64,000 nt of DNA. Source: Lentisphaerae bacterium WC36. GTDB lineage: Bacteria > Verrucomicrobiota > Lentisphaeria > Victivallales > SZUA-371. Position 1 is the first letter of the stretch. Each line of letters opens with the position of its first letter. The stretch lies in assembly GCA_020683205.1 (NCBI GenBank), contig CP085689.1:186001-250000 (forward strand), in the 5' to 3' direction. The notes under the pieces are model-generated. The model saw only the letters and a list, made by a program, of their open reading frames with translations, was not told the DNA's origin and did no database searches. Positions 1-64,000 of the stretch are shown piece after piece. Made by a program: the position numbers and the translations under genes.

Positions 1-2021
1 GATATTCTTCAGTCGTTCCAAAGTACGGCATGGAACGAATTAAAAGTTTTTTCCATAATATTCTATTTGTGAAACGTTTTATGGCAAGTTGCTTACAAGC
101 TAAATTTTCTGGAGCAGGTATTGAAACATTACGTTTTTTGACTAATACAACCATTGGCATAGCAGGATTTTATGACCCTGCCAAGGATTGGTTCGGGCTT
201 GATATTCATGAAGAAGATTTTGGACAAGTTTTTACGACATGGGGTTTTGGGCATGGTTCATATTTACATTTGCCAGCATATGGACCAACTAATGTCCGTG
301 ATGGGATAGGACATATTTTTGATGCGGCTTTTGACCCAAGAACATACCTGTTTTTTGGGATTGGCAGCGGAACTGTTGCTTTAGAAAAGTTAAATGAAGG
401 GGCAATGGGATATCGTGACTTAGATATGATGATAAATGCGTTCGCTGACCCATATGAAATCAGCAAACAGCTTTATTATGTTAACCGTTATATCAAACAA
501 CATGATATTGATAATGCTGGAGTTATGGAGCAAAAATATATTGCTTCAATGAAAGACGCTGTTAATACGCATATGCAGCAAAGTGCAAAACGAGAGGCAA
601 TGAAAAAAAAGACTCCTGAGCCTAACCGTCTCAATGTAGTTCCTCCTGAATATGCACTGCTTGTTGATGTTGACTTGGCGGAATTTCACGCTCAAAATCC
701 AGAAGTTGACACGATGCGCTATAGTAATTTTGATATTCAAAATGATAAAAAAAGTGTGTGGGTTGATGTTTCGCCATGGAATGATGATTTTTATAATCAA
801 AGTGTTGTTCGTGAAATTCAACTTAAAAAAGATGCACCAGAATTTATGTATAAATTATGGTTGCAAACTATTGAAGATGAAGATCATGAAAATCATGGAG
901 ATGTAAATTTAACAGCACCTTTAGCAGTGGTTTGCCCTGGTACTGGGGCGAGTATTTTTAGTTTTGAGTCTGCGGCAATGGCTGAGCTATTGCATCAAAA
1001 TGGTTATCATGTAGCAATTATGAGTAATAGTTTTTCATATAATTTTATGGAAGCAGCTTCGACGGCAATTTTGCCAGGATTTACTCCTTTAGATGCGAAG
1101 GATATGCAATATGCTATTGATGGAATTTTTTATGATTTAACAACAAATTTAGACTTAAGACCACAACGAAAAGCAATCATAGGTTTATCGATGGGTGGGC
1201 TTCAGACATTATTTTTGGCTCAGTTAGAAAAAATAAACCCAAAATTATTTGTTGATAAATTTATTGCGATAAATAGCCCTTGCAATTTACTTTATGCTGT
1301 TGATAAAGTTGATAGTTTATCAAAGGCATGGAATAACTGGAAAAAAGAAGAACAGTTATATAACAGCGTGGTTGCGGGCGCTAAATATATGCATAGTAGT
1401 AATAAGGTTCATGCTCCACTTAATGCTAAAAAGAAAAAGTTAGAAGCTAAAAATGATAATGATAAAGTTAAGCCAACAGCTGATGGTAAAGGTCAAATAA
1501 TTGATCAAAATTCTGATGCTGAAAAATTGATGGAAGAATTGATGGAAGAATTGTTGCCTTATTCAAAAATTGAAGCCCAAGCTCTTATTGCTTTGAATTT
1601 CAAGATTACTTTGGCAGAAACAATTTATACTATTGAGAGCATGCGTAAAAAGTCTGAACTATTTCCTGAATTTCACCAAAGACGTAAAACTCCATTTTAT
1701 CAAAAAGTTTATAAATTTACCTTCAGAGATTATGTCAAAAAATATTTATTAAAAGGATTGGAAAAACATTATAATAAACAGCTTTCTTTACACCGTATGA
1801 ATGAAGAAGCTTCGCTGATTAGTGTTTCACGTGATGTTTTACGAAGTGATAAAGTGCGTATTTATTTGACAATTGATGACCTTTTTGTTGATAAAAAACA
1901 TTTACGAAATCTTAATGCTCGAGCAGGTAAAAATTTAATTGTCTTTAGTAATGGGGGACATTTAGGATTACTTTATATAAAACAATTTCAAGATCACTTA
2001 ATAAAAGAATTAGAACACTAA
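1..2021 (+). CDS. MlaA (VacJ)-like domain fused to alpha/beta hydrolase, 5' partial
   Basis: The frame is open to the left edge of the window (first full codon at base 3). The residues encoded before the ATG at 30 already align with the MlaA family, so the true start lies outside. The first ~165 residues carry MlaA hallmarks: FLTNTTIGIAGFYDPA, HEEDFGQ, and YLHLPAYGPTNVRDGIG. MlaA is an outer-membrane lipoprotein that removes phospholipid from the outer leaflet. After a charged linker, residues ~295-663 look like an alpha/beta hydrolase: an AVVCPGTGAS strand, a GLSMGG nucleophile elbow, and a late NGGH that could supply the catalytic histidine. The hydrolase contains a Lys/Glu-rich insertion (about residues 465-515). 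Separate MlaA proteins are about 250 residues, so this is a fusion. The substrate is unknown; a lipid or acyl ester is an inference. Confidence 0.8.
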   Translation, partial: YSSVVPKYGMERIKSFFHNILFVKRFMASCLQAKFSGAGIETLRFLTNTTIGIAGFYDPAKDWFGLDIHEEDFGQVFTTWGFGHGSYLHLPAYGPTNVRDGIGHIFDAAFDPRTYLFFGIGSGTVALEKLNEGAMGYRDLDMMINAFADPYEISKQLYYVNRYIKQHDIDNAGVMEQKYIASMKDAVNTHMQQSAKREAMKKKTPEPNRLNVVPPEYALLVDVDLAEFHAQNPEVDTMRYSNFDIQNDKKSVWVDVSPWNDDFYNQSVVREIQLKKDAPEFMYKLWLQTIEDEDHENHGDVNLTAPLAVVCPGTGASIFSFESAAMAELLHQNGYHVAIMSNSFSYNFMEAASTAILPGFTPLDAKDMQYAIDGIFYDLTTNLDLRPQRKAIIGLSMGGLQTLFLAQLEKINPKLFVDKFIAINSPCNLLYAVDKVDSLSKAWNNWKKEEQLYNSVVAGAKYMHSSNKVHAPLNAKKKKLEAKNDNDKVKPTADGKGQIIDQNSDAEKLMEELMEELLPYSKIEAQALIALNFKITLAETIYTIESMRKKSELFPEFHQRRKTPFYQKVYKFTFRDYVKKYLLKGLEKHYNKQLSLHRMNEEASLISVSRDVLRSDKVRIYLTIDDLFVDKKHLRNLNARAGKNLIVFSNGGHLGLLYIKQFQDHLIKELEH

Positions 2022-2065
2022 GCATTTCCTCATAAATATTTTTTGGAACAATTGTTTATAGCAGA

Positions 2066-2100
2066 TAAAAAAAGCCACATACATAAAATGTTTGTGGCTT
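2066..2100 (-). terminator. Rho-independent terminator of the GH105 gene
   Basis: Perfect 8-bp arms AAGCCACA (2072-2079) and TGTGGCTT (2093-2100) with a 13-nt loop. On the minus strand the stem is followed by a run of T (2066-2071). It lies 20 bp beyond the stop of the GH105 gene. Confidence 0.8.
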
Positions 2101-2119
2101 GAATATAGTTAGTGAAAAA

Positions 2120-3271
2120 TTATTTTTTATTGCGAGATTTATTAAGTCGAATGATTGCGTCAATTGCCCAAATAACTCCTGCTTGACCATGAAAATCACC
2201 ATTTTTTGTAGGGCGCTTTAGGTAGTGTTTTTTGCTGTTAACAGCTCCTGTTCCAATACATACATCTAAAGCTCGACCTTTGCGATCAATCATTTTAGCC
2301 AAACCTTTCCAACCTTTAGCTACAGCTTGTTCATATTTTTTTCCGCTTAATAACCTTGTGCGTAGCCCAGTGGCCAGAGCGTATAGAAACATTCCAGTAC
2401 ATGAACTTTCGTCCCAGCTGTCTTGGTCATCAATTAATTGTTTCCAAACGCCGTCTTTGCTTTGATTAGCGACTAATCCATCCATCATTTTTACATAATA
2501 TTTTTTTAATTCATTATATTCAGGGGTTGTGTTGGGTACAACTTCAAGAACTTTTGCCATTGACGCCGCACTCCATCCATTTCCTCGTCCCCAAAAAAAT
2601 GGTACATCTGGACGATGAAAAAATAACCCATTTTCTTTTTGTAATTTACGCGAATAAACCACTAATTGGTGAACCGCAATATCTGCATATTTCTGCTTTT
2701 TGGTAACCTCATAGGCTAATGCCTGTAAAGCTCCAACCATCCACATATCGTCGATCCAAAAACGGGTGTATTTTACTAAACCATCTTCTTTTCGTAATTC
2801 TTTTAGTTCATCATTTGCTAAATATAAACCCAGTTTACGATATGCTGCATCACCGCTTTGGCGAGCCCACTCTAAAGGAACAATACCAAAAACATTACCA
2901 TCAACATGACCTTTCCAGATTTTCTTGTAATTGTTCTTTTTTGTATACCATTCATAAGGTGTTAATGCTTGCTTTACCAATGAATTATCACCTGTCGCTT
3001 CAGCTAATTTTAAAAGTCCATATACTGAACAAACGCGAGCATATTCCGTATAGCGGTGGCTTTTTTTAGGATCTTGATTAACAATGTTTTGTGCCATTAA
3101 CTTTCCTAATATGATAGGATTGTCCATTGATAAACATTGACAATTTTTTACATCATTGCATTTAGTACTGACTTGTTGTGATTTTTCATTAGCAGAATAT
3201 GCATAGTTAGTCATTGCAGCGGCTGCTAAAATTAGCATTAATTTACTTTTAATCTCTTTCTTTTTTTTCAT
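2120..3271 (-). CDS. GH105-type unsaturated rhamnogalacturonyl hydrolase, secreted
   Basis: The protein resembles glycoside hydrolase families 105/88 (YteR/RhiN type), which remove the unsaturated uronic sugar from the end of rhamnogalacturonan or pectin fragments left by lyases. Visible family features are WIDDMWMVGAL (the region of the catalytic Asp), the WGRGNGWSAASMAK block, and DESSCTGMFLYALATG near the C-terminus. I place the start at 3271, not at the longer frame start at 3361. Here an AGGAAAA ribosome site precedes the ATG and the protein opens with a normal signal peptide (MKKKKEIKSKL followed by a hydrophobic stretch ending AYSA). The product is 383 residues, usual for the family, and probably periplasmic. 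It stands alone with its own promoter and terminator, with no pectin lyase or transporter beside it in this window. Confidence 0.85.
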   Translation of the reverse strand: MKKKKEIKSKLMLILAAAAMTNYAYSANEKSQQVSTKCNDVKNCQCLSMDNPIILGKLMAQNIVNQDPKKSHRYTEYARVCSVYGLLKLAEATGDNSLVKQALTPYEWYTKKNNYKKIWKGHVDGNVFGIVPLEWARQSGDAAYRKLGLYLANDELKELRKEDGLVKYTRFWIDDMWMVGALQALAYEVTKKQKYADIAVHQLVVYSRKLQKENGLFFHRPDVPFFWGRGNGWSAASMAKVLEVVPNTTPEYNELKKYYVKMMDGLVANQSKDGVWKQLIDDQDSWDESSCTGMFLYALATGLRTRLLSGKKYEQAVAKGWKGLAKMIDRKGRALDVCIGTGAVNSKKHYLKRPTKNGDFHGQAGVIWAIDAIIRLNKSRNKK

Positions 3272-3312
3272 CACTTTTCCTATTTTTAGTTGATTATTAA
3301 CCCATGAGTAAC

Positions 3313-3346
3313 GCATAAAATAGTTACTCTGCATAAAATTAGTTAC
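3313..3346. repeat. Two 15-16-bp direct repeats in the GH105 leader
   Basis: GCATAAAATAGTTAC (3313-3327) is followed after 3 bp by GCATAAAATTAGTTAC (3331-3346). The units are 18 bp apart, nearly two helical turns. They overlap the likely -10 and transcription start of the GH105 promoter and could be a regulator site. That role is inference. Confidence 0.45.
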
Positions 3347-3361
3347 ACAAATATATGTCAA
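3333..3361 (-). promoter_or_regulatory. Probable sigma-70 promoter of the GH105 gene
   Basis: Minus strand TTGACA (3361-3356), a 17-bp spacer, then TTTTAT (3338-3333). The -35 box is perfect and the -10 weak, a pattern often seen in regulated promoters. It sits ~60 bp before the chosen start. Confidence 0.5.
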
Positions 3362-3450
3362 CTTGTGTTAATAATTGAATTTAATATAATCTTTTTATGT
3401 GTATTAATCAAAAAAAAATAAAAAAATTGTAAAAAAATTGTAAACTAATA

Positions 3451-3479
3451 TTGATAAGTAATTATTTATTGAGTATAAT
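3451..3479 (+). promoter_or_regulatory. Sigma-70 promoter of the TPR gene at 3527
   Basis: TTGATA (3451-3456), a 17-bp spacer, then a perfect TATAAT (3474-3479). It lies ~45 bp upstream of the start codon. Confidence 0.65.
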
Positions 3480-3526
3480 TGGTAAGAGTAAATAAATTAG
3501 TGTTTTTTATTATAAGGAGATCGAAT

Positions 3527-4564
3527 ATGGTTGGGGGTTCGGCTGAAGATATTAGCTCTAAAGCAGATTTTAATTTTAAAATTAAACAAACAAAAATTTC
3601 AGTATCAATAGCTATTGGAAAGTTTAAAATATCATTAGAGAAAAATGGTAAGTATAGTTCACTACGTCTAACTAAATATGGTTTTTCAATTTTTAAACAT
3701 AATTCGGGAATGTCAAGCAATAGTCAGAAGCATCTTTTTGCATCTAAAAGCTACTCTGCTCCAATATCGCTTAATCCAATTCGTAGCTTGTTCATGAAAA
3801 AAAGTAACAGAAAATTTTTAAATGCTATCAAAGCCTTTATTGATGATGATGATAAAACAGCTTTAAAATTATTAGAAAATGCAAATAAGAGTATTGATGC
3901 GTCATTTATGAGAGGAGTTATTGAACAAGGTAAAGGAAATTACAAAACCTCACTAGAATCTTTTGAAAAAGTAATGGAAAGCCCTGCTAAGTTAGGACAA
4001 TTTTTTGATAAGCATAATGTCTATTTCAAATTAAACTTAGACCTCTCTCATGAGCAATTATTACCAATATATTTTGATGAGCGCTGTATGTTAATTTGTT
4101 TAAGTATGATTTATAGTGAATTAGATTTAAAACAGGATGCTTTTGAATTATTATGGCACTTGTATTCTGAAGATTATAAAAATCTAGAAATTATTTTATT
4201 AATATCACAGCTAGTTGTTAATTCAGATTCTGATAAATCTGTATACAAAGATGTGGTTCTTATAACTAGTGGTATTCAGAATAGAACTCCACTGCAAACT
4301 ATGATTTTATTAAATAAATCTAAAGCATTAAAAATTTTAGGAAATTATCAAGAAGCCTGTAATGTTTTGACTTATGCCTTACAGCGAACGGGAGGGCGTT
4401 CGCTGAATTTAATACATGAATTATTATATGAACAAGCTCTTATTTACGAACTTTTAAATCAAAATATCCGAGCAAAGAAAAATTATGAACGTATTTACTT
4501 GCATAATCAGAAATTTAAAGATATTGCTCAAAAAGTGCACATGAAAGGTGTATTTAAAAGTTAA
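3527..4564 (+). CDS. TPR-repeat protein of unknown function
   Basis: The start at 3527 is chosen because AAGGAGA lies 6 bp before this ATG; the longer open frame has no such site. The product is 345 residues. The first ~85 residues are rich in alternating hydrophobic and Lys/Ser residues and look like beta strands. I do not recognise a named domain there. Residues ~100-345 are helical with a TPR look (A-LKLLENANK, RGVIEQGKGNYKTSLESFEKV). The last helices, ending KNYERIYLHNQKFKDIAQKV, match the C-terminal TPR found in many FHA and zinc-ribbon scaffold proteins. There is no signal peptide or membrane segment, so it is probably a cytoplasmic protein-interaction scaffold. It converges on the pyrophosphatase gene with 54 bp between stops. 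Confidence 0.7.
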   Translation: MVGGSAEDISSKADFNFKIKQTKISVSIAIGKFKISLEKNGKYSSLRLTKYGFSIFKHNSGMSSNSQKHLFASKSYSAPISLNPIRSLFMKKSNRKFLNAIKAFIDDDDKTALKLLENANKSIDASFMRGVIEQGKGNYKTSLESFEKVMESPAKLGQFFDKHNVYFKLNLDLSHEQLLPIYFDERCMLICLSMIYSELDLKQDAFELLWHLYSEDYKNLEIILLISQLVVNSDSDKSVYKDVVLITSGIQNRTPLQTMILLNKSKALKILGNYQEACNVLTYALQRTGGRSLNLIHELLYEQALIYELLNQNIRAKKNYERIYLHNQKFKDIAQKVHMKGVFKS

Positions 4565-4618
4565 TAATTAATTTTATAAATCTTTAAAAATTTTACTATC
4601 AATTTCGTTGGCTAAAAT

Positions 4619-6295
4619 TTATTCTTTAAGTTTTTTAATGGTATTAATAATTTGTGGCAATAATTGTTTTTTACGGCTTAATACATTTGGTAGGTTATAA
4701 AGATTTGCCTTAATTTTTGGATACGGTAATTGCTTTTTAACTTCATCATCGCCAACGATAATCATAATTGATTTTTCTTTCACGATATTAGTAATCAACA
4801 AAATAAAGAAATCTAAATTATATTCATCACGCTGTTTGCGACACTCCTTAAGTAATTTTTCTTCTTTCTTAAAGAATTGTTCGAAACTAACTTCTTCAAT
4901 TTGGGCGATTGAAAAATTAAAGTTTTCAACTTCAAAATCTTTTTTATCAGCTGTTACCAATGCATGAGGGTCACTTTTAGCGATTAATGAGCCGATGTTA
5001 AAAATTTCTTCAGTCAACTGCATTGGTTCAACGTTGGCAATTTGCGCTAAATAGTTTAACGCTAATTCATCACGTGCGGTCGTAGTTGGTGAACGTAGCA
5101 TTAAGGTATCAGTTACAATGCCTCCCATCAAAATTCCAGCAATTTGTGGCGTTAAATCACCACGTTCATTAATAAACATTTCAGTAATTAATGTACAACT
5201 ACTACCAACAACATCGCAATTAATTTTTATTGGCTCATCGGTTGCTGGTAACCCTAAACGATGATGGTCAACAATTTCAACAATTGGGACTTCAGTCACA
5301 CCTGCTATGCCGTGACCAACTTCATTATGGTCGACCAAAATTAATTGAACTGGGCTTTGGAGTTCAAAATCTTTTTTCATAAATGTGCCAACTAATTGAT
5401 TATAATCATTGACAACTGGAAATAAATCTTCAACATTGGCCATCACTCGACGGCGAATGTCACTTAAGTTATCATCCATTTTAAATGGATTTTCAATCTG
5501 TTTCACGCCAAACATTTCAACTGGCGAACTGAATTTCAGACGACGAATCACTGTTGCTGAATCAAACGGAGTTTTTAGAATTGAAACGCCACGATCTTTT
5601 GCAGCATCTAATAGTAATTCATCAAACTTTTTATCTCCAGTTACAATTATTAAACGGGTTTTTAAATTAATTGCCTTTAAGTGTACATCCGTACGGTCAC
5701 CTACCACAATTGCTAATTCTTCAGGTTTATCTTGAGGAATATGATCATCAAAACTTTCAATATTCATCGCTGCAACATAAATTGAAAAATCGGTGATTTC
5801 AGCATCATTAACAATATTGATTTCTTCTGCTTCAAGAACTTCGCTAATAATTTTTATCGATGAACGCACATGACGGTTGGTAAAGTCGTGGCGTTTTTCA
5901 TCGCTATCGATAAAACCATTTAAGAGTTGTAATAAACTTAGCATACCACAAAATTTATTACTATCATCAACAACTGCAATTCGTTGAAGGTGATCTTCTC
6001 CTAATTTAGTCATTGCAGACATCAATGAACTACCTTTTGAGATCGAGCTAAAATTGCGGTTAATTACATCATTGACGGTTGGTTTGACAGTTGATAATGT
6101 TTTGGGCAATGGTATATTGAATTTTTTAAACAAATATTCGGTTCTTACTCCAGGTAAACCTGCACATGCTGCAGTAATATTTTGATACCCTTTTTGACGA
6201 CGCAATTCCGCCAATGCTACAGCCCCCGCGACGCTATCGGTGTCTGGATTTTTATGCCCTATAACTATTGTTTTTATTTGATTATTTTCTTTCAT
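4619..6295 (-). CDS. ppaC: Manganese-dependent (family II) inorganic pyrophosphatase with CBS and DRTGG domains
   Basis: DHH-superfamily phosphoesterase that hydrolyses pyrophosphate in the cytoplasm. The N-terminal GHKNPDTDS motif (residues 13-21), LVDHNEVGHG and IVEIVDHHRLG supply the metal ligands of the active site. Between the first motif and the rest of the catalytic core lie a CBS repeat (~70-125), a DRTGG domain (~190-250) and a second CBS repeat (~265-315). A DHHA2 lid follows (~430-555). This architecture is that of adenine-nucleotide-regulated CBS-pyrophosphatases, which are about 550 residues long, so nothing appears missing. The ATG overlaps the stop of the upstream zinc-ribbon gene by 4 bp, which indicates translational coupling. 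Confidence 0.92.
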   Translation of the reverse strand: MKENNQIKTIVIGHKNPDTDSVAGAVALAELRRQKGYQNITAACAGLPGVRTEYLFKKFNIPLPKTLSTVKPTVNDVINRNFSSISKGSSLMSAMTKLGEDHLQRIAVVDDSNKFCGMLSLLQLLNGFIDSDEKRHDFTNRHVRSSIKIISEVLEAEEINIVNDAEITDFSIYVAAMNIESFDDHIPQDKPEELAIVVGDRTDVHLKAINLKTRLIIVTGDKKFDELLLDAAKDRGVSILKTPFDSATVIRRLKFSSPVEMFGVKQIENPFKMDDNLSDIRRRVMANVEDLFPVVNDYNQLVGTFMKKDFELQSPVQLILVDHNEVGHGIAGVTEVPIVEIVDHHRLGLPATDEPIKINCDVVGSSCTLITEMFINERGDLTPQIAGILMGGIVTDTLMLRSPTTTARDELALNYLAQIANVEPMQLTEEIFNIGSLIAKSDPHALVTADKKDFEVENFNFSIAQIEEVSFEQFFKKEEKLLKECRKQRDEYNLDFFILLITNIVKEKSIMIIVGDDEVKKQLPYPKIKANLYNLPNVLSRKKQLLPQIINTIKKLKE

Positions 6296-6981
6296 TTTTT
6301 GTTTTTGTTACTTAAAATTTCAATTATTTGATTATTTTGACGAATGATTTTAGTTGAATTTTCACTGTTTATTCTGATATATTTAAAATACTGGGCTAAA
6401 CCTAAACTCAAAATAAATACTAAAAAACTATCTCTCATTATTAAAGACATATCTAAAAGATTATTTTTAATAATGCTATTCCTAGATAAATCTTGATTAT
6501 AATCATCATATCGGTCTTCATCAATATAAGTTTGCTGTTGGTAAATTTGATTTCCATAAATTTTTTTATGATATAGTGAAATATTAATAATTTTGTAGAA
6601 ATAAAATATTGCGACTGCAATTATTGTGATTAATGCGCACAATGATATAAATTTAAATAAAATTTCAAGAACTGGACGTTTTGGATTTAAAATATTAAAT
6701 TTATTTAAGAGGTTTGTTTTTTTATATTTATTAGTATTAAAATTTGCTCTATTATTATTTTGAAGCTTTTCTTTCTTATCATTTTTCTTTTTAGAATTTA
6801 AGATGCTTTGCACGCTGGCATCATCTTCAATAACTAACGCTTTTTTTGGCGGAGTTTTTTGTTTTGTATCTTTTTTTTGTTGGTTGTTTATGAATTCTTT
6901 TCCACATTCATTACAAATTATCTTGGTTATTGCAGTATCAGTTTCACATACTGATGAACAATATGGACATATAATGATCAT
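6292..6981 (-). CDS. Zinc-ribbon membrane protein, unknown function
   Basis: The 229-residue protein opens with an MJ0042/zinc-ribbon-like finger (CPYC at 5-8, CNEC at 23-26). A Lys/Asn-rich, probably disordered linker follows, then a hydrophobic helix at ~110-130 (ISLCALITIIAVAIFYFY). A second hydrophobic segment lies at ~180-200 (IMRDSFLVFILSLGLAQYF), then a short charged tail. The finger should lie in the cytoplasm. It is the first gene of a two-gene unit with the pyrophosphatase. No specific function can be assigned. Confidence 0.75.
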   Translation of the reverse strand: MIIICPYCSSVCETDTAITKIICNECGKEFINNQQKKDTKQKTPPKKALVIEDDASVQSILNSKKKNDKKEKLQNNNRANFNTNKYKKTNLLNKFNILNPKRPVLEILFKFISLCALITIIAVAIFYFYKIINISLYHKKIYGNQIYQQQTYIDEDRYDDYNQDLSRNSIIKNNLLDMSLIMRDSFLVFILSLGLAQYFKYIRINSENSTKIIRQNNQIIEILSNKNKK

Positions 6982-7131
6982 TTTAAGCCTTGCCCTTTTA
7001 TTAAAATCTTTTGATTAATAAATCATTTGTTATTAATTATTTCAAACAATAAATACATATAAATAAATATATTAACTAAATTCTAACACAAACTTAGCTG
7101 ATATATTATTTTTGTTGGGGCAAATTGGTTG

Positions 7132-7151
7132 GGTATTTAAAAAAATACCCA
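7132..7151 (-). terminator. Weak hairpin after the MoxR gene
   Basis: Eight-base arms GGGTATTT and AAATACCC with a 4-base loop lie 12 bp past the MoxR stop. There is no clear T-run after the stem on the minus strand, so it is a possible terminator only. Confidence 0.35.
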
Positions 7152-7162
7152 TTGATGTGTTT

Positions 7163-8089
7163 TTATTTTGGGATTTTTACGCTATTTAGAATCTCTTTAC
7201 AAATATCAACAGCTTTAATACCACTATATTTTGCTTGGTTATTTAAAACCAAACGGTGTGCCATTACTGACGAAAAAATCTCTTTGATGTCATCTGGTGT
7301 TACAAAATCACGATTGTTAATGTACGCTTTTGCTTGGGCACAACGTGCTAAAATTAATAATGACCTTGGACTGCCTCCTAATTCAACATTGTTATGCTCT
7401 CTCGTTGCAGTAATTAATGTCATAATGTATTCGGCTAAAGATTCTTCAATAAATACTTTCTTAACTTCTTCTTGGATTTCAACAACTTCTTCTTCGCTGA
7501 TAACTGATTGTAAATCTGCTAACGGGTGTTTATTCGCATGACTAAAAATCAAACTCATTTCATGTTCGCGTGCAGGATAACCAATTTCTAGCAGAACATA
7601 AAAACGGTCTAATTGTGCCTCTGGTAAAGGATATGTTCCATGATATTCAACTGGGTTTTGAGTGGCTATAACTAGAAATGGTTTTTTGAGCTTATAAGTT
7701 TCACCATCAATTGAAATTTGTTTTTCACTCATTGCTTCAAGTAATGCTGCTTGAGTACGTGGTGATGCACGGTTAATTTCGTCCGCTAAAACAATATTAG
7801 CAAACAATGGACCTTTTTTGAATTCAAAAGAACTACTTTGAGGATTAAATAGTGAATATCCTAGAATATCGTTTGGTAATAAATCTGGCGTAAACTGAAC
7901 ACGTTTAAACTCACTGTCAATTGAAATTGCCAATGCTTTTGCTAAAGTGGTTTTTCCAACACCAGGTACATCTTCAAGTAGAATATTACCATTTGCAAAA
8001 AATGCCACCAATAATAATTCAATTGCTTGTTCTTTACCAACAATAACTTTTGCTAAATTTTTTTGTAGCTTCTCAATTTTTTCACGCAT
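7163..8089 (-). CDS. MoxR-family AAA+ ATPase
   Basis: A 308-residue AAA+ protein of the MoxR/RavA group, chaperone-like ATPases that help mature or activate other proteins, often together with VWA-domain partners. Walker A is EDVPGVGKTT, Walker B is IVLADEINRAS followed by PRTQAALLEAM, and sensor 1 lies in FLVIATQNPVEYHGTYPLPEAQLDRF. The C-terminal lid has GGSPRSLLILARCAQAKA, typical of the family. The usual partners (DUF58 and VWA genes) are not adjacent. A zinc-ribbon protein and a U32 protein are the neighbours, so its client cannot be read from context. Confidence 0.92.
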   Translation of the reverse strand: MREKIEKLQKNLAKVIVGKEQAIELLLVAFFANGNILLEDVPGVGKTTLAKALAISIDSEFKRVQFTPDLLPNDILGYSLFNPQSSSFEFKKGPLFANIVLADEINRASPRTQAALLEAMSEKQISIDGETYKLKKPFLVIATQNPVEYHGTYPLPEAQLDRFYVLLEIGYPAREHEMSLIFSHANKHPLADLQSVISEEEVVEIQEEVKKVFIEESLAEYIMTLITATREHNNVELGGSPRSLLILARCAQAKAYINNRDFVTPDDIKEIFSSVMAHRLVLNNQAKYSGIKAVDICKEILNSVKIPK

Positions 8090-8194
8090 AATTAAAACAC
8101 CCCATTGTTATCTTATTAGTCGATGTTTCTGTGATTTAACGCTAAAACAGTAATTTCTAGAAACATCTCTGGTATAATATAGTTTTTATCTTCT

Positions 8195-10522
8195 TTAATT
8201 CCAATTTAAATTGTAATTAAAATCCTTTTGTTCTTCTTCAAAGGCGCGTGCATTCAATAAATCAATGAAAACAGCACATTGGTTAATTCCAGGAATTGAT
8301 AAAACTTCTTTAGGATAAATAATTGCTAAATTTTGTTGATGTTTAACTAAAAAATGGTTTTCCATTACATCTTTTATTTCACCATCAACTGCAACTTTTG
8401 CTCTAGTAATCAACAATTGGGGACGACCATAGCCATAAATTTCTAACGCATATGGTAGATTTTTTGATAATTGCATAATAGCATCTTTCTCAAGTTCAAT
8501 TGTTGCTTGTACTTTATTTAGTGAATATTCATCAATAATTGCCATTGCTGCCATGCTGTTGGCTATTGGTAATGGGTATGAAGTACAAATTTTCAATTGG
8601 TCGTAATTAATATTTAATACTTCACAACGTTCTTTAATTAATGATAATGCGTATAATGAAGTCACTCGAAAACGTTTAACACCTTTATTTAAGGCGTTGT
8701 CTACACGATTCGCCAATTCTCGGAGTTCAAATTCATTGCAAAATGGAGGTAAAATTACTTCAACTTTTCCATTAAATTTTCCAAAAATTGGTACGCATAT
8801 TACATCATGATTTACTCTTGTGCGGTCGTGAAAAGATGCTGTTGCTACTGTACGAGTTTTTCGCTCACGATTAACTTCTGGAGTTGATTGTTGATTATTT
8901 GTAATGCGTAAATTTTCACGTAATTTGGAAAATTCTTTCTCACGCTTAACAATATAATTATCTGTATAAAATGTCGCAAAATCTTGTAGTTTATTTTCTA
9001 TATAACTCCAAAAATCACGTTTAATATTTTTTAAAACACTTGCTGGAATAAATAAATTCTCTTCAATTGATAAATTGTAATTACCTGCCTTAACGCTGTC
9101 AGAATTTGGTGTATCAAATGTTTTTAAAAAGCTTTCATTGTTTAGTGCGTGTTTTTTAGCTTCAGAAAATTCTTCACTGTGAACCCAAATGTCGCCAACT
9201 TTTGTTTTATTAAAATATGGTTGAACACTAATCTCACTTTTAGTAACATTTATTTCCAAATCAAACTTAGTCCTGTTTAATGGGAAATTATTTATATTTA
9301 AAGTCATTTCGTTGTTTGTTTCACCAATTTTGTAAACTAATGAATGGTATGGGATTTCTTTATTACAATGAATAAAAGCAGTGTCGTTACGACGAGCTAA
9401 TTTATTTGGTTTGCCATTAACCGTCATCATTGTTACAGTAAAAGCAGGACCGTCATCGCCACTACGGGGTTGAACTCGAATACGGTCGCCAACGTGTAAA
9501 CGTTTGCTTAATTTAACGCTAAACCCATTTTTTTTAATTTCTTCGACTGTGCCAATTAAACTACCACTAACACCTAATGAATCGTGTTTAATTAAATTAT
9601 TAAATGATTCAGCTGAATAAAAACCATGGCTCCAGCGTCGGCTAACAGCTTTTTGTAGAATAGCTTTCGCTTGACCTAAAATTTTATTATCAATTTTTAA
9701 TGATTGAGTTTCATCAATAGTATCTAAAATTAAACGATATGCTTTGACGGTATTTTCAACATAATCAGCCTTCTTTAGACGTCCCTCAATTTTTAATGAC
9801 GCAATATTATTTTCGATTAATTTTGGTAACAGATCCAATGAATATAAATCATGCGTTGAAAAGAAAAAACCGTTACCATCTTTATTAAAAAAACGACGAC
9901 GGCATGGTTGTTTGCATTTACCACGGTTACCGCTATGCCCTCCCATCCATGATGAAAACAAACAGGTTCCAGACAAACTACAGCATAATGCTCCATGAAC
10001 AAAAACTTCAAGTTCAGTTGTTGTTTTTGATGAAATCAAGGATAATTCTTCCATGGTAACTTGACGTTCTAAAATTACCCGCTTGATATTTAATGAATCA
10101 GAGAACTTAATTCCCATACTGTTATGAATTGCCATCTGAGTTGATGCATGAACCGTAATTTCAGGGAAGAAATCGTTGATAATTTTAACAATTCCCAAAT
10201 CTTGAACAATTACTGCATGAATTTGCAATTTACTCAATTTTTGTAAAACTGCAAATAAATCATTTAATTCAGTTTCTTTAATTAATATGTTTAAAGTTAC
10301 ATAAACTTTTTTGTTTGAAGTTTCAGCAAATTCAATCAATCGTGATAATTCTTCAATTGACAAATTTTCACTGCGAGCACGTGCATTAAACTCTTTCAAT
10401 CCTACATAAACGGCATCAGCGCCACTTTTTAATGCAACCACCGCACATTCAAAATTTCCACCAGGTGCAAGAAGTTCAGGAATTTGATATTTATTATTTT
10501 TATTATTGATATTTTTAGTCAT
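8195..10522 (-). CDS. Peptidase U32 family protein (RlhA-like)
   Basis: A 775-residue U32 family protein. It opens with ELLAPGGNFECAVVALKSGA and GLKEFNARA. The family signature is clear in EVFVHGALCCSLSGTCLFSS and the Cys cluster GKCKQPCRRR. Residues ~1-290 form the U32 TIM-barrel-like core. The middle (~300-500) matches the U32 C-terminal and DUF3656-type region, and a further U32-like segment follows. E. coli RlhA, with the same general layout, hydroxylates cytidine 2501 of 23S rRNA; other members are called collagenase-like. RNA modification is therefore more likely than proteolysis, by family analogy only. It diverges from the phoH-like gene across a 260-bp promoter region. Confidence 0.85.
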   Translation of the reverse strand: MTKNINNKNNKYQIPELLAPGGNFECAVVALKSGADAVYVGLKEFNARARSENLSIEELSRLIEFAETSNKKVYVTLNILIKETELNDLFAVLQKLSKLQIHAVIVQDLGIVKIINDFFPEITVHASTQMAIHNSMGIKFSDSLNIKRVILERQVTMEELSLISSKTTTELEVFVHGALCCSLSGTCLFSSWMGGHSGNRGKCKQPCRRRFFNKDGNGFFFSTHDLYSLDLLPKLIENNIASLKIEGRLKKADYVENTVKAYRLILDTIDETQSLKIDNKILGQAKAILQKAVSRRWSHGFYSAESFNNLIKHDSLGVSGSLIGTVEEIKKNGFSVKLSKRLHVGDRIRVQPRSGDDGPAFTVTMMTVNGKPNKLARRNDTAFIHCNKEIPYHSLVYKIGETNNEMTLNINNFPLNRTKFDLEINVTKSEISVQPYFNKTKVGDIWVHSEEFSEAKKHALNNESFLKTFDTPNSDSVKAGNYNLSIEENLFIPASVLKNIKRDFWSYIENKLQDFATFYTDNYIVKREKEFSKLRENLRITNNQQSTPEVNRERKTRTVATASFHDRTRVNHDVICVPIFGKFNGKVEVILPPFCNEFELRELANRVDNALNKGVKRFRVTSLYALSLIKERCEVLNINYDQLKICTSYPLPIANSMAAMAIIDEYSLNKVQATIELEKDAIMQLSKNLPYALEIYGYGRPQLLITRAKVAVDGEIKDVMENHFLVKHQQNLAIIYPKEVLSIPGINQCAVFIDLLNARAFEEEQKDFNYNLNWN

Positions 10523-10661
10523 ATTTTATTTACTATTTATGTTAATTCTAATTCTTTATTTCTGTAATCAATAAAAATAGATGTTTAACATAATAAATAC
10601 AACTGTTTTTTTTAAGGTTTACTTAATTATTAAAAATATTACCGAAATAGTTAATAAATAG

Positions 10662-10691
10662 TTGAATTATAACTGCAAAAACAAGTATAAT
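10662..10691 (+). promoter_or_regulatory. Sigma-70 promoter of the PIN-PhoH gene
   Basis: TTGAAT (10662-10667), an 18-bp spacer, and a perfect TATAAT (10686-10691), ~90 bp upstream of the ATG, inside the divergent region shared with the U32 gene. Confidence 0.55.
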
Positions 10692-10782
10692 AGGATTATA
10701 GGTCGAATTTTTTCGTGTAACTAAATTAAAGAAAAAAACTAATCAATAGTAAAGCACAATTTTAATATAAGGTGATGCTATT

Positions 10783-12105
10783 ATGAAAAAAGTATTTGTT
10801 TTGGACACCAACGTACTGTTGCATTCGGCAAAAGCAATTGAATCATTTGAAGATAATGATGTTGTATTACCAATGTCAGTTATTGAAGAATTAGATCGCT
10901 TTAAAAAGAAACAGGATGAATTAGGGAGAAATGCACGGCAGACAATTCGACTACTTGATAGGTTGCGGCAACATGGCAATATTCATAAAGGAGTAAAAAT
11001 TAATGATAATCGTGAAGATAGTGGTTTATTAAGAATTGTTTCGGGTCAGGGTGATATTAAAAATAGTTCTCTTGATATGGATATTGCAGATAATCGAATT
11101 TTGCGAACCGCATTTCAACTTCAAGAAAATGGCGAAAATATCGTGTTCATTACCAAAGATATAAATCTACGCATAAAAGCCGATGCAATTGGGTTAACTG
11201 TAATGGATTTTGAACACGAAAAAATAAATTTTGATGAATTATATAATGGTTGTCGCACTATTGAAAGTACTGAAGAAATCATCAATGAATTTTACGATAA
11301 AAAAATCATAGACGCACCAGTTAAAGATTTATATCCGAATGAATACACTATTTTAATTGATAAAAATGATTCAAAACATAGCGCATTAGGATTTAATAAT
11401 AATCACGGTGGACTGGAATTGCTAAATGGTTTTTTCGATAAGAATTCGGTTTGGAATATCCATCCACGCAATAAAGAACAGAAAATGGCGTTAGATTTAT
11501 TGATGAATCCTGATATCAAATTAGTAACGTTAGTAGGTCAGGCAGGATCAGGAAAAACACTTTTAGCATTAGCCGCAGCTCTTGAAGCAACTTTACATCA
11601 AAGTCAATATGAAAAGATCTTAGTCTCTAGACCGATTATTCCAATGGGTAATGATTTGGGTTATATGCCTGGAGATAAAGATGAAAAAATGAAACACTGG
11701 ATGCAACCGATTTTTGATAATTTAGATTATTTAATGCATGGTGGTCAAAAAGATACTCGGTCATCATCAAAAAAAATTGACGACTTATTTACTTCTCGAA
11801 AAATGGAGGTTGAAGCTTTAACCTATATTCGTGGGCGAAGTATTCCGCGTCAGTTTGTTATTATTGACGAAGCGCAGAACCTAACTCCACATGAAGTTAA
11901 AACCATTATTTCTCGGGCAGGAGAGGGAACAAAAATGGTTTTAACAGGCGACCCTTATCAAATTGATAACCCATATTTGGATTCATCAAGTAATGGTTTG
12001 ACTTATACGGTGGAGCGTATGAAAGATAAAAAATTACATGGTCACATCACATTGTATAAGAGTGAACGCAGTGATTTAGCAGCGCTGGCGGCTGAATATT
12101 TATAA
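10783..12105 (+). CDS. PhoH-family ATPase with N-terminal PIN domain (PhoH2/YlaK type)
   Basis: Residues 1-~140 are a PIN nuclease domain: VLDTNVLLHSA gives the first acidic residue, VLPMSVIEELD the second, and DNRILRTA the third. Residues ~225-440 are a PhoH ATPase with Walker A VGQAGSGKTLLALAAA and Walker B FVIIDEAQNLTP, followed by TGDPYQIDNPY. PIN-PhoH2 proteins are ATP-dependent RNA helicase-nucleases. The length (440) is normal. An AAGGTG site precedes the ATG. It has its own promoter and terminator, so it appears to be a single-gene transcript. Confidence 0.92.
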   Translation: MKKVFVLDTNVLLHSAKAIESFEDNDVVLPMSVIEELDRFKKKQDELGRNARQTIRLLDRLRQHGNIHKGVKINDNREDSGLLRIVSGQGDIKNSSLDMDIADNRILRTAFQLQENGENIVFITKDINLRIKADAIGLTVMDFEHEKINFDELYNGCRTIESTEEIINEFYDKKIIDAPVKDLYPNEYTILIDKNDSKHSALGFNNNHGGLELLNGFFDKNSVWNIHPRNKEQKMALDLLMNPDIKLVTLVGQAGSGKTLLALAAALEATLHQSQYEKILVSRPIIPMGNDLGYMPGDKDEKMKHWMQPIFDNLDYLMHGGQKDTRSSSKKIDDLFTSRKMEVEALTYIRGRSIPRQFVIIDEAQNLTPHEVKTIISRAGEGTKMVLTGDPYQIDNPYLDSSSNGLTYTVERMKDKKLHGHITLYKSERSDLAALAAEYL

Positions 12106-12132
12106 TTCTAAAAATTTAAGTAAACTATTTAG

Positions 12133-12169
12133 AACAGTGGATGATTTTTTATCATTCATTGTTTTTTTT
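12133..12169 (+). terminator. Terminator of the PIN-PhoH gene
   Basis: Twelve-base stem (AACAGTGGATGA with TCATTCATTGTT, two G-U pairs) and a 7-base loop, followed by a run of T to 12169. Confidence 0.75.
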
Positions 12170-12311
12170 ACAGAAGAAGAAATAAAAATTTGCAATTTTA
12201 GTAGTTAAGGGTTTTATTATAAGTTAGAAAAAATTATTAACATTTTTTTGAAGAGTTGATAATTTTAAAGAATAGAAAAAATTGTAATAACTATAATTAA
12301 AGGGTTTCATC

Positions 12312-14255
12312 TTGATAAAACGTATCATTGCAAAATTGCTAAATACTTTCGGAACAACCGAAAAGGAGAATAAACAAAAATCTCAAAATTTAAGCAAAAA
12401 AAACAGCAGAAACAGTAAAAATCGCAAAAATAATGATAATAAAAACAAATCAAAACAGCGAGACAATACTGTAAAAAATAATAACAAAAGTCGTAGTAAT
12501 AATCGAAATGCTAATAGAAAAAAAACTAATAGCAATAATAAAAATAATAACAGTAATTCTCGAGCTAAGAATAATTCAAATCAGCAAAAGAAAAAAACAA
12601 AAAATCGCAAGAAACCGATTCAAAGTAAGTTAAATATTGCTGAGCACGTAGTATTTGAAAAAGCGGCAAAGCTGGTTGAAGTTGAGCCGAAAGAAGGAGA
12701 ATTACGTTTTACTGAATTACCAAAATTACATGATGATATCCTTCATGGGTTGCAATATTTGAAGTTTAAATATTGTACGCCAATTCAAAAATTAAGTTTG
12801 CCTGAATCTTTATCTGGAAAAGATGTTGTAGGTAAAGCGCAAACAGGAACTGGAAAAACAGCAGCATTTTTAATTACATTGTTTAATCATATTTTGAATA
12901 ATCCAATCGAAAATCGCCGTAATGGTAGTTGTCGAGCATTAGTTTTAGCGCCAACACGTGAGTTAGCAATTCAAATTTATAAAGATGCTGAACAGTTAAG
13001 CAGGTTTTTCGCCGTAAATAATTTGGTTGTTTTTGGGGGGGCTGGGCATGCTCAACAACGTGAAGTTCTTCGTACTAAACCAATTGATATTTTGGTTGGT
13101 ACGCCTGGGCGTGTTTTGGATTACATTCGTGGTGGAGATTTGCATTTGCGTAATACTGAAATGTTGGTGATTGATGAAGCTGACCGTATGCTTGATATGG
13201 GGTTTATTCCTGATGTTCGCAGTATTGTTGTAAAAACACCACGTCCTGGGGAGCGTCAAACGATGTTTTTTAGCGCAACTTTTGATGAAAAGATTTTGCG
13301 TTTAGTTGATAATTGGTTGAAAGATCCAATTAGGGTTGAAGATGAATCTGAAAGTGCAGTGACTGATTTAATTAATCAGCGCTTTGTAACGGTATGTCGT
13401 GGGGAGAAATTGGCATATTTATTATGGTTGTTACGCAATGAAAAGTTTGACAGGGTAATGATTTTTGGTAATAGAAAAGATCAAAATTTCATTTTATATA
13501 AAAATTTACGCGATCATGGTGTTAAGTGTGAACTTTTAGCAGGTGACGTTGCTCAAAATAAACGTATGCGTATTTTAGATGATTTTAAGGCTGGAAAAAT
13601 TAAGATTATTATTGCTACAGATGTGGCAGCGCGAGGTATTCATGTCAAGGGTGTTTCACATGTGATAAATTATGATTTGCCAGAGAGAGCAGAAGATTAT
13701 ATTCATCGAATTGGGCGTACTGGGCGCGCAGGACAAACAGGTGAGTCGATCAGTTTCGTTTGTGAATATGGGGCATACGCTTTGTCTGATATTGAGCAGT
13801 TAATTGATATAACCGCAAAGTGCGAATTTTTAACGGATGAGCAGTTGAAAATGCCATCAAAAAATGAAATGCGCCAAATTATGAAGGATTTGGGTAATAA
13901 TAAATCAAATACTGAAAAAAGAGATAAGTTGCAAAATAGCAAATCTGAAGTACAGGGCAACGTAAGTAAAAAGGCTGAATTAAAATCAGAAAAAGTTGAG
14001 CAGCCAAAAACTGAAAAAGAAAATAAAGCAGAAGATAATACAGAAAAAATTGAGCAGCCAAAAGCTGAAAAAGAAGAGAAAACAGAAGATAATATAGAAA
14101 AAGTTGAACAACCAAAGCGTGATGTTTATGAAAAGCCGTTGGTTGTTAGTGATGATGGAGCTCAAAAAAGTATAACTGAAAAAACAGCTAATCAAGCGTC
14201 AGAAATCGACGTTGCGGATACTGATAATAGTAATGTTTCAATTACTGTTGATTAA
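12312..14255 (+). CDS. DEAD-box ATP-dependent RNA helicase, RhlB/RhlE-like
   Basis: The helicase core (~residues 130-500) has the full motif set: CTPIQKLSLP (Q motif), AQTGTGKT, PTRELA, GG, TPGR, DEAD, SAT, ARGIHVKGV and HRIGRTGR. These enzymes unwind structured RNA in ribosome assembly or mRNA decay. The wording around the Q motif and Walker A is closest to RhlB/RhlE types. The first ~110 residues are an Asn/Lys/Arg/Ser-rich, low-complexity extension, probably an RNA-binding disordered tail. The last ~110 residues are an acidic/Lys tail containing a tandem repeat. The TTG at 12312, preceded by AAAGGG at 7 bp, is the best start I see. rsmE follows only 18 bp after the stop, so the two are probably co-transcribed. 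Confidence 0.9.
   Translation: MIKRIIAKLLNTFGTTEKENKQKSQNLSKKNSRNSKNRKNNDNKNKSKQRDNTVKNNNKSRSNNRNANRKKTNSNNKNNNSNSRAKNNSNQQKKKTKNRKKPIQSKLNIAEHVVFEKAAKLVEVEPKEGELRFTELPKLHDDILHGLQYLKFKYCTPIQKLSLPESLSGKDVVGKAQTGTGKTAAFLITLFNHILNNPIENRRNGSCRALVLAPTRELAIQIYKDAEQLSRFFAVNNLVVFGGAGHAQQREVLRTKPIDILVGTPGRVLDYIRGGDLHLRNTEMLVIDEADRMLDMGFIPDVRSIVVKTPRPGERQTMFFSATFDEKILRLVDNWLKDPIRVEDESESAVTDLINQRFVTVCRGEKLAYLLWLLRNEKFDRVMIFGNRKDQNFILYKNLRDHGVKCELLAGDVAQNKRMRILDDFKAGKIKIIIATDVAARGIHVKGVSHVINYDLPERAEDYIHRIGRTGRAGQTGESISFVCEYGAYALSDIEQLIDITAKCEFLTDEQLKMPSKNEMRQIMKDLGNNKSNTEKRDKLQNSKSEVQGNVSKKAELKSEKVEQPKTEKENKAEDNTEKIEQPKAEKEEKTEDNIEKVEQPKRDVYEKPLVVSDDGAQKSITEKTANQASEIDVADTDNSNVSITVD
13989..14117 (+). repeat. 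54-bp tandem repeat within the helicase C-terminal tail
   Basis: Two full units (13989-14042, 14043-14096) and a partial third encode 18-residue units opening EK(V/I)EQPK and continuing with a Glu/Lys-rich segment. The unit length is a multiple of three, so copy changes keep the frame. Confidence 0.8.
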
Positions 14256-14273
14256 TTTTGAGTGGGAGTAAAA

Positions 14274-14987
14274 ATGCACTGTTTTTATTGTGAAGGGTTA
14301 AAGCTTGATAGTTCGATTGTTTCATTAAATAAAATTGAATCTCAGCATTTATTCAAAACGTTGCGTGCGCGAAATGGAGATAAAGTTGAGTTAATCAATG
14401 GACGTGGTGTATTCGCTCATGCTGAAGTTGCTGAAGGAAAACAGCTGAAAATCATCAATACTTTTGAACAACTACAACATTCACAAAAGTTAATGCTATT
14501 TTTATCACCTCCTAAGAAAAACAAAATGGATATTTTATTACGTCAGTGTGCCGAACTGGGCGTAAATGAAATTGTTTTGATAATTACCGAAAATTCGGTA
14601 TCTATTCCTCATAAAGCTAACATGGTAGAAAAGTGGCAGCAAAATTTAATTGAAGGTTGCAAGCAATCCAAAAATGCTTTTTTACCTCAAATTTCATTGC
14701 CAATTAAATTTAAAGAATTGTTTGAAAACTCAGATGATTTTGATTTTTCTAATAATATTGACGCTTATTTTGGTGCAATTCATGGTCAAAAAAGTGTGAG
14801 TATTGTTAATAATTTAAAAAATTATGCAGTTGGTTGGTTTGTTGGACCAGAGGGCGGATTCACCTCTGATGAAGAGTTAGTTCTTGAACAGAATAATATT
14901 AAACCCCTGCGCATTGGTAATTATGTTATGAGAGTTGAAACAGCTGTTGTCGCTGGTTGTGCATTGCTTATAAATATAAATAGCTAA
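14274..14987 (+). CDS. rsmE: 16S rRNA (uracil-1498-N3)-methyltransferase RsmE
   Basis: SPOUT-class methyltransferase of the RsmE family (237 residues), which methylates U1498 of 16S rRNA. The N-terminal PUA-like part is seen in SQHLFKTLRARNGDKVELINGRG. The catalytic knot region has LFLSPPKKNKMDILLRQCAELGV, then GWFVGPEGGFTSDEE, and the final LRIGNYVMRVETAVVAGCALL. The ATG at 14274 is preferred over a GTG at 14262 because GGGAG lies 5 bp before it. Encoded directly after the helicase, consistent with a ribosome-maturation pair. Confidence 0.93.
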   Translation: MHCFYCEGLKLDSSIVSLNKIESQHLFKTLRARNGDKVELINGRGVFAHAEVAEGKQLKIINTFEQLQHSQKLMLFLSPPKKNKMDILLRQCAELGVNEIVLIITENSVSIPHKANMVEKWQQNLIEGCKQSKNAFLPQISLPIKFKELFENSDDFDFSNNIDAYFGAIHGQKSVSIVNNLKNYAVGWFVGPEGGFTSDEELVLEQNNIKPLRIGNYVMRVETAVVAGCALLININS

Positions 14988-15348
14988 AATTATTATATTG
15001 GAAGTAAAAAATTAGATTTTTATCCAAAGTTTATTTTCTCAATTTTGTAATATATTTTTTATTCCAGAATAAAAATAGGGCATTTCAAATTTATAGTTAA
15101 AAACATTTTATCAAGAAAAGGAAAAAATTAATTAGAAAAAGTAGATATATTCCCTTAATTATCAAAGAGTTAGAAATGTTAAATATTTTGAAAAAAAGAA
15201 TAATTGTTCCTTGAAATTAGTAAAGCAAAGATTTAGTATAAATATTAGTTGTTTATGAATAATTTGATTTTTTTTGCAAAAAAGATTTGCATTAATTGAC
15301 ATAAAGTTTATTTTGTCAACTTTAAAAAACACTTTTAACTTAGGAAAT
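14988..15348. other. 361-bp intergenic region with no gene found
   Basis: Very AT-rich spacer between rsmE and the NDK-domain gene. I see no reading frame with a ribosome site and no strong terminator. An inverted motif, TTGACA and TGTCAA twelve bases apart (about 15296-15319), lies ~30 bp before the NDK gene and could be a regulator site or part of its promoter. Confidence 0.4.
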
Positions 15349-16548
15349 ATGAGTAAGATGAATATCGAATTAACATATGTGCTAGTGACCCCTTACACAC
15401 TAAAAAAATCTCGAACTGGAGGGATTTTGGCACGTCTTTTATCAAGAACTGATCTTGATTTTGTGAGTGCTCAAATTGTACGCTTTGATCAAAAATCTGC
15501 AGAAAAATATGCTCAGCAAGTAGAAGAGACAATGTCTAAAGATAATGAATTAATAGGCACCCTTGCAGGGGAGTATATTAGAGAAAATTTTTCGCCAAAT
15601 AAGGCAACGGGACGTATGCATAGGGCATTTTTATTGTTATTTAGAGGCGAAAATGCTTGTCAAAAAATTACCGACATTGTTGGAACATTTAGAAATATTG
15701 ATAATAGTAGCATTGTTTATGGTGAAACGATTCGTGATACTTATGCGGATTTAGTTTTTGAAAAAAATTCAAAAAAAGAAGTCAAGTTTTTTGAACCAGC
15801 AGTGTTTACACCAAAAACTCAAGAGTTAGCAATTCCAAAATTAAATCTTTTAGCAAATGTCGCTCGTAATAGCGACAATATTATTAGTTTAACTCGCTCC
15901 GCAGAAGAGTTATCAGCTTTTGAGAAGACACTAGTAATTATTAAGCCTGATAATTGGCGTCATCCTAGTTCTCGTCCTGGTAATATTATTGATATGTTGA
16001 GCCGTACTAGCCTAGAAATTGTTGGTTGCAAGACTTACCGAATGAGTGTAAATCAAGCTTTAGAATTTTATGGTCCTGTTAAAGATGTTCTAAGAGAGAA
16101 ATTAGCGCCGTCTATCGCTGAAAATGCAGCTGAAACTCTTGAGCATAAATTTGCTGTCGCTTTAGATGAAAGAGATGTTGAGTTGCTTCGTAAAAGTATT
16201 GGGGATCGTTATGCAATTCAGCAATTTGAAGAAATTATAAAATTTATGGCAGGTTCGAAACCGAGTGAATGCGCAGAGAACGAACTTGACGACCCAGGTA
16301 AAGTAAAATGTATGGTGTTAATTTATGAAGGAATTAATGCGGTGCAGAAAATTCGTGATGTATTGGGTCCAACGGATCCTACAAAAGCTCCAGGTGGCAC
16401 AGTTCGCCGTGATTTTGGTAGCAATGTTATGGTAAATACTGCCCATGCTTCAGATTCAGTTGTTAGCTACGAACGTGAGCAAAAAATTCTTCAAGCTCAT
16501 AAGAACACTCTTTGCGATGTTATAGATAATTTTTTGAATGTAAGATAG
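15349..16548 (+). CDS. Protein with two tandem nucleoside diphosphate kinase-like domains
   Basis: Nucleoside diphosphate kinase balances NTP pools through a phospho-histidine. The second half (~residues 190-399) is a recognisable NDK: LVIIKPDNW, then GPTDPTKAPGGTVRRDFG and NTAHASDS, with the catalytic histidine at about residue 366. The first half (~5-150) is a degenerate copy: VLVTPYTLKKSRTGGILARLL replaces the KPD opening. After GETIRDTYAD the His-containing motif is gone. One half may therefore be structural. Normal NDK is about 140 residues and has one domain; the second domain here also carries an insertion (about ENAAETLEHKFAVALDE). The start at 15349 has AGGAA just before it; an upstream TTG in the same frame has no ribosome site. 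Confidence 0.8.
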   Translation: MSKMNIELTYVLVTPYTLKKSRTGGILARLLSRTDLDFVSAQIVRFDQKSAEKYAQQVEETMSKDNELIGTLAGEYIRENFSPNKATGRMHRAFLLLFRGENACQKITDIVGTFRNIDNSSIVYGETIRDTYADLVFEKNSKKEVKFFEPAVFTPKTQELAIPKLNLLANVARNSDNIISLTRSAEELSAFEKTLVIIKPDNWRHPSSRPGNIIDMLSRTSLEIVGCKTYRMSVNQALEFYGPVKDVLREKLAPSIAENAAETLEHKFAVALDERDVELLRKSIGDRYAIQQFEEIIKFMAGSKPSECAENELDDPGKVKCMVLIYEGINAVQKIRDVLGPTDPTKAPGGTVRRDFGSNVMVNTAHASDSVVSYEREQKILQAHKNTLCDVIDNFLNVR

Positions 16549-16590
16549 TTTGCGTGAAAAAAAATTAAAGAAAAAATTTGCAAATTTAAA

Positions 16591-16637
16591 TAATCGAGGT
16601 TATATTTTTCTGATTTGAATTTTTATAACCTCGATTT
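16591..16637. terminator. Long hairpin after the NDK-domain gene
   Basis: Thirteen-base complementary arms (AATCGAGGTTATA and its complement) with a ~19-nt loop, 45-90 bp after the stop. No strong T-run follows, so it is a terminator or RNA-stability hairpin rather than a textbook terminator. Confidence 0.5.
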
Positions 16638-16798
16638 GCATATCTATCTATGATAAGTCGAATCTTTAAAAATAAAATATTTGTCGGATTTTATTCAACC
16701 GATTTAAGATAAAGAAATTAAGAATTAAAAAGATAAATTATACAGATTATTTAGTTTGCAAAAAAATAATCGAAGAAGCCAAAGGAGACATTAAAATA

Positions 16799-17983
16799 GT
16801 GTCAAAGATTCAAAATATTAGCGGTTTTATGGGCAAAATGCAACCTTCTGCAACTTTGTCAATAACGTCAAAAGCTAAAGAGTTAAAAGCTGCAGGTCGT
16901 GATATTTGCAGTATGTCGGCTGGAGAACCAGATTTCGATACACCTCAGGCAATTAAAGATGCTTGTATTAAAGCTTTAGAAGAAGGTAAGATTGGTTACA
17001 CTCCTGCAAGTGGATTACCTGAATTACGTCAAGCTGTTGCTGATAAATTTATGAAAGAAAATAATATCAAAACTTCTATGGCGCAATGTGTAGTTGCTCC
17101 TGGTGCAAAGTTTTCTGTATTTACTGCTGTTGCAACACTTTGCGGTCCTGGTGATGAAGTTATTTTATTGTCTCCGTATTGGGTTAGTTATCCAGAAATG
17201 GTAACGGCTACTGGTGCAAAAATTGTTGTTATTGAAACAAAAGCAGAGAATAATTTTGAAGTTACAGAAGAGCAATTAGCTGCTGCTGTTACTGAAAATA
17301 CAAAATTATTAATTTTAAATTCTCCTTCAAATCCATGTGGTTCAATTTATAGCCTTGAAACATTACAAATGATTGCAAAAAGCGCAATTGATAATGATTA
17401 CATGGTTTTAAGTGATGAAATTTATGAAAAATTAGTTTTCGATGAAAAATATCCTCATATTAGTATTGCTTCATTGAGTGATGAAATTAATGAACGTACG
17501 ATTACTGTAAATGGTTTAAGTAAAGCATATTCTATGACAGGCTGGAGACTTGGTTATTTGACAGCTCCTTTGTGGTTAGCTAAACGTATAATTGCTTTTC
17601 AAAGTCACACAACTTCAAATGCGACAACTTTTGCTCAATATGGAGCTCTTGAGGCATTGAAAGGTTCTGTTGATGATGAAGTTGAAGCAATGCGTCAAGC
17701 TTTTGCTGAACGTAGTAAATTAATTTATGAGCTTGTTAATGATATTGATGGTTTATCAGCAGTAAAACCAACTGGTGCATTTTACTTATTTATTGATGTT
17801 AGCAGTTTTGGCTTAAATGATGAAGAGTTTGCTGATAGACTTCTTGAAGAATATGAAGTTGCGGCAATCCCAGGCGCTCCATTTGGTGCTCCAGGATTTA
17901 TCCGTTTATCATATGCTTGTGATGAAGCGACAATTCGCAAAGCAGTACAACGTTTAGCTGCTTGCTGTGATTCATTACGTTAA
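16799..17983 (+). CDS. Class I aminotransferase, aspartate aminotransferase type
   Basis: A 394-residue PLP-dependent aminotransferase of fold type I, subgroup I-gamma/AspC-like. It converts aspartate and 2-oxoglutarate to oxaloacetate and glutamate, or a close reaction. Evidence: MSAGEPDFDTPQAIKDA and YTPASGLPELRQAVADKF near the N-terminus, NSPSNPCGS, SDEIYEKLVFD, the PLP lysine in GLSKAYSMTGWRLGY, and the substrate arginine in FIRLSYA. GTG start with AAGGAG 11 bp upstream. Single gene followed by a strong terminator. Exact substrate preference cannot be read from sequence. Confidence 0.9.
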   Translation: MSKIQNISGFMGKMQPSATLSITSKAKELKAAGRDICSMSAGEPDFDTPQAIKDACIKALEEGKIGYTPASGLPELRQAVADKFMKENNIKTSMAQCVVAPGAKFSVFTAVATLCGPGDEVILLSPYWVSYPEMVTATGAKIVVIETKAENNFEVTEEQLAAAVTENTKLLILNSPSNPCGSIYSLETLQMIAKSAIDNDYMVLSDEIYEKLVFDEKYPHISIASLSDEINERTITVNGLSKAYSMTGWRLGYLTAPLWLAKRIIAFQSHTTSNATTFAQYGALEALKGSVDDEVEAMRQAFAERSKLIYELVNDIDGLSAVKPTGAFYLFIDVSSFGLNDEEFADRLLEEYEVAAIPGAPFGAPGFIRLSYACDEATIRKAVQRLAACCDSLR

Positions 17984-18014
17984 TAAATTTTATACAATTA
18001 TTTAGCATTTTTGA

Positions 18015-18048
18015 AGAGTGTGATTGAAAAATCACGCTCTTTTTTTTA
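18015..18048 (+). terminator. Terminator of the aminotransferase gene
   Basis: Eleven-base stem AGAGTGTGATT / AATCACGCTCT (one G-U pair), GAAA tetraloop and eight T's. Confidence 0.9.
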
Positions 18049-18170
18049 TGGTAATTATCTACTGATTAAATTTAGGGCATTTTATAAAAATACCAAATTT
18101 GGCTAAAAACTGTCTTTTAAAATTTAAATATCTCGTAGCTATCTGATATGAAAATATTTCATTTAGGCAC

Positions 18171-18210
18171 AAAAAACACCTTTACAAAAAATAATGTAAA
18201 AGTGTTTTTT
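18171..18210 (-). terminator. Terminator of the zinc-ribbon gene at 18229
   Basis: Fifteen paired bases (AAAAAACAC-TTTACA with TGTAAA-GTGTTTTTT, one internal mismatch), flanked by T-runs on either strand. It lies directly beyond the minus-strand stop and could work in both directions. Confidence 0.75.
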
Positions 18211-18228
18211 ATTGTATGAATAAGGAAA

Positions 18229-18567
18229 TTATTTTTTCCAGAATTTCCAGCCTTTTCCTTTATCAGCAGGTGCATCATTAGCTGATTGAGAAGGTGTTTT
18301 TGCGTCCAAGTTAACTTTTGGAGCTGTATTTTCTTCGTCGACTAAGTTTACAACAAAGTCATCTTCTAGTTGCGGAACCATACCAATTCCTGAACGTGAA
18401 ATTTTTACTGTGTTTGTTGAGCCATCTGCTGATTCTTCAGCTTGTTCTGGTAAAGCAACAGTGAAAACACTGCCACACTCGCTACATTCAACATCTTGTC
18501 CAATCATTTCTTCTGGAACTTCGTACTCAGTATTGCAATTAGAGCAATTAATTGATATATCTGCCAT
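18229..18567 (-). CDS. Small zinc-ribbon (MJ0042-type) protein
   Basis: A 112-residue protein. Residues 8-34 are a zinc finger of the MJ0042 class: CSNCNTEYEVPEEMIGQDVEC then SECG. The rest is acidic, Ser/Ala-rich and probably disordered, ending with a basic-aromatic tail GKGWKFWKK. There is no membrane segment. Such fingers usually head longer scaffold or pilin-like proteins; here the finger stands almost alone. Function unknown. It has its own terminator and is divergent from the orphan gene at 18922. Confidence 0.75.
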   Translation of the reverse strand: MADISINCSNCNTEYEVPEEMIGQDVECSECGSVFTVALPEQAEESADGSTNTVKISRSGIGMVPQLEDDFVVNLVDEENTAPKVNLDAKTPSQSANDAPADKGKGWKFWKK

Positions 18568-18921
18568 TTGGATACCTGCCTTAAAATTTTGCTTTAAAAC
18601 TGTTTAAATAAATTAAATTTTCATTCTTAAATTAGTGTATAGTTGCTACTTTAGCAAATGAAATAATAAAAAAAATGTTATTTTTAAGTAGATAATTGGA
18701 ATATTTTATAACATATAAAATACTGAAAAAGTAAAATTTATTTTAAATATCTAAAATGTACAAATAAGAATTTTTATAACGACTAAAATAATCTAAAATT
18801 TAGGGTTAAAATTGGCTTTTGTATGCTTAAAATGCTATATTGTTTTGAATATAAATATTGCAAAGTCTTTAAATAGTACATTTTTGAAAAAAAGATAAAT
18901 TAAGGTTAATAGTTTTATAAC
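18568..18921. other. 354-bp divergent intergenic region
   Basis: No gene seen. A possible plus-strand promoter is TTGGCT (18812-18817), an 18-bp spacer and TATATT (18836-18841), ~80 bp before the orphan gene. Confidence 0.4.
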
Positions 18922-20145
18922 ATGAATAATATAATTGAATTACAAAATAATAATTACTCTTTATCATCGGCTCCAAGTAATGGAGTGCCGTTAAAATTTA
19001 CCTTCTTAAAGGATAATAAAAAAAGTATTCAAATGATGATTAGTCCAGTTCGTTTAGGAGCTTTTGGTGAGAATGCTGGAATTGTTAAGAAGCTTCGTAG
19101 TCATGAATCAATGGATGGTTTAACTCATTCAATTGAAATGTTAAATATCATTCCGTTTGGCCCAGAACCTAAAGTTGGCAGAAATATTAATTTTGCTAAA
19201 AATCATGCTAAAGTGGTAACTGATGTAGAGTTGAAGTCATCATTGCCTGTGAAAAAAGTTCACGTTGATAATTTGTTGCTAAGTGGTGATATAGTTGAAT
19301 TTGCAGTAGTGACAGAAGAAAATTATGCAGCAAATAATTATAAATGGCAAAAAATTAGAGATATTAGTGATGATGGTGTTATTTTCAAAGATGATAAACC
19401 ATTTTTAATTTTTATTGTTAAAAATAGCAATAACGATACTTTTGAAGTTGGTACTGGTGATGATCTATGGCGCTGGAAAACAGCTTGTGATTTAGAACAT
19501 ATTTCAAGCGAATTCAAAATTACAAGCGATGCAAATGGTAGTATTAAAATTGAAAGGTTGGTTTTGGATTTAAGCGTAAATTCTGAAGCAACCTTAGAAT
19601 CAAGAAACTGGCGTTTTAAGTGGTATTTTGCATGGCAAGAGGCTGAAAATTCACAAACAAAGGATAATGAATATTCACAACTTTTACGTGATGCATTAGT
19701 ATTGAACAGTAAAGCTAATAGTAGTGAAATAAAAAATTTTGATGGTTTTGAAATATCATTTAAATTTACAGCTGATTCAATTGATAATGCTGCTTTTTGT
19801 AGCGCTGAAAATGACAAAAAGACAAAAACAGTTTGTTTTGAAGCTCCTGCAACAATTAAATTTTTGCGCAAATGGTTACGGTCAGTTATTGCAAATGTAA
19901 ATAAAAATGTTGAGTCGATTAATTTAATTATCGAAGGTAGCCAGTTATGCTATAATGCGAGCCACTTAAGTCGTGGAGTAATGGATAAATTAGAACATTT
20001 GGATGTTAATAGCAAAATGGATTTTTGGTTATGGGCAAATAAACAGTGTGCAAAAAATGATTTGAAATTTAAAATGACAATTTTAGATGACAACAATCAT
20101 CTATATAAATATAATGTAGTAAAAGATTTTGCTCAAGGTTGTTGA
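18922..20145 (+). CDS. Orphan hypothetical protein (407 residues)
   Basis: I do not recognise this protein. It has no signal peptide, membrane segment, Cys cluster or nucleotide-binding motif. The N-terminal ~230 residues appear beta-rich (KFTFLKDNKKSIQMMIS; DIVEFAVVTEEN). A mixed C-terminal part includes KFLRKWLRSVIANVNKNVESIN and several Trp-rich turns (WRFKWYFAWQE). Composition is like its neighbours, so recent transfer is not suggested. It is 63 bp upstream of bioA on the same strand, but no shared role can be inferred. It is probably cytoplasmic. Confidence 0.7.
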   Translation: MNNIIELQNNNYSLSSAPSNGVPLKFTFLKDNKKSIQMMISPVRLGAFGENAGIVKKLRSHESMDGLTHSIEMLNIIPFGPEPKVGRNINFAKNHAKVVTDVELKSSLPVKKVHVDNLLLSGDIVEFAVVTEENYAANNYKWQKIRDISDDGVIFKDDKPFLIFIVKNSNNDTFEVGTGDDLWRWKTACDLEHISSEFKITSDANGSIKIERLVLDLSVNSEATLESRNWRFKWYFAWQEAENSQTKDNEYSQLLRDALVLNSKANSSEIKNFDGFEISFKFTADSIDNAAFCSAENDKKTKTVCFEAPATIKFLRKWLRSVIANVNKNVESINLIIEGSQLCYNASHLSRGVMDKLEHLDVNSKMDFWLWANKQCAKNDLKFKMTILDDNNHLYKYNVVKDFAQGC

Positions 20146-20208
20146 AATTGGAACCTTGTAAATTTGAAGAAACAAACAGTGCGTGGCATTGTTTAAGGAA
20201 TTATAATT

Positions 20209-21576
20209 ATGGATAAGAAAGAGATATTAAATTTGGATGCTAAATATGTTTGGCACCCATGTGCTCAGATGAAAGATTATGAAACATTTGAACCTTTAGC
20301 TGTTAGTCATGCCAAAGGATCGTTTATTTATACTCTTGATGGAAATGAAGTTATTGATGCGATTAGTTCATGGTGGTGTAAGAGTTTGGGGCATGGTCAT
20401 GATGCAGTTGTTGCAAAAGCAAAAGAGCAATTAGAGCGTTTTGAACATGTGATTTTTGCAAATACTGCTAGTGAAATCATGTCTCAGGTTTCTGAAAGAA
20501 TTGGTAACATTGCACCAGGATTAGATAAAGTATTTTACGCTGATAATGGTTCGACTGCAGTTGAAATTGCGATGAAACTAAGCTTGCAATATCATGCTCA
20601 AGTTGGTAACAGTGAGCGTAAAAAGTTTTTATCTTTGAAAAATGGCTATCACGGTGAAACTATTTTAACACTAGCCGCTGGCGATTGTGAACTTTACACA
20701 AAGCCATATAGCGATATCATGCCAAAAATTGATAAATTCGAAATTGAATACTGTAATGCTGGTGTTAATGATGAAAAATTCCAAAATTATGGAGATGATG
20801 CTTGGGACAAAGTTCTTAAACAATTAGAACCGCATGCTAAATCTTTATCAGCAATTATTCTTGAACCTCTATGTCAAGGGGCTGGAGGAATGTTAATGTA
20901 TAGTGCTGATCTTTTAAGAAGGTTAAGATTTTGGATAAAAGAAAATGGGGTACATTTAATCGCTGATGAAATTCTGACAGGAGTTGGGCGTACTGGACGG
21001 ATGATGGCATGTAATTATGCTGACATTGTGCCTGACTTTGCTTGTTTTTCTAAAAGTTTAACTTCTGGATTTGCACCATTTTCATGTACAGTTTGTTCGA
21101 CTGAAGTTTACAACGCATTTTATGATGATTATTTTACTGGTAAAGCATTTATGCATTCAAATACTTATACAGGTTATCCGTTAGGGGCAGCAGCAGCAAT
21201 TGCAGTGTTAGATATTCTTGAAAATGGCGATAAATTCAATAATAATAAAAATTATTTGCGTGATGCAGATTTGAATTCTGAGTTATTAAGAAGCTTAATG
21301 GAAAATGTTAATGCTGAAACAAATGCTTTAATTAATATTAGAAATATGGGCTATTTATGTGCTGCTGACTTGGTACACCCAGTGACAAAAGAAAAGTTTG
21401 ACCCAAAACAGCGTACAGGTTATCAAATTTATCAAGAGGCAGTTAAGCTAGGCGCCTTATTGCGTCCTCTGGGGGATACCCTTTATTTTATGCCTCCATT
21501 TAATACAGATGTACAAACATTAGAAAAATTAATGAAAATTACCGTACAAGCAGTAAACAATGTAGTAAAAAAATAG
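20209..21576 (+). CDS. bioA: Adenosylmethionine-8-amino-7-oxononanoate aminotransferase
   Basis: PLP enzyme of biotin synthesis that moves the amino group of S-adenosylmethionine to 7-keto-8-aminopelargonate, giving 7,8-diaminopelargonate. The BioA-specific opening VWHPCAQMKDYE is present, followed by DAISSWWCKSLGHGHD, FYADNGSTAVEIAMKLSLQY, LIADEILTGVGRTG and the PLP lysine in CFSKSLTSGFAPF. The length of 455 residues is normal. No bioB, bioD or bioF is adjacent, so the pathway is scattered or incomplete. The ATG is preceded by AAGGAATTATAATT. Confidence 0.92.
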   Translation: MDKKEILNLDAKYVWHPCAQMKDYETFEPLAVSHAKGSFIYTLDGNEVIDAISSWWCKSLGHGHDAVVAKAKEQLERFEHVIFANTASEIMSQVSERIGNIAPGLDKVFYADNGSTAVEIAMKLSLQYHAQVGNSERKKFLSLKNGYHGETILTLAAGDCELYTKPYSDIMPKIDKFEIEYCNAGVNDEKFQNYGDDAWDKVLKQLEPHAKSLSAIILEPLCQGAGGMLMYSADLLRRLRFWIKENGVHLIADEILTGVGRTGRMMACNYADIVPDFACFSKSLTSGFAPFSCTVCSTEVYNAFYDDYFTGKAFMHSNTYTGYPLGAAAAIAVLDILENGDKFNNNKNYLRDADLNSELLRSLMENVNAETNALINIRNMGYLCAADLVHPVTKEKFDPKQRTGYQIYQEAVKLGALLRPLGDTLYFMPPFNTDVQTLEKLMKITVQAVNNVVKK

Positions 21577-21716
21577 ATTAAAATTTGCTTTTTTCTTAAG
21601 TGCTATGTAAATTATTTAATTCAATTTATTAGTTGGATATATTTGTTTTTAAAAAAACATACCCAATATAGCAAAGTTAAACAAAATTAGTAGAATAAAA
21701 TTAAGAGATAAAAAAT

Positions 21717-23006
21717 ATGGGATTGCCATTAATAATAATAATTTTGGTGTACGCAGTTAGTCGAATTGTGAACCTTGCATTAGAACTGAGAAATTTAAGT
21801 TCGATTAAAACTCAACGAGGAGTTATTCCTGAAGAGTTCAAAGGTAAATTTGATGAAGAAAGTATCGACAATTCATTTTTGTACACAAGACATAAATTAA
21901 AATTTAATCTAATCTACAGTGCTTATAAAGAGATGCTGAGGTTAATATTTATCTTTTTACTAATTAATTATTACAATGAGTTAATATTAAGTCTTGGTTT
22001 TGGTTTAAAAATTGATTCAATTTTTAGATTTATTTTAACTGGAATTGTATATGTATTTATTCTTAATGTCGCAAGTACAATTTTATCTTTGCCTTTTGAT
22101 TATTATAGAATTTTTAGAATTGAGAAGCGTTTTAGTTTTAATACAATGACTATTTCTTTATGGTTTGTTGATTTAATTAAGAATTTGTTACTTAGTGCTG
22201 TTGTATACGGTGTATTATTAAGTGGTACGTTTTTAGTTTTTAATTTTATGCCAAATTTTTGGTGGTTGCCAGTATGGGGGTTATACTTTGTATTAACAAT
22301 TTTCTTTTTGTATGTCTCGCCTTATTTGATAGAGCCATTGTTTAATAAGTTTGACCCAATTAAAAATTTAGATTTAATCGATAGGATTAAAGATATGCTT
22401 GATGGAGCAGGAATTAATGTAAAAGGAGTTTATAAAGTAGATGCTTCAAAACGTACGTTGCATACTAATGCGTACTTTACTGGTATTGGTCGTGTGAAGC
22501 GTATTGTGCTTTATGATTCACTTTTTGACCAATTATCAAATGAGGAAATTTTGGCTGTTCTTGCACATGAAGTTGGACATTGTAAAAAACATCATGTTAT
22601 TAAAAATTTAATATTTTTTGAGGCTATATCTTTGATCATTGCTTTTGTTGCCTTTAAAATAACTAATAGTGATGCGTTATTAGATTTGTTTAAAATAAAG
22701 ATGATTGAAGGCGTGCCTGTAGAATATTATTTTTTTACAAAAATAGTGATTTTGGGGTTCTTAGCATCAATTGCTTTTTGGCCTTTGTTTCCATTATTTA
22801 ACTATATTTCACGCAAATTTGAAAGCCAAGCAGATGATTATGCATGTAAGATTATTGGAGATGGGAAATCTCTGGCTAGTGCGTTACAAAAACTTTCAAA
22901 AGATAATTTGGCTAATTTGCATCCAGATGTGTTATATGCAACATTCCATTACTCTCACCCTCCGGTATTAGAAAGAATTCGCTATTTGAAAGAGTGGGAA
23001 AATTGA
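21717..23006 (+). CDS. Ste24/CAAX-protease-like M48 zinc metallopeptidase
   Basis: Membrane-embedded zinc protease of family M48. The active-site motif VLAHEVGHCKKHH contains HExxH, and FESQADDYACK supplies the third zinc-ligand region. The 429-residue length, the N-terminal multi-helix part and the order of elements fit the Ste24 (M48A) group better than the shorter HtpX group. In bacteria these proteins probably act in membrane-protein quality control; the substrates are unknown. It ends near a bidirectional terminator shared with the convergent jag gene. Confidence 0.87.
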   Translation: MGLPLIIIILVYAVSRIVNLALELRNLSSIKTQRGVIPEEFKGKFDEESIDNSFLYTRHKLKFNLIYSAYKEMLRLIFIFLLINYYNELILSLGFGLKIDSIFRFILTGIVYVFILNVASTILSLPFDYYRIFRIEKRFSFNTMTISLWFVDLIKNLLLSAVVYGVLLSGTFLVFNFMPNFWWLPVWGLYFVLTIFFLYVSPYLIEPLFNKFDPIKNLDLIDRIKDMLDGAGINVKGVYKVDASKRTLHTNAYFTGIGRVKRIVLYDSLFDQLSNEEILAVLAHEVGHCKKHHVIKNLIFFEAISLIIAFVAFKITNSDALLDLFKIKMIEGVPVEYYFFTKIVILGFLASIAFWPLFPLFNYISRKFESQADDYACKIIGDGKSLASALQKLSKDNLANLHPDVLYATFHYSHPPVLERIRYLKEWEN

Positions 23007-23092
23007 TAAATAGCACAAAAAAGTTTATATTTTATTGATACTCTTTTTTTTTGGTTGAAACAATTCTTTTTATGAATGTTAAAATAATAAAT

Positions 23093-23128
23093 AAAAAAAA
23101 GCTACAACATTAAGCTGTAGCTTTTTTT
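23093..23128. terminator. Bidirectional terminator between the Ste24-like gene and jag
   Basis: Stem AAAGCTACA / TGTAGCTTT with a 9-nt loop. Runs of A before and T after allow it to work on both strands. It lies between two convergent stops (23006 and 23149). Confidence 0.85.
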
Positions 23129-23148
23129 ATCTTTAAGAGCAAAGTGTG

Positions 23149-23685
23149 TTAATCATTTTTATTCAATGAAATAACTACACTCTTTTTATTTCCTTCGCCA
23201 TGACTTTGAGTAACGATTTCGTTGTCATCTTGCAACGTTATATGGATTAAGCGACGATCATGTGCATTCATCATTGGCAATGTTACCGCTTCACCCCAGC
23301 GTTTTACTTCTTTAGCTGCATCAATAGCTTGTTTTACTAAAATATCATTATTCTTTGAATTGCGTCCTCCAGAACGACGACTATTAGGGCGACGAGTGCG
23401 ACGTTGAGGTTTATTACGAGTGTAACCATCGATATCGATTACAATTCTTGGGAATTCATTGTCAGCTTTGAACATCATACGGTTTAAAATTAGCTGTAAA
23501 CTATCAAGAGTTTGACCTTTACGACCAATAATTCTACCTGCATCTTCTGACGATATTGTAATAACCATACGTTCTTTGTTTTCTTCAATTTTCATTTGCG
23601 CATCAAGACCTAGATAGTCAAGCATAATTCCCAATGTTTTTGATGCTGCTTCTTTCTGTTTTGCAAAATTTGCTGTTGTTGTCAT
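23149..23685 (-). CDS. jag: KhpB/Jag family RNA-binding protein (KH + R3H domains)
   Basis: A 178-residue protein found beside yidC in many bacteria. The KH domain (~35-90) has IIGRKGQTLDSLQLILNRM; the R3H domain (~110-175) has PMMNAHDRRLIHITLQDDNEIVTQSHGEG. Between them lies a short Arg/Ser-rich linker. It binds RNA, with roles in cell-envelope and division gene expression in other species. The N-terminal Jag_N domain of many homologues is absent or very short. It is the last gene of the rpmH-rnpA-yidD-yidC-jag cluster. Confidence 0.9.
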   Translation of the reverse strand: MTTTANFAKQKEAASKTLGIMLDYLGLDAQMKIEENKERMVITISSEDAGRIIGRKGQTLDSLQLILNRMMFKADNEFPRIVIDIDGYTRNKPQRRTRRPNSRRSGGRNSKNNDILVKQAIDAAKEVKRWGEAVTLPMMNAHDRRLIHITLQDDNEIVTQSHGEGNKKSVVISLNKND

Positions 23686-23733
23686 TTTATTAAAAAATCC
23701 TTTCGTTTTTTGCTGAAGAGCGTTTCTGTTAAT

Positions 23734-25473
23734 TTACGAAGCTTTCGCAGTTGATTGCTCTTCTTTTTTTCCACTGCGATTGTTGATGAGCATTTGTACA
23801 ATACTAAATACTTGGCTCACTGTCCAATATAATGTCAGACCACTTGGTAAGTTATAAAGCATAACTAACATTACCGCTGGCATAATATACATTACAATTT
23901 GTTGATTTTTCTCCATTGCTGTTGGAGTTAATTTTTGCTGTAAAAGCATTAAAATAGCCCACATAATTACTAATGGGTTGATTGGTAATGATCCAATAGT
24001 TGCCACTGTATCAGGTTGTGCTAAATTAGCAGCCCAGCCAAATGAGGCTTGACGTAAGTCAACCATGCCATCTAAAGCCCAGTATAAAGCAATAAACACT
24101 GGAAGTTGCAAAAATAGTGGCAAGCATCCGCCAACTGGATTAACTTTTTCCTGACGGTATAACTCCATTGTTTTAGCACTTTGTAATTGTGGATCTTTAT
24201 ATTTTTCGCGAATTGCTAAAATTTTTGGTTGTAACTCCTGCATTTTTTTCATAGATTTATTTGCTTTTTGAGTTAAAGGCCAAAATAATGCGCGAACAAT
24301 TAATGTTAAGGCAATGATTGCCCAGCCATAACTATTAGCAAAAAGTGTTTTTAAGTATTCTAAAGCTAATAACATAAATGTCGCAATAGAGTTAAAGATT
24401 GACCAACCACCAATTAAGTGCATTACTGGCTTTGTACTTTGATCAAATTTCGTTAAATTTGCTAGACTTTTTGGTCCAATAAAACAATCAAAAGAATATA
24501 GTTTCACATCATTCATTTTGTTAAGTTTTAATGTGCCAAGTTTTCCAGCAATAGTAACTTTATAGATATAAGCATCTTTTTTGGGAGAATGTTCATCGTT
24601 ATACTTGGCGCGCATTGTTTCAATGCCATCTGTAAAAGTGTCTTTGCTTCTAATAACAGAAACAAAGTATTTGTTAGTTATTGAAATCCATTTCGCAGGA
24701 GTTTTTTTGTTGTTTAAAAATTCATCCTCATCATCTTCTGAACGTAATGTCACAACTGAATCATTGGTATTTAAATAGTCAGCGCCTATATGTTCACTAC
24801 GAGCTTCATCTCCAAAAATTTGCTTAGTTGGCAGTAATGCAATATTTAATACGGCAACTTCTGGAATGATAATTGCTTCTTTAGAGTCGTTTTTAAATGA
24901 TATATTATATTTAAGTTGGTAGTTTTCCTCTAAAGACCATTCTTGTGTTACTAGTAATTTTTGTTTTTGGCTTAAATTATTTGAGAATAAGCGAGTCAAA
25001 ATAAAACTTTTTTTATCTGCAGAAACTTCACTTTTAACTATCTTTGTTGAGACCCATTCTTGAGGTAATTGAACATTAAAGGCATTAGAAGCTTGATTTG
25101 TGTTTAATGCTGTATTTATAGTAACATTTTCTTCACTATTAGTTTTTTTGAAATTAAGGAGCTCAACAGCTTCAACTGCTCCATTATTGCCAACAGTTAG
25201 TTTTGTAGAATTATTTTCAATATAAAATGCTTTATACTCGACATTTTGTTCTGAATTAACAGCTGTTGATTGAGCTTTAGTTGTAGTTGTTGAAGAATTG
25301 GACGGTTTAGCAGCTACTGTCTTACTAGCTGGGTTTTCTGTCGTTGTCGTTTCAGTTGTAGCAGATACAGGTGCGCTTTGAATTAGTCCTAATTTCTGGA
25401 GAATTGGATTTATTGAAAGAGCTAAAAGTGCTGCAACTAACAACACTACAATAGTTTCTTTATCTAATTTCAC
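23734..25473 (-). CDS. yidC: Membrane protein insertase YidC
   Basis: Inserts and folds inner-membrane proteins, alone or with SecYEG. The first transmembrane helix (residues ~5-25) is followed by a Ser/Thr-rich linker and a large periplasmic beta domain (~75-345), as in Gram-negative YidC. The conserved C-terminal insertase core (~365-560) contains YGWAIIALTLIVRALFWPLT, MQELQPKILAIREKYK and NPVGGCLPLFLQLPVFIALY. The length of 579 is usual for Gram-negative YidC, which supports an organism with an outer membrane. Confidence 0.97.
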   Translation of the reverse strand: MKLDKETIVVLLVAALLALSINPILQKLGLIQSAPVSATTETTTTENPASKTVAAKPSNSSTTTTKAQSTAVNSEQNVEYKAFYIENNSTKLTVGNNGAVEAVELLNFKKTNSEENVTINTALNTNQASNAFNVQLPQEWVSTKIVKSEVSADKKSFILTRLFSNNLSQKQKLLVTQEWSLEENYQLKYNISFKNDSKEAIIIPEVAVLNIALLPTKQIFGDEARSEHIGADYLNTNDSVVTLRSEDDEDEFLNNKKTPAKWISITNKYFVSVIRSKDTFTDGIETMRAKYNDEHSPKKDAYIYKVTIAGKLGTLKLNKMNDVKLYSFDCFIGPKSLANLTKFDQSTKPVMHLIGGWSIFNSIATFMLLALEYLKTLFANSYGWAIIALTLIVRALFWPLTQKANKSMKKMQELQPKILAIREKYKDPQLQSAKTMELYRQEKVNPVGGCLPLFLQLPVFIALYWALDGMVDLRQASFGWAANLAQPDTVATIGSLPINPLVIMWAILMLLQQKLTPTAMEKNQQIVMYIMPAVMLVMLYNLPSGLTLYWTVSQVFSIVQMLINNRSGKKEEQSTAKAS

Positions 25474-25570
25474 TATACTTAAAACCTCTCTTTAGGTTAT
25501 TAATTTTTTAAATCTTAATTATAAATATAAAACCTTTTTTCAAATAAATCAAAGAATACGCAAAATGTTA

Positions 25571-25957
25571 TTATTTGGGTTCTATATTACTTCTTCTTTT
25601 TTTGTCAACTTTTTCGGGAACTAAATCAATACCACCTTCGCAAAAAGGATTGCAGCGTATTAAACGCCAAGCTGCAAGATATCCCCCTTTAAAAATTCCG
25701 TGCTTTTTAATTGCCTCAAATGCATACTCAGAGCACGTTGGAAAAAATCGACAACTAGGTGGGAGTAGTGGTGATATTATTTTTTTATAAAATATCAATG
25801 GTAATAGTATAATTGCTGAAATTGAAAAAAAATTAATCTTTTTTACTGAGATTTGATAATTTTCTGCGCTTTCTTCAAGAGATAACGAATGTCCCGCTGA
25901 ACAATTTTTTGTTTGTTTTGCAGTATCCTTTTCCTCGGTATAAGTATAAGGTGACAT
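25571..25957 (-). CDS. yidD: Membrane protein insertion efficiency factor YidD
   Basis: The C-terminal ~75 residues are typical Yid[49 protein letters not shown] in the family, with its three Cys. YidD assists Sec/YidC membrane insertion. The start at 25957 is chosen because GGAG lies 8 bp upstream; the next ATG upstream (25996) lacks a site. This gives a 128-residue protein with an unusual ~45-residue polar N-terminal extension and a 115-bp overlap with rnpA in another frame. A shorter form starting from a TTG near the family's usual start is possible but has no visible ribosome site. Confidence 0.85.
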
Positions 25958-26208
25958 GCTTTTATCTCCGGTTTGAGTAGTCGAAACGACTCCCATAGTA
26001 AGCGTCTAGCTCTATTTCTTACCACAGCTCTTTTATCAAATTTTCTACCACAAATCACTCCGCATCGGAGTTTTTTATCTGGAGAATCTGCTATCACTAC
26101 CAAGCAATTATGAGCAACGAATTTTATACCATGATTTCTAACGTAGTCGAAATCAGCTTTAAGAAGCAATTTATCTTTGGTTTTTAAGCTTAATTTACTC
26201 GATTGCAC
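25843..26208 (-). CDS. rnpA: Ribonuclease P protein component
   Basis: Protein subunit of RNase P, which matures tRNA 5' ends. The family signature is [18 protein letters not shown] (the RNR motif), preceded by [12 protein letters not shown]. The 121-residue length is normal. It follows rpmH, the standard bacterial order, but with a 234-bp structured gap, and its 3' third overlaps yidD. Confidence 0.95.
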
Positions 26209-26292
26209 TATAATATGGTTCTTTTATCTATTTTGTTTTGATATGTCGATGCCAAATTCTCTTTTTGATAGATTACTCTATTAAAAAGTTCA

Positions 26293-26421
26293 CTTTAGGG
26301 CAAGTTAAAGCTAAAACGCTTTTTACCTAGTTTAATTTTTGCCCTAAAGTTGACTTTATTAGCTCATTGCTAAAAGTCGCTGGCTTGCTTTACTACTATA
26401 AATGGATTAAAACTATTTATA
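26293..26421 (-). other. Cluster of three hairpins between rpmH and rnpA
   Basis: In minus-strand order the hairpins are as follows. (1) TATAAAT / ATTTATA at 26421-26397. (2) A stem GACTTT-TAGC / GCTA-AAAGTC with a 5-base loop and 2-base bulge at 26378-26352. (3) Perfect 11-base arms CTTTAGGGCAA / TTGCCCTAAAG at 26349-26293 around a 35-nt loop that can hold a further small stem, followed on the minus strand by TTTTT (26288-26284). Stem 3 with its T-run looks like an attenuator or partial terminator inside the ribosomal-protein/RNase P transcript. A small structured RNA is an alternative. Confidence 0.5.
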
Positions 26422-26442
26422 GGTGCAAGAATTAACTTTTAT

Positions 26443-26577
26443 TTAGTAAGTTAATCTAGCACGACCTTTTTGACGACGACGTCTTAAAACATTACGGCCG
26501 CTTTTGCTTGCCATTCTAGCTCTGAATCCAAATTTACGCTTACGCTTAATGTTTGATGGCTGATAAGTTCTTTTCAT
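26443..26577 (-). CDS. rpmH: 50S ribosomal protein L34
   Basis: A 44-residue, highly basic protein beginning [20 protein letters not shown] and ending [13 protein letters not shown], a clear L34. The ribosome site GGAAAT precedes the ATG. It is first in the rpmH-rnpA-yidD-yidC-jag cluster. dnaA, often just upstream of rpmH, is not here; an unrelated plus-strand gene takes that place. Confidence 0.97.
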
Positions 26578-26674
26578 TTTATTATTTCCTTTATTTTTAT
26601 ATTAAATTATTTATATCTATGCTATAATATACAGACTCTTAATAAATTCTAAACATTAGAAGAAGAAAAATACA

Positions 26675-26724
26675 CTTTTTTTGGATTTATTCAAGCAAAT
26701 AAGTGCTAAATTATCCAAAAAAAG
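26675..26724. repeat. Perfect 12-bp inverted repeat upstream of rpmH
   Basis: CTTTTTTTGGAT (26675-26686) and ATCCAAAAAAAG (26713-26724) with a 26-nt spacer, in the divergent region between rpmH and the orphan gene at 26798. On either strand the outer ends are rich in A or T, so it may be a stem-loop, a regulator site, or a relic terminator. Confidence 0.55.
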
Positions 26725-26797
26725 GTAATTAGTAATAAAAATTTGCTTTTTTTAGATTACAGTTTTAGTTTATTGTAAAAAAATCATAGGAGTTTTT

Positions 26798-27175
26798 ATG
26801 ACTGAAAAAAATAAAGTGCAGAGTACAGGTAACATAGATGTTAATAACGTTGTTTATGATGTTGAATATGTTAAGAAAGAAAAAATGGCGTTAATAACCG
26901 CCTATTTTGAGGTTAGTGCGCATGAAACTTTTCCTGCCGCTGTGTCTTTGTTGCTTGATAATCACGAATTAACACCTCCGCAGTTGGTTAAAGTTGTTGC
27001 GGGTAAAACTCAGCATTATATTTTGAAACCTTTAAAAATATTTCGACCGATTATTCATCGTGAAGAAGATGGCGAAGATGTTAGGTGCTATTGTATGAGT
27101 TTGGGTTTTTACGTTGCAAATAGTGATGAGCTAATTTTTCTTCAAAGTGATAAAATTTATATTCATGAAAACTAA
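26798..27175 (+). CDS. Hypothetical protein (125 residues)
   Basis: A strong AGGAG site 6 bp before the ATG supports translation. The protein appears to be mixed alpha/beta with no membrane segment or signal. The stretch HETFPAAVSLLLDNHELTPPQLVKVVAGKTQHYI may form helices around a small core. I do not recognise a family. It is followed by a strong terminator, so it is a single-gene transcript in the small plus-strand patch between rpmH and the malic enzyme. Confidence 0.7.
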   Translation: MTEKNKVQSTGNIDVNNVVYDVEYVKKEKMALITAYFEVSAHETFPAAVSLLLDNHELTPPQLVKVVAGKTQHYILKPLKIFRPIIHREEDGEDVRCYCMSLGFYVANSDELIFLQSDKIYIHEN

Positions 27176-27230
27176 AGCTACATAAAATAGTCGCTAATTT
27201 ATTAGTGTTTTAGTAAATCAATAGTATATT

Positions 27231-27269
27231 AAGTCGTTACATAAAGTGTAGCGACTTTTTTTTAATGAA
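27231..27269 (+). terminator. Terminator of the 125-residue orphan gene
   Basis: Eleven-base stem AAGTCGTTACA / TGTAGCGACTT (one G-U pair), 5-base loop, then a run of T's to 27263. Confidence 0.88.
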
Positions 27270-27289
27270 TTATTTAAAGTGGATTTATT

Positions 27290-27769
27290 ATGAATTTAAA
27301 AATTGTATCGGGTGGACAAACTGGAGCTGATAGGGCAGGGCTTGATGTTGCAATTAAATTGCATATCGTGCATGGAGGATGGTGTCCAAAGGGGCGAAAG
27401 GCTGTTGACGGCAAGATTGCTAAAAAGTATCGACTTAAAGAAATGACAAGCTCTTCGTATATTGCTCGGACTAGGCAAAATGTTATTGACAGTGATGCAA
27501 GTGTAATTTTTTATATTGACAAGGCAACAGGAGGAACAAAAAAGACAATTTTATTTTGTCAGGAATTTGCGAAGGATTACCTTGAAATTGATTTGTCTGA
27601 TCCATTTTTAACAAATTGTGTAATTTTAGAAAAATGGTTCATCGAAAGAGAGCAAATTATGAAAGACAAATCACAGTTCGTTCTCAATATTGCAGGATCT
27701 CGCCAAACTGAAAAAAATAATATTTACAATTTAGTTTTTGAACTTCTAGAATATTGTTTAAAAGAATAA
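27290..27769 (+). CDS. Putative molybdenum-carrier (SLOG/YpsA-related) family protein
   Basis: A 159-residue protein with the family opening LKIVSGGQTGADRAGLDVAI, then GGWCPKGRKAVDGKI, TRQNVIDSDASVIFY and TGGTKKT. These motifs are those of the Rossmannoid 'putative molybdenum carrier' family, related to the SLOG nucleotide-binding proteins. The molybdenum-cofactor role comes from one eukaryotic relative; bacterial members may instead bind nucleotide-derived ligands. No molybdenum genes are nearby, so the actual role is open. Confidence 0.8.
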   Translation: MNLKIVSGGQTGADRAGLDVAIKLHIVHGGWCPKGRKAVDGKIAKKYRLKEMTSSSYIARTRQNVIDSDASVIFYIDKATGGTKKTILFCQEFAKDYLEIDLSDPFLTNCVILEKWFIEREQIMKDKSQFVLNIAGSRQTEKNNIYNLVFELLEYCLKE

Positions 27770-27888
27770 TTATAGTTTATAAGAGAGGTATTTTATAAAA
27801 ATTTTATATGTATGATATTATAGATTTAACCTAATTATAGTTAAAAAATAGCAAGCTGGAAAATAATTTTTAAGGAGTGGTGTGAAAT

Positions 27889-29135
27889 ATGGAAGAAACT
27901 ATCCAAGATGCAGCAAATAGTATGAATGATAGTGTAAAAAAAATTTGTAATAATATTGCAGAAAGAGTTTCAAAACCGTTCTTTTTGTCATTTATTATAG
28001 CATGGGTGGCATGGAACTTTAAGTTTATATTAATTATTTTTAGTTCTGAAAATATTAACGAAAAAATAAAAATGATAGAGTATTATACTCATATTGCAAA
28101 TTATATAAGTTTTCCTTGGTCTTCTCAACCTTATACATGGTGGGAAAATGTTATAGTTGGAGTGGCTCATATTTTCGATTTTTTTGTTATTCCCTTTGGC
28201 ATAATTTGGATAATTTATTTTCTTTATCAAAAATTTGGTGTTAAATACTCAAGAAATTGGAATAAATTATCACACTCAATAAGCCTCCACTCACAGCAAG
28301 ATTTTGAAAATTTAGAAAAAGAAATAGAAGAGCTTGGAAATGATTTTTCAAGTGAACTTGAAAACTATCAACAAGTTTTACTTAATTTAAAAGAGCAAGC
28401 TGGACCGTATAAAGCGAGTCTAGGTGGTATTTTAAAATTTGCAAGACAAGTTTTGAGGTTAAGAGTTTACAGCAAAAGTTAAATAAATTTTATGCAGAGA
28501 TGCAAATTCTTTTTAATGGAAAATCTAAGGAATTGCAAACTAAATTAGAAGAAGTAAAAGTTATAGAAAATGAATTGATGGAAAATGTTCAAAAATACCG
28601 CAAACAAATTAAAAAAAATTGAACAAGAGCAAGTATCATTTGATAATGATATTGAAGATTTTAGGCTCATGAAAATTTTTGTAAAAAATCAACGTCGTAA
28701 AATGGAAAAAAAATTAACAAAAGAAGATTATGAAATCCCGTTTACATTGACAGCTGAAAAAATAAAAGAGGTGTTAAAAAACGGAAATTTTTTTATCGCC
28801 AGTCAAAGGTAGCTGAATGTCCTGAAAATTATTCTCTTTTGAATAAAAGTTACTATTTAACAAGATTTCCTTTTATTAATAATTTTATTTTCGAAATTAT
28901 TGAAGAAAATTGACAGTATTTAAATCTATACTATAAGAAATATCCAGAAATGTTAATAATGAAGATTGCTAAAGAAATTGAAGCAATTAAAGAAAGTGAT
29001 TCAGATTATGAACTTATAAAGCACACTGGCATTGCTAGTAAAAAAATATATAGAGCGGCGGTAGCAAAAGAATCAATAAATAACAATAAATCTCAGATAA
29101 AACAAGTGTTAAGTGATTTTGTCATTAGTTTGTAA
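27889..29135 (+). pseudogene. Decayed membrane/coiled-coil protein gene (three frameshifts and one stop)
   Basis: The intact 5' part (27889-28482) encodes two membrane segments (about residues 30-50 and 95-115) and the start of a long coiled coil. It then shifts frame near 28431-28445, again at an eight-A run near 28610-28618 and again at a seven-T run near 28788-28794. After each shift a coiled-coil or hydrophobic peptide continues: SFEVKSLQQKLNKFYAEMQ, then IEQEQVSFDNDIEDFRLMK, then YRQSKVAECPENYSLLNKS. Finally an in-frame TGA at 28911-28913 is followed by a continuing frame (QYLNLYYKKYPEMLIMKIA) to 29135. The original protein would be about 410 residues. Its function is unknown. Homopolymer sequencing errors could explain two shifts, but not the stop codon. 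Confidence 0.7.
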
Positions 29136-29177
29136 AGTTTTAAACAGTAAATTATAATGTGATTGTCATAATATTAT

Positions 29178-29219
29178 CAAAAAAAAATACCCTTCAAAAA
29201 ATAATTCTGAAGGGTATTT
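29178..29219 (-). terminator. Terminator of the hisF-malic enzyme unit
   Basis: Twelve-base perfect stem AAATACCCTTCA / TGAAGGGTATTT with an 11-nt loop, and a T-run on the minus strand. It lies 25 bp beyond the malic enzyme stop. Confidence 0.9.
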
Positions 29220-29243
29220 ATTAAAATCTAGAAAATAGTAAAA

Positions 29244-30590
29244 TTATCTATTTTTTGCAATACGAGCGGTAACTTCTGCTTCATATGCATCTAAATCGTC
29301 AATTTTAATTTGTGCAACACCTGTAGCCATTGCTGCTTCTGCAACATAACGTGCAACACGTGGCACCACACGAGGATCGAATGGTTTTGGAATAACATAA
29401 TCAGCTTTTACTGGATTATCGCCTTCAAACATACCATTCGCTGCGTCTTCTGGGTAAGCTGTCGTTAGTACTTCTAAAACACCAGCAGGAGCTTTTTCGC
29501 TAACCACATCAGCTAAAGCGCGTGACGCTGCTAATTTCATTTCTTCATTAATATCAGTCGCACGAACATCTAATGCGCCACGGAAAATGCCAGGGAAACC
29601 TAATACATTATTAACTTGATTTGCAAAATCTGTACGACCAGTGCCAACTACGACTGCACCAGCATCTAATGCATCTTGAGGGAAAATTTCTGGAGTTGGG
29701 TTTGCCATTGCAAAAAGAATTGCACCTTCAGCCATTGTACTAACCATTTCTTTTGTTACGCAATTACCAACAGATACACCAATAAAAATATCAGCGTCAT
29801 TCATTGCATCTGTTAATGTACGAGCATCAGTTTTTGTAGCAAATGCTTGTTTTTCAGCTGTTAAATCATCACGTTCGCTATGGATAACACCACGTGAGTC
29901 GCACATTAAGAAATTCTCACGTTTAGCACCAGCTAGAATATAGTATTCAGCACAAGCGATACCAGCAGCTCCAGCACCATTTAGAACGAATTTACAATCT
30001 TCTAATTTTTTACCAACGATTTTTAATGCATTTAATACACCCGATAATGAAATAATTGCAGTACCATGTTGATCATCATGGAAAACTGGAATGTTCATAG
30101 TTTTCTTCAAAGTTTGCTCAATTTTGAAGCAAGCAGGAGCCGCGATATCTTCAAGATTAACGCCACCAAAAGTAGGCTCTAATTTTTCAACTAAGTCAAT
30201 AATCGCATCTGGATCACTTTTACCATTTTCTAGAGCAACTTTGTCTAGACAAATTGCAATAGCATCAATATCAGCAAAACTTTTAAATAAAATTGCTTTA
30301 CCTTCCATTACGGGCATAGCTGCTTCACCACCAATGTTGCCTAAACCTAAAACAGCAGTACCATCGCTAATAACACCAACTTGATTTGCACGAGCCGTAT
30401 ATTTCCATGAATTCTCTTTATCTTCATTAATTTTTACACATGGAATTGCCACTCCTGGTGTGTATGCTAACGATAAATCAGCTTGAGTTGCGCATGGTTT
30501 TGTCATTTTCAAGCCAACTTTTCCTGGTTGTGGCTCTGAATGGTATGCTAAACTTTTAACTTCTAATTCTTTTTTCGCATCATTACTCAC
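29244..30590 (-). CDS. maeB: NADP-dependent malic enzyme (short, MaeB-like without PTA domain)
   Basis: Oxidative decarboxylation of malate to pyruvate, yielding NAD(P)H. Evidence: KMTKPCATQADLSLAYTPGVA, GTAVLGLGNIGGEAAMPVMEGK, the DDQHGTAI motif, and the GAGAAGIACAEYY nucleotide-binding turn. The length (448) matches short bacterial malic enzymes; long MaeB proteins also carry a C-terminal phosphotransacetylase domain that is absent here. The GTG at 30590 is preferred because TTGAGG lies upstream; the longer frame would start on the TTG within that site. hisF is 40 bp upstream in the same direction. Confidence 0.93.
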   Translation of the reverse strand: MSNDAKKELEVKSLAYHSEPQPGKVGLKMTKPCATQADLSLAYTPGVAIPCVKINEDKENSWKYTARANQVGVISDGTAVLGLGNIGGEAAMPVMEGKAILFKSFADIDAIAICLDKVALENGKSDPDAIIDLVEKLEPTFGGVNLEDIAAPACFKIEQTLKKTMNIPVFHDDQHGTAIISLSGVLNALKIVGKKLEDCKFVLNGAGAAGIACAEYYILAGAKRENFLMCDSRGVIHSERDDLTAEKQAFATKTDARTLTDAMNDADIFIGVSVGNCVTKEMVSTMAEGAILFAMANPTPEIFPQDALDAGAVVVGTGRTDFANQVNNVLGFPGIFRGALDVRATDINEEMKLAASRALADVVSEKAPAGVLEVLTTAYPEDAANGMFEGDNPVKADYVIPKPFDPRVVPRVARYVAEAAMATGVAQIKIDDLDAYEAEVTARIAKNR

Positions 30591-30630
30591 GATTAAAAAC
30601 CTCAATTATTATTATATTTTAATTATTTTA

Positions 30631-31395
30631 CTATTTTCGAACTGGAATATTACATTTTTCCAGATAATCTTTTACTTCAGGAACAGTAAATGTTCCAAAA
30701 TGGAAAATACTTGCCGCTAAAACAGCATCAGCTTTGCCTTCTTCAAGGACTTCAGATAGATGTTCCATTGTTCCCGCACCGCCTGAAGCTATCACTGGGA
30801 CTGAAACTGCCTCTGATACAGCCTTTGTTAGTTCCACATCATAACCATCTTTAGTGCCATCTGCATCCATGCTTGTTAACAAAATTTCGCCAGCTCCAAG
30901 TTCTACGCCATGTTTCGCCCATTCGATAACATCTAAATCAATTGGCTTGCGCCCTCCGTGAGTATAAACTTGCCATTTGTTTTCTTCGCCTTCAACACGA
31001 CGTGCATCAATGGCTAATACAATACACTGACTTCCAAAACGTTCAGCACCAGCGCGAATTAAATCAGGATTGTTCACTGCTGCACTATTTACTGAAACTT
31101 TGTCCGCTCCAGAATTTAACATTTCACGCATATCTTCAACCGTGCGAATACCACCACCAACAGTCAATGGAATAAAAACTTGCGATGCAGTTCTTCTAAT
31201 AACATCAGTCATAGTCGAACGATTATCACTGGTCGCAGTAATATCTAAAAAAACTACTTCGTCAGCGCCTTGTTTATTATATTCAATCGCTGCTTCAACA
31301 GGGTCTCCTGCGTCAATTAAATCAACGAAATTTACACCCTTAACCACACGACCATTTGTCACATCTAAGCAGGGAATAATTCTTTTTGCTAACAT
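30631..31395 (-). CDS. hisF: Imidazole glycerol phosphate synthase subunit HisF
   Basis: Cyclase subunit of histidine biosynthesis: a TIM barrel that uses ammonia from HisH to form imidazole glycerol phosphate and AICAR. The catalytic aspartates lie in [15 protein letters not shown] and [13 protein letters not shown], with phosphate-binding loops [10 protein letters not shown] and IASGGAG. The length (254) is exact for the family. hisH and other his genes are not adjacent; the next gene in the direction of transcription is the malic enzyme, an unusual pairing. Confidence 0.96.
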
Positions 31396-31487
31396 CTATA
31401 ATATCTCCAACGTCATATATCTCAATTATCTAAAAAAATTTATCAATCACTAAATATAGCCTCAATAAAATACCTGTCAATAATTTT

Positions 31488-31525
31488 AAAGCACTTCATG
31501 AAAATAATGTTCCAAGAAGTGCTTT
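31488..31525 (-). terminator. Hairpin after the oxidoreductase operon
   Basis: Perfect ten-base stem AAAGCACTTC / GAAGTGCTTT, loop 18 nt, 32 bp past the stop of the beta/gamma gene. The T-run on the minus strand is short and interrupted. Confidence 0.6.
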
Positions 31526-31556
31526 GTTAGTATATCTAAATTATTGACTTAAGCTG

Positions 31557-33026
31557 TTAAAAACAGGTTTCTACAGCGGCTTTTCCTTTGTAAAACGCTT
31601 TTAAGTTTAAATCAACAATACCTTTTTTATTGGCAAAGCAATCAATGATTGCTTCTTCAAATGTTTTATCAAAATCAGCTTTATCATCACCCTCAAGGAA
31701 ATAATCACGTAAAATAAATGATAATGCCCCAAGAATTACAGAATTTGCCACACGATGGTCACCTAAATCTTCAGCGATTTCAGCAGCATTAATACCAAAA
31801 ACTTTTTTGTCTTCGCTACAGTTAGGTACTTCAATTGAACTACTATCATATAGTAAAACACCATTTTTCTTTAATTCTGGTAAAAATTTATCCATTGATG
31901 GTTGATTCATTGCGATCAATAAATTGGTATCTTTGTCAACAATTGGCGAACCAACGTCATCACGACTTAGTACTACTGAACAGTTTGCTGTTCCACCACG
32001 CATTTCAGGACCATATGATGGTAGCCATGTTACGTTGAAGTTTCTCAGACGTGCCATGTTAGCAATCATCATACCAAGCGATAATATTCCTTGTCCTCCA
32101 AATCCTGCACACTTAATGCGACGTTCTTTAGTAAAAATTTCAGACTTATTACGGAAGTCTTTACTTTTAGAACTACTTTGACGATTTGGATATAAAATTC
32201 TTTTAACAGCTGCTGGTTCAAAAATTCCTAAATGCTTACTAATTGCAGGACGATCATCAGCAATGTCTTTAAATTTCCCAATTGGGAAATATTTCATCAT
32301 TCTTTCTTCAATAAAATGATCTGCTTCATCAGTTGTCATTTTTAGGTTAATAGGACAACCAGATAAAAATTCAATTAATGAAAACCCTTTGCGGTTTTTG
32401 AGATTTTCAAGACCTTTGCGCAATGCTTTTTTTGCTTGCATAATATTTTTGTATGAAGTTAAAGCACAACGCTCTACATAAACAGGAGAGTCAAGGGCTG
32501 CAACTGTTTCGCAAACTTTTAGTGGATAACCTTCAGTTAGTGGATCGCGCCCTTGAGGTGAGGTCATTGTTTTTTGTCCAGGTAATGTTGTTGGAGCCAT
32601 TTGACCACCAGTCATGCCATAAATAGCGTTATTAACAAATAATACTGTCATATTTTCGCCACGGTTTGCAGCTTGAATAAAGTTATTAAAACCAATCGCC
32701 CCTAAATCGCCATCTCCTTGATATGAAATAACAAAGCTGTCTGGATTTGCTCTAGCTATTCCTGATCCAACTGCTGGAGCGCGACCATGTGGAACTGAAA
32801 TACCGCCACAATCAAAATAATAGTATGTAAATACTGAGCAACCCACGGGAGCAATCAAAACGGTTTGGTCTTGAATATCCATTTCCTCAAGAGCTTCAGC
32901 TAATAATTTATGTAAAATACCGTGACCACAGCCAGGACAATAATGCATATTTTTCTTTATTGCACCAGGACGGCGTTCAAACGTATCGAAAAATCCTGAA
33001 GATTTACCAAATTTTAACTTTTCCAT
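31557..33026 (-). CDS. 2-oxoacid:ferredoxin oxidoreductase, fused beta and gamma subunits
   Basis: Residues ~1-265 are the thiamine-diphosphate-binding beta subunit: HYCPGCGHGILHKLL, PVGCSVFTYYYFDC, ISYQGDGDLGAIGFNN and NNAIYGMTGGQMAPTT. Residues ~300-489 are the gamma subunit (GFGGQGILSLGMMIANMA, SYGPEMRGGTANCSVVLS). The enzyme reversibly turns a 2-oxoacid plus CoA into acyl-CoA and CO2 while reducing ferredoxin. The subunit pattern (delta ferredoxin, alpha ~350, beta, gamma) is that of the VOR/KOR class: branched-chain oxoacids or 2-oxoglutarate. The fusion of beta with gamma is notable. Sixteen bp separate it from the alpha gene. Confidence 0.9.
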   Translation of the reverse strand: MEKLKFGKSSGFFDTFERRPGAIKKNMHYCPGCGHGILHKLLAEALEEMDIQDQTVLIAPVGCSVFTYYYFDCGGISVPHGRAPAVGSGIARANPDSFVISYQGDGDLGAIGFNNFIQAANRGENMTVLFVNNAIYGMTGGQMAPTTLPGQKTMTSPQGRDPLTEGYPLKVCETVAALDSPVYVERCALTSYKNIMQAKKALRKGLENLKNRKGFSLIEFLSGCPINLKMTTDEADHFIEERMMKYFPIGKFKDIADDRPAISKHLGIFEPAAVKRILYPNRQSSSKSKDFRNKSEIFTKERRIKCAGFGGQGILSLGMMIANMARLRNFNVTWLPSYGPEMRGGTANCSVVLSRDDVGSPIVDKDTNLLIAMNQPSMDKFLPELKKNGVLLYDSSSIEVPNCSEDKKVFGINAAEIAEDLGDHRVANSVILGALSFILRDYFLEGDDKADFDKTFEEAIIDCFANKKGIVDLNLKAFYKGKAAVETCF

Positions 33027-33041
33027 ATCTCTAAATCCGTC

Positions 33042-34112
33042 CTATTGTTGTTCTTTTAAAATTTTTTCGCATTTTTCGATAATTTCTTTAACTGTTGGAA
33101 CATTACCACCCATGCGGTTGTAAAAATGAACTGGCTTTTTGCATTCAATTGCTAATTTGACATCATCAATCATCTGACCATTACTCATTTCAATCGCAAT
33201 AAAAGATTTCATGCATTCTTTGTTAACTAAATCATTTAGATGACTTTTTGGAAATGGAAATAATTTCTGCGGACGTAACATTCCAACTTTTAAACCTTTA
33301 TCACGAAGTTTTGCTACAGCAGTTTTAGCAACTCTGCTAATAATTCCATAGCAAACAATTACTAATTCAGCATCATCTGTGTAGTAACTTTCTGCTTGTT
33401 GTTGCTCTTTTTCAATTAGAGCATATTTTTCTTGCAGACGAATGTTAACCGCCTCCAAGTCATCATGGTCCATATAAATTGAAGCAATATAATTATCGCG
33501 CTTGTTAACTCCACCATCAATTGCCCACTCAGGAATTGGACGACGAGGCAGTGGTTCTGGTAGTTTTAATGATTCAAGCATTTGTCCAATTACACCATCA
33601 GTTAATACATAAACTACAGTGCGATAACGATCTGCTAAATCAAAAGCTTCGTAGGTCATATCGCACATTTCTTGGGCTGAATTTGGCGCTAAAACAATAC
33701 ATTTATAGCTACCATGACCGCCACCTTTAACTACTTGATTATAGTCGCTTTGTTCTGGTCCAATATTTCCTAGCCCTGGACCACCTCGCATAATATCAAT
33801 AATTACTGCTGGTAATTCGCACGTTGCTATAAATGACACAGCCTCTTGTTTTAAGCTAATTCCAAGACCAGAAGAAGCGGTCATAGCTCTTCTGCCACTC
33901 GCAGATGCTCCAAAGACCATATTAATCGCTGCAATTTCAGATTCTGCTTGGAGAAATGGTCTATCTAGAGCAGGAAAAAGGTTTGCTGCTGCATGAGCAA
34001 TTTCACTTGCAGGAGTGATTGGATAACCAAAAAAGCACTCACAACCTGCTAATAAAGCTCCATAAATTGCTGCTTCATTACCTTTAAGCAACACTTGATT
34101 TGTAGATTCCAT
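33042..34112 (-). CDS. 2-oxoacid:ferredoxin oxidoreductase alpha subunit (VorB/KorA-like)
   Basis: A 356-residue alpha subunit that supplies the pyrimidine-binding domain for thiamine diphosphate. Evidence: LLKGNEAAIYGALLAGCECFFGYPITPASEIAH, ASSGLGISLKQEAVSFIA, and MRGGPGLGNIGPEQSDYNQ as separate blocks. It lacks an N-terminal gamma domain, which is instead attached to the beta gene downstream. Wording is closest to proteins annotated VorB (3-methyl-2-oxobutanoate). Substrate choice between branched-chain oxoacids and 2-oxoglutarate is not settled by sequence. Confidence 0.9.
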   Translation of the reverse strand: MESTNQVLLKGNEAAIYGALLAGCECFFGYPITPASEIAHAAANLFPALDRPFLQAESEIAAINMVFGASASGRRAMTASSGLGISLKQEAVSFIATCELPAVIIDIMRGGPGLGNIGPEQSDYNQVVKGGGHGSYKCIVLAPNSAQEMCDMTYEAFDLADRYRTVVYVLTDGVIGQMLESLKLPEPLPRRPIPEWAIDGGVNKRDNYIASIYMDHDDLEAVNIRLQEKYALIEKEQQQAESYYTDDAELVIVCYGIISRVAKTAVAKLRDKGLKVGMLRPQKLFPFPKSHLNDLVNKECMKSFIAIEMSNGQMIDDVKLAIECKKPVHFYNRMGGNVPTVKEIIEKCEKILKEQQ

Positions 34113-34307
34113 AATTATAAAATTCTCAATTTTTTATTTTAAAGTCAATTATTAATCAGTTTTGGATAAAAATGAACGCCACATGGTTAATGGGTTCTTT
34201 TTTTATAAGTTTTCTTCTTGAGTACCCAATGTTATAAAATTCTGATTAATTTCTAAAAAGTTGCTATTAAAAATAATAACTACCAAATGGAGTTTTATTC
34301 TTAATAC

Positions 34308-34535
34308 TTATACTTCCTCATAAACTGCCAAAGCACTCGGCTCTGGGCAACTATAATAACAAGCACCACAGCCAATACATTCATCTTTTACTAACTTCAC
34401 ATAAGGAAAGCCGAAACGATTCAAATCATTGCCCAGTGCTAAAATATTTTTAGGACACGCCTTCACGCATCTATTACAGCCTTTACACTCGTCAGCGATA
34501 ATTTTGACTGTAAATTTTTTACTTTTAACTGTCAT
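34308..34535 (-). CDS. 2[4Fe-4S] ferredoxin subunit of the 2-oxoacid oxidoreductase (delta)
   Basis: A 75-residue protein with two cluster motifs, CKGCNRCVKACPK and CIGCGACYYSCPEP, as in VOR/KOR delta subunits. It passes electrons from the oxidoreductase to free ferredoxin. It lies 195 bp upstream of the alpha gene; that gap holds no gene or clear hairpin that I can see. Confidence 0.9.
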   Translation of the reverse strand: MTVKSKKFTVKIIADECKGCNRCVKACPKNILALGNDLNRFGFPYVKLVKDECIGCGACYYSCPEPSALAVYEEV

Positions 34536-34555
34536 CTTTTTTTACATTCTCTTGT

Positions 34556-35041
34556 TTATAAATTATCATCAATGCGGTTAAAGAAAGAGAGAAATCCTGC
34601 CTCACTGCCGCGTGACGATGTTTTAATTTTTCTAAGTTTACTTGTTTTAGTAATCTCTAAGTTTGCAGCCTTAGTACTCGAAAGTTCAGTTTGAGTAAAA
34701 GGGCTACTAGTTGTTTTGTGCAAGTCTTTGGTTTCATCGTCAAATTCACTTTCATCATGGAAAACAAAGACAGTTCTACCGATTGTGATATTGTCACCAT
34801 GGTTCAATTTTTGTTTACCAGAAATTTTTTCACGGTTTACTTTAATTCCATTAGTACTGTTGTCATCTACCAAAAAGAAGTTATCGTTTTCAAAAATGAT
34901 CTTACAATGAAAGCGTGAAGATTGCCGGTCAAAAATGCAGATATCATTTTTGTTGTTTCTCCCCATAGTAATTGTATCATTACTAGTGAAATCATACTCC
35001 TGACCTTCATTTAAACCTTCACTACAGATTAATTTTGGCAT
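34556..35041 (-). CDS. FHA-domain protein
   Basis: A 161-residue protein. Residues ~20-95 are a forkhead-associated phosphothreonine-binding domain with the hallmark residues in TMGRNNKNDICI, SSRFHCKI and DNSTNGIKVN. The C-terminal ~60 residues are Ser/Thr/Lys-rich and probably disordered. It is only 20 bp upstream of the ferredoxin gene, so it may be co-transcribed with the oxidoreductase genes. No Ser/Thr kinase is visible in this window, so its partner is unknown. Confidence 0.9.
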   Translation of the reverse strand: MPKLICSEGLNEGQEYDFTSNDTITMGRNNKNDICIFDRQSSRFHCKIIFENDNFFLVDDNSTNGIKVNREKISGKQKLNHGDNITIGRTVFVFHDESEFDDETKDLHKTTSSPFTQTELSSTKAANLEITKTSKLRKIKTSSRGSEAGFLSFFNRIDDNL

Positions 35042-35232
35042 TGTTTAACCTTCGCTCCATTATAATAATTAAACATTAAATTAAAAAACTTCAGCTACTC
35101 GCAATGTGAATAAATACACCTTTAAATTTACCTTGACTAATTCTTTAAATCAAATAAAATGTGAAATAAAGATAGTAAAAATAATTTTTTTTTGCTGATA
35201 TTTTACTGATTTCATATAAAAACAAAGTAAAA

Positions 35233-36150
35233 TTAATCTTCAAATAGCTCAGTTGATAAATATCTTTCAGCCGTATCACAAATTGTTGTGACAATTTTTT
35301 TACCTTTATTATCAGGCATAGCTGCTAATTTTAATGCCGCTGCAACATTAGCTCCCGAGCTGATTCCGCCAAGAATTCCTTCTTCTTTTGCCAAACGACG
35401 TGCTGTTTGAATTGCTTCATCATTAGTAACAGTGATAACCTTATCAACAACTTCACTCAAATAATTATCTGGAACAAATCCAGCACCAATTCCTTGAATT
35501 TTATGTTTGCCAGCTGCTTGTTTGTTTAACACAGCTGAATCTGCTGGCTCTACACCAATAATCTCAATTTTTGAATTGCGTTCTTTTAAGGCTTTACCCA
35601 CACCACTAATTGTCCCACCAGTGCCAACTCCTGTAACAAAAACATCAACTTTTCCGTCAGTGTCATTGTAAATTTCTACACCAGTTGTTTCGTAATGAAT
35701 TTTAACATTTGCAGGATTGCTGAATTGTTTGGTTAAAAATGCGTTTGGTAGTGTTTGTGCCAACTCTTCAGCTTTTTTTATAGCCCCATTCATTCCTAGA
35801 GCAGGGTCAGTTAAAACTAATTCAGCGCCAAGATGTCGCATTAATTTCTGACGTTCAACAGACATTGATGATGGCATTGCTATATATAATTTGTAACCAC
35901 GACTTGCGGCCATTAATGCTAAACCAATTCCAGTATTGCCGCTGGTTGCTTCAATTATGGCGCTGTTTGGTTTTAATAGTCCCTCTTTTTCTGCTTGATC
36001 AATTATTGACATCGCAACTCGATCTTTTACACTGAAACCAGGATTTTGATTTTCAACTTTAACGCAAATATCATATTCTGGTGCTAATTTATTTAATTTT
36101 ATTAACGGCGTATTACCGATTATTTCACTAATATTATTGTAAATTTTCAT
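35233..36150 (-). CDS. cysK: Cysteine synthase A (O-acetylserine sulfhydrylase)
   Basis: PLP enzyme joining O-acetylserine and sulfide to cysteine. Evidence: NTPLIKLNKL, the PLP lysine in NPGFSVKDRVAMSII, EATSGNTGIGLA, VTGVGTGGTISGVGK and GISSGANVAAALKLA. The length of 305 residues is normal for CysK. AGGATAG precedes the ATG. No cysE is adjacent in this window. Confidence 0.95.
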   Translation of the reverse strand: MKIYNNISEIIGNTPLIKLNKLAPEYDICVKVENQNPGFSVKDRVAMSIIDQAEKEGLLKPNSAIIEATSGNTGIGLALMAASRGYKLYIAMPSSMSVERQKLMRHLGAELVLTDPALGMNGAIKKAEELAQTLPNAFLTKQFSNPANVKIHYETTGVEIYNDTDGKVDVFVTGVGTGGTISGVGKALKERNSKIEIIGVEPADSAVLNKQAAGKHKIQGIGAGFVPDNYLSEVVDKVITVTNDEAIQTARRLAKEEGILGGISSGANVAAALKLAAMPDNKGKKIVTTICDTAERYLSTELFED

Positions 36151-36252
36151 AATCTATCCTATTTTGGTATGATTTAAAGCTCGTATTAACTCCTTAATAT
36201 AGTTTCGGTTTTAATATATTTACACTAAAAAAACATTGAAGTTACAATAAAT

Positions 36253-37626
36253 TTAATTTTGAGCTAAAATCATCATAATTTTTTCATCAAAAGCTTTTGC
36301 TTTGCTGTTGGCTAATTTTTGCGTTTTAGCCTCAACAAATAATCGAATCACCGGTTCAGTATTGGATGCCCGTAATAATAACCACGACCCATCAGTGAAA
36401 TCAATTCTCAATCCATCAATATCGGTAATTTTTTCATTACTGTATTCATCTTTGAACATACGAATTATTTTTTGAGCAAAAACTGCTGAACATTGATATT
36501 TTTTGCTAAAATATTTATAATGTGGCAATGATTGATAAATATCGTCAAATGTTTCAGTTGTCAATGCTAACATTTCAAGGATTAATGCCATTGCAGTGAA
36601 GCTATCTCTGCATGGGTGTACTGCTGGGAAAATTACTCCACCACTACCACCTTCGCCTCCGATAATGGCATTAGCCTTTAACATCTGTTCTGTGACATTA
36701 ATTTCACCAACTGGAGAATAACTAATATTGCAACCGTAACTTTTAACAACATCTTCTAATGATTTTGTGGTTTGAATATTTGCCACTACGTTACCAGGTT
36801 TTTCTGCTAGAATATGTTCAGTTGTCATTACTAAAGTGTATTGTTCGCTTATTGCCTCGCCACTGTTTGAAACTAACGCTAAACGATCTCCATCGGGATC
36901 TTGAGCGAAGCCAACATCACATTTGAATTCACGTACAGTATCGCTTAATTTTTGCAGGTTTTCAGCCGTTGGTTCTGGTTTGCGGCGGAAAATTCCGTCA
37001 CGTTCTGCAAAAATTTCAACAACATTGCAGTTTAATGCTTCTAAAAATTGACGGCTGTAAAAACTGCCAACCCCATTACAACAGTCTACTGCTACAGTAA
37101 AATTTCGCGCTCTAATTGCTTCGGTATCAATATTATTAAAAATTCTCTTTTGATGTATTGCAAATGAATTAGTTATTTTTCGCAACCCCATGTAAGCATT
37201 TTCGCTGACCAAGTTGCGGTCTAGTTGATTATAAATATCTAATAATTCTGCTGCTTGATGCTGATTTAAAAATAAACCGTTGCCGCCAATAAATTTTAAT
37301 GCATTCCATTCTGCTGGGTTGTGGCTGGCACTAATCACAATTGCGCCATTAGCATTATATTCATTTACTAAAATTTGTGCAGTTGGAGTTGGAATAACTC
37401 CTGCCAATAACACTTGGCAACCAACTGCGCGTAATCCACTCAATACTGCTTGTTCGACCATGATGCCACTGCTTCGTGAATCACGTCCAACAATTACGGT
37501 ACCTCCAGCAACATATTCACCAAAAGCCATTGCAAAATCATTGATTAGTTGTGGCGTTAAAGTTTCGCCAATAACTCCACGCACTCCACTGATACTTATT
37601 TTCAATCTTCTATTTTTAGTTTGCAT
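36253..37626 (-). CDS. glmM: Phosphoglucosamine mutase / phosphohexomutase
   Basis: An alpha-D-phosphohexomutase. It interconverts glucosamine-6-P and glucosamine-1-P for peptidoglycan and LPS precursors, or acts on a related hexose phosphate. All four motifs are intact: the phosphoserine loop VISASHNPAEWNALKF, the metal loop DPDGDRLALV, the sugar-binding GGEGSGGV and the phosphate-binding RASNTEPVIRLFVEA. AAGGAG precedes the ATG. Its start overlaps the end of the upstream degenerate paralogue by 11 bp, so the pair is co-translated. PMM/PGM activity cannot be excluded. Confidence 0.87.
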   Translation of the reverse strand: MQTKNRRLKISISGVRGVIGETLTPQLINDFAMAFGEYVAGGTVIVGRDSRSSGIMVEQAVLSGLRAVGCQVLLAGVIPTPTAQILVNEYNANGAIVISASHNPAEWNALKFIGGNGLFLNQHQAAELLDIYNQLDRNLVSENAYMGLRKITNSFAIHQKRIFNNIDTEAIRARNFTVAVDCCNGVGSFYSRQFLEALNCNVVEIFAERDGIFRRKPEPTAENLQKLSDTVREFKCDVGFAQDPDGDRLALVSNSGEAISEQYTLVMTTEHILAEKPGNVVANIQTTKSLEDVVKSYGCNISYSPVGEINVTEQMLKANAIIGGEGGSGGVIFPAVHPCRDSFTAMALILEMLALTTETFDDIYQSLPHYKYFSKKYQCSAVFAQKIIRMFKDEYSNEKITDIDGLRIDFTDGSWLLLRASNTEPVIRLFVEAKTQKLANSKAKAFDEKIMMILAQN

Positions 37627-38989
37627 GATAATACTCCTTCAAAATCCCGTAAACAATTAAAGCTTTTTCTTTAGCAATTTCTTTGGATTTCCATTCAACA
37701 ATTACGCGAATTGCTCCTTCACTTAAAGAATTTCGTAGATAAATCCAACCATCTTCCCAATCAAAACGAATGCCATCACCTTCAGTGATTTTTTGCGCAT
37801 TGCTAAAATGGTCACGAAATTTTTTGATAATGGCGTAGCCGTTTGCTAATGAAATATTGAATTTGCGTTTTACAATATGAAATTTTGGTAAATTTTTGCT
37901 AACATGTTGTGAAATTGGCGCATTGTCTAGTGCAATTGCTTCAAGCATCATAATCATTACCATGAAACTATCGTAATTTTTTAGATGAGTAAACTGCACA
38001 CTTCCACAGCCTTCTCCGGCAATAATGGCTTTGTGTGATTCGCTCATGTCAGCGATATCAGCGGGGCAGGCAGCAGTTTTAAATAATTTAATATTATGTT
38101 TATTGCATAAATGGTCAATCATTTTTGACGTACATAAATTTGTAACCACTACATCTTGATTTGTTGTTGCAATTTTCTTTAGTAAATAATTAAGTGCTAA
38201 AGCAAATGAATACTCTTCAGATAAAGTTTCTGCAGTGTCGCTAACAAGCGACACTCTGCTCATATCAGAACTAAATACAAAACCTATGTCTGCGTTTAAA
38301 GGTAAAATTAACGGTTTTATCTGCATTGCTGAACGTGGACGTGGTTCGGGGTTATGCGGTAAAATCCCATTAACTGAATCGTTGATGCTTACTAAATTAA
38401 GATTTAATTTTTCAGCAATTATTTTGGCAACTTTTGCTCCTGCACCGTTACAAAAGTCGGCAACTACTGTGAATTGTTTAACGATAATTTTCTCAACATC
38501 AATGTTTTTAAGAATAAAATTTACATAATTTTCGTTAATATTAGTTGTTAATTCAATATTTGTTCCTAATTTGTCCCAATCAACAAAATCATAACGCTTA
38601 GAGTGGTAAATATCAAGGAGTTCTTGTTGGCGCATTGCATTAAAAACTTGACCGTCTTCAGAAAATGGTTGGATGGCATTCCAATTGTAGGGATGATGAG
38701 TTGCTCCAATTAATAACCCGCCAAATGCTTTTAATTTTTTTATTGCATAACTAAAAACAGGTGCTGAGCAAACTCCTAAATTAATAACATCACATCCAGT
38801 GCTATAGAGAGCGCCAACAACTGAATTAAGAATCATTTCAGATGATATGCGGTTATCGATTGCAACCACTATGGTTTTTTGTTCCATAAGTGAACCAAAG
38901 GCGCATGCGTAGTCAATAATTATTTTTGGGGTCAAACCGTTGCCTATTTCACCGTGCAGTCCTGACTTGCCAATTCTTAGTTGCTTCAT
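37616..38989 (-). CDS. Phosphohexomutase paralogue lacking catalytic motifs (probable pseudoenzyme)
   Basis: Same fold, same length (457) and same domain order as the adjacent mutase, starting LRIGKSGLHGEIGNGLTP. All the catalytic motifs are changed. The phosphoserine loop reads LIGATHHPYNWNAIQPF (Thr-His-His-Pro instead of Ser-His-Asn-Pro). The metal loop DPDGDR has become SSDMSRV. The sugar loop is AGEGCGSVQF, and the phosphate loop is RNSLSEGAIRVIVEW. The frame is open throughout and composition is normal, so this is a maintained gene rather than a decaying copy. A regulatory or structural partner of the active mutase is the likely role (inference). Confidence 0.8.
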   Translation of the reverse strand: MKQLRIGKSGLHGEIGNGLTPKIIIDYACAFGSLMEQKTIVVAIDNRISSEMILNSVVGALYSTGCDVINLGVCSAPVFSYAIKKLKAFGGLLIGATHHPYNWNAIQPFSEDGQVFNAMRQQELLDIYHSKRYDFVDWDKLGTNIELTTNINENYVNFILKNIDVEKIIVKQFTVVADFCNGAGAKVAKIIAEKLNLNLVSINDSVNGILPHNPEPRPRSAMQIKPLILPLNADIGFVFSSDMSRVSLVSDTAETLSEEYSFALALNYLLKKIATTNQDVVVTNLCTSKMIDHLCNKHNIKLFKTAACPADIADMSESHKAIIAGEGCGSVQFTHLKNYDSFMVMIMMLEAIALDNAPISQHVSKNLPKFHIVKRKFNISLANGYAIIKKFRDHFSNAQKITEGDGIRFDWEDGWIYLRNSLSEGAIRVIVEWKSKEIAKEKALIVYGILKEYYHAN

Positions 38990-39094
38990 AATATAAATAA
39001 AATTTTCCTGTATCTTTTATGAATACTATTGCTAGTATTCTGAATTATTAGAAATCTCCTAATAACTTATAACACCTCTTTATATTGAAGTCAA

Positions 39095-39132
39095 TAGCGC
39101 TACTTAAATAACCTTGAATTTAAGTAGCGCTA
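39095..39132. terminator. Perfect 15-bp stem-loop downstream of the pseudopilin-like genes
   Basis: TAGCGCTACTTAAAT (39095-39109) and its exact complement (39118-39132) with an 8-base loop. It is very stable but without a T-run on either side. It is likely a 3'-end or processing hairpin for the gene ending at 39165. Confidence 0.55.
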
Positions 39133-39164
39133 TAACATTATCAAAATATTTTTAAAAAAATAAA

Positions 39165-39896
39165 TTAATTATCAAACATTTCGTTAGTTGATTGTAAAAT
39201 GCGTGTTGGTACTTTCTTTTGCCACATACCACTATTCGTATACCATTTTGGACCTTTAAAACCAGCTACGTGACAGTCTAGATACAAAACGTTTCCATAA
39301 CCGAAATTAGGGTCGTTTCTTGTGAAAGTATGGTTTGGAGTGTAAGTTCCGTCACTTTTGATATTAACGCCATCTGTAGTAATTCCAGAATCAGGCATTC
39401 CCATAATAGAACTACTTCCAGCTACCAGACCAAATGCGTAGGCATATGAACAGCTGTCATTGTTTAATGCTTTATTTTTAGAAGAAATTTTATCTAAGGT
39501 TGATGGACAATGAAAAAGTTTAGGATTTTTAAGTATGCCACAAATTCTAAGTTCTTCAAAGTTTCCTGCTGAAGTGCCAGCTAATTTGCTGTTCTTAAAA
39601 TAATCTTTGGGCGTTGATTTGCCATATTTTTGGGTTAAATATTCAACTGGATCAGCAGTACTGTGTGGAGCTGTTACTTGAGGCATTTTATCATCGTTAT
39701 CTAAGCTGAATATAGCAAATGCTGTTCCAATTTGTTTTAAGTTGCTTGCACAGTTTATTTGCTTATCAACGCTATCATTAGGTTTAGGCTTAGTTGTCAA
39801 ACATCCTGCCATGAAAACTCCACCGATTGCCAAAATAAAAACTACTACTGCTAATTCTGAAAGGTTAAAATAACTTTTTCTTGTTTCTAATTTCAT
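39165..39896 (-). CDS. Pseudopilin-like protein, copy A of a tandem pair
   Basis: A 243-residue protein opening MKLETRKSYFNLSELAVVV, followed by a hydrophobic helix. The order Phe (+1) to Glu (+5) copies type II pseudopilin N-termini, but the residue before Phe is Tyr, not Gly, and the helix ends GVFMAGC, which also resembles a lipobox. Then follows CASNLKQIGTAFAIFSLDNDD, the block common to DUF1559-like pseudopilin proteins, and a Cys-containing FHCPS region. It was probably exported and held at the inner membrane or in the envelope. The start at 39896 is set by AGGAG; an upstream ATG in frame has no site. Its C-terminal ~25 residues are identical to copy B. Confidence 0.75.
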   Translation of the reverse strand: MKLETRKSYFNLSELAVVVFILAIGGVFMAGCLTTKPKPNDSVDKQINCASNLKQIGTAFAIFSLDNDDKMPQVTAPHSTADPVEYLTQKYGKSTPKDYFKNSKLAGTSAGNFEELRICGILKNPKLFHCPSTLDKISSKNKALNNDSCSYAYAFGLVAGSSSIMGMPDSGITTDGVNIKSDGTYTPNHTFTRNDPNFGYGNVLYLDCHVAGFKGPKWYTNSGMWQKKVPTRILQSTNEMFDN

Positions 39897-39957
39897 ATAA
39901 ATTTCTCCTATATAATGTTTGTTTCCATAATTTAGCACTTATTAACTATTAATACAA

Positions 39958-39992
39958 AATAAATTCATAAATTATTATTTATGAATTTATTG
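39958..39992 (-). terminator. Terminator between the two pseudopilin-like genes
   Basis: Fifteen-base stem AATAAATTCATAAAT / ATTTATGAATTTATT with a 4-base loop. AT-rich but long; it lies 36 bp past the stop of copy B. Confidence 0.65.
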
Positions 39993-40027
39993 TATCTTTA
40001 TAACCTAATTTATGAAAAATAATCTGC

Positions 40028-40762
40028 TTAATTATCAAACATTTCGTTAGTTGATTGCAAAATGCGTGTTGGTACTTTCTTTTGCCACATACCACTATTT
40101 GTATACCATTTTTTCCCTTTGCATCCAATTACACTATTATCTAAGCGTAAAATATTGCCATAACTTACTATTGCTCTGTTGTTATTAAAATCGGTATGGT
40201 TAGGTTTGAAAGTGTAATCATTGGTGATATTAACTCCATCGGCGGCAATTCCAGAATCAGGCATTCCCATAATAGAACTACTTCCAGCTACCATGCCAAA
40301 TGCGTAGGCATATGAGCAGCTATCATTATTTAATGCTTTATTATCAGAAGCAGTTTGAGTTAAAGTTGATGGACAATGAAAAAGTTTAGGGTCTTTAAGT
40401 ACGCCACACCTTCTTAGTTCTTCAAAGTTTCCTGCCGAAGTGCCAGCTAATTTACTGTTCTTAAAATACCCCTTAGCCATTGGTTTTCCATATTTTTTGG
40501 TTAAATATTCAATTGGATCAATAGTACTGTGTGGAGCTGTTACTCGAGGCATAATATCGTCATTTTCTAAGCTAAACATAGCAAATGCTGTTCCGATTTG
40601 TTTTAAGTTGCTTGCGCAGCTAATCTGTCTAGCTTTTTCTCTTGCTGCGTCAAATGCTGATGATAAACATCCTGTGAATACAACTCCACTAATAGCTAAA
40701 ATAAATACCACCACTGCTAATTCTGAAAGGTTAAAATAACTTTTTCTTGTTTTGAACTTCAT
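40028..40762 (-). CDS. Pseudopilin-like protein, copy B of a tandem pair
   Basis: A 244-residue paralogue of copy A with the same N-terminus (RKSYFNLSELAVVVFILAI) and the same C-terminus (WQKKVPTRILQSTNEMFDN). After the helix it keeps AFDAAREKARQISCASNLKQ, closer to the ancestral pseudopilin pattern than copy A, which has lost it. The ribosome site AGGAGAAATTT is shared by both genes. The region after the helix end (VVFTGC) again resembles a lipobox. High local identity at the DNA level suggests a recent tandem duplication or gene conversion. Confidence 0.75.
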   Translation of the reverse strand: MKFKTRKSYFNLSELAVVVFILAISGVVFTGCLSSAFDAAREKARQISCASNLKQIGTAFAMFSLENDDIMPRVTAPHSTIDPIEYLTKKYGKPMAKGYFKNSKLAGTSAGNFEELRRCGVLKDPKLFHCPSTLTQTASDNKALNNDSCSYAYAFGMVAGSSSIMGMPDSGIAADGVNITNDYTFKPNHTDFNNNRAIVSYGNILRLDNSVIGCKGKKWYTNSGMWQKKVPTRILQSTNEMFDN

Positions 40763-40820
40763 AAAAATTTCTCCTATGTAATACTTGTTGCCATAATTTA
40801 GTATTGGTTTTTTTCAATAC

Positions 40821-40859
40821 AAAAAAGTTCATAAATATTGGTAACTTATGAACTTTTTT
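40821..40859 (-). terminator. Terminator of the flagellar operon
   Basis: Fourteen-base perfect stem AAAAAAGTTCATAA / TTATGAACTTTTTT with an 11-nt loop, flanked by T on the minus strand. It is 28 bp past the fliN stop and marks the end of the flagellar transcript. Confidence 0.85.
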
Positions 40860-40887
40860 GTTAAACTTTAGTGATGATTTACTAATT

Positions 40888-41238
40888 TTAAGAAGAGAGA
40901 TTTTTTACTCTGTCTTCGCTACAAATGATTTCTGTAATTCTAATACCAAAATTGTCATTTACAACTACTACATCACCTTTGCCAACAACTACACCATTAA
41001 CCATTAAGTCAACTGATTCACCTGCCAGGCGGTTTAATTCAATAACTGATCCAGTGTTAAGGTTAATTAAATCGCTCACTTTTACTTGAGCTTGACCAAG
41101 CTGGGCACTTACTGTCACTGGGATATCGAAAAGCATTTGTAAATTTTTTTGCATATTGCCTTTATCTGTGGTTGGTTGGTTAGTATTTTGATTCATTTCA
41201 GAAAATTCTGCTTGTGAAATTGTATTATCTGTAGGCAT
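40888..41238 (-). CDS. fliN: Flagellar motor switch protein FliN
   Basis: C-ring protein that forms the bottom of the rotor switch. The C-terminal SpoA domain (~35-110) begins LFDIPVTVSAQLGQAQVKVSDLI and continues GSVIELNRLAGESVDLMVNG. The 116-residue length is that of short FliN; there is no CheC-like phosphatase domain, so it is FliN rather than FliY. Strong GAGGAA ribosome site. It is the last gene before the operon terminator. Confidence 0.95.
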   Translation of the reverse strand: MPTDNTISQAEFSEMNQNTNQPTTDKGNMQKNLQMLFDIPVTVSAQLGQAQVKVSDLINLNTGSVIELNRLAGESVDLMVNGVVVGKGDVVVVNDNFGIRITEIICSEDRVKNLSS

Positions 41239-41270
41239 AATATAGTTCCTCGTTATTAAATATAATTAAT

Positions 41271-42467
41271 TTATTTTGTATTATTTGTTTCGATACGCTC
41301 TAAAAGTTTTACTACGATATTTTCTTGAATTTTCCCTGGTTGAGCAGAAAATAATTCATTTCCCGAAACGGTTACTTTCAATGGCGAATTGATGCTATGA
41401 TTTAAGGTAATTATGTCACCTATTTCTAAATCTAATAAATCGGCTGCATTGACCATCGTTTCACCTAGAGTTACTTCTAAAGGTAACGGGACATCAAAAA
41501 GGGATTTAATAATATCTTCTTTGCTGTACTCCGCTGATTTCTTACCATAATAACTATCAACGTGACTTTCTTCATTTTCTAGAAATTCACTAATTTGTTG
41601 CACCATTGGCAGTGGGTAACAGATTTTAATTACTCCACAAGCAAAGCCAATTTTTACCTCATAAGAGATTACTACGACATAACCATCGCTTGGTGCTAAC
41701 TGAATTGTATTTTTATCAGTACAGTATCGTTCATTATTCACTTTCACAGTTGTTAATGAATTAAAACTTTTATCAAGTTGTTTGATGATTTTTTCTAAAA
41801 ATGGAGTTAAAATCGAAATTTCAATGTCGGTTGGGATATTGGTGTTTTTTTCAACGTCACCTTGTCCTCCAAGAAGCAGATCTAATACACCGTTAATTAG
41901 TGGTAAATTGAAGTTGACTACTGCTAAACCTGGAAATGGATCAGAAGAAAATACCATGTTAAATGCATTTTCGTCAATTGATTCAATAAAATCACAGTAT
42001 TGTTTTTGTTCACCTGCAATTAGATTCACTTCAACGCCTGCTTTCATGTAGACTGCTAAGTCACCACATAAATCTCGCGATAAAACATCATGCAAAACTT
42101 GAAACTTATTTAATTGTTCTTTAGTAATGACATTTGGATGTTTGAAATTATATTCTTTAACATTTTGATTAAAATTTTGAAAACTACTATCGAAATAATT
42201 ATCAAAATTTTTATTGCTCTCAATATCGTTGCTGATATTTGCAGCTGGCGCAGAACGAGAATCTTCGATGGAATCAATGATATTATCTAATTTTTCACCA
42301 TTTTCAATTGATTTTTCTGTAGAATCATCAACTGCTGGCTCTTTGTTTTCTTCATCATTTTGCTGGTCAAGCTTTTCATTTGCTTCGTTAGCTGATTTAT
42401 CAATATCATTATCATCCATTGCTCCTAGCAAAGAATTGATTTCGTCTTGATCTAAAATATTGCTCAT
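41271..42467 (-). CDS. fliM: Flagellar motor switch protein FliM
   Basis: C-ring switch protein. It begins with the CheY-P-binding peptide ILDQDEINSLLGAM (residues 4-17), followed by an acidic Ser/Asn/Asp-rich linker of about 90 residues. The linker is longer than in most FliM. The CheC-like middle domain (~110-300) and C-terminal SpoA domain (~320-395, DVPLPLEVTLGETMVNAADLL) follow. The intact CheY peptide implies chemotactic control of the motor. It is 123 bp downstream of fliL, with a hairpin in the gap. Confidence 0.95.
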   Translation of the reverse strand: MSNILDQDEINSLLGAMDDNDIDKSANEANEKLDQQNDEENKEPAVDDSTEKSIENGEKLDNIIDSIEDSRSAPAANISNDIESNKNFDNYFDSSFQNFNQNVKEYNFKHPNVITKEQLNKFQVLHDVLSRDLCGDLAVYMKAGVEVNLIAGEQKQYCDFIESIDENAFNMVFSSDPFPGLAVVNFNLPLINGVLDLLLGGQGDVEKNTNIPTDIEISILTPFLEKIIKQLDKSFNSLTTVKVNNERYCTDKNTIQLAPSDGYVVVISYEVKIGFACGVIKICYPLPMVQQISEFLENEESHVDSYYGKKSAEYSKEDIIKSLFDVPLPLEVTLGETMVNAADLLDLEIGDIITLNHSINSPLKVTVSGNELFSAQPGKIQENIVVKLLERIETNNTK

Positions 42468-42494
42468 GATTGTACTGAAATCCTAATTTTTGTA

Positions 42495-42520
42495 GCAATG
42501 CTAATTTTAAGAAGCATTGC
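42495..42520. other. Hairpin in the fliL-fliM spacer
   Basis: Perfect eight-base arms GCAATGCT (42495-42502) and AGCATTGC (42513-42520), just upstream of the fliM ribosome site. No T-run, so RNA processing or translational control is more likely than termination. Confidence 0.45.
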
Positions 42521-42590
42521 CAATATTTTTATAGTGTATCAAGCTAATTAAAAAATATGTTACTAAATTTTAAGAATGCAAACTTTTTTG

Positions 42591-43124
42591 TTACTGAATA
42601 ATAAATTTTGTAAATAAAACTTTATCAACGATACCTGGCGCCTTTTTCTCTGTTAAAAGAGTATTGATGCGTTTTTTAATTTGATCCGCCAAAGGTGGTT
42701 TCTTTTCTAGTTGGCTTAGAGTTTTAGTTGATAAAATCTCTAATAGTTCTGCTTGAAAAATACTTTTCATACCAACTTTATTATCTGTACTTAGCGGTTC
42801 AAAATATAACTTTGTATCATTGGCTTGACTGATGTGTAAAACAATATATACTTGACAATATCTTTCACCATGAGTCCCTGCGATATTAAAACGAGTTTCT
42901 CCAAGATCAATTTTACCAATATCTTTTTCAAACTTACTACTATCTTCAACACCTTGCTCTGTTTTGGGGTTCATATATTGAAATGCTAGTAGAGCTAATA
43001 GAGGAGTTGCAATTAATAAACTTACTGCCAGAATAATAACAGTGATTACAAATTTAAAGTAATCATTATTTCCGCCTTTAGTTATTTCTTGAGCTTCATT
43101 TAATTCATTATTGTTATCTGCCAT
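42591..43124 (-). CDS. fliL: Flagellar basal body-associated protein FliL
   Basis: Single-pass inner-membrane protein that stabilises stators around the rotor. One transmembrane helix lies at ~27-50 (VIILAVSLLIATPLLALLAF). The periplasmic FliL domain ends with LLEILSTKTLSQLEKKPPLADQ and INTLLTEKKAPGIVDKVLFTKF, typical of the family. The start at 43124 is chosen for AAAGGA; the longer frame start lies inside the preceding gene with no site. It overlaps the second motB-like gene by 11 bp, so translation is coupled. Confidence 0.88.
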   Translation of the reverse strand: MADNNNELNEAQEITKGGNNDYFKFVITVIILAVSLLIATPLLALLAFQYMNPKTEQGVEDSSKFEKDIGKIDLGETRFNIAGTHGERYCQVYIVLHISQANDTKLYFEPLSTDNKVGMKSIFQAELLEILSTKTLSQLEKKPPLADQIKKRINTLLTEKKAPGIVDKVLFTKFIIQ

Positions 43125-43827
43125 TGTTTGAATCCTTTGTTGTTTTTTCAATGTTATAAACCGAAAAATACACGATGGTGTTTTCCGCTGTTTTTTCTTT
43201 GCTGCTATTATATTCGCCAAGAGCTGTCATATTAACATAACTTACACCAGATTGTTTTGCTAAAAAACGCATGATATTTGCTGCTCGGTATGTTGCCAAT
43301 TGACGATTTTTTTCACGGTTATTGATACTGTTTTTACCCTTTATAGGGTAATCACTGGAGATGCATTTTATGACTAATTTTTGTTTAAAAACACTCAAGC
43401 CAGTTCCCAATTTCGCTAACTTTTCTTTTATTTCTTTGGTTAAAGAACTATCAACGTCTTTGAAATTACAGTGAAATTGGTATCTTAAATAACAGCCGTT
43501 GTCCAAATCTTTACTTTTTGCCGACGAGTTTCCTGTTCCTCCTTCGCGTAAAGTAGTGTTAATGTCAACACCTGTTAAATCACCTTTAGCTGATTTTTTA
43601 TTATTCGCATTTTTTGTGCCAAAGTATGGAGTTATGAAGTCAAAAATTCCAAAACCTCCAACACTTGAAAAAGCGTTTCTGATACTACCAACACCTTGCT
43701 CTACGCCTTTTTCTTTTTTGGGACTCATTGCGACCATTAGAATAAAGCATGCTAAAAGTATCATCATTAAAGCGGTAAATTGCGCCATATATGGAGGTCC
43801 ACCAATTAATACTCGTTTTTTACCCAT
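43114..43827 (-). CDS. MotB-like protein without the stator aspartate
   Basis: A 237-residue protein with an N-terminal transmembrane helix (~12-34: YMAQFTALMMILLACFILM) and a C-terminal OmpA/MotB-like domain (~125-230: EKNRQLATYRAANIMRFLAK), the layout of MotB. The helix has no acidic residue, so it cannot carry the ion as MotB's conserved Asp does. It follows motB by 2 bp and precedes fliL by overlap, in the same operon. A peptidoglycan-anchoring accessory of the stator or basal body is the likely role (inference). Confidence 0.8.
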   Translation of the reverse strand: MGKKRVLIGGPPYMAQFTALMMILLACFILMVAMSPKKEKGVEQGVGSIRNAFSSVGGFGIFDFITPYFGTKNANNKKSAKGDLTGVDINTTLREGGTGNSSAKSKDLDNGCYLRYQFHCNFKDVDSSLTKEIKEKLAKLGTGLSVFKQKLVIKCISSDYPIKGKNSINNREKNRQLATYRAANIMRFLAKQSGVSYVNMTALGEYNSSKEKTAENTIVYFSVYNIEKTTKDSNNGR

Positions 43828-43829
43828 GG

Positions 43830-44603
43830 TTAAAATTCCCCACTTTTAAGTAGTTCTTCAAAATCAACTTTTTTGACATTAATTTTTTCATTGATAACTA
43901 GCTTAAATTTAGCATTACTGGAAACCGCTTCAATTCCTGAAACTAATTGATTGCGCTCAATAGTATATTTTGAGTTTAATAGATTAATAAAATGTTGGTT
44001 TCTATTTTGTGCTAACTTCCAACTCTTTTGGTCAATAATTTCATTTTCATCAAGTTGAGTTATAACGCTAACTTTATTGTCAATTCCATAAATGATATTA
44101 ACAAAATCTTCGATTAATTTTCCCATACCATCACAAAATTCACTACTGTTTGGTTTAAAAATTAAATTTTTATCAAATTCAATAAAAATTCCTTCTCGTA
44201 GTTGACGCACAGTAATTTTTTTAGAAAAACCAAGTTTTTGAATTTTTGCTTTGTATTGATTAAAACGATTGAGAATATTTTGTTCACGAAGATTAACAAT
44301 TGAAATTTCTTTAACTAAGACCTTGTTCTTTTTTTCATTTCCATCATTGAAATCTTTATTTGGTCTTTTAGTTTTTGTTCCTCTTCTGAGAGGTTTTGTT
44401 TTTAAATTGTATCTTTTTTCCCCAGAACTGTGAAATGCTCCTTGCATACCTCCAAGAGCTTCAGTTAATTGTTCACTATCAGTAGAGGAAAAAGACAATA
44501 AAAGTACGAAGAATGTTAACAATAAAGACATACAGTCGCCGAGTGTTAATGTCCATTCAGGAGACCCTTGTTCGTAAATGATATTTTTGTCTTTTTTAGG
44601 CAT
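43830..44603 (-). CDS. motB: Flagellar stator protein MotB
   Basis: Ion-conducting stator subunit, anchored to peptidoglycan. The N-terminal helix SPEWTLTLGDCMSLLLTFF contains the conserved ion-binding Asp at residue 23. The periplasmic part (~130-255) is an OmpA-like domain with IFIEFDKNLIFKPNSSEF and a following Asn/Arg-rich helix. Length 257. AAGGG precedes the ATG. It pairs with the motA gene 70 bp upstream. Confidence 0.93.
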   Translation of the reverse strand: MPKKDKNIIYEQGSPEWTLTLGDCMSLLLTFFVLLLSFSSTDSEQLTEALGGMQGAFHSSGEKRYNLKTKPLRRGTKTKRPNKDFNDGNEKKNKVLVKEISIVNLREQNILNRFNQYKAKIQKLGFSKKITVRQLREGIFIEFDKNLIFKPNSSEFCDGMGKLIEDFVNIIYGIDNKVSVITQLDENEIIDQKSWKLAQNRNQHFINLLNSKYTIERNQLVSGIEAVSSNAKFKLVINEKINVKKVDFEELLKSGEF

Positions 44604-44673
44604 GAATATAACCCTTGTTGAAATTAAATAAGGGAATTATGTTGATAATAATTCCCTTGATAAATTATTAAAC

Positions 44674-45471
44674 TTAAATCTTTTTAGGATCAAAACTTTC
44701 GCCACCAGATTGTTTTAATGAGGCACGTTCTTGAGGAGAAAGGTAAACTTCTAATTTTTCACCAATAACACGTGGGCTGTCACCAGATTGAATTGATAGA
44801 ATTCCAGATAAAAGCATCTGTTTTAGAGCAACTTCTTCAGCAGTACGCTGTTCTAGTTTATTTTTTAATGGAACACAAAATAAGTTTGCCATCAATGCAC
44901 CATAAAATGTTGTTAAAAGAGCTACAGCCATACTAGCACCTAATGTGCTCGGGTCACTTAAATTCTGTAACATTTTCACCAAACCAATTAATGTTCCAAT
45001 CATTCCAAATGCTGGTGCGTAGTTACCTAAGCTTCCCCACATACTATGTCCAATAGAGTGGCGTTCTTCCATATTTTCTATTTCCATTTCCATGATTTTT
45101 GATACAGAGTCAGCACTGTTACCATCAACAAGCATCTGCAATCCACGTTTTAGAAAATCTTCGTCAATATCATTTAAGCTTTCCTCGATCGCTAAAATAC
45201 CATCGCGTCGAGCTAAAGTAGCAAGTTCGATTAGTTTATGATACCATGGTGTGATATCCATTTTTCCTGCCTTCAAGGTTTTGCCAGTAACTGCAAAAAC
45301 ACCTTTGATTTTTGCAATAGGGAATCCAATAAATAACGCAGCTAAAGTACCTCCGACAGTAATCAAAATCGATGGAATATCAATGAAGGCATTACCGCCA
45401 CCACCAGACACAATCGCCATTGAAATTAGTACCAGACCAACAATTACACCAAATATAGTTCCAAAATCCAT
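44674..45471 (-). CDS. motA: Flagellar stator protein MotA
   Basis: Four-helix inner-membrane stator subunit that converts ion flow into torque. Evidence: the N-terminal IVGLVLISMAIVSGGG helix, FIDIPSILITVGGTLAALFIGFP, a cytoplasmic region with ELATLARRDGILAIEESL, and APAFGMIGTLIGLVKMLQNL plus MAVALLTTFYGALMANL near the end. The 265-residue length is normal. The ribosome site GGAT is present. Confidence 0.96.
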   Translation of the reverse strand: MDFGTIFGVIVGLVLISMAIVSGGGGNAFIDIPSILITVGGTLAALFIGFPIAKIKGVFAVTGKTLKAGKMDITPWYHKLIELATLARRDGILAIEESLNDIDEDFLKRGLQMLVDGNSADSVSKIMEMEIENMEERHSIGHSMWGSLGNYAPAFGMIGTLIGLVKMLQNLSDPSTLGASMAVALLTTFYGALMANLFCVPLKNKLEQRTAEEVALKQMLLSGILSIQSGDSPRVIGEKLEVYLSPQERASLKQSGGESFDPKKI

Positions 45472-45489
45472 AAAAATTTAAATCCTTAG

Positions 45490-45744
45490 CTACTTTATAT
45501 GTTTTTTTACCAAATCTTCTGCTGCAATTTGATCATCATAGCTGTGAATGATAATTGTTTGTTGCGCGACAATCTCTTTTTTGAAATTGATAACTAATTT
45601 GACAATTTCCTCAGGTTTTTCTCTAACCAAGAAGGATGAACCATTTGTTAAAGAAACTAATGTATCAGGAATTTGTTCAATTGACTCAATTAATTCACTA
45701 TTGATGAATTTTTCTTTGCCTTTTAATTCGGTTAATTTAATCAT
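45490..45744 (-). CDS. flbD: FlbD-family flagellar protein
   Basis: A short (84-residue) conserved protein found in flagellar operons between flgE and motA. It opens MIKLTELKGKEKFINSELIE, followed by ETLPDT-like IEQIPDTLVSLTNGSSFLV, as in FlbD/SwrD. SwrD in Bacillus raises swimming power by supporting the stators. It lies 18 bp upstream of motA, in keeping with that role. Confidence 0.9.
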   Translation of the reverse strand: MIKLTELKGKEKFINSELIESIEQIPDTLVSLTNGSSFLVREKPEEIVKLVINFKKEIVAQQTIIIHSYDDQIAAEDLVKKHIK

Positions 45745-45846
45745 TTTATTTACTCAATATTCTATTTGTTATGTTTTATTAACGTTTAATTCTTTAAAAA
45801 ATTTATGGGTTTATAAATAAATTATTTTATAAAGTGTTTCTAAGAA

Positions 45847-46314
45847 TTAATTTTCTCCTGCAACATCCTCTGGAGTAGGATTAATTAAATTATTCATATC
45901 CTCTGCTACTGCAAAAACTTGAGCAGTGCTCACTGTTTCATTGTTCACTGTCATTGTTACATTGCCTCCAGAAAAATCAACTGCTGTAACTTGACCAATA
46001 CGTTCTTCTTCTGTTTCTGTATCAATATATTTTACATATTTATCAAGCATCAAATTCGCTGTATTAATATTTGCCATTGTTGTTTGGCTGTCGATTGATT
46101 TTTTCATTTCTACGCTTGCTTCAGAGGCACTAACTTGAGCCATTTGAGTAATTGTTTGCGCAGAATCCATTGGCTCTGTAGGGTCTTGGTGTTGTAATTG
46201 AGCAACTAATAATTTATAAAAATCATCCATTGAAATATTATTGCTTGTTTGAATTTGATTTGCATCGTTACTACCAATAACTTCTTGACTTGCTGCTACT
46301 GCGCTAATATCCAT
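45847..46314 (-). CDS. flgD: Flagellar hook assembly protein FlgD
   Basis: Hook-capping scaffold. The conserved N-terminal block MDDFYKLLVAQLQHQDPTEP and the following ITQMAQVSASEASVEMKKSI are clear. Only 155 residues long: it has the FlgD N-terminal region and a short core (~90-150) but not the full tudor and Ig-like domains of enteric FlgD. The hook gene flgE, which normally follows, is missing; flbD begins after a 102-bp gap with no gene. Confidence 0.9.
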   Translation of the reverse strand: MDISAVAASQEVIGSNDANQIQTSNNISMDDFYKLLVAQLQHQDPTEPMDSAQTITQMAQVSASEASVEMKKSIDSQTTMANINTANLMLDKYVKYIDTETEEERIGQVTAVDFSGGNVTMTVNNETVSTAQVFAVAEDMNNLINPTPEDVAGEN

Positions 46315-46331
46315 ATTTTTTACCTCTATAT

Positions 46332-47639
46332 TTAAATAGTTTGTTTAATTTTTTGTTCTTCCGTTAATTTTGTTTGTGATTGAAAATGACTTTTTGCGTT
46401 TGTTTCAAGAGATTGAACTGAAAAGTCAATTTCACCAAATCCTTTTGCTTTTAAAGCGTTGGTAATGTGGCGACGTTGATTGTTAATTTGTCGCATATTG
46501 CTATTGTTATTTACAATGACTGTGACTTGCAGTGCATTGTTGCTTTCAACTAATTGTAGTTTTACATTGCCTAATGCTTTTGAAGAAAATTCAACATTTA
46601 TGTTATTGATAATTTCATTTTTAGCTACAGGTGTTGTTTGTAATTTATTAAGTTGTATTTTTGCGGCAACGATATTATCTGCAATATTTTCTAGTTCATT
46701 GGCAAACGAACTCTTTATCACGTTTGATACTGTACCACTGTTTGAATTTAAGCTAATGTTTAAGTTTGCTAATTGCTGTTGAAATAATTTTGAGTCATAC
46801 GATGATTTAGTTTTTGTTGTTGTGCTTGATGACAATGAATTATTATCGCTGTTATTATTAACTGTGTGTGCTAATTTACTATTAGACGTTGTCGTGTTGG
46901 TATTTTGATGTATAACATTTGTATTTTGTGACTTTAAATTTAATTGTTTCTGATTATCAGCAGTTAAAATATTGTTTAAAATATTTTGACTTGAATTGTC
47001 CTGTGCTGATATGTTACAATCTTTAGTTAAGGTTTGAGTAACTTTATAGTCTGTAATATTACCATTAATATCGGATGAATTTGGTTGATAATCTTGACTT
47101 AATTTTGAATTAATATTTCCATTAGGAACATTATTTACGTTGTTATTAGTATGATTATTATGGTTTAGTTGTTGTGTTAAGGTAATATTATTGTTAACTT
47201 GCTGTGCAGTTTGAATTTCAACTGGTTGTACCGAAAACTCTCCCGCAAAAAATGGCGCAGAATCACCATCAATTTTATTTGGTGAATCAGTTGCTATTTT
47301 TTTAGCTAATTCTGGACTTAATGCAATTTTCATCGCATTATTGGAATTGCTATTTTCTTCTAACGGTCTTTGTAAAATTGCAAAAATAGCTGCATTATTA
47401 ACTAATTTGTTTTCTAAATTACTCGGCATTTTTTCATTACCTTCATTTTGAGTTTCAATATTTTTTAAAACATCTAAATCATTATTATTTTGATTACTAT
47501 TTAATGCCCCATCAAAACTATTTTGTGAAACGGAATTAACTTTTTTACTATTGTTTAAATTTGCACCTGACATCACCGAAGGTGTTGAATTTGTAGCTGA
47601 AACTCCACTGCCAAGTGTTACTTTTGCAATACTAGCCAT
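46332..47639 (-). CDS. fliK: Flagellar hook-length control protein FliK
   Basis: Molecular ruler for hook length, secreted through the flagellar export system. The first ~300 residues are very rich in Asn, Ser, Thr and Gln with no clear fold, as is usual for the ruler region. The C-terminal domain (~345-425) has the FliK features NVEFSSKALGNVKLQLVESN and IVNNNSNMRQINNQRRHITN. Asn-rich composition follows the AT-rich genome. It overlaps the MotE-like gene by 8 bp upstream and is 17 bp before flgD. Confidence 0.88.
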   Translation of the reverse strand: MASIAKVTLGSGVSATNSTPSVMSGANLNNSKKVNSVSQNSFDGALNSNQNNNDLDVLKNIETQNEGNEKMPSNLENKLVNNAAIFAILQRPLEENSNSNNAMKIALSPELAKKIATDSPNKIDGDSAPFFAGEFSVQPVEIQTAQQVNNNITLTQQLNHNNHTNNNVNNVPNGNINSKLSQDYQPNSSDINGNITDYKVTQTLTKDCNISAQDNSSQNILNNILTADNQKQLNLKSQNTNVIHQNTNTTTSNSKLAHTVNNNSDNNSLSSSTTTKTKSSYDSKLFQQQLANLNISLNSNSGTVSNVIKSSFANELENIADNIVAAKIQLNKLQTTPVAKNEIINNINVEFSSKALGNVKLQLVESNNALQVTVIVNNNSNMRQINNQRRHITNALKAKGFGEIDFSVQSLETNAKSHFQSQTKLTEEQKIKQTI

Positions 47640-48378
47640 TCTTTTCTCCAGTTGCTTTTTTAGCGAAATCTTTTTGGGTTAATTTATGTAAAATTTGATA
47701 TATTTCTTTCATACGTTCACCTTCTGCAGGGTTATTAACAATTTGCTCGATTAATGTAGCAGATTTCTTTTTGGGCAGAAAATACAGTACTCGTGCAACC
47801 ATTTTATTGTCTTGCTGTAATAATAATTTTGTGCTACTTTGAGGATTCATTGTGTTAACAAGATCACAAATTCTCATGATATTGGTTTCTTCTTCTTTTC
47901 TAATCATAGTGAATAGATTTTTAATGTCTTCTTGAGCTTTTAATAATGATTGTTGGATGAATGCTGAACGAGCTAAACCTTCATTAAGAGCTTTGCGTTC
48001 TTCTTCAATATTTTGTTTGTCTTTTTCGAGTTTAGCGCGCTGTTTTTGTAAATCTTTATAAAAACTAAGCAAAATTTCTTCATTGCGTCGTTCGTGGATA
48101 AATAAAACTTCATTATTGTTAATTAAGCTGTTATTTTTACTGTCAAGTTTGACTTCTTTAATTGCCTTGCTTGCAATACTAGCATCTGTTCCGTCACTAT
48201 TCTCATCATTTTTATCAGTTGTTTTTTCTTCTGAAACTATTGAAAAAGGGATGGTTTGAGTGTGAATTACATAAGCAATCATTGCTAGTGAAATTCCGCT
48301 AATGACGCTACTGACGACAACTAAAATTCCTAAAAGATGTACGTAAGATAATTTATTCTTTAAATCTGCTAGACCCAT
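47632..48378 (-). CDS. MotE-like flagellar coiled-coil protein
   Basis: A 248-residue protein with one N-terminal membrane helix (~14-36), a coiled coil (~100-160: QKQRAKLEKDKQNIEEERKA) and a C-terminal MgtE-N-like segment (ICDLVNTMNPQSSTKLLLQQ then ARVLYFLPKKKSATLIEQIV). This is the layout of MotE, a MotC chaperone in other bacteria, and of small proteins between fliJ and fliK. It probably acts as a periplasmic helper for stator or basal-body assembly. Orientation is inferred from the single helix. Confidence 0.75.
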   Translation of the reverse strand: MGLADLKNKLSYVHLLGILVVVSSVISGISLAMIAYVIHTQTIPFSIVSEEKTTDKNDENSDGTDASIASKAIKEVKLDSKNNSLINNNEVLFIHERRNEEILLSFYKDLQKQRAKLEKDKQNIEEERKALNEGLARSAFIQQSLLKAQEDIKNLFTMIRKEEETNIMRICDLVNTMNPQSSTKLLLQQDNKMVARVLYFLPKKKSATLIEQIVNNPAEGERMKEIYQILHKLTQKDFAKKATGEKNG

Positions 48379-48436
48379 AATATTTTATCAATCCTTTTTT
48401 TGTTGAATAATAAGTATGTTAAATATACCAATATGA

Positions 48437-48877
48437 TTATACAAAATCATAAAATTTTTTTCTTGAAGCAATTTCATCGATGATTTTGCTTTCACTACGT
48501 TTATGTTCTAATTGCCATCTTTGATGTTCACGTTGGCAAATTTTTTCTAATTTTTTACACTCTTGAACTGCCTCTTTAAGCTGTTCTATATATTGGTCGT
48601 ACTGTTTTACTGCTTTATTAAGGTTGCTTTGCTGTTTAGCCACCTTTTCTTGCCAAAATTCTATTTGCTGTTGTTTGAATAAACTAAATTCAGCGATGGG
48701 CATTTCTTTAAGCCAATCTTGTAACTTTGCTTCAGTAAAGTTATTTTGAAATTCATTTAAAAGATTTTGTTCATACTCTACTTGCGCCGCTTGTTGTTGA
48801 AGTTGTTGTTCGACAGCTTGTTTTTGAGCTTCGCGAATATCAAGTAAACTTTGTTGACTAAAATTAAACTTCTTCAT
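48437..48877 (-). CDS. fliJ: Flagellar export protein FliJ
   Basis: Soluble coiled-coil stalk of the export ATPase. The 146-residue protein is almost wholly helical and Gln/Lys/Glu-rich, opening FNFSQQSLLDIREAQKQAVE as FliJ proteins do. It overlaps the end of fliI by 14 bp, matching the standard fliI-fliJ order. Confidence 0.85.
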   Translation of the reverse strand: MKKFNFSQQSLLDIREAQKQAVEQQLQQQAAQVEYEQNLLNEFQNNFTEAKLQDWLKEMPIAEFSLFKQQQIEFWQEKVAKQQSNLNKAVKQYDQYIEQLKEAVQECKKLEKICQREHQRWQLEHKRSESKIIDEIASRKKFYDFV

Positions 48878-50246
48878 CAGCTAACAGTCCTGCTAAGGTT
48901 TCTAAAACCGTTTCAATTTTAACTGACTCGATTAAACCTTGTTGTAAAATTTTATCGAAATGAGGCTTCAGAGTAATAGCTTTGTCAATTTGTGCATTGC
49001 TACCAGACTTGTAAGCTCCAACATTAATCATGTCCTCTGCATCGCGATAAATAGCTAAGTATTTACGCATTAATTGTGCCAGTTTGCGATGACTTTCGCT
49101 TGTAACATTTCCCATAACCCTACTAACGCTTTCAAGGACGTCTATTGCAGGATAGTGCCCTTTTGTTGCTAAGTCACGTGATAAAACTAAATGACCATCT
49201 AGAATACCTCGAACAGTATCACTAATTGGATCATTAATATCATCGCCTTCAGTCAATACAGTAAAGAAAGCACTTATGGCTCCATTACTGTTTTTTCCTG
49301 TTCGTTCTAAAAGGGCAGGGAGCATATTAAATACAGATGGAGGGTATCCTCTTGTTGCGGGAGGTTCACCGGCGGCTAAACCAATTTCACGTTGTGCCAT
49401 TGCTAGACGAGTTACTGAGTCCATGACAAGCATTACATGCTTTCCTTGATCTCGGAAATATTCGCTAATAGCGATTGCCATCTCTGCTCCCTTTAAACGT
49501 TGAAGTGGAGATTTATCTGAAGTTGATACAATAATGACAGATTTTTTCAAACCTTCTTCACCTAAACTGTCCTCGATAAATTCAACAACTTCTTTACCTC
49601 GTTCTCCAATAAGCGAGATGACATTTAAATCTGCATTGCTATTACGGCATACCATGCCAAGCAGTGAACTTTTTCCAACTCCACTACCAGCAAAAATACC
49701 CATTCTCTGACCAACTCCACAACTTGTTAATGAATCAATAGCTTTAACTTTTGTGTGAAATTGTTCATTGATTCGCGGTCTTAACATTGCGTTTGGTGCT
49801 GCACGTTTAATTGACCATTTGTGGCTGTTAGGCGAATTCAATTCTCCTTTGCCATCAATTGGGTTTCCTAAACCATCTAAAACTCGTCCTAAAAGGTGCT
49901 CGCCAACATTAATAGAGAAGCCCTCGTCTGCAACGAAAATTTGATCTCCACAGCTAATTCCTTCAACACTGTCAAATGGAAATAGTAGAACTTTGTTATT
50001 ACGAAAGCCAACAACTTGTGCTTTATATGTACAGTTATTTTTTTCGGAGATAATTTCAACCATATCTCCAATTGAACAATTTGGTCCGTCAGCTTCTAAT
50101 GTTAGTCCGACAACTTTACTAATACGACCACTAATTTTGAAACCATTGCCGATATTATGCGTTAACTTGTTTGCAAAATTATTAAATTGCATATGCAAGT
50201 TTAATTTTGCGCTCAAAGTTTTAGATTTTGTGTTTAAATTTAACAT
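48864..50246 (-). CDS. fliI: Flagellum-specific ATPase FliI
   Basis: Export ATPase related to F1-beta. Walker A is GIFAGSGVGKSSLLGM, Walker B is HVMLVMDSVTRLAMAQRE, with AGEPPATRGYPPSVFNMLPALLERTG between blocks and GAISAFFTVLTEGDDINDPI after. The N-terminal ~70 residues form the hexamer barrel. The length of 460 is normal. Start taken at the first ATG; an inner ATG at residue 19 has no better site. Confidence 0.96.
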   Translation of the reverse strand: MLNLNTKSKTLSAKLNLHMQFNNFANKLTHNIGNGFKISGRISKVVGLTLEADGPNCSIGDMVEIISEKNNCTYKAQVVGFRNNKVLLFPFDSVEGISCGDQIFVADEGFSINVGEHLLGRVLDGLGNPIDGKGELNSPNSHKWSIKRAAPNAMLRPRINEQFHTKVKAIDSLTSCGVGQRMGIFAGSGVGKSSLLGMVCRNSNADLNVISLIGERGKEVVEFIEDSLGEEGLKKSVIIVSTSDKSPLQRLKGAEMAIAISEYFRDQGKHVMLVMDSVTRLAMAQREIGLAAGEPPATRGYPPSVFNMLPALLERTGKNSNGAISAFFTVLTEGDDINDPISDTVRGILDGHLVLSRDLATKGHYPAIDVLESVSRVMGNVTSESHRKLAQLMRKYLAIYRDAEDMINVGAYKSGSNAQIDKAITLKPHFDKILQQGLIESVKIETVLETLAGLLADEEV

Positions 50247-50265
50247 AAAATATCTTGTTTTTTTG

Positions 50266-50883
50266 CTAGTCAGTTAAGTTATTTAGGTTTGCAGTAACTT
50301 TTTCTTTTATTACTTTGAATCGCGTTGCAATTGTTGCATCGATAATTCCACTTGGACTTTCAAGGCGACAATCTCCTTTTTTTAGCCGAGAATCTACTTT
50401 GATCGATAAATTGTTTGGTAAATAATCGAGTCCATTTTTCATTAAATAAACATGAGTGTCAGCTGAAACAAAAATGATTGCATCTTTAAAATCAGTGATA
50501 TTACTAATCATTTCTTCAATAGTCTTTTTTGTAATATCATCTTTTTCTCGCAGGCTTTCTTCAATAATACCTTCAGCTATACTCAGAGATAAACTAACAA
50601 TTTCTTCCTTAATTTGCTGTTGTAATTTATTATAAAATGAATTACATAATTCAATGGTTTCATTTTTAAAATTTTCAACTTCTTGATGTTCGTTTAATAG
50701 TTGTTGCTGACATTTCTCTTCAATATCTTTTTTGCATTGTTGAAAGCCTTCATTAAAAGCATTAGCCTTTATTTCTGGCAATTGTCCTTGCAATTGATTG
50801 TATTTCAATTGCCAAGGGTTTGGTTCATTGACAATTATTTTTGATTTTGAGTCAGCACTATTTATGATCTTAAATGTAGGCAT
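50266..50883 (-). CDS. fliH: Flagellar assembly protein FliH
   Basis: Stator-like regulator of FliI. The 205-residue protein has the expected helical middle with many Glu/Gln (KKDIEEKCQQQLLNEHQEVE) and a C-terminal FliH/V-ATPase E-like domain (ISLSL-like LSIAEGIIEESLREKDD; ISADTHVYL). There are three consecutive ATG codons at 50889-50881; AGGAG ends directly before the first, so the third (50883, 6 bp from the site) is the most likely start. The start region overlaps the last codons of fliG. Confidence 0.88.
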   Translation of the reverse strand: MPTFKIINSADSKSKIIVNEPNPWQLKYNQLQGQLPEIKANAFNEGFQQCKKDIEEKCQQQLLNEHQEVENFKNETIELCNSFYNKLQQQIKEEIVSLSLSIAEGIIEESLREKDDITKKTIEEMISNITDFKDAIIFVSADTHVYLMKNGLDYLPNNLSIKVDSRLKKGDCRLESPSGIIDATIATRFKVIKEKVTANLNNLTD

Positions 50884-51898
50884 CATCATCTCCTGTACTA
50901 ATAGTGATTTCGCCAGCGGCTTCTAATTCACGAATTGAGTTGATAATTGTTTTTTGTTCATTTTCTACATCTGATCGTTTCAGTTTACCAAGCAGTTCCA
51001 TCTCTTCAGCAATGCCTTCTTTTGCACGTTTTGAAAGGTTATTCATGAATTTATCAGTTACCTCTGGACTTGCTCCGCGTAGAGCAATTGCCAGAGTTTC
51101 AGATTGAACTTCACGCAATACTTTTTGTAAGTCACGGTCAGAAAGTTTAGCAATATCGTTGAATGTAAACATTAAATCACGAATTTGATCCGCTAATTCC
51201 ATTGATTTTGTTTGAACCGAAATCATAACCTCTTCTTCAACCGTTTTATCGAAACTTTGCAATAATTCGGCAATAAATTCTGGACCTGTTGATTGTTTAT
51301 TATTTGAATTGTTGTTGTTACTGGTACTTGGGTCAATTTTTTGAACAAACATTTCTTCGATTCTAGCAACAATTTCTGGATCGGCTTCGCGATTTTCTGA
51401 TAATAATAAAATAACCTCGGTGCGTTTGCTTTCCTCAAAATTCATCAAAATTTGAGCAACTTTTTGCGGATTTAAATAACTTAAAATAATTGCAACAGTT
51501 GGATTTTTTTCATTGCTTAATGCTCGTGCAATTTCACTGTTTGAAATATTTTTTAATGATGCAAATGGAGCATCTTTTTGCGTCTTGATTTTTTCTAAAA
51601 TGCTTTCAGCATCATTTGCGGGAACTGCTGCTGTGATTAATTTTTTAGCTAATGATTCACCACCCATTGAACTAAGTCCAGCACAAAAGCGTTCAGAAAA
51701 TTCATCCCTTACTGATGATTGAAGGTCTTTGTCAATTACACCTAGAGATTTGATTTCAGATGCTAACTTTTCAACGGTTTGCAGTGATAAATTTTGCATA
51801 ATGTTGACGGCTATTGTTTGCGGAATTGTTGCTAAGAAAACTGCCGCTTTGGTTGCTGGGGTAACATTTTTAAGATTATTATTATTTTGACTACTCAT
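50870..51898 (-). CDS. fliG: Flagellar motor switch protein FliG
   Basis: C-ring torque-generating protein. N-domain: TPATKAAVFLATIPQTIAVNIM. Middle: IILSYLNPQKVAQILMNFEE. C-domain: EEEVMISVQTKSMELADQIRDLMFTFNDIAKLSDRDLQKVL with the charged residues that contact MotA. The length of 342 is typical. The start at 51898 is chosen because it gives the normal N-terminus and has AAAGG upstream; the longer frame overlaps fliF. Confidence 0.95.
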   Translation of the reverse strand: MSSQNNNNLKNVTPATKAAVFLATIPQTIAVNIMQNLSLQTVEKLASEIKSLGVIDKDLQSSVRDEFSERFCAGLSSMGGESLAKKLITAAVPANDAESILEKIKTQKDAPFASLKNISNSEIARALSNEKNPTVAIILSYLNPQKVAQILMNFEESKRTEVILLLSENREADPEIVARIEEMFVQKIDPSTSNNNNSNNKQSTGPEFIAELLQSFDKTVEEEVMISVQTKSMELADQIRDLMFTFNDIAKLSDRDLQKVLREVQSETLAIALRGASPEVTDKFMNNLSKRAKEGIAEEMELLGKLKRSDVENEQKTIINSIRELEAAGEITISTGDDDAYI

Positions 51899-51962
51899 AT
51901 TGATAAAAACCTTTATTTTAAATTCTATATTTGTTAATATTCTTTTGTGGTTGCTCAGAAAC

Positions 51963-53642
51963 CTAAGCTTCTGATGCAATCCAGTTTTCTAGAACATCTG
52001 CAACATCTTTTGCATCTACTTTGCTTAATGCAACTTCTAGTTCTTTTGCACTTAATGGCGGTTGTAATTCATATTGACCTAATTTAACATGTTCTGGATC
52101 TAGTTGTTCGATTTCAGCAGTTTTATCACCATTTTCAGCATCTGAATTCATTGCATGTTGTCCTGGTAAATATTCTTGATTTGAGTATTCTATGTTATTA
52201 TTAACGAAATCAGTCGCAGCAACCATAGTTTTATTAAAGTAGCGTTTGAAAACCGTCCATAGTAAAATTAGCATAATCAAACCACCAATATAGTTGGTAA
52301 TTTTTGCAGAAAATATTTTTTCGATATAATTATCAAGACGATCAACAAATGGAATTGGTTCAATTGCTGCTGGTTCAATTGGAATAAATGGACTTTCAAT
52401 AATTGAAATTTGATTGGCAATATTAGCATTGGCAATATTGCTAAGGCCTACTGCATTGGCAATGGTTTGTTTCAATGCCATAATTTGTTCGGCTGTACGA
52501 GGTTTTTGATCTTTTAATTGATTGATTGTAACCGCTACAGATATATTTTTAATTTTTTCGCCTTTAGTAATCTGTTTTTCAACGATTTTAGGGATTACAT
52601 ATTTCAATTCTGAAGTTTTACGTTGTTCAGAAAACATTTTATTATTATTTGTGGCAGCAGTGCTTTGTCCTGAGCCAATTGAACGTTGTTGGCGATTTGC
52701 GCTAATGCCGACTGCTCCCGCGCCGTTTGGATTCATGCGAGACGAATCATCAATAGTAGTTTTTTCGCTAATAACGGCAGCTTGTTCAGTGTTGTAGCTC
52801 TCAGTGATACGATCTACGTTATTAAAATCAATGTCACAACTAACTTGAGCAATAACATTATCCATACCAATGCTTGGACGTAGTAAGGCTTCGACTTTTT
52901 CTTTTAGTTCAAATTCAATTTTTGCCTTACGATCCGCTGTTGAGCCCCCGCTTCCAGCAATACCATCATATTCTTTACGGCTTAATAGGCGACCACGGTT
53001 GTCAGTGATTGTGACATCGCTTTCAGTCATGTCTGTTACAGAACCTGCCACGGTGCTTTTAATAGCTTGTACTTGTTGTGGGCTTAAAGAAAATCCTTTC
53101 TTTAAAACTAACATGATTGATGCTGATGGACGTTTTTTGTTTCGTGAAAAAACTGTTCTTTCTGGATATGATAATAAAACTCTAGAGCCGCTAACTTCTG
53201 GTATTTGGTTTAGCATTCTCTGCAATTCACCTTGTTTGCCGCGTAGCCACATTACCTGTTGTTGACGGTCAGTTAAACCTAGTTGAGCATTATCAAATAA
53301 TTCAAAACCAACACCCTTATCTTTTGTCATTACTCCTGTAGATTGACAACGAATTCGTAACATGTTAACGTGTTCGCTTGGGACTAAAATTCTTCTACCA
53401 CCACTTTCTAGTTTATATTTAATGCCATTATCTTGAATAATATTTAAAACCTGAGCTGAATTTTCATCATCCAAATTTGAATACAAAACACCCCAGTCTG
53501 TACGCAGAAAATACGTTATTCCAGCAATTGCTAAAGAAAAAGCAATGATAAAAATTAAAATAATACTAACCTTTTGAGAAAGGCCAATATTACGCCAAAT
53601 TTCTGATAACGAGTTTGCAATTGAATTGAATAATCTATCCAT
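51963..53642 (-). CDS. fliF: Flagellar M-ring protein FliF
   Basis: Forms the MS ring in the inner membrane. Transmembrane helices lie at ~25-47 (VSIILIFIIAFSLAIAGITYF) and ~440-460 (IGGLIMLILLWTVFKRY). Between them are the ring-building motifs with YSNLDDENSAQVLNIIQDNGI and ALQGELQR-like RGKQGELQRMLNQIPEV. The C-terminal tail that binds FliG (SKVDAKDVADVLENWIA) is present. Length 559 is normal. It is the first gene of the operon. Confidence 0.96.
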   Translation of the reverse strand: MDRLFNSIANSLSEIWRNIGLSQKVSIILIFIIAFSLAIAGITYFLRTDWGVLYSNLDDENSAQVLNIIQDNGIKYKLESGGRRILVPSEHVNMLRIRCQSTGVMTKDKGVGFELFDNAQLGLTDRQQQVMWLRGKQGELQRMLNQIPEVSGSRVLLSYPERTVFSRNKKRPSASIMLVLKKGFSLSPQQVQAIKSTVAGSVTDMTESDVTITDNRGRLLSRKEYDGIAGSGGSTADRKAKIEFELKEKVEALLRPSIGMDNVIAQVSCDIDFNNVDRITESYNTEQAAVISEKTTIDDSSRMNPNGAGAVGISANRQQRSIGSGQSTAATNNNKMFSEQRKTSELKYVIPKIVEKQITKGEKIKNISVAVTINQLKDQKPRTAEQIMALKQTIANAVGLSNIANANIANQISIIESPFIPIEPAAIEPIPFVDRLDNYIEKIFSAKITNYIGGLIMLILLWTVFKRYFNKTMVAATDFVNNNIEYSNQEYLPGQHAMNSDAENGDKTAEIEQLDPEHVKLGQYELQPPLSAKELEVALSKVDAKDVADVLENWIASEA

Positions 53643-53668
53643 ACGAAAATCCTTTTATTAATTATTTT

Positions 53669-53698
53669 ATTATATCTTTTGCTGTGAAAACAACGCAA
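53669..53698 (-). promoter_or_regulatory. Alternative sigma-70 promoter of the flagellar operon
   Basis: Minus strand TTGCGT (53698-53693), an 18-bp spacer, then a perfect TATAAT (53674-53669), 27 bp upstream of fliF. The -35 box is weak. Confidence 0.45.
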
Positions 53699-53710
53699 TA
53701 AGTGTACCAA
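53694..53710 (-). promoter_or_regulatory. Possible sigma-54 promoter of the flagellar operon
   Basis: Minus-strand TTGGTACACTTATTGCG has the GG-N10-GC geometry of a -24/-12 promoter (consensus TGGCAC-N5-TTGC). Transcription would start ~40 bp before fliF. Mid-level flagellar genes are commonly sigma-54 dependent. It overlaps the -35 of the alternative sigma-70 promoter. Confidence 0.4.
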
Positions 53711-53793
53711 CGAATCAGCGCATGCAGAAAAAATAAAATAATTTTTTTACATAAACAAAATTTCGCACATTAATTGCTAAACCTTCAAAACTG

Positions 53794-53822
53794 TTGCAAA
53801 AAAAACAATGACCTTATATAAT
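53794..53822 (+). promoter_or_regulatory. Sigma-70 promoter of the surface-repeat gene pair
   Basis: TTGCAA (53794-53799), exactly 17 bp, then a perfect TATAAT (53817-53822), with the start codon ~55 bp downstream. Confidence 0.75.
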
Positions 53823-53881
53823 ACAAATAATAGCTTCTATTTCTTAGAATACTGTAAAATTATAACAAAGGAGTAGTATTG

Positions 53882-54541
53882 ATGAGAAGGAATATTTTAC
53901 TAATGCAATCAGTTGCTGTTACTGCTTTATTAGCTTTAACAACAGCCTCAAATGCAGCAGTAGATGTTATTAGAAATAATAATGTTAATGGTTCTGCAAG
54001 CGCGCCAGTGATGGTCGTCGCAAATGGTAATGAGGCAACGATGACAACGGCTAATAAAATGACCAAAGATGGTCAGGCTGATGCTGCTGTCAATAATGTT
54101 TCTTTAGCTAATAAACAAGTTGAACAGCGAGATATAAAATGGGATTTTGTTCAAGTTGGCTTTTTATTTAACGTCCCAAAAATTACTCAAAAAGTTGATG
54201 TTTACGGCTTGAAATTTGGTCTACCGATGTGTGGTGGAGATAGCAAAGTAACTGGTATTGAAACAGCTGTGTTCGCTGGGGCTACTCAGCGTGTTATCGG
54301 CTTACAAGCCTGTACTTTTGCTTCAATTAGTAAGCATTTAACTGGAGTGCAATTTTCAATAGTCAATTATTGTGACGATTTAGATGGTATTCAGGTTGGA
54401 GTTGCTAACTTTGCTGTCGAAGAAGCGATGTTCCAATTTGGAATTTTTAATCATAGCAAAGGTGAGGCATTTCAATTTGGATTATTAAACTATATTGAAG
54501 GTGCACGTGTACCGTTTATGATAATTTTTAACTACAAATAA
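53882..54541 (+). CDS. Secreted LA_2272-like surface-repeat protein, copy 1
   Basis: A 219-residue protein with a signal peptide (MRRNILLMQSVAVTALLALT, cleavage after SNA). After a polar linker it has ~20-residue repeats of the form G-(L/I/V)-Q-x-(hydrophobic), for example GLQACTFASISKHLTGVQFS, GIQVGVANFA, FQFGIFNHSKGEAFQFGLLN. Such repeats resemble the 'LA_2272 family surface repeat' proteins of Leptospira, which probably form an envelope beta structure. The ATG at 53882 has AAGGAG 8 bp before it and is preferred over the TTG one codon upstream. It heads a two-gene unit. Confidence 0.75.
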   Translation: MRRNILLMQSVAVTALLALTTASNAAVDVIRNNNVNGSASAPVMVVANGNEATMTTANKMTKDGQADAAVNNVSLANKQVEQRDIKWDFVQVGFLFNVPKITQKVDVYGLKFGLPMCGGDSKVTGIETAVFAGATQRVIGLQACTFASISKHLTGVQFSIVNYCDDLDGIQVGVANFAVEEAMFQFGIFNHSKGEAFQFGLLNYIEGARVPFMIIFNYK

Positions 54542-54557
54542 TTGAGGAATAAAAATT

Positions 54558-55295
54558 ATGAATAAGATAACAAAAATATTTAGTGTTTGTTCATTATTTT
54601 TATTAGTTGCGGCTAATACTAGTTCAGCAGCTGAAGAAATGATGATGAATAATAATGAAAATATGCAGATGAATAATACGCAAATGGATACATCTAGCGA
54701 TGATGATTGGACATTTTTTCAAGCAGGATTTTGGTTTGATGTACCTTCATATACCACAAACAGTAATGTTAATGGTATAAAAAGTGGTTGGCCAATTTGT
54801 GCGGGACATGGAAAGGTTCATGGACTTGAGATATCATGGTTTGCATCAGCAACTGATAATATAAAAGGTGTGCAAGGTAGCTGGATTGTGAATATTAGTC
54901 AAGAAATGACTGGTCTTCAAGCTAGCTGGATTACTAATGTTAGTAAACACATGCATGGTATTCAAGCTTGTTTCATCGCAAATGCAAATACGGAAGAGTT
55001 CGTTGGAATGCAAGCAAGTTGTGTGAATTATGCTGGTAACTATATTGGTTTCCAACCAGCTGCAATTTTAAATATTACTGATAACTTTAAAGGTTTTCAG
55101 TTAGCGCCTCTTATGAATAGTGCAAAGCACTTCAAAGGAGTTCAAATGGGACTTATGAATATTGTCGATAGTAGCGAAGGTATTCAGTTTGGCGTATTTA
55201 ACAGTAGCAAAAGCGAAGGCTTACAATTTGGTTTATTAAACCATATTGAAGATGCATGGATTCCATATATGATTGGTTTTAATGTAAAATTTTAA
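54558..55295 (+). CDS. Secreted LA_2272-like surface-repeat protein, copy 2
   Basis: Paralogue of the preceding gene, 16 bp downstream, with a GAGGAA ribosome site. It has a signal peptide (MNKITKIFSVCSLFLLVAAN, cleavage after SSA) and a Met/Asn-rich linker. About eight G-(V/L/I/F/M)-Q repeats follow (GVQGSWIVNISQEMTGLQAS, GIQACFIANA, GFQLAPLMNS, GVQMGLMNIV, GLQFGLLNHI). It is one or two repeats longer than copy 1 and shares its ending (IEDAWIPYMIGFN versus IEGARVPFMIIFN). Possibly an outer-membrane or cell-surface protein; no function is known to me. Confidence 0.75.
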   Translation: MNKITKIFSVCSLFLLVAANTSSAAEEMMMNNNENMQMNNTQMDTSSDDDWTFFQAGFWFDVPSYTTNSNVNGIKSGWPICAGHGKVHGLEISWFASATDNIKGVQGSWIVNISQEMTGLQASWITNVSKHMHGIQACFIANANTEEFVGMQASCVNYAGNYIGFQPAAILNITDNFKGFQLAPLMNSAKHFKGVQMGLMNIVDSSEGIQFGVFNSSKSEGLQFGLLNHIEDAWIPYMIGFNVKF

Positions 55296-55329
55296 TCCCT
55301 AAATACCTAAGTTAAATTAAGATTAAATA

Positions 55330-55379
55330 CTTAATTTTCCCTTGTTAGCGAACAGCTTCTTTGCTGTTCGCTTTTTTTT
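55330..55379 (+). terminator. Terminator of the surface-repeat pair (copy 1 of a duplicated element)
   Basis: Stem AGCGAACAGC / GCTGTTCGCT (55347-55356, 55363-55372), 6-base loop, then seven T's. The ~50-bp segment starting at CTTAATTTTCCC recurs at 55718-55765. Confidence 0.9.
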
Positions 55380-55563
55380 GAATATCACTAGATAGGCAAA
55401 TAGTTCTTGGAATGAGAAAAATTCCCAAGAGAATCATGAAGTAGCCATCTGGAATAGAGTGACTTATTCTACCTAAATATAATCCCATTCCTATAAACCA
55501 AAGGTAGGTTGAAATATCTTTAACAAATTTGTTTCTGAAGAAGTTTACTAGTAATTTTTTCAT
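55345..55563 (-). CDS. Small hypothetical membrane protein
   Basis: A 72-residue protein starting MKKLLVNFFRNKFVKD, with two hydrophobic segments (ISTYLWFIGMGLYLGRI and GYFMILLGIFLIP). The same frame is open up to an ATG at 55626 (93 residues), but the extra part looks non-coding and neither start has a strong ribosome site. Its last ~10 codons are made from the terminator hairpin of the opposite-strand genes. This may be a small inner-membrane protein; it could also be a chance frame. Confidence 0.42.
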   Translation of the reverse strand: MKKLLVNFFRNKFVKDISTYLWFIGMGLYLGRISHSIPDGYFMILLGIFLIPRTICLSSDIQKKANSKEAVR

Positions 55564-55658
55564 GACTTTTATGCCTAAATTTTGAATAATGGGTTGACGG
55601 TTCGGTGTGACCTTTGATTTATTCATAAATCAAAAAATATTATGAGTACAAGCATAAT

Positions 55659-55724
55659 TTATTGCTTAAATCTGCTTTTATCAAACAGGTTTTCGGTTAA
55701 ATATGAGTTTTTAATGCTTAATTT
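55659..55724 (-). pseudogene. Relic of the 3' end of a second fetB gene
   Basis: Reading the minus strand gives KLSIKNSYLTENLFDKSRFKQ then stop. This lines up along its full length with the C-terminus of the intact FetB at 57145 (KLSIKSSFFANGLLDKSRFKN). The DNA for DKSRFK is identical apart from its end. No more of the gene is present; the match ends at the repeated terminator segment. Confidence 0.65.
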
Positions 55725-55765
55725 TCCCTTGTTAGCGAACGGCTTCATTGCTGTTCGCTTTTTTG
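55718..55765 (+). repeat. Second copy of the terminator element
   Basis: About 47 of 50 bases match the segment at 55330-55379, including the stem (AGCGAACGGC / GCTGTTCGCT) and T-run. No plus-strand gene precedes it, so it is a duplication product. Confidence 0.8.
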
Positions 55766-55819
55766 TAGTTTTAGAAATATAAACATTTATAGAATATTTG
55801 GAATGCTTTAAATTAAATT

Positions 55820-56374
55820 CTATTTTATAATGAAAGTTTTATTATAGTATAATTCATTCCAACCGTCAATATTTCTAATTAATGATCCTTTAAGGTTAAT
55901 TGCGTCTTTCCCAATTATTTTTTGAACGCCAACGCTTTGGATTTCTTCCATTACTAATCCTATACGCAACTTATACTCTCCTCTACCAAAATATTTATAA
56001 AAGGATAAATATTTTGAGTGTTTAGTTGTTAATCCATATTTGAATGGTTTGATTCTGAAAGTGCCATCATTAGCAATATGATAAAAATCACTATGGTAAA
56101 AATATCCTTTTCTCATAATAATAGCAAATATTCTAGTCTCTGGAGGCAAATTTGTCTTACCTGTTATATGAATTTGTTCATAGCCATCAATTGTTTTTGT
56201 AATTTTTATTTTAGTTGTCAATTTTACATCAATACTTTTGTTGTCATATGTAATATTATTTCCTTGATGATTTTTTATTTCATTATCATTATAATCATTA
56301 TAATCATTTGCAAAAACAAATACATAAATAATAGTATATAATATAATGGTTAGCATGACATGAAAAATAAACAT
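55820..56374 (-). CDS. Hypothetical membrane-anchored or secreted protein, probable 3' part of a split zinc-ribbon gene
   Basis: A 184-residue frame starting with a hydrophobic helix (MLTIILYTIIYVFVFA), then an Asn/Asp-rich linker and a beta-rich domain (~50-184) with no family that I recognise. The same frame continues upstream through seven codons and one TAA into the zinc-ribbon peptide at 56473. The original protein was therefore probably zinc ribbon, membrane helix, then this domain. The helix could also serve as a signal peptide for an independent product. Confidence 0.6.
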   Translation of the reverse strand: MFIFHVMLTIILYTIIYVFVFANDYNDYNDNEIKNHQGNNITYDNKSIDVKLTTKIKITKTIDGYEQIHITGKTNLPPETRIFAIIMRKGYFYHSDFYHIANDGTFRIKPFKYGLTTKHSKYLSFYKYFGRGEYKLRIGLVMEEIQSVGVQKIIGKDAINLKGSLIRNIDGWNELYYNKTFIIK

Positions 56375-56395
56375 TATGCAACTTCTTTCTTTTTT

Positions 56396-56473
56396 TTAAA
56401 TTGCTCCACAATGAGGGCATTGTTTAGCACTACTGCTTACTTCATTTCTACAATCCTCACATTCGCAAATCAT
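56396..56473 (-). CDS. 25-residue zinc-ribbon peptide, in frame with the next gene
   Basis: MICECEDCRNEVSSSAKQCP followed by HCGAI and TAA. The pattern C-x2-C ... C-x2-C with SSAKQCPHCG is that of the UPF0547/zinc-ribbon class that heads many membrane proteins. A strong AAGGAG lies 10 bp before the ATG, so translation starts here. The stop sits just before a run of A, and the frame then runs on to the 184-residue gene without another stop. Confidence 0.6.
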   Translation of the reverse strand: MICECEDCRNEVSSSAKQCPHCGAI

Positions 56474-56562
56474 AAAATTATTTCTCCTTCTAAAAAAGCA
56501 CCTTTGTTTAAAATATATTGTTTAAGTTTTAAAAGTATCAGTTGCTTAGTGATAATGTAAAT

Positions 56563-56730
56563 TTACTCTAAAGTTGTGATTATATGCCCAATGCTATCAC
56601 CATTTTCGGAGATGATTGAGAAAATTTCGAGAATGGGTTGTTCTAATTTGGTGAAGTCCATCTCTTCATTTGGAGTAAAAACTGTTTTTTCTTGAGTTTG
56701 CGATTGCTGATTATTGTCTGAATTTGTCAT
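56563..56730 (-). CDS. Small acidic orphan protein (55 residues)
   Basis: The frame begins MTNSDNNQQSQTQEKTVFTP with GGAG 5 bp upstream and ends IGHIITTLE. It is polar and acidic with a short amphipathic helix (KLEQPILEIFSIISENGDSI). No family is recognised. It lies 89 bp upstream of the zinc-ribbon peptide on the same strand and may share its transcript. Confidence 0.5.
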   Translation of the reverse strand: MTNSDNNQQSQTQEKTVFTPNEEMDFTKLEQPILEIFSIISENGDSIGHIITTLE

Positions 56731-56849
56731 GTTCGCTCCATTTTTATTTGATTTATAATTGGGTTTACATCATCAAAACTTCAATGTTAGTCAATCCTTA
56801 AGTACTGCTATTTACTCAAATTTTGCGAATTCATGCTATTTGGGAACAC

Positions 56850-56979
56850 AAAAAAAGAGCGTATTCAAATTCCTACACTTAAGTCAAGGTTACGCCAATA
56901 ACCCGAGTAAAAATGTAAAAAAAGAATACGCTCAAAATATCTATAAAACCGTATTAAATTTTAATACAGCTAAATTATA
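56850..56979 (-). ncRNA. Candidate small RNA with its own promoter and terminator
   Basis: On the minus strand a TATAAT box (56979-56974) is followed by a palindromic hairpin (CTGTATTAAA / TTTAATACGG, ~56970-56950). GAGCGTATTC (56933-56924) and an inner hairpin GGTTA / TAACC come next, then GAATACGCTC (56866-56857), which pairs perfectly with the earlier arm, and seven T's. The ~115-nt transcript would close on itself and end in a T-run. No coding frame on either strand is convincing here; the 414-bp gap between the small orphan and fetB otherwise looks empty. It could instead be a long-loop terminator. Confidence 0.35.
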
Positions 56980-57144
56980 CAGCAATATAGATATAGTGAA
57001 CGGTATCTTTCAGTTCTTTCATTACGTTTTTTACTCTAAAAATTGGCGTATTTTGACTTAAAACGCAGAAATAGTGAAAGCTTATCACTACATATTAAAT
57101 TATAAATTAACGATATCACACTTAGAAACTAAAGTCAAATTGAG

Positions 57145-57951
57145 TTAATTTTTAAATCTGCTTTTATCAAGCAATCCATTGGCAAAAAATGAGCTTTTAA
57201 TACTTAATTTTAAACCAATCAAAACTGTTAATGCAGTCGCAGAAAAAATCGCAATCATAATCCCAATTTGATATTTTACTGCTTCAACTGGTGATGCTCC
57301 GCCTAGAATTAAACCTGTCATCATGCCAGGGAGGGTTACAAGACCAATGGTTGCCATTGAAGCAGTGGTCGGTTTTAGAGCCATTTTTAAAGCATCTGCA
57401 ATATAAACGCGCAACGCTTCAGTAAAAGTCGCGCCTTGAGCTAACGTTAACATATAACGGTTTTCATCACGACGAATTTGTTCAAAAAATGCGTTAAGAC
57501 CAACAATGTTTGCTGATAAACTATTTCCTAATAACATCCCAGTAACTGGAATTACTAATTTCGCTTCAAAAAGGGCAGGTGAGTTGATCACTAGTAAAGT
57601 GAATACACTCATTGGTATCATAATTCCAATTATTAAAGCAATTAATAATGGACGCCAAAAATATTTTAACTTCATTTCGCAATGGTTGATAACTGAAAAA
57701 TCTGCGACAACGGTCATTACAATTAACCAGGCTAGTGTTAAGAAAAAATTGTTCAAAGTAAACACAAAATGTAAATAAAATCCCACGAATGATAATTGTA
57801 GAATCATACGCAAAATAGCAATTAATGTCGTGTTTAATGTTTTAATTTTATACCACAAAATGAAGCTGATTGGAAAAATTAGCAATGCAAGTGATAAGAG
57901 CAAACGATAATTATTAATATTAATCATTGAGCTAGTGCTAGTTGCTGACAT
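57145..57951 (-). CDS. fetB: FetB-like ABC exporter permease (UPF0014 family)
   Basis: A 268-residue integral membrane protein of the UPF0014 family. E. coli FetAB exports iron and protects against oxidative stress. Evidence: hydrophobic helices across the whole length, the conserved block LVIPVTGMLLGNSLSANIVG, LTLAQGATFTEAL, and TIGLVTLPGMMTGLILGGAS followed by AVKYQIGIM. The ATG at 57951 is preferred because GGAGG lies 8 bp before it; a GTG three codons upstream is less likely. The start overlaps fetA by 14 bp. A relic of a second fetB lies at 55659. Confidence 0.88.
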   Translation of the reverse strand: MSATSTSSMININNYRLLLSLALLIFPISFILWYKIKTLNTTLIAILRMILQLSFVGFYLHFVFTLNNFFLTLAWLIVMTVVADFSVINHCEMKLKYFWRPLLIALIIGIMIPMSVFTLLVINSPALFEAKLVIPVTGMLLGNSLSANIVGLNAFFEQIRRDENRYMLTLAQGATFTEALRVYIADALKMALKPTTASMATIGLVTLPGMMTGLILGGASPVEAVKYQIGIMIAIFSATALTVLIGLKLSIKSSFFANGLLDKSRFKN

Positions 57952-58597
57952 TTTTAACACCTCCAGTCATATTGATTATTTGTGATGCATTATTTATTGA
58001 ATTTTCATCGTGGGTAATCATGATGGCCGTCAAATTGCTTTTCTCTGCTAAGAAGTTTTCAAATACTTTACGGTTACGTTTGTCAAGTGCCGCAGTAGGT
58101 TCATCTAAAAGAAGAAATTTTTTCTCTAAGAGTAGTGTGCCCACAATTGCGAATCGCTGTTTTTCGCCACCTGAGAGCTTATCAACATTTTTTTGTAAAA
58201 GGTCGTTTTGTAAATTAAAAAGTTTCATTAATTTATGAATTTTTTCTAAAGAGCAATTTTTTTCGCGATTAGCTTTAAAAGAAAATGGAGCCATTAAAAA
58301 ATCATGTGCCGTGCCAAAGCCAGTAAACGGCGCTTGGCTAACATATCCGAAATTATGACGCAATTCCCAACAGTTTTTTTCAGTTAATTTTTCACTATTT
58401 ATATAAATTTTACCGCTTTCGATTGGAATAAAGCCTAAAATAGCTTTAATGATGGTTGATTTTCCACATCCTGAGTGACCAGTTAGAATTAATTTTTCAC
58501 CCTCTTTAAGTTTTAGTGAAAATTTGTCAACAATGATTTTGTTTGCAAATTTTACAGTTAAATCTTTTATTTCCAAAATATAATTATTTTTGTTCAT
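57938..58597 (-). CDS. fetA: FetA-like ABC exporter ATP-binding protein
   Basis: A 219-residue ABC ATPase: Walker A GHSGCGKST, signature LSGGEKQR, Walker B FLLLDEPTAALD and the switch histidine in ITHDE. Partner of the overlapping FetB gene. It starts 7 bp after the csoR-like gene, so all three genes form one transcript. Confidence 0.9.
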   Translation of the reverse strand: MNKNNYILEIKDLTVKFANKIIVDKFSLKLKEGEKLILTGHSGCGKSTIIKAILGFIPIESGKIYINSEKLTEKNCWELRHNFGYVSQAPFTGFGTAHDFLMAPFSFKANREKNCSLEKIHKLMKLFNLQNDLLQKNVDKLSGGEKQRFAIVGTLLLEKKFLLLDEPTAALDKRNRKVFENFLAEKSNLTAIMITHDENSINNASQIINMTGGVKNVSN

Positions 58598-58604
58598 GCT
58601 TTAT

Positions 58605-58880
58605 TCATCCTAAACGTGAAAATTGTTCAATAGCTTTTGTTAATTTTGCAATGGCTTCTTTTTCATCACCATTTTTCACGCTGTCAGTAATACAGTGTTC
58701 TAAATGCCCTTCAAGAATTTTTTGTCCAACTTTATGAAGCGCTTTTTTTGCAGCGCTAATTTGAATTAAAATATCTTCACATGGTATATCTTTTTCGACC
58801 ATAGCATGAATGCCACGAATTTGCCCTTCAACTCTTTTGAGTCGTTTTTGTACTTTATCTATATTTATACATTGTTTCAT
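58605..58880 (-). CDS. csoR: CsoR-family metal-sensing repressor
   Basis: A 91-residue all-helical DNA-binding protein of the CsoR/RcnR/FrmR family, with RLKRVEGQIRGIHAMVEKDIP. The metal-site residues are Cys34, His59 and Cys63 (PCEDI and GHLEHC), the Cu(I) set of classical CsoR. There is no N-terminal His as in the nickel/cobalt sensor RcnR. When metal binds, the repressor should leave the operator. The operator and promoter are just upstream, so it probably controls its own operon with fetAB. Confidence 0.9.
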   Translation of the reverse strand: MKQCINIDKVQKRLKRVEGQIRGIHAMVEKDIPCEDILIQISAAKKALHKVGQKILEGHLEHCITDSVKNGDEKEAIAKLTKAIEQFSRLG

Positions 58881-58908
58881 ATTGTTAACCTCAATTATAA
58901 ACTTCTTA

Positions 58909-58925
58909 ATACCCTCTATGGGTAT
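58909..58925 (-). promoter_or_regulatory. CsoR-type operator
   Basis: ATACCC-TCTAT-GGGTAT, a perfect inverted repeat with G-tracts, is the form of known CsoR/CstR sites. It starts directly at the end of the -10 box, so bound repressor would block transcription start. Confidence 0.75.
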
Positions 58926-58954
58926 ATAATATATTGTTTAAGTATGAAATTCAA
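58926..58954 (-). promoter_or_regulatory. Promoter of the csoR-fetAB operon
   Basis: Minus strand TTGAAT (58954-58949), exactly 17 bp, then TATTAT (58931-58926), which abuts the operator. Confidence 0.65.
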
Positions 58955-58993
58955 GGAGTTTCAAGAAAAAAATATTTATTTCGGTTAAAATTG

Positions 58994-59021
58994 TTGCATA
59001 AATTTAAATTAATCTTATAGT
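58994..59021 (+). promoter_or_regulatory. Promoter of the MATE gene
   Basis: TTGCAT (58994-58999), 16-bp spacer, TATAGT (59016-59021), 39 bp before the ATG. Confidence 0.45.
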
Positions 59022-59060
59022 TTATTTTTTATGTAATTAGATATTAATAAGAGTGAAATA

Positions 59061-60437
59061 ATGAGTAAAAGTGATTTAATCAATAATAAAGCCGATGTAA
59101 CAACTGGTAGTTTATTTAAGCACGTGGTGCGGATGTCAATCCCTGGAATGGGAGGTTTTTTTGCAATTGTGGCATTTAATTTTGCCGATACTTATTTTGT
59201 GTCGCAGCTAAGCAATGATCATTTAACTGCTATGGGGTATATTTTTCCAGTTGTTATGATTTTGCACGCATTAGTAATGGGAGTGTCTGCGGGTTCTGAA
59301 GTCATGGTTTCACATCTTCTAGGTGCAAAAAATGTTGAAAAAGCGCAAGAAATTACTGTTGCTGGAGTAGGATTAGCCTTTATTATTTCTATTATTATGG
59401 GTGCTTTGGGAATAATTTTTCTTGACGATATTTTTGCATTAATGTCAGCAAAGGGTGAGCCTTTAAGGTTAGCTAAAGAGTATATGATAGTGTGGTTTTG
59501 TTCGATGGCTACAGTGTTTATGCCACCGGTAAGCGATGGAATTTTGCGTGCAAGTGGTGATATGGTGCGTCCTTTTTGGGTGATGTGTTTGTGTGCAGTT
59601 TTAAATGTCATTTTCGATTGGTTGTTAATTTTTGGCAATTGGGGACTTCCTGAATTAGGTATTGCTGGAGCTGCTTACGCGACTGCAATTGCACGGGTAG
59701 TGGCAATGATTTTAAGTTTATATTTTTTAACTTCTAAAGCAAAGTTAATGACATGGCAATGGGTTAAGTTGAAAAAATTAACAGCTGATTGGACTAAGAT
59801 TTTAAAATATGGTATGCCTGCATCTATCACACAATTAATGTATCCAGTATCAAGGTTTATTTTTACTAAGTTAATTAATGAAGCAAGTGGTAAAATTGGA
59901 GTGGGAGCGATTTCAGCTGGCAGTCGAATTGAATATTTTGCACAAATTGTGCCATATTCGATTAGTTTCGCAATTATGGCTATTTTTGGGCAGAATTTAG
60001 GAGCAAAAAAGTATGATCGTTTAAATCACGGTATAAACCTATTAATGGTTATTTCATTTGTTTATGGAGTGTTTACTGTTGGAATTTTTGCACTAACTGG
60101 TCAATGGTTAAGTACCATCATGAGTAAGGGTGATCTTGAAATTGAAAAATTAACATATCAATATTTATTGTTAAGCTCAATTGGTAGTGGTGGATTTTAT
60201 TTCACAATGTTAATTTTTCGAACTATAACAGCGCTAGGAAAAGCACTTGATGCTGCGATTTTAAATATTATTCAAGTATTGATTATTGTGATTCCTTGTG
60301 TTATTGCGGGCTTTTATTTAGGTAAATTTGAGGGTTTAGTATTAGCTAATTCTATAGCGTTTATCTTGAGTGGAATCTTACTTTTTATTGCGAGTAAAAA
60401 GTTGCTCAAAAGCTTACAAAAGAGTGACCTTGAGTAA
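59061..60437 (+). CDS. MATE-family multidrug/cation exporter
   Basis: A 458-residue, 12-helix membrane protein of the MATE family, which exports drugs or metabolites using a Na+ or H+ gradient. Evidence: MSIPGMGGFFAIVAFNFADTYFVSQL, AGSEVMVSHLLGAKN, IGVGAISAGSRIEYFAQI and GQNLGAKKYDRLN. The two halves show the family's internal repeat. It is divergent from the csoR-fetAB operon across 180 bp that holds both promoters, but the CsoR operator lies on the far side, so shared control is uncertain. Substrate unknown. Confidence 0.9.
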   Translation: MSKSDLINNKADVTTGSLFKHVVRMSIPGMGGFFAIVAFNFADTYFVSQLSNDHLTAMGYIFPVVMILHALVMGVSAGSEVMVSHLLGAKNVEKAQEITVAGVGLAFIISIIMGALGIIFLDDIFALMSAKGEPLRLAKEYMIVWFCSMATVFMPPVSDGILRASGDMVRPFWVMCLCAVLNVIFDWLLIFGNWGLPELGIAGAAYATAIARVVAMILSLYFLTSKAKLMTWQWVKLKKLTADWTKILKYGMPASITQLMYPVSRFIFTKLINEASGKIGVGAISAGSRIEYFAQIVPYSISFAIMAIFGQNLGAKKYDRLNHGINLLMVISFVYGVFTVGIFALTGQWLSTIMSKGDLEIEKLTYQYLLLSSIGSGGFYFTMLIFRTITALGKALDAAILNIIQVLIIVIPCVIAGFYLGKFEGLVLANSIAFILSGILLFIASKKLLKSLQKSDLE

Positions 60438-60569
60438 AATATTGCAAATAAACCGTTAAAAAAATTGAAAAAATTAATAATTGAATTATTGTTAATTTTT
60501 AATATTGTAATTAGCATTTATTAGAGTTGTTTTAGAAAATTAAAATTTAAGGCTTTAAAACAATCATAA

Positions 60570-60598
60570 TTGATAAATTAATTTGAAAATAATATAAT
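60570..60598 (+). promoter_or_regulatory. Promoter of ilvC
   Basis: TTGATA (60570-60575), exactly 17 bp, then a perfect TATAAT (60593-60598). The leader is ~55 nt, too short for a long leader-peptide attenuator. Confidence 0.7.
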
Positions 60599-60662
60599 AA
60601 TGTGAGCGTGTCAACTTCGAGCTTAAATATTGAGAGTTTTGAACGCTTAAGGAGATTTTAAA

Positions 60663-61646
60663 ATGGTAAAATTATTACATGATTGCGATGCAGATTTAAA
60701 TGCATTAAATGGCAAAACTATTGCTGTTATCGGTTATGGAGCTCAAGGTCGTAGCCAAGCTCTAAGTATGAGAGATTCAGGATTAAACGTTATTATCGGT
60801 ATTCGCCCAGGTGCTTCACATGATACAGCAGTGAGCGATGGTTTCGAAGTATTAAGCGTTGCTGATGCTTCTGCAAAAGCTGATATTATTCATATTTTAT
60901 TGCCAGATGAAGCGCATAAAAGCGTTTATGAGAATGAAATTCAACCATCAATGACTGCTGGTAAAACTTTCTCATGTTCTCATGGTTTTAGCATTATTTT
61001 CGGTTTTATTGCTCCTCCAGAAGATGTGGATATCATCTTAGTTGCGCCAAAAGGTCCTGGTACAGAAGTTCGTAAAGCTTTTCTAGACGGTTTTGGTTGC
61101 CCAGGTTTAATTTCTGTTCATAAAGATGCTAGTGGTTCTGCTAAAGATACTGCTTTATGTATGGCTAAGGCGCAAGGTTTAACTCGTGCTGGTGTATTAG
61201 AGTGTACTTTTGAGCAAGAAACTTATGAAGATTTATTTGGTGAGCAAAACGTACTTTGCGGTGGTTTAGTTGACTTAATGAAGTATGGTTTCGAAACTTT
61301 AACAGATGCTGGTTACCCACCAGAAATGGCATACTTCGAGTGTGTACATGAAGTAAAATTAATCGTTGACTTGATTTTCGAAGGTGGTATTCAGAAGATG
61401 AATGCTGTTGTATCTAATACTGCTGAGTGGGGTGAGTATGTTAATGGTCCTAGAATCATTACTCCAGACGTAAAAGAGCGTATGAAAGAATCATTAAATG
61501 ATATTGAGACTGGTAAATTTGCTCGTGAGTGGATGGAAGAAGCAGCTGCTGGTTGTCCAAATCTATTAGCTAAACGTGAAGCGATTGGTTCACACTTAGT
61601 TGAAATTACTGGTAAAAAAGTAAGAGATCTTTTCGAAAAGAAATAA
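60663..61646 (+). CDS. ilvC: Ketol-acid reductoisomerase (class I)
   Basis: Second enzyme of branched-chain amino-acid synthesis: isomerises and reduces acetolactate and acetohydroxybutyrate. Evidence: TIAVIGYGAQGRSQALSMRD (nucleotide binding), IILVAPKGPGTEVRKAF, the metal-binding DLFGEQNVLCGGLVDLMKYG and the C-terminal FECVHEVKLIVDLIFEGG. The 327-residue length is the short class I form. AAGGAG precedes the ATG. No ilvB, ilvH or ilvD is adjacent in the window. Confidence 0.96.
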   Translation: MVKLLHDCDADLNALNGKTIAVIGYGAQGRSQALSMRDSGLNVIIGIRPGASHDTAVSDGFEVLSVADASAKADIIHILLPDEAHKSVYENEIQPSMTAGKTFSCSHGFSIIFGFIAPPEDVDIILVAPKGPGTEVRKAFLDGFGCPGLISVHKDASGSAKDTALCMAKAQGLTRAGVLECTFEQETYEDLFGEQNVLCGGLVDLMKYGFETLTDAGYPPEMAYFECVHEVKLIVDLIFEGGIQKMNAVVSNTAEWGEYVNGPRIITPDVKERMKESLNDIETGKFAREWMEEAAAGCPNLLAKREAIGSHLVEITGKKVRDLFEKK

Positions 61647-61708
61647 TTTTCTTAACGAATTTAGATAGTTGTGTGTGATAATTTGTAATGATTAACGGCA
61701 CAAGTCAA

Positions 61709-61749
61709 AACGAACATTGCATAAATTGTTTGCATTGTTCGTTTTTTTT
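61709..61749 (+). terminator. Terminator of ilvC
   Basis: Thirteen-base stem (AACGAACATTGCA with TGCATTGTTCGTT, one mismatch), 9-nt loop and a run of eight T's. Confidence 0.85.
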
Positions 61750-61852
61750 ATTAAATGTTTGGTGTGATTGATTGAATTTATCTTAAATATAGGCTAAATT
61801 AAAAAAGTATAGTAAAAGGGACAATAATTAACCAAAGTAAATGTGATATATT

Positions 61853-62641
61853 ATGGTAGATAAAAAAATTAAAAAACAAATTGATCAAGAGATAACAAAT
61901 ACTTTATTGGATGATTTCGATAAGTTTGAACATATGCTAATGAAAAACTGGAAACTGCTTTTTGGTTCAGGAGTTATGATTGTTTTAACAATTGGGGTGA
62001 CTCTGATTGTGATGAAGTCAATTCGTGACGAAAAAGCTAAAGAGTCTGCAGCATTAGTTAATTGCTTGAAAGCCGATGAAAAAACTAAAAGTATTGATGT
62101 TAATAAGGTTCTTGAAACTTTGAAAAAATATCCAAAAAGTAAAACAGTTTATACTACAAAGTTTGCTTTAGCTGCAAATTACTTAGCAAGTAAAGAGGGT
62201 AAGAGCGAAGATAATATTCAAAAGGCACTTGCTGTGTACAGTGAAATTGCTGATGATGCAAATGCACCTAAAATTTTGGTCGGATTAGCATTAAATCGTC
62301 AAGCGGCTATCCTTGAGAGCCAAAATAAAAATAAAGAAGCGTTAGAAGTTTACAAAAAGTTGGTAAATACGGAAGGTATTCCAAGTGATTTTAAATCAAT
62401 GGCGTGTTATAATGCGGGTTCGGTCGCATTGAATAAAGCTGTTAATGATAAAGCGTTTGCTTTGGATATGTTTAAAAAGGTTATTGAATTAAGTTCAAAA
62501 AATTCAATGAGAGGTCAAGTTGCGCAAAGCATGATTGCTGATATTGATTTTGAAGAGCAAGCTTCTCCACAAAAAGCTGTTGCGGAAGTCAGTAAGGCAG
62601 CTAATCAAGAGGCAGTTGATAGTAAAAAAACAACTAAGTAA
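61853..62641 (+). CDS. TPR-repeat membrane-anchored protein (YfgM-like layout)
   Basis: A 262-residue protein. A charged cytoplasmic start is followed by one membrane helix (~38-58: LFGSGVMIVLTIGVTLIVMK) and then helical TPR-like repeats (ALAANYLASKEGKSEDNIQK, LNRQAAILESQNKNKEALEV, CYNAGSVALNKAVNDKAFAL). The layout matches YfgM/TPR_21 proteins, which in E. coli associate with the Sec translocon and periplasmic chaperones. Likely a periplasmic interaction protein; the specific role is not known. The C-terminal ~30 residues are Lys/Ala-rich and disordered. Confidence 0.75.
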   Translation: MVDKKIKKQIDQEITNTLLDDFDKFEHMLMKNWKLLFGSGVMIVLTIGVTLIVMKSIRDEKAKESAALVNCLKADEKTKSIDVNKVLETLKKYPKSKTVYTTKFALAANYLASKEGKSEDNIQKALAVYSEIADDANAPKILVGLALNRQAAILESQNKNKEALEVYKKLVNTEGIPSDFKSMACYNAGSVALNKAVNDKAFALDMFKKVIELSSKNSMRGQVAQSMIADIDFEEQASPQKAVAEVSKAANQEAVDSKKTTK

Positions 62642-62676
62642 AAGTTAATTAAGCAAATTTAATAAGTTTGATATTG

Positions 62677-62721
62677 GGATATTTCTGCTTTTCTTAAGCT
62701 AGGAATATCCATAAATTTTTT
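62677..62721 (+). terminator. Terminator of the TPR gene
   Basis: Ten-base stem GGATATTTCT / AGGAATATCC (one G-U pair) with an inner GCTT / AAGC stem, followed by ATAAATTTTTT. It ends 8 bp before the next start. Confidence 0.65.
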
Positions 62722-62728
62722 ATAGAAG

Positions 62729-63496
62729 ATGAGAGAATTTTTATCAAAAAAAGAAATTGCATTGTTAAAAGCGGTGCAGACGAGACATGGACGCAAAAAA
62801 CATAATTTGTGTATTGCAGAGGGTTTGCGCTGTTGTCGTGATGTGGCAAGTGTGGCTAAAGATTTAATTAAATTAGCAGTTAAACGTGATGATATAAATG
62901 TTGATTATGAGGCGTTTAATGAAGTTGATTTCGTATCTGTGGATGCTAATGTTTTTAAAACAATTGCGCCAACGGTTGAAAGCCAGGGAATATTGTTGTT
63001 GCTTGAAAAGGCGAATGATACTATAGTAGAACCAACTGATGATTTTATTATTTTGTTAGATCAAGTTGGTGACCCTGGAAATTTTGGGACAATTTTACGA
63101 ACAGCTCGTGCTGCGGGATTAAAAGAAATTTGGTATACAAATGGTTCGGTTGACCCATTTAATGATAAAGTTATTCGGTCAGCTATGGGGTCGCAATTTG
63201 TCATAAAATTGCGAAAATTTAGTAGTTTAGATGATGCGTGTGTAACTGCACAAGAGTTTGGGTATAATAAATTTTTTAGAACTGATCCGCACGGCGGAGA
63301 AAGTTGTTTTAATTCACAAGAGTTGTTTGATAAGTCGGTTATTGTAATGGGATCTGAAGCACATGGAGTAGCTGACTTTGAAAATGCAAGAGGTCTTAAT
63401 ATTCCAATGCTCGGAGATGAAGAATCATTGAACGTAGCTCAGGCGACAACAATTATTATGTTTGAGTATGTGCGTAGAACAGTGGAAAATAATTGA
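62729..63496 (+). CDS. TrmH/SpoU-family RNA 2'-O-methyltransferase
   Basis: SPOUT-class methyltransferase (255 residues) that 2'-O-methylates tRNA or rRNA. The three SpoU motifs are present: LDQVGDPGNFGTILRTARAA, VIVMGSEAHGV and NIPMLGDEESLNVAQATTII. The N-terminal ~95 residues form the substrate-binding domain (HGRKKHNLCIAEGLRCC). Target nucleotide cannot be read from sequence. The next gene, folE, starts 42 bp later. Confidence 0.92.
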   Translation: MREFLSKKEIALLKAVQTRHGRKKHNLCIAEGLRCCRDVASVAKDLIKLAVKRDDINVDYEAFNEVDFVSVDANVFKTIAPTVESQGILLLLEKANDTIVEPTDDFIILLDQVGDPGNFGTILRTARAAGLKEIWYTNGSVDPFNDKVIRSAMGSQFVIKLRKFSSLDDACVTAQEFGYNKFFRTDPHGGESCFNSQELFDKSVIVMGSEAHGVADFENARGLNIPMLGDEESLNVAQATTIIMFEYVRRTVENN

Positions 63497-63538
63497 AAAA
63501 GATTGGTTAAATTTAAATTAGCTGATGGAAATAATAAA

Positions 63539-64000
63539 ATGCAAGATGAAGTAAGAAATATTTTAGTAAAGATTGGTGAAAATCCAGACCGTGAAGGTCT
63601 AATTGATACTCCAAGACGTGTTGAGAAAGCATGGGAATTTATGACTCGTGGGTACCGTCAAAACATTGATGATGTCGTTAATGGTGCTTTTTTTGAAGCT
63701 GAATATGATGAAATGGTAATTGTTAAAGATATTGAATTTTACAGTATGTGTGAGCATCATTTATTGCCATTTTTTGGTCGTGCTCATGTTGGTTATATAC
63801 CTAATGGTAAGGTTTTTGGCGTCAGTAAACTAGCAAGAATAGTGGATATGTTCGCGCGTCGTTTACAATTACAAGAACGCTTAACTAAAGAGGTTGCGAC
63901 GGCAATTAATGACATAATTTTACCTGAAGGGGTGGGAGTTGTGATGGAGGCTCAGCATATGTGCATGGTTATGCGTGGAGTACAGAAACAGCATTCAAAG
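63539..64000 (+). CDS. folE: GTP cyclohydrolase I, 3' end beyond the window
   Basis: First enzyme of tetrahydrofolate synthesis: GTP to dihydroneopterin triphosphate. 154 codons are visible, starting [20 protein letters not shown]. Zinc ligands are in [14 protein letters not shown] (Cys and His) and the later Cys in [31 protein letters not shown] is the family signature. Only ~30 residues at the C-terminus are cut off. GGAAAT precedes the ATG. Confidence 0.96.

Follow-up and report, generated by a model that had tools for sequence, protein, structure and literature searches.

Two overlapping genes of identical length code for phosphohexomutase homologues within a 64,000-nucleotide stretch of the genome of Lentisphaerae bacterium WC36 (contig CP085689.1, positions 186,001 to 250,000; hereafter, the window), and one of them has lost its phosphoserine and part of its metal site. 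The locus raises the question of whether this altered copy is a relic or a working partner of the intact one.

Two paralogues, one with altered active-site loops

Both genes lie on the minus strand, and we call them upstream and downstream following the direction of transcription. Their main features are:

37616..38989, minus strand: upstream gene, 457-aa phosphohexomutase homologue without the phosphoserine and two metal aspartates; proposed pseudoenzyme subunit
38699..38701, minus strand: phosphoserine position of the upstream protein, T97 (motif GATHHP); Gly in most relatives
38255..38272, minus strand: upstream metal loop SSDMSR (240-245); the first and third Asp are substituted, D242 and R245 remain
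38000..38017, minus strand: upstream sugar loop GEGCGS (325-330); largely kept
37715..37735, minus strand: upstream phosphate loop RNSLSEG (419-425); altered here, most relatives having RxSxTEP
37616..37626, minus strand: 11-bp overlap of both genes; tight coupling, with -4 bp as the commonest spacing among relatives
36253..37626, minus strand: downstream gene, phosphohexomutase of 457 aa, all motifs intact; 476.5 bits against TIGR03990 (cut-off 439)
37315..37332, minus strand: downstream loop 1 with phosphoserine S101 (SASHNP); intact
36883..36900, minus strand: downstream metal loop DPDGDR (243-248); D243, D245 and D247 present
36637..36657, minus strand: downstream sugar loop GEGGSGG (324-330); intact
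36352..36372, minus strand: downstream phosphate loop RASNTEP (419-425); intact

Coordinates, strand, the length of 457 codons each, the overlap and the clean reading frame of the upstream gene all agree with the original prediction, which had been made from the DNA sequence. It had also assigned all four catalytic motifs to the downstream protein, and these are indeed present (SASHNP, DPDGDR, GEGGSGG and RASNTEP), so that this protein has the motifs of a putatively active enzyme of the alpha-D-phosphohexomutase superfamily.

The losses attributed to the upstream protein were correct for the phosphoserine and only in part for the other sites. Instead of the xSHNP motif of active enzymes, the window protein has T97 at the serine position, which is occupied by Gly in 75 of the 85 aligned upstream proteins. 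Two of the three aspartates of the DxDxDR motif are gone (S240 and S244), whereas D242 is kept. The phosphate loop, thought to have lost its pattern, is altered, with T423 replaced by Ser and P425 by Gly, but retains R419, S421, E424 and R428. Most upstream relatives have an intact phosphate loop and combine Ser to Gly with Asp to Asn or Ser changes at the same sites. Of 83 positions conserved in the downstream copies, 11 are lost upstream, including S101, D243 and D247 (p = 0.007) and also K111, R340 and N422; conserved in both copies are R16, D49, R51, H102, D245, R248, R419, S421, T423 and R428. In the loop scheme of PMC7761743 (loop 1, phosphoserine; 2, metal; 3, sugar; 4, phosphate), the upstream clade has therefore lost loops 1 and 2 and largely kept loops 3 and 4.

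The Pfam PGM_PMM domains I-III score above cut-off in both window proteins, and domain IV does so only in the downstream one. AlphaFold2 models were confident for both (pLDDT 95.8 upstream and 95.9 downstream); the upstream model aligned with the Thermococcus PGM 9du5_A over 443 residues (Z 50.0, rmsd 2.2), and the downstream model matched 9du5 with a TM of 0.92. As modelled, both proteins have the four-domain PGM/PMM fold of the alpha-D-phosphohexomutase superfamily.

Co-occurrence, constraint and origin of the pair

In a survey that covered Verrucomicrobiota, Acidobacteriota and the matches of one contig scan with named records, we found the pair in Lentisphaeria, in further Verrucomicrobiota families and in Acidobacteriota (mainly Aminicenantia); 22 of 247 Acidobacteriota genomes had matches. 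The named records were mainly from Lentisphaerota, Candidatus Aminicenantes and Saccharicenans, and included Victivallis vadensis DSM 14823. The altered gene lies directly upstream of the active one, on the same strand, nearly everywhere. We measured the spacing of 107 pairs, using rule-based start codons: it is 30 bp or less in 95 of them, including 46 with a 4-bp overlap. Around 100 genomes contain this gene with the corresponding sites lost, so that its presence reflects more than chance.

Both copies go together in a sample of 41 genomes of relatives. Likewise, in a class sample of 148 genomes, all 45 with the upstream copy (a fragment at a contig end in two of them) also contain the active partner, 102 have neither, and 45 of the 46 with the active copy have the upstream one (Fisher p ~2e-37, ignoring the relatedness of the genomes). 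The partner occurs alone in one genome of this sample (G041), and possibly also in G159 and in a Methylomirabilis genome. In genus g5, both copies are retained even though they are on different contigs in seven genomes (G005, G019, G024, G081, G100, G115 and G155). One of these, G019, corresponds by its contig to Victivallis vadensis DSM 14823.

Constraint on the two copies was equally strong. In 73 close genome pairs, which are not independent of each other, median omega (dN/dS, from Nei-Gojobori counts) was 0.083 for the upstream and 0.089 for the active copies, with a dN ratio of 1.04. Purifying selection and the conserved columns lead us to reject random decay for the family. The lineage of the window copy has no close relative for estimating omega (best identity ca. 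46%), so we judged it by conserved columns: it breaks three of 39 near-invariant upstream columns, and other members break up to five. The original prediction had proposed a pseudoenzyme maintained beside its active partner, had suggested dN/dS in relatives as a check, and had named relatives lacking the altered copy, or its random decay, as evidence to the contrary. The equal omega values and the perfect co-occurrence (45/45 with partner) in the class sample support it on all these points.

We built a maximum-likelihood tree of 100 proteins after removing the four catalytic motifs, using a quick search that leaves some deep branches open. In this tree, a single clade unites all 47 upstream proteins (SH-aLRT 92), and the subgroups among the downstream proteins match those within it. 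Distances among upstream and among downstream proteins correlate with r = 0.88 (maximum of 0.19 in 500 shuffles); part of this correlation stems from the shared history of the species. Most simply, these sequence comparisons can be read as one old tandem duplication, after which both copies were inherited jointly.

Within the upstream clade the loss is graded, from TGSHND with VNIDGDR in some Acidobacteriota and TAGHN with DADGER in others, to TAGHN with NSDxSR in Aminicenantia and GAGHHP with NSDMSR in Lentisphaeria. Four acidobacterial copies (L139, L143, L147 and L148) have an intermediate form, with the Ser kept (TGSHN) and the first metal Asp replaced, and others retain a near-complete metal site (DADGER in L141, L142, L145 and L146; DAEGER in L149). 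Given this gradation, more than one loss of the serine, or a regain, may have occurred.

A separate variation affects the downstream partner in one gut genus of Lentisphaeria (L046, L047 and L049; also L122, L124 and L125), with motifs TASQHP, DPDGDS, AEG--GG and RKSYSES. There, the downstream protein keeps the Ser and the three Asp and has changed sugar and phosphate loops, which the upstream copy keeps; omega is still low (0.03-0.09).

Role of the upstream protein

The conserved pairing of both genes under strong selection in two phyla suggests that the upstream protein is a working subunit and not a relic. The two genes are paired in a conserved order and spacing, are retained together and are equally constrained, which leads us to propose a hetero-oligomer in which one subunit is catalytic and the other is not but probably binds a ligand. 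We thus consider it reasonably probable that each gene encodes one subunit of a hetero-oligomeric phosphohexomutase and that both derive from one old tandem duplication, the upstream subunit being non-catalytic, competent for binding and regulatory. The downstream subunit would do the chemistry, a 1-phosphate to 6-phosphate transfer using its phosphoserine and Mg2+. The upstream subunit, which no longer has the phosphoserine and metal site but retains the fold and both the sugar and phosphate loops, would most likely bind a ligand, either the substrate or the 1,6-bisphosphate intermediate, without turning it over; by contact at the subunit interface, it might activate, stabilise or tune the catalytic subunit.

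A simple mutase complex leaves the altered downstream loops of the gut genus unexplained. They could be accommodated if the phosphohexomutase were an obligate two-subunit enzyme, with the non-catalytic subunit as a dedicated sensor or holder of the sugar phosphate or 1,6-bisphosphate, and if the work were split further in some lineages, the active site of the gut genus appearing as if shared between two chains; this more specific proposal is, in our opinion, rather unlikely.

Searches of the open-licence literature found no description of a bacterial phosphohexomutase-pseudoenzyme pair, and the closest counterparts are partial. The vertebrate PGM5 (aciculin) has no mutase activity and binds glucose-1-phosphate (PMC7761743; 6y8x-z); the upstream protein resembles it as an apparently non-catalytic member of the superfamily with a conserved substrate-binding site. 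Unlike the upstream protein, however, PGM5 keeps Ser121 and Asp292/294/296, is a structural protein of muscle and has no operon partnership with an active paralogue. In the trypanosome AdoMetDC/prozyme (PMC5201418) and deoxyhypusine synthase (PMC3663545) pairs, a dead paralogue activates the active one and, as here, both are co-retained, in our case under purifying selection. These eukaryotic proteins have unrelated folds, and their complexes and activation are experimentally established, whereas we infer them for the phosphohexomutase pair; as analogies, they may offer a working model for allosteric activation.

The precedents also allow a role for the upstream protein that is independent of the mutase, either sensing sugar phosphates or acting as a scaffold for other partners, with co-expression as the only function of the operon. 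PGM5 would be one example (PMC7761743), and bacterial GlmM, which binds the cyclase CdaA (PDB 7olh, 9g69), another; the conserved sugar and phosphate loops and the persistence of both genes, unlinked, in the seven genomes of one genus are in keeping with such a role. We nevertheless regard it as unlikely: no genome of the class sample has the upstream copy but lacks the active one, and both the usual overlap of 4 bp and the mirroring of the subtrees speak for a complex of the two.

It is quite unlikely, in turn, that the upstream protein has enzymatic activity of its own, transferring phosphate from a soluble bisphosphate or catalysing a phosphatase-like or other reaction. The window protein does keep H98, next to the phosphoserine site, as well as D242 and R245, and its Thr could in principle be phosphorylated; the acidobacterial copies that retain the Ser or a near-complete metal site also fit this possibility. 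Moreover, Ser to Ala mutants of the P. aeruginosa PMM/PGM have weak remaining activity. Yet the nucleophile and two metal ligands are absent in most members, the equivalents of K111 and N422 are not conserved, and the residues specific to the upstream copies reveal no new catalytic set.

Distinction from GlmM and genomic context

The original prediction took the pair for GlmM, and this identity did not hold. The genome containing the window, a single contig of 3.66 Mb, codes for four homologues: the pair, a PMM/PGM-like gene and a bacterial GlmM encoded elsewhere (L004), which scores 553.7 bits against the bacterial GlmM model TIGR01455 (cut-off 447.55). The two proteins of the pair score 132.8 and 213.1, both below that cut-off. 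A separate GlmM above the TIGR01455 cut-off was likewise found in the eight other pair-bearing genomes tested, from Lentisphaeria and Acidobacteriota, and we reject the identity of the pair with GlmM because all nine checked genomes carry a true bacterial GlmM.

In structure, both window proteins best match archaeal-type phosphohexomutases (TIGR03990; Thermococcus kodakarensis PGM 9du5, Pyrococcus horikoshii 1wqa and Sulfolobus tokodaii 2f7l). The fold is common to all of them, and the downstream protein also shares all the catalytic motifs and exceeds the curated TIGR03990 cut-off; the upstream protein, without phosphoserine and two metal ligands, does not (325.9). No pseudo-subunit is mentioned in the titles of these archaeal structures. 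Acceptance by TIGR03990, an NCBIfam equivalog for archaeal-type phosphoglucosamine mutase, is weak evidence of function because the model also accepts an upstream protein with Ser to Gly and a changed metal site (L054:137-1504; 452.9 versus 439); such acceptance is likely a source of wrong annotation.

Gene neighbourhoods are informative in some Acidobacteriota, where the gene order is nagA-upstream-downstream-nagB or upstream-downstream-nagB-nagA, and where NagA and NagB of the members tested score above the TIGR00221 and TIGR00502 cut-offs, respectively. These operons point to amino-sugar catabolism, and the substrate would probably be an amino-sugar phosphate such as GlcN(Ac)-1-P/6-P. In Lentisphaeria the neighbours of the pair vary, and we discarded NagA and NagB as discriminating markers because nearly all genomes of the class have both, whether or not they carry the pair; for this reason, the amino-sugar link is drawn from the Acidobacteriota operons only. 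Verrucomicrobiota neighbourhoods showed no single pathway, only local synteny with, for example, FliM, TatC or a HAD phosphatase. In the window, FliN/FliM-like genes lie upstream of the pair (40888-42467), and FliM-like genes also precede it in L024, L029, L034 and L058, a local synteny for which no functional reason is obvious. In the window, two very similar tandem ORFs (39165-39938 and 40028-40762), with a prepilin-like start and a conserved tail common to both, separate the pair from the FliM/FliN genes.

The amino-sugar context in Acidobacteriota and the acceptance of the downstream protein as 'phosphoglucosamine mutase' (476.5 versus 439) could still suggest that the pair is the peptidoglycan GlmM of the cell with a regulatory subunit. 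This is very improbable and largely refuted by the separate GlmM in all nine genomes and by the complete absence of the pair from around 100 genomes of the class. Bacterial GlmM, in its complex with CdaA (among our structural matches), does provide a case of a phosphohexomutase of the same superfamily acting through protein contact. Finally, we find it hardly credible that the upstream gene of the window is a decaying duplicate that is open by chance, as its long branch (1.21), the R12 to H and T423 to S changes and the degraded RNSLSEG loop could suggest, given its clean frame, the preserved overlap, the few near-invariant columns broken and the purifying selection on the family.

If the two-subunit reading is true, the pair would represent a widely conserved bacterial enzyme-pseudoenzyme partnership within a textbook enzyme superfamily, present in a cultured species, V. 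vadensis DSM 14823, and in large uncultured groups, whose non-catalytic subunit can be labelled by databases as an active phosphoglucosamine mutase. The graded series of upstream proteins, from Ser kept with Asp to Asn, through Ser to Gly with Asp to Glu, to Ser to Gly with Asn or Ser, would then allow a direct inquiry into how an enzyme evolves into a regulatory subunit.
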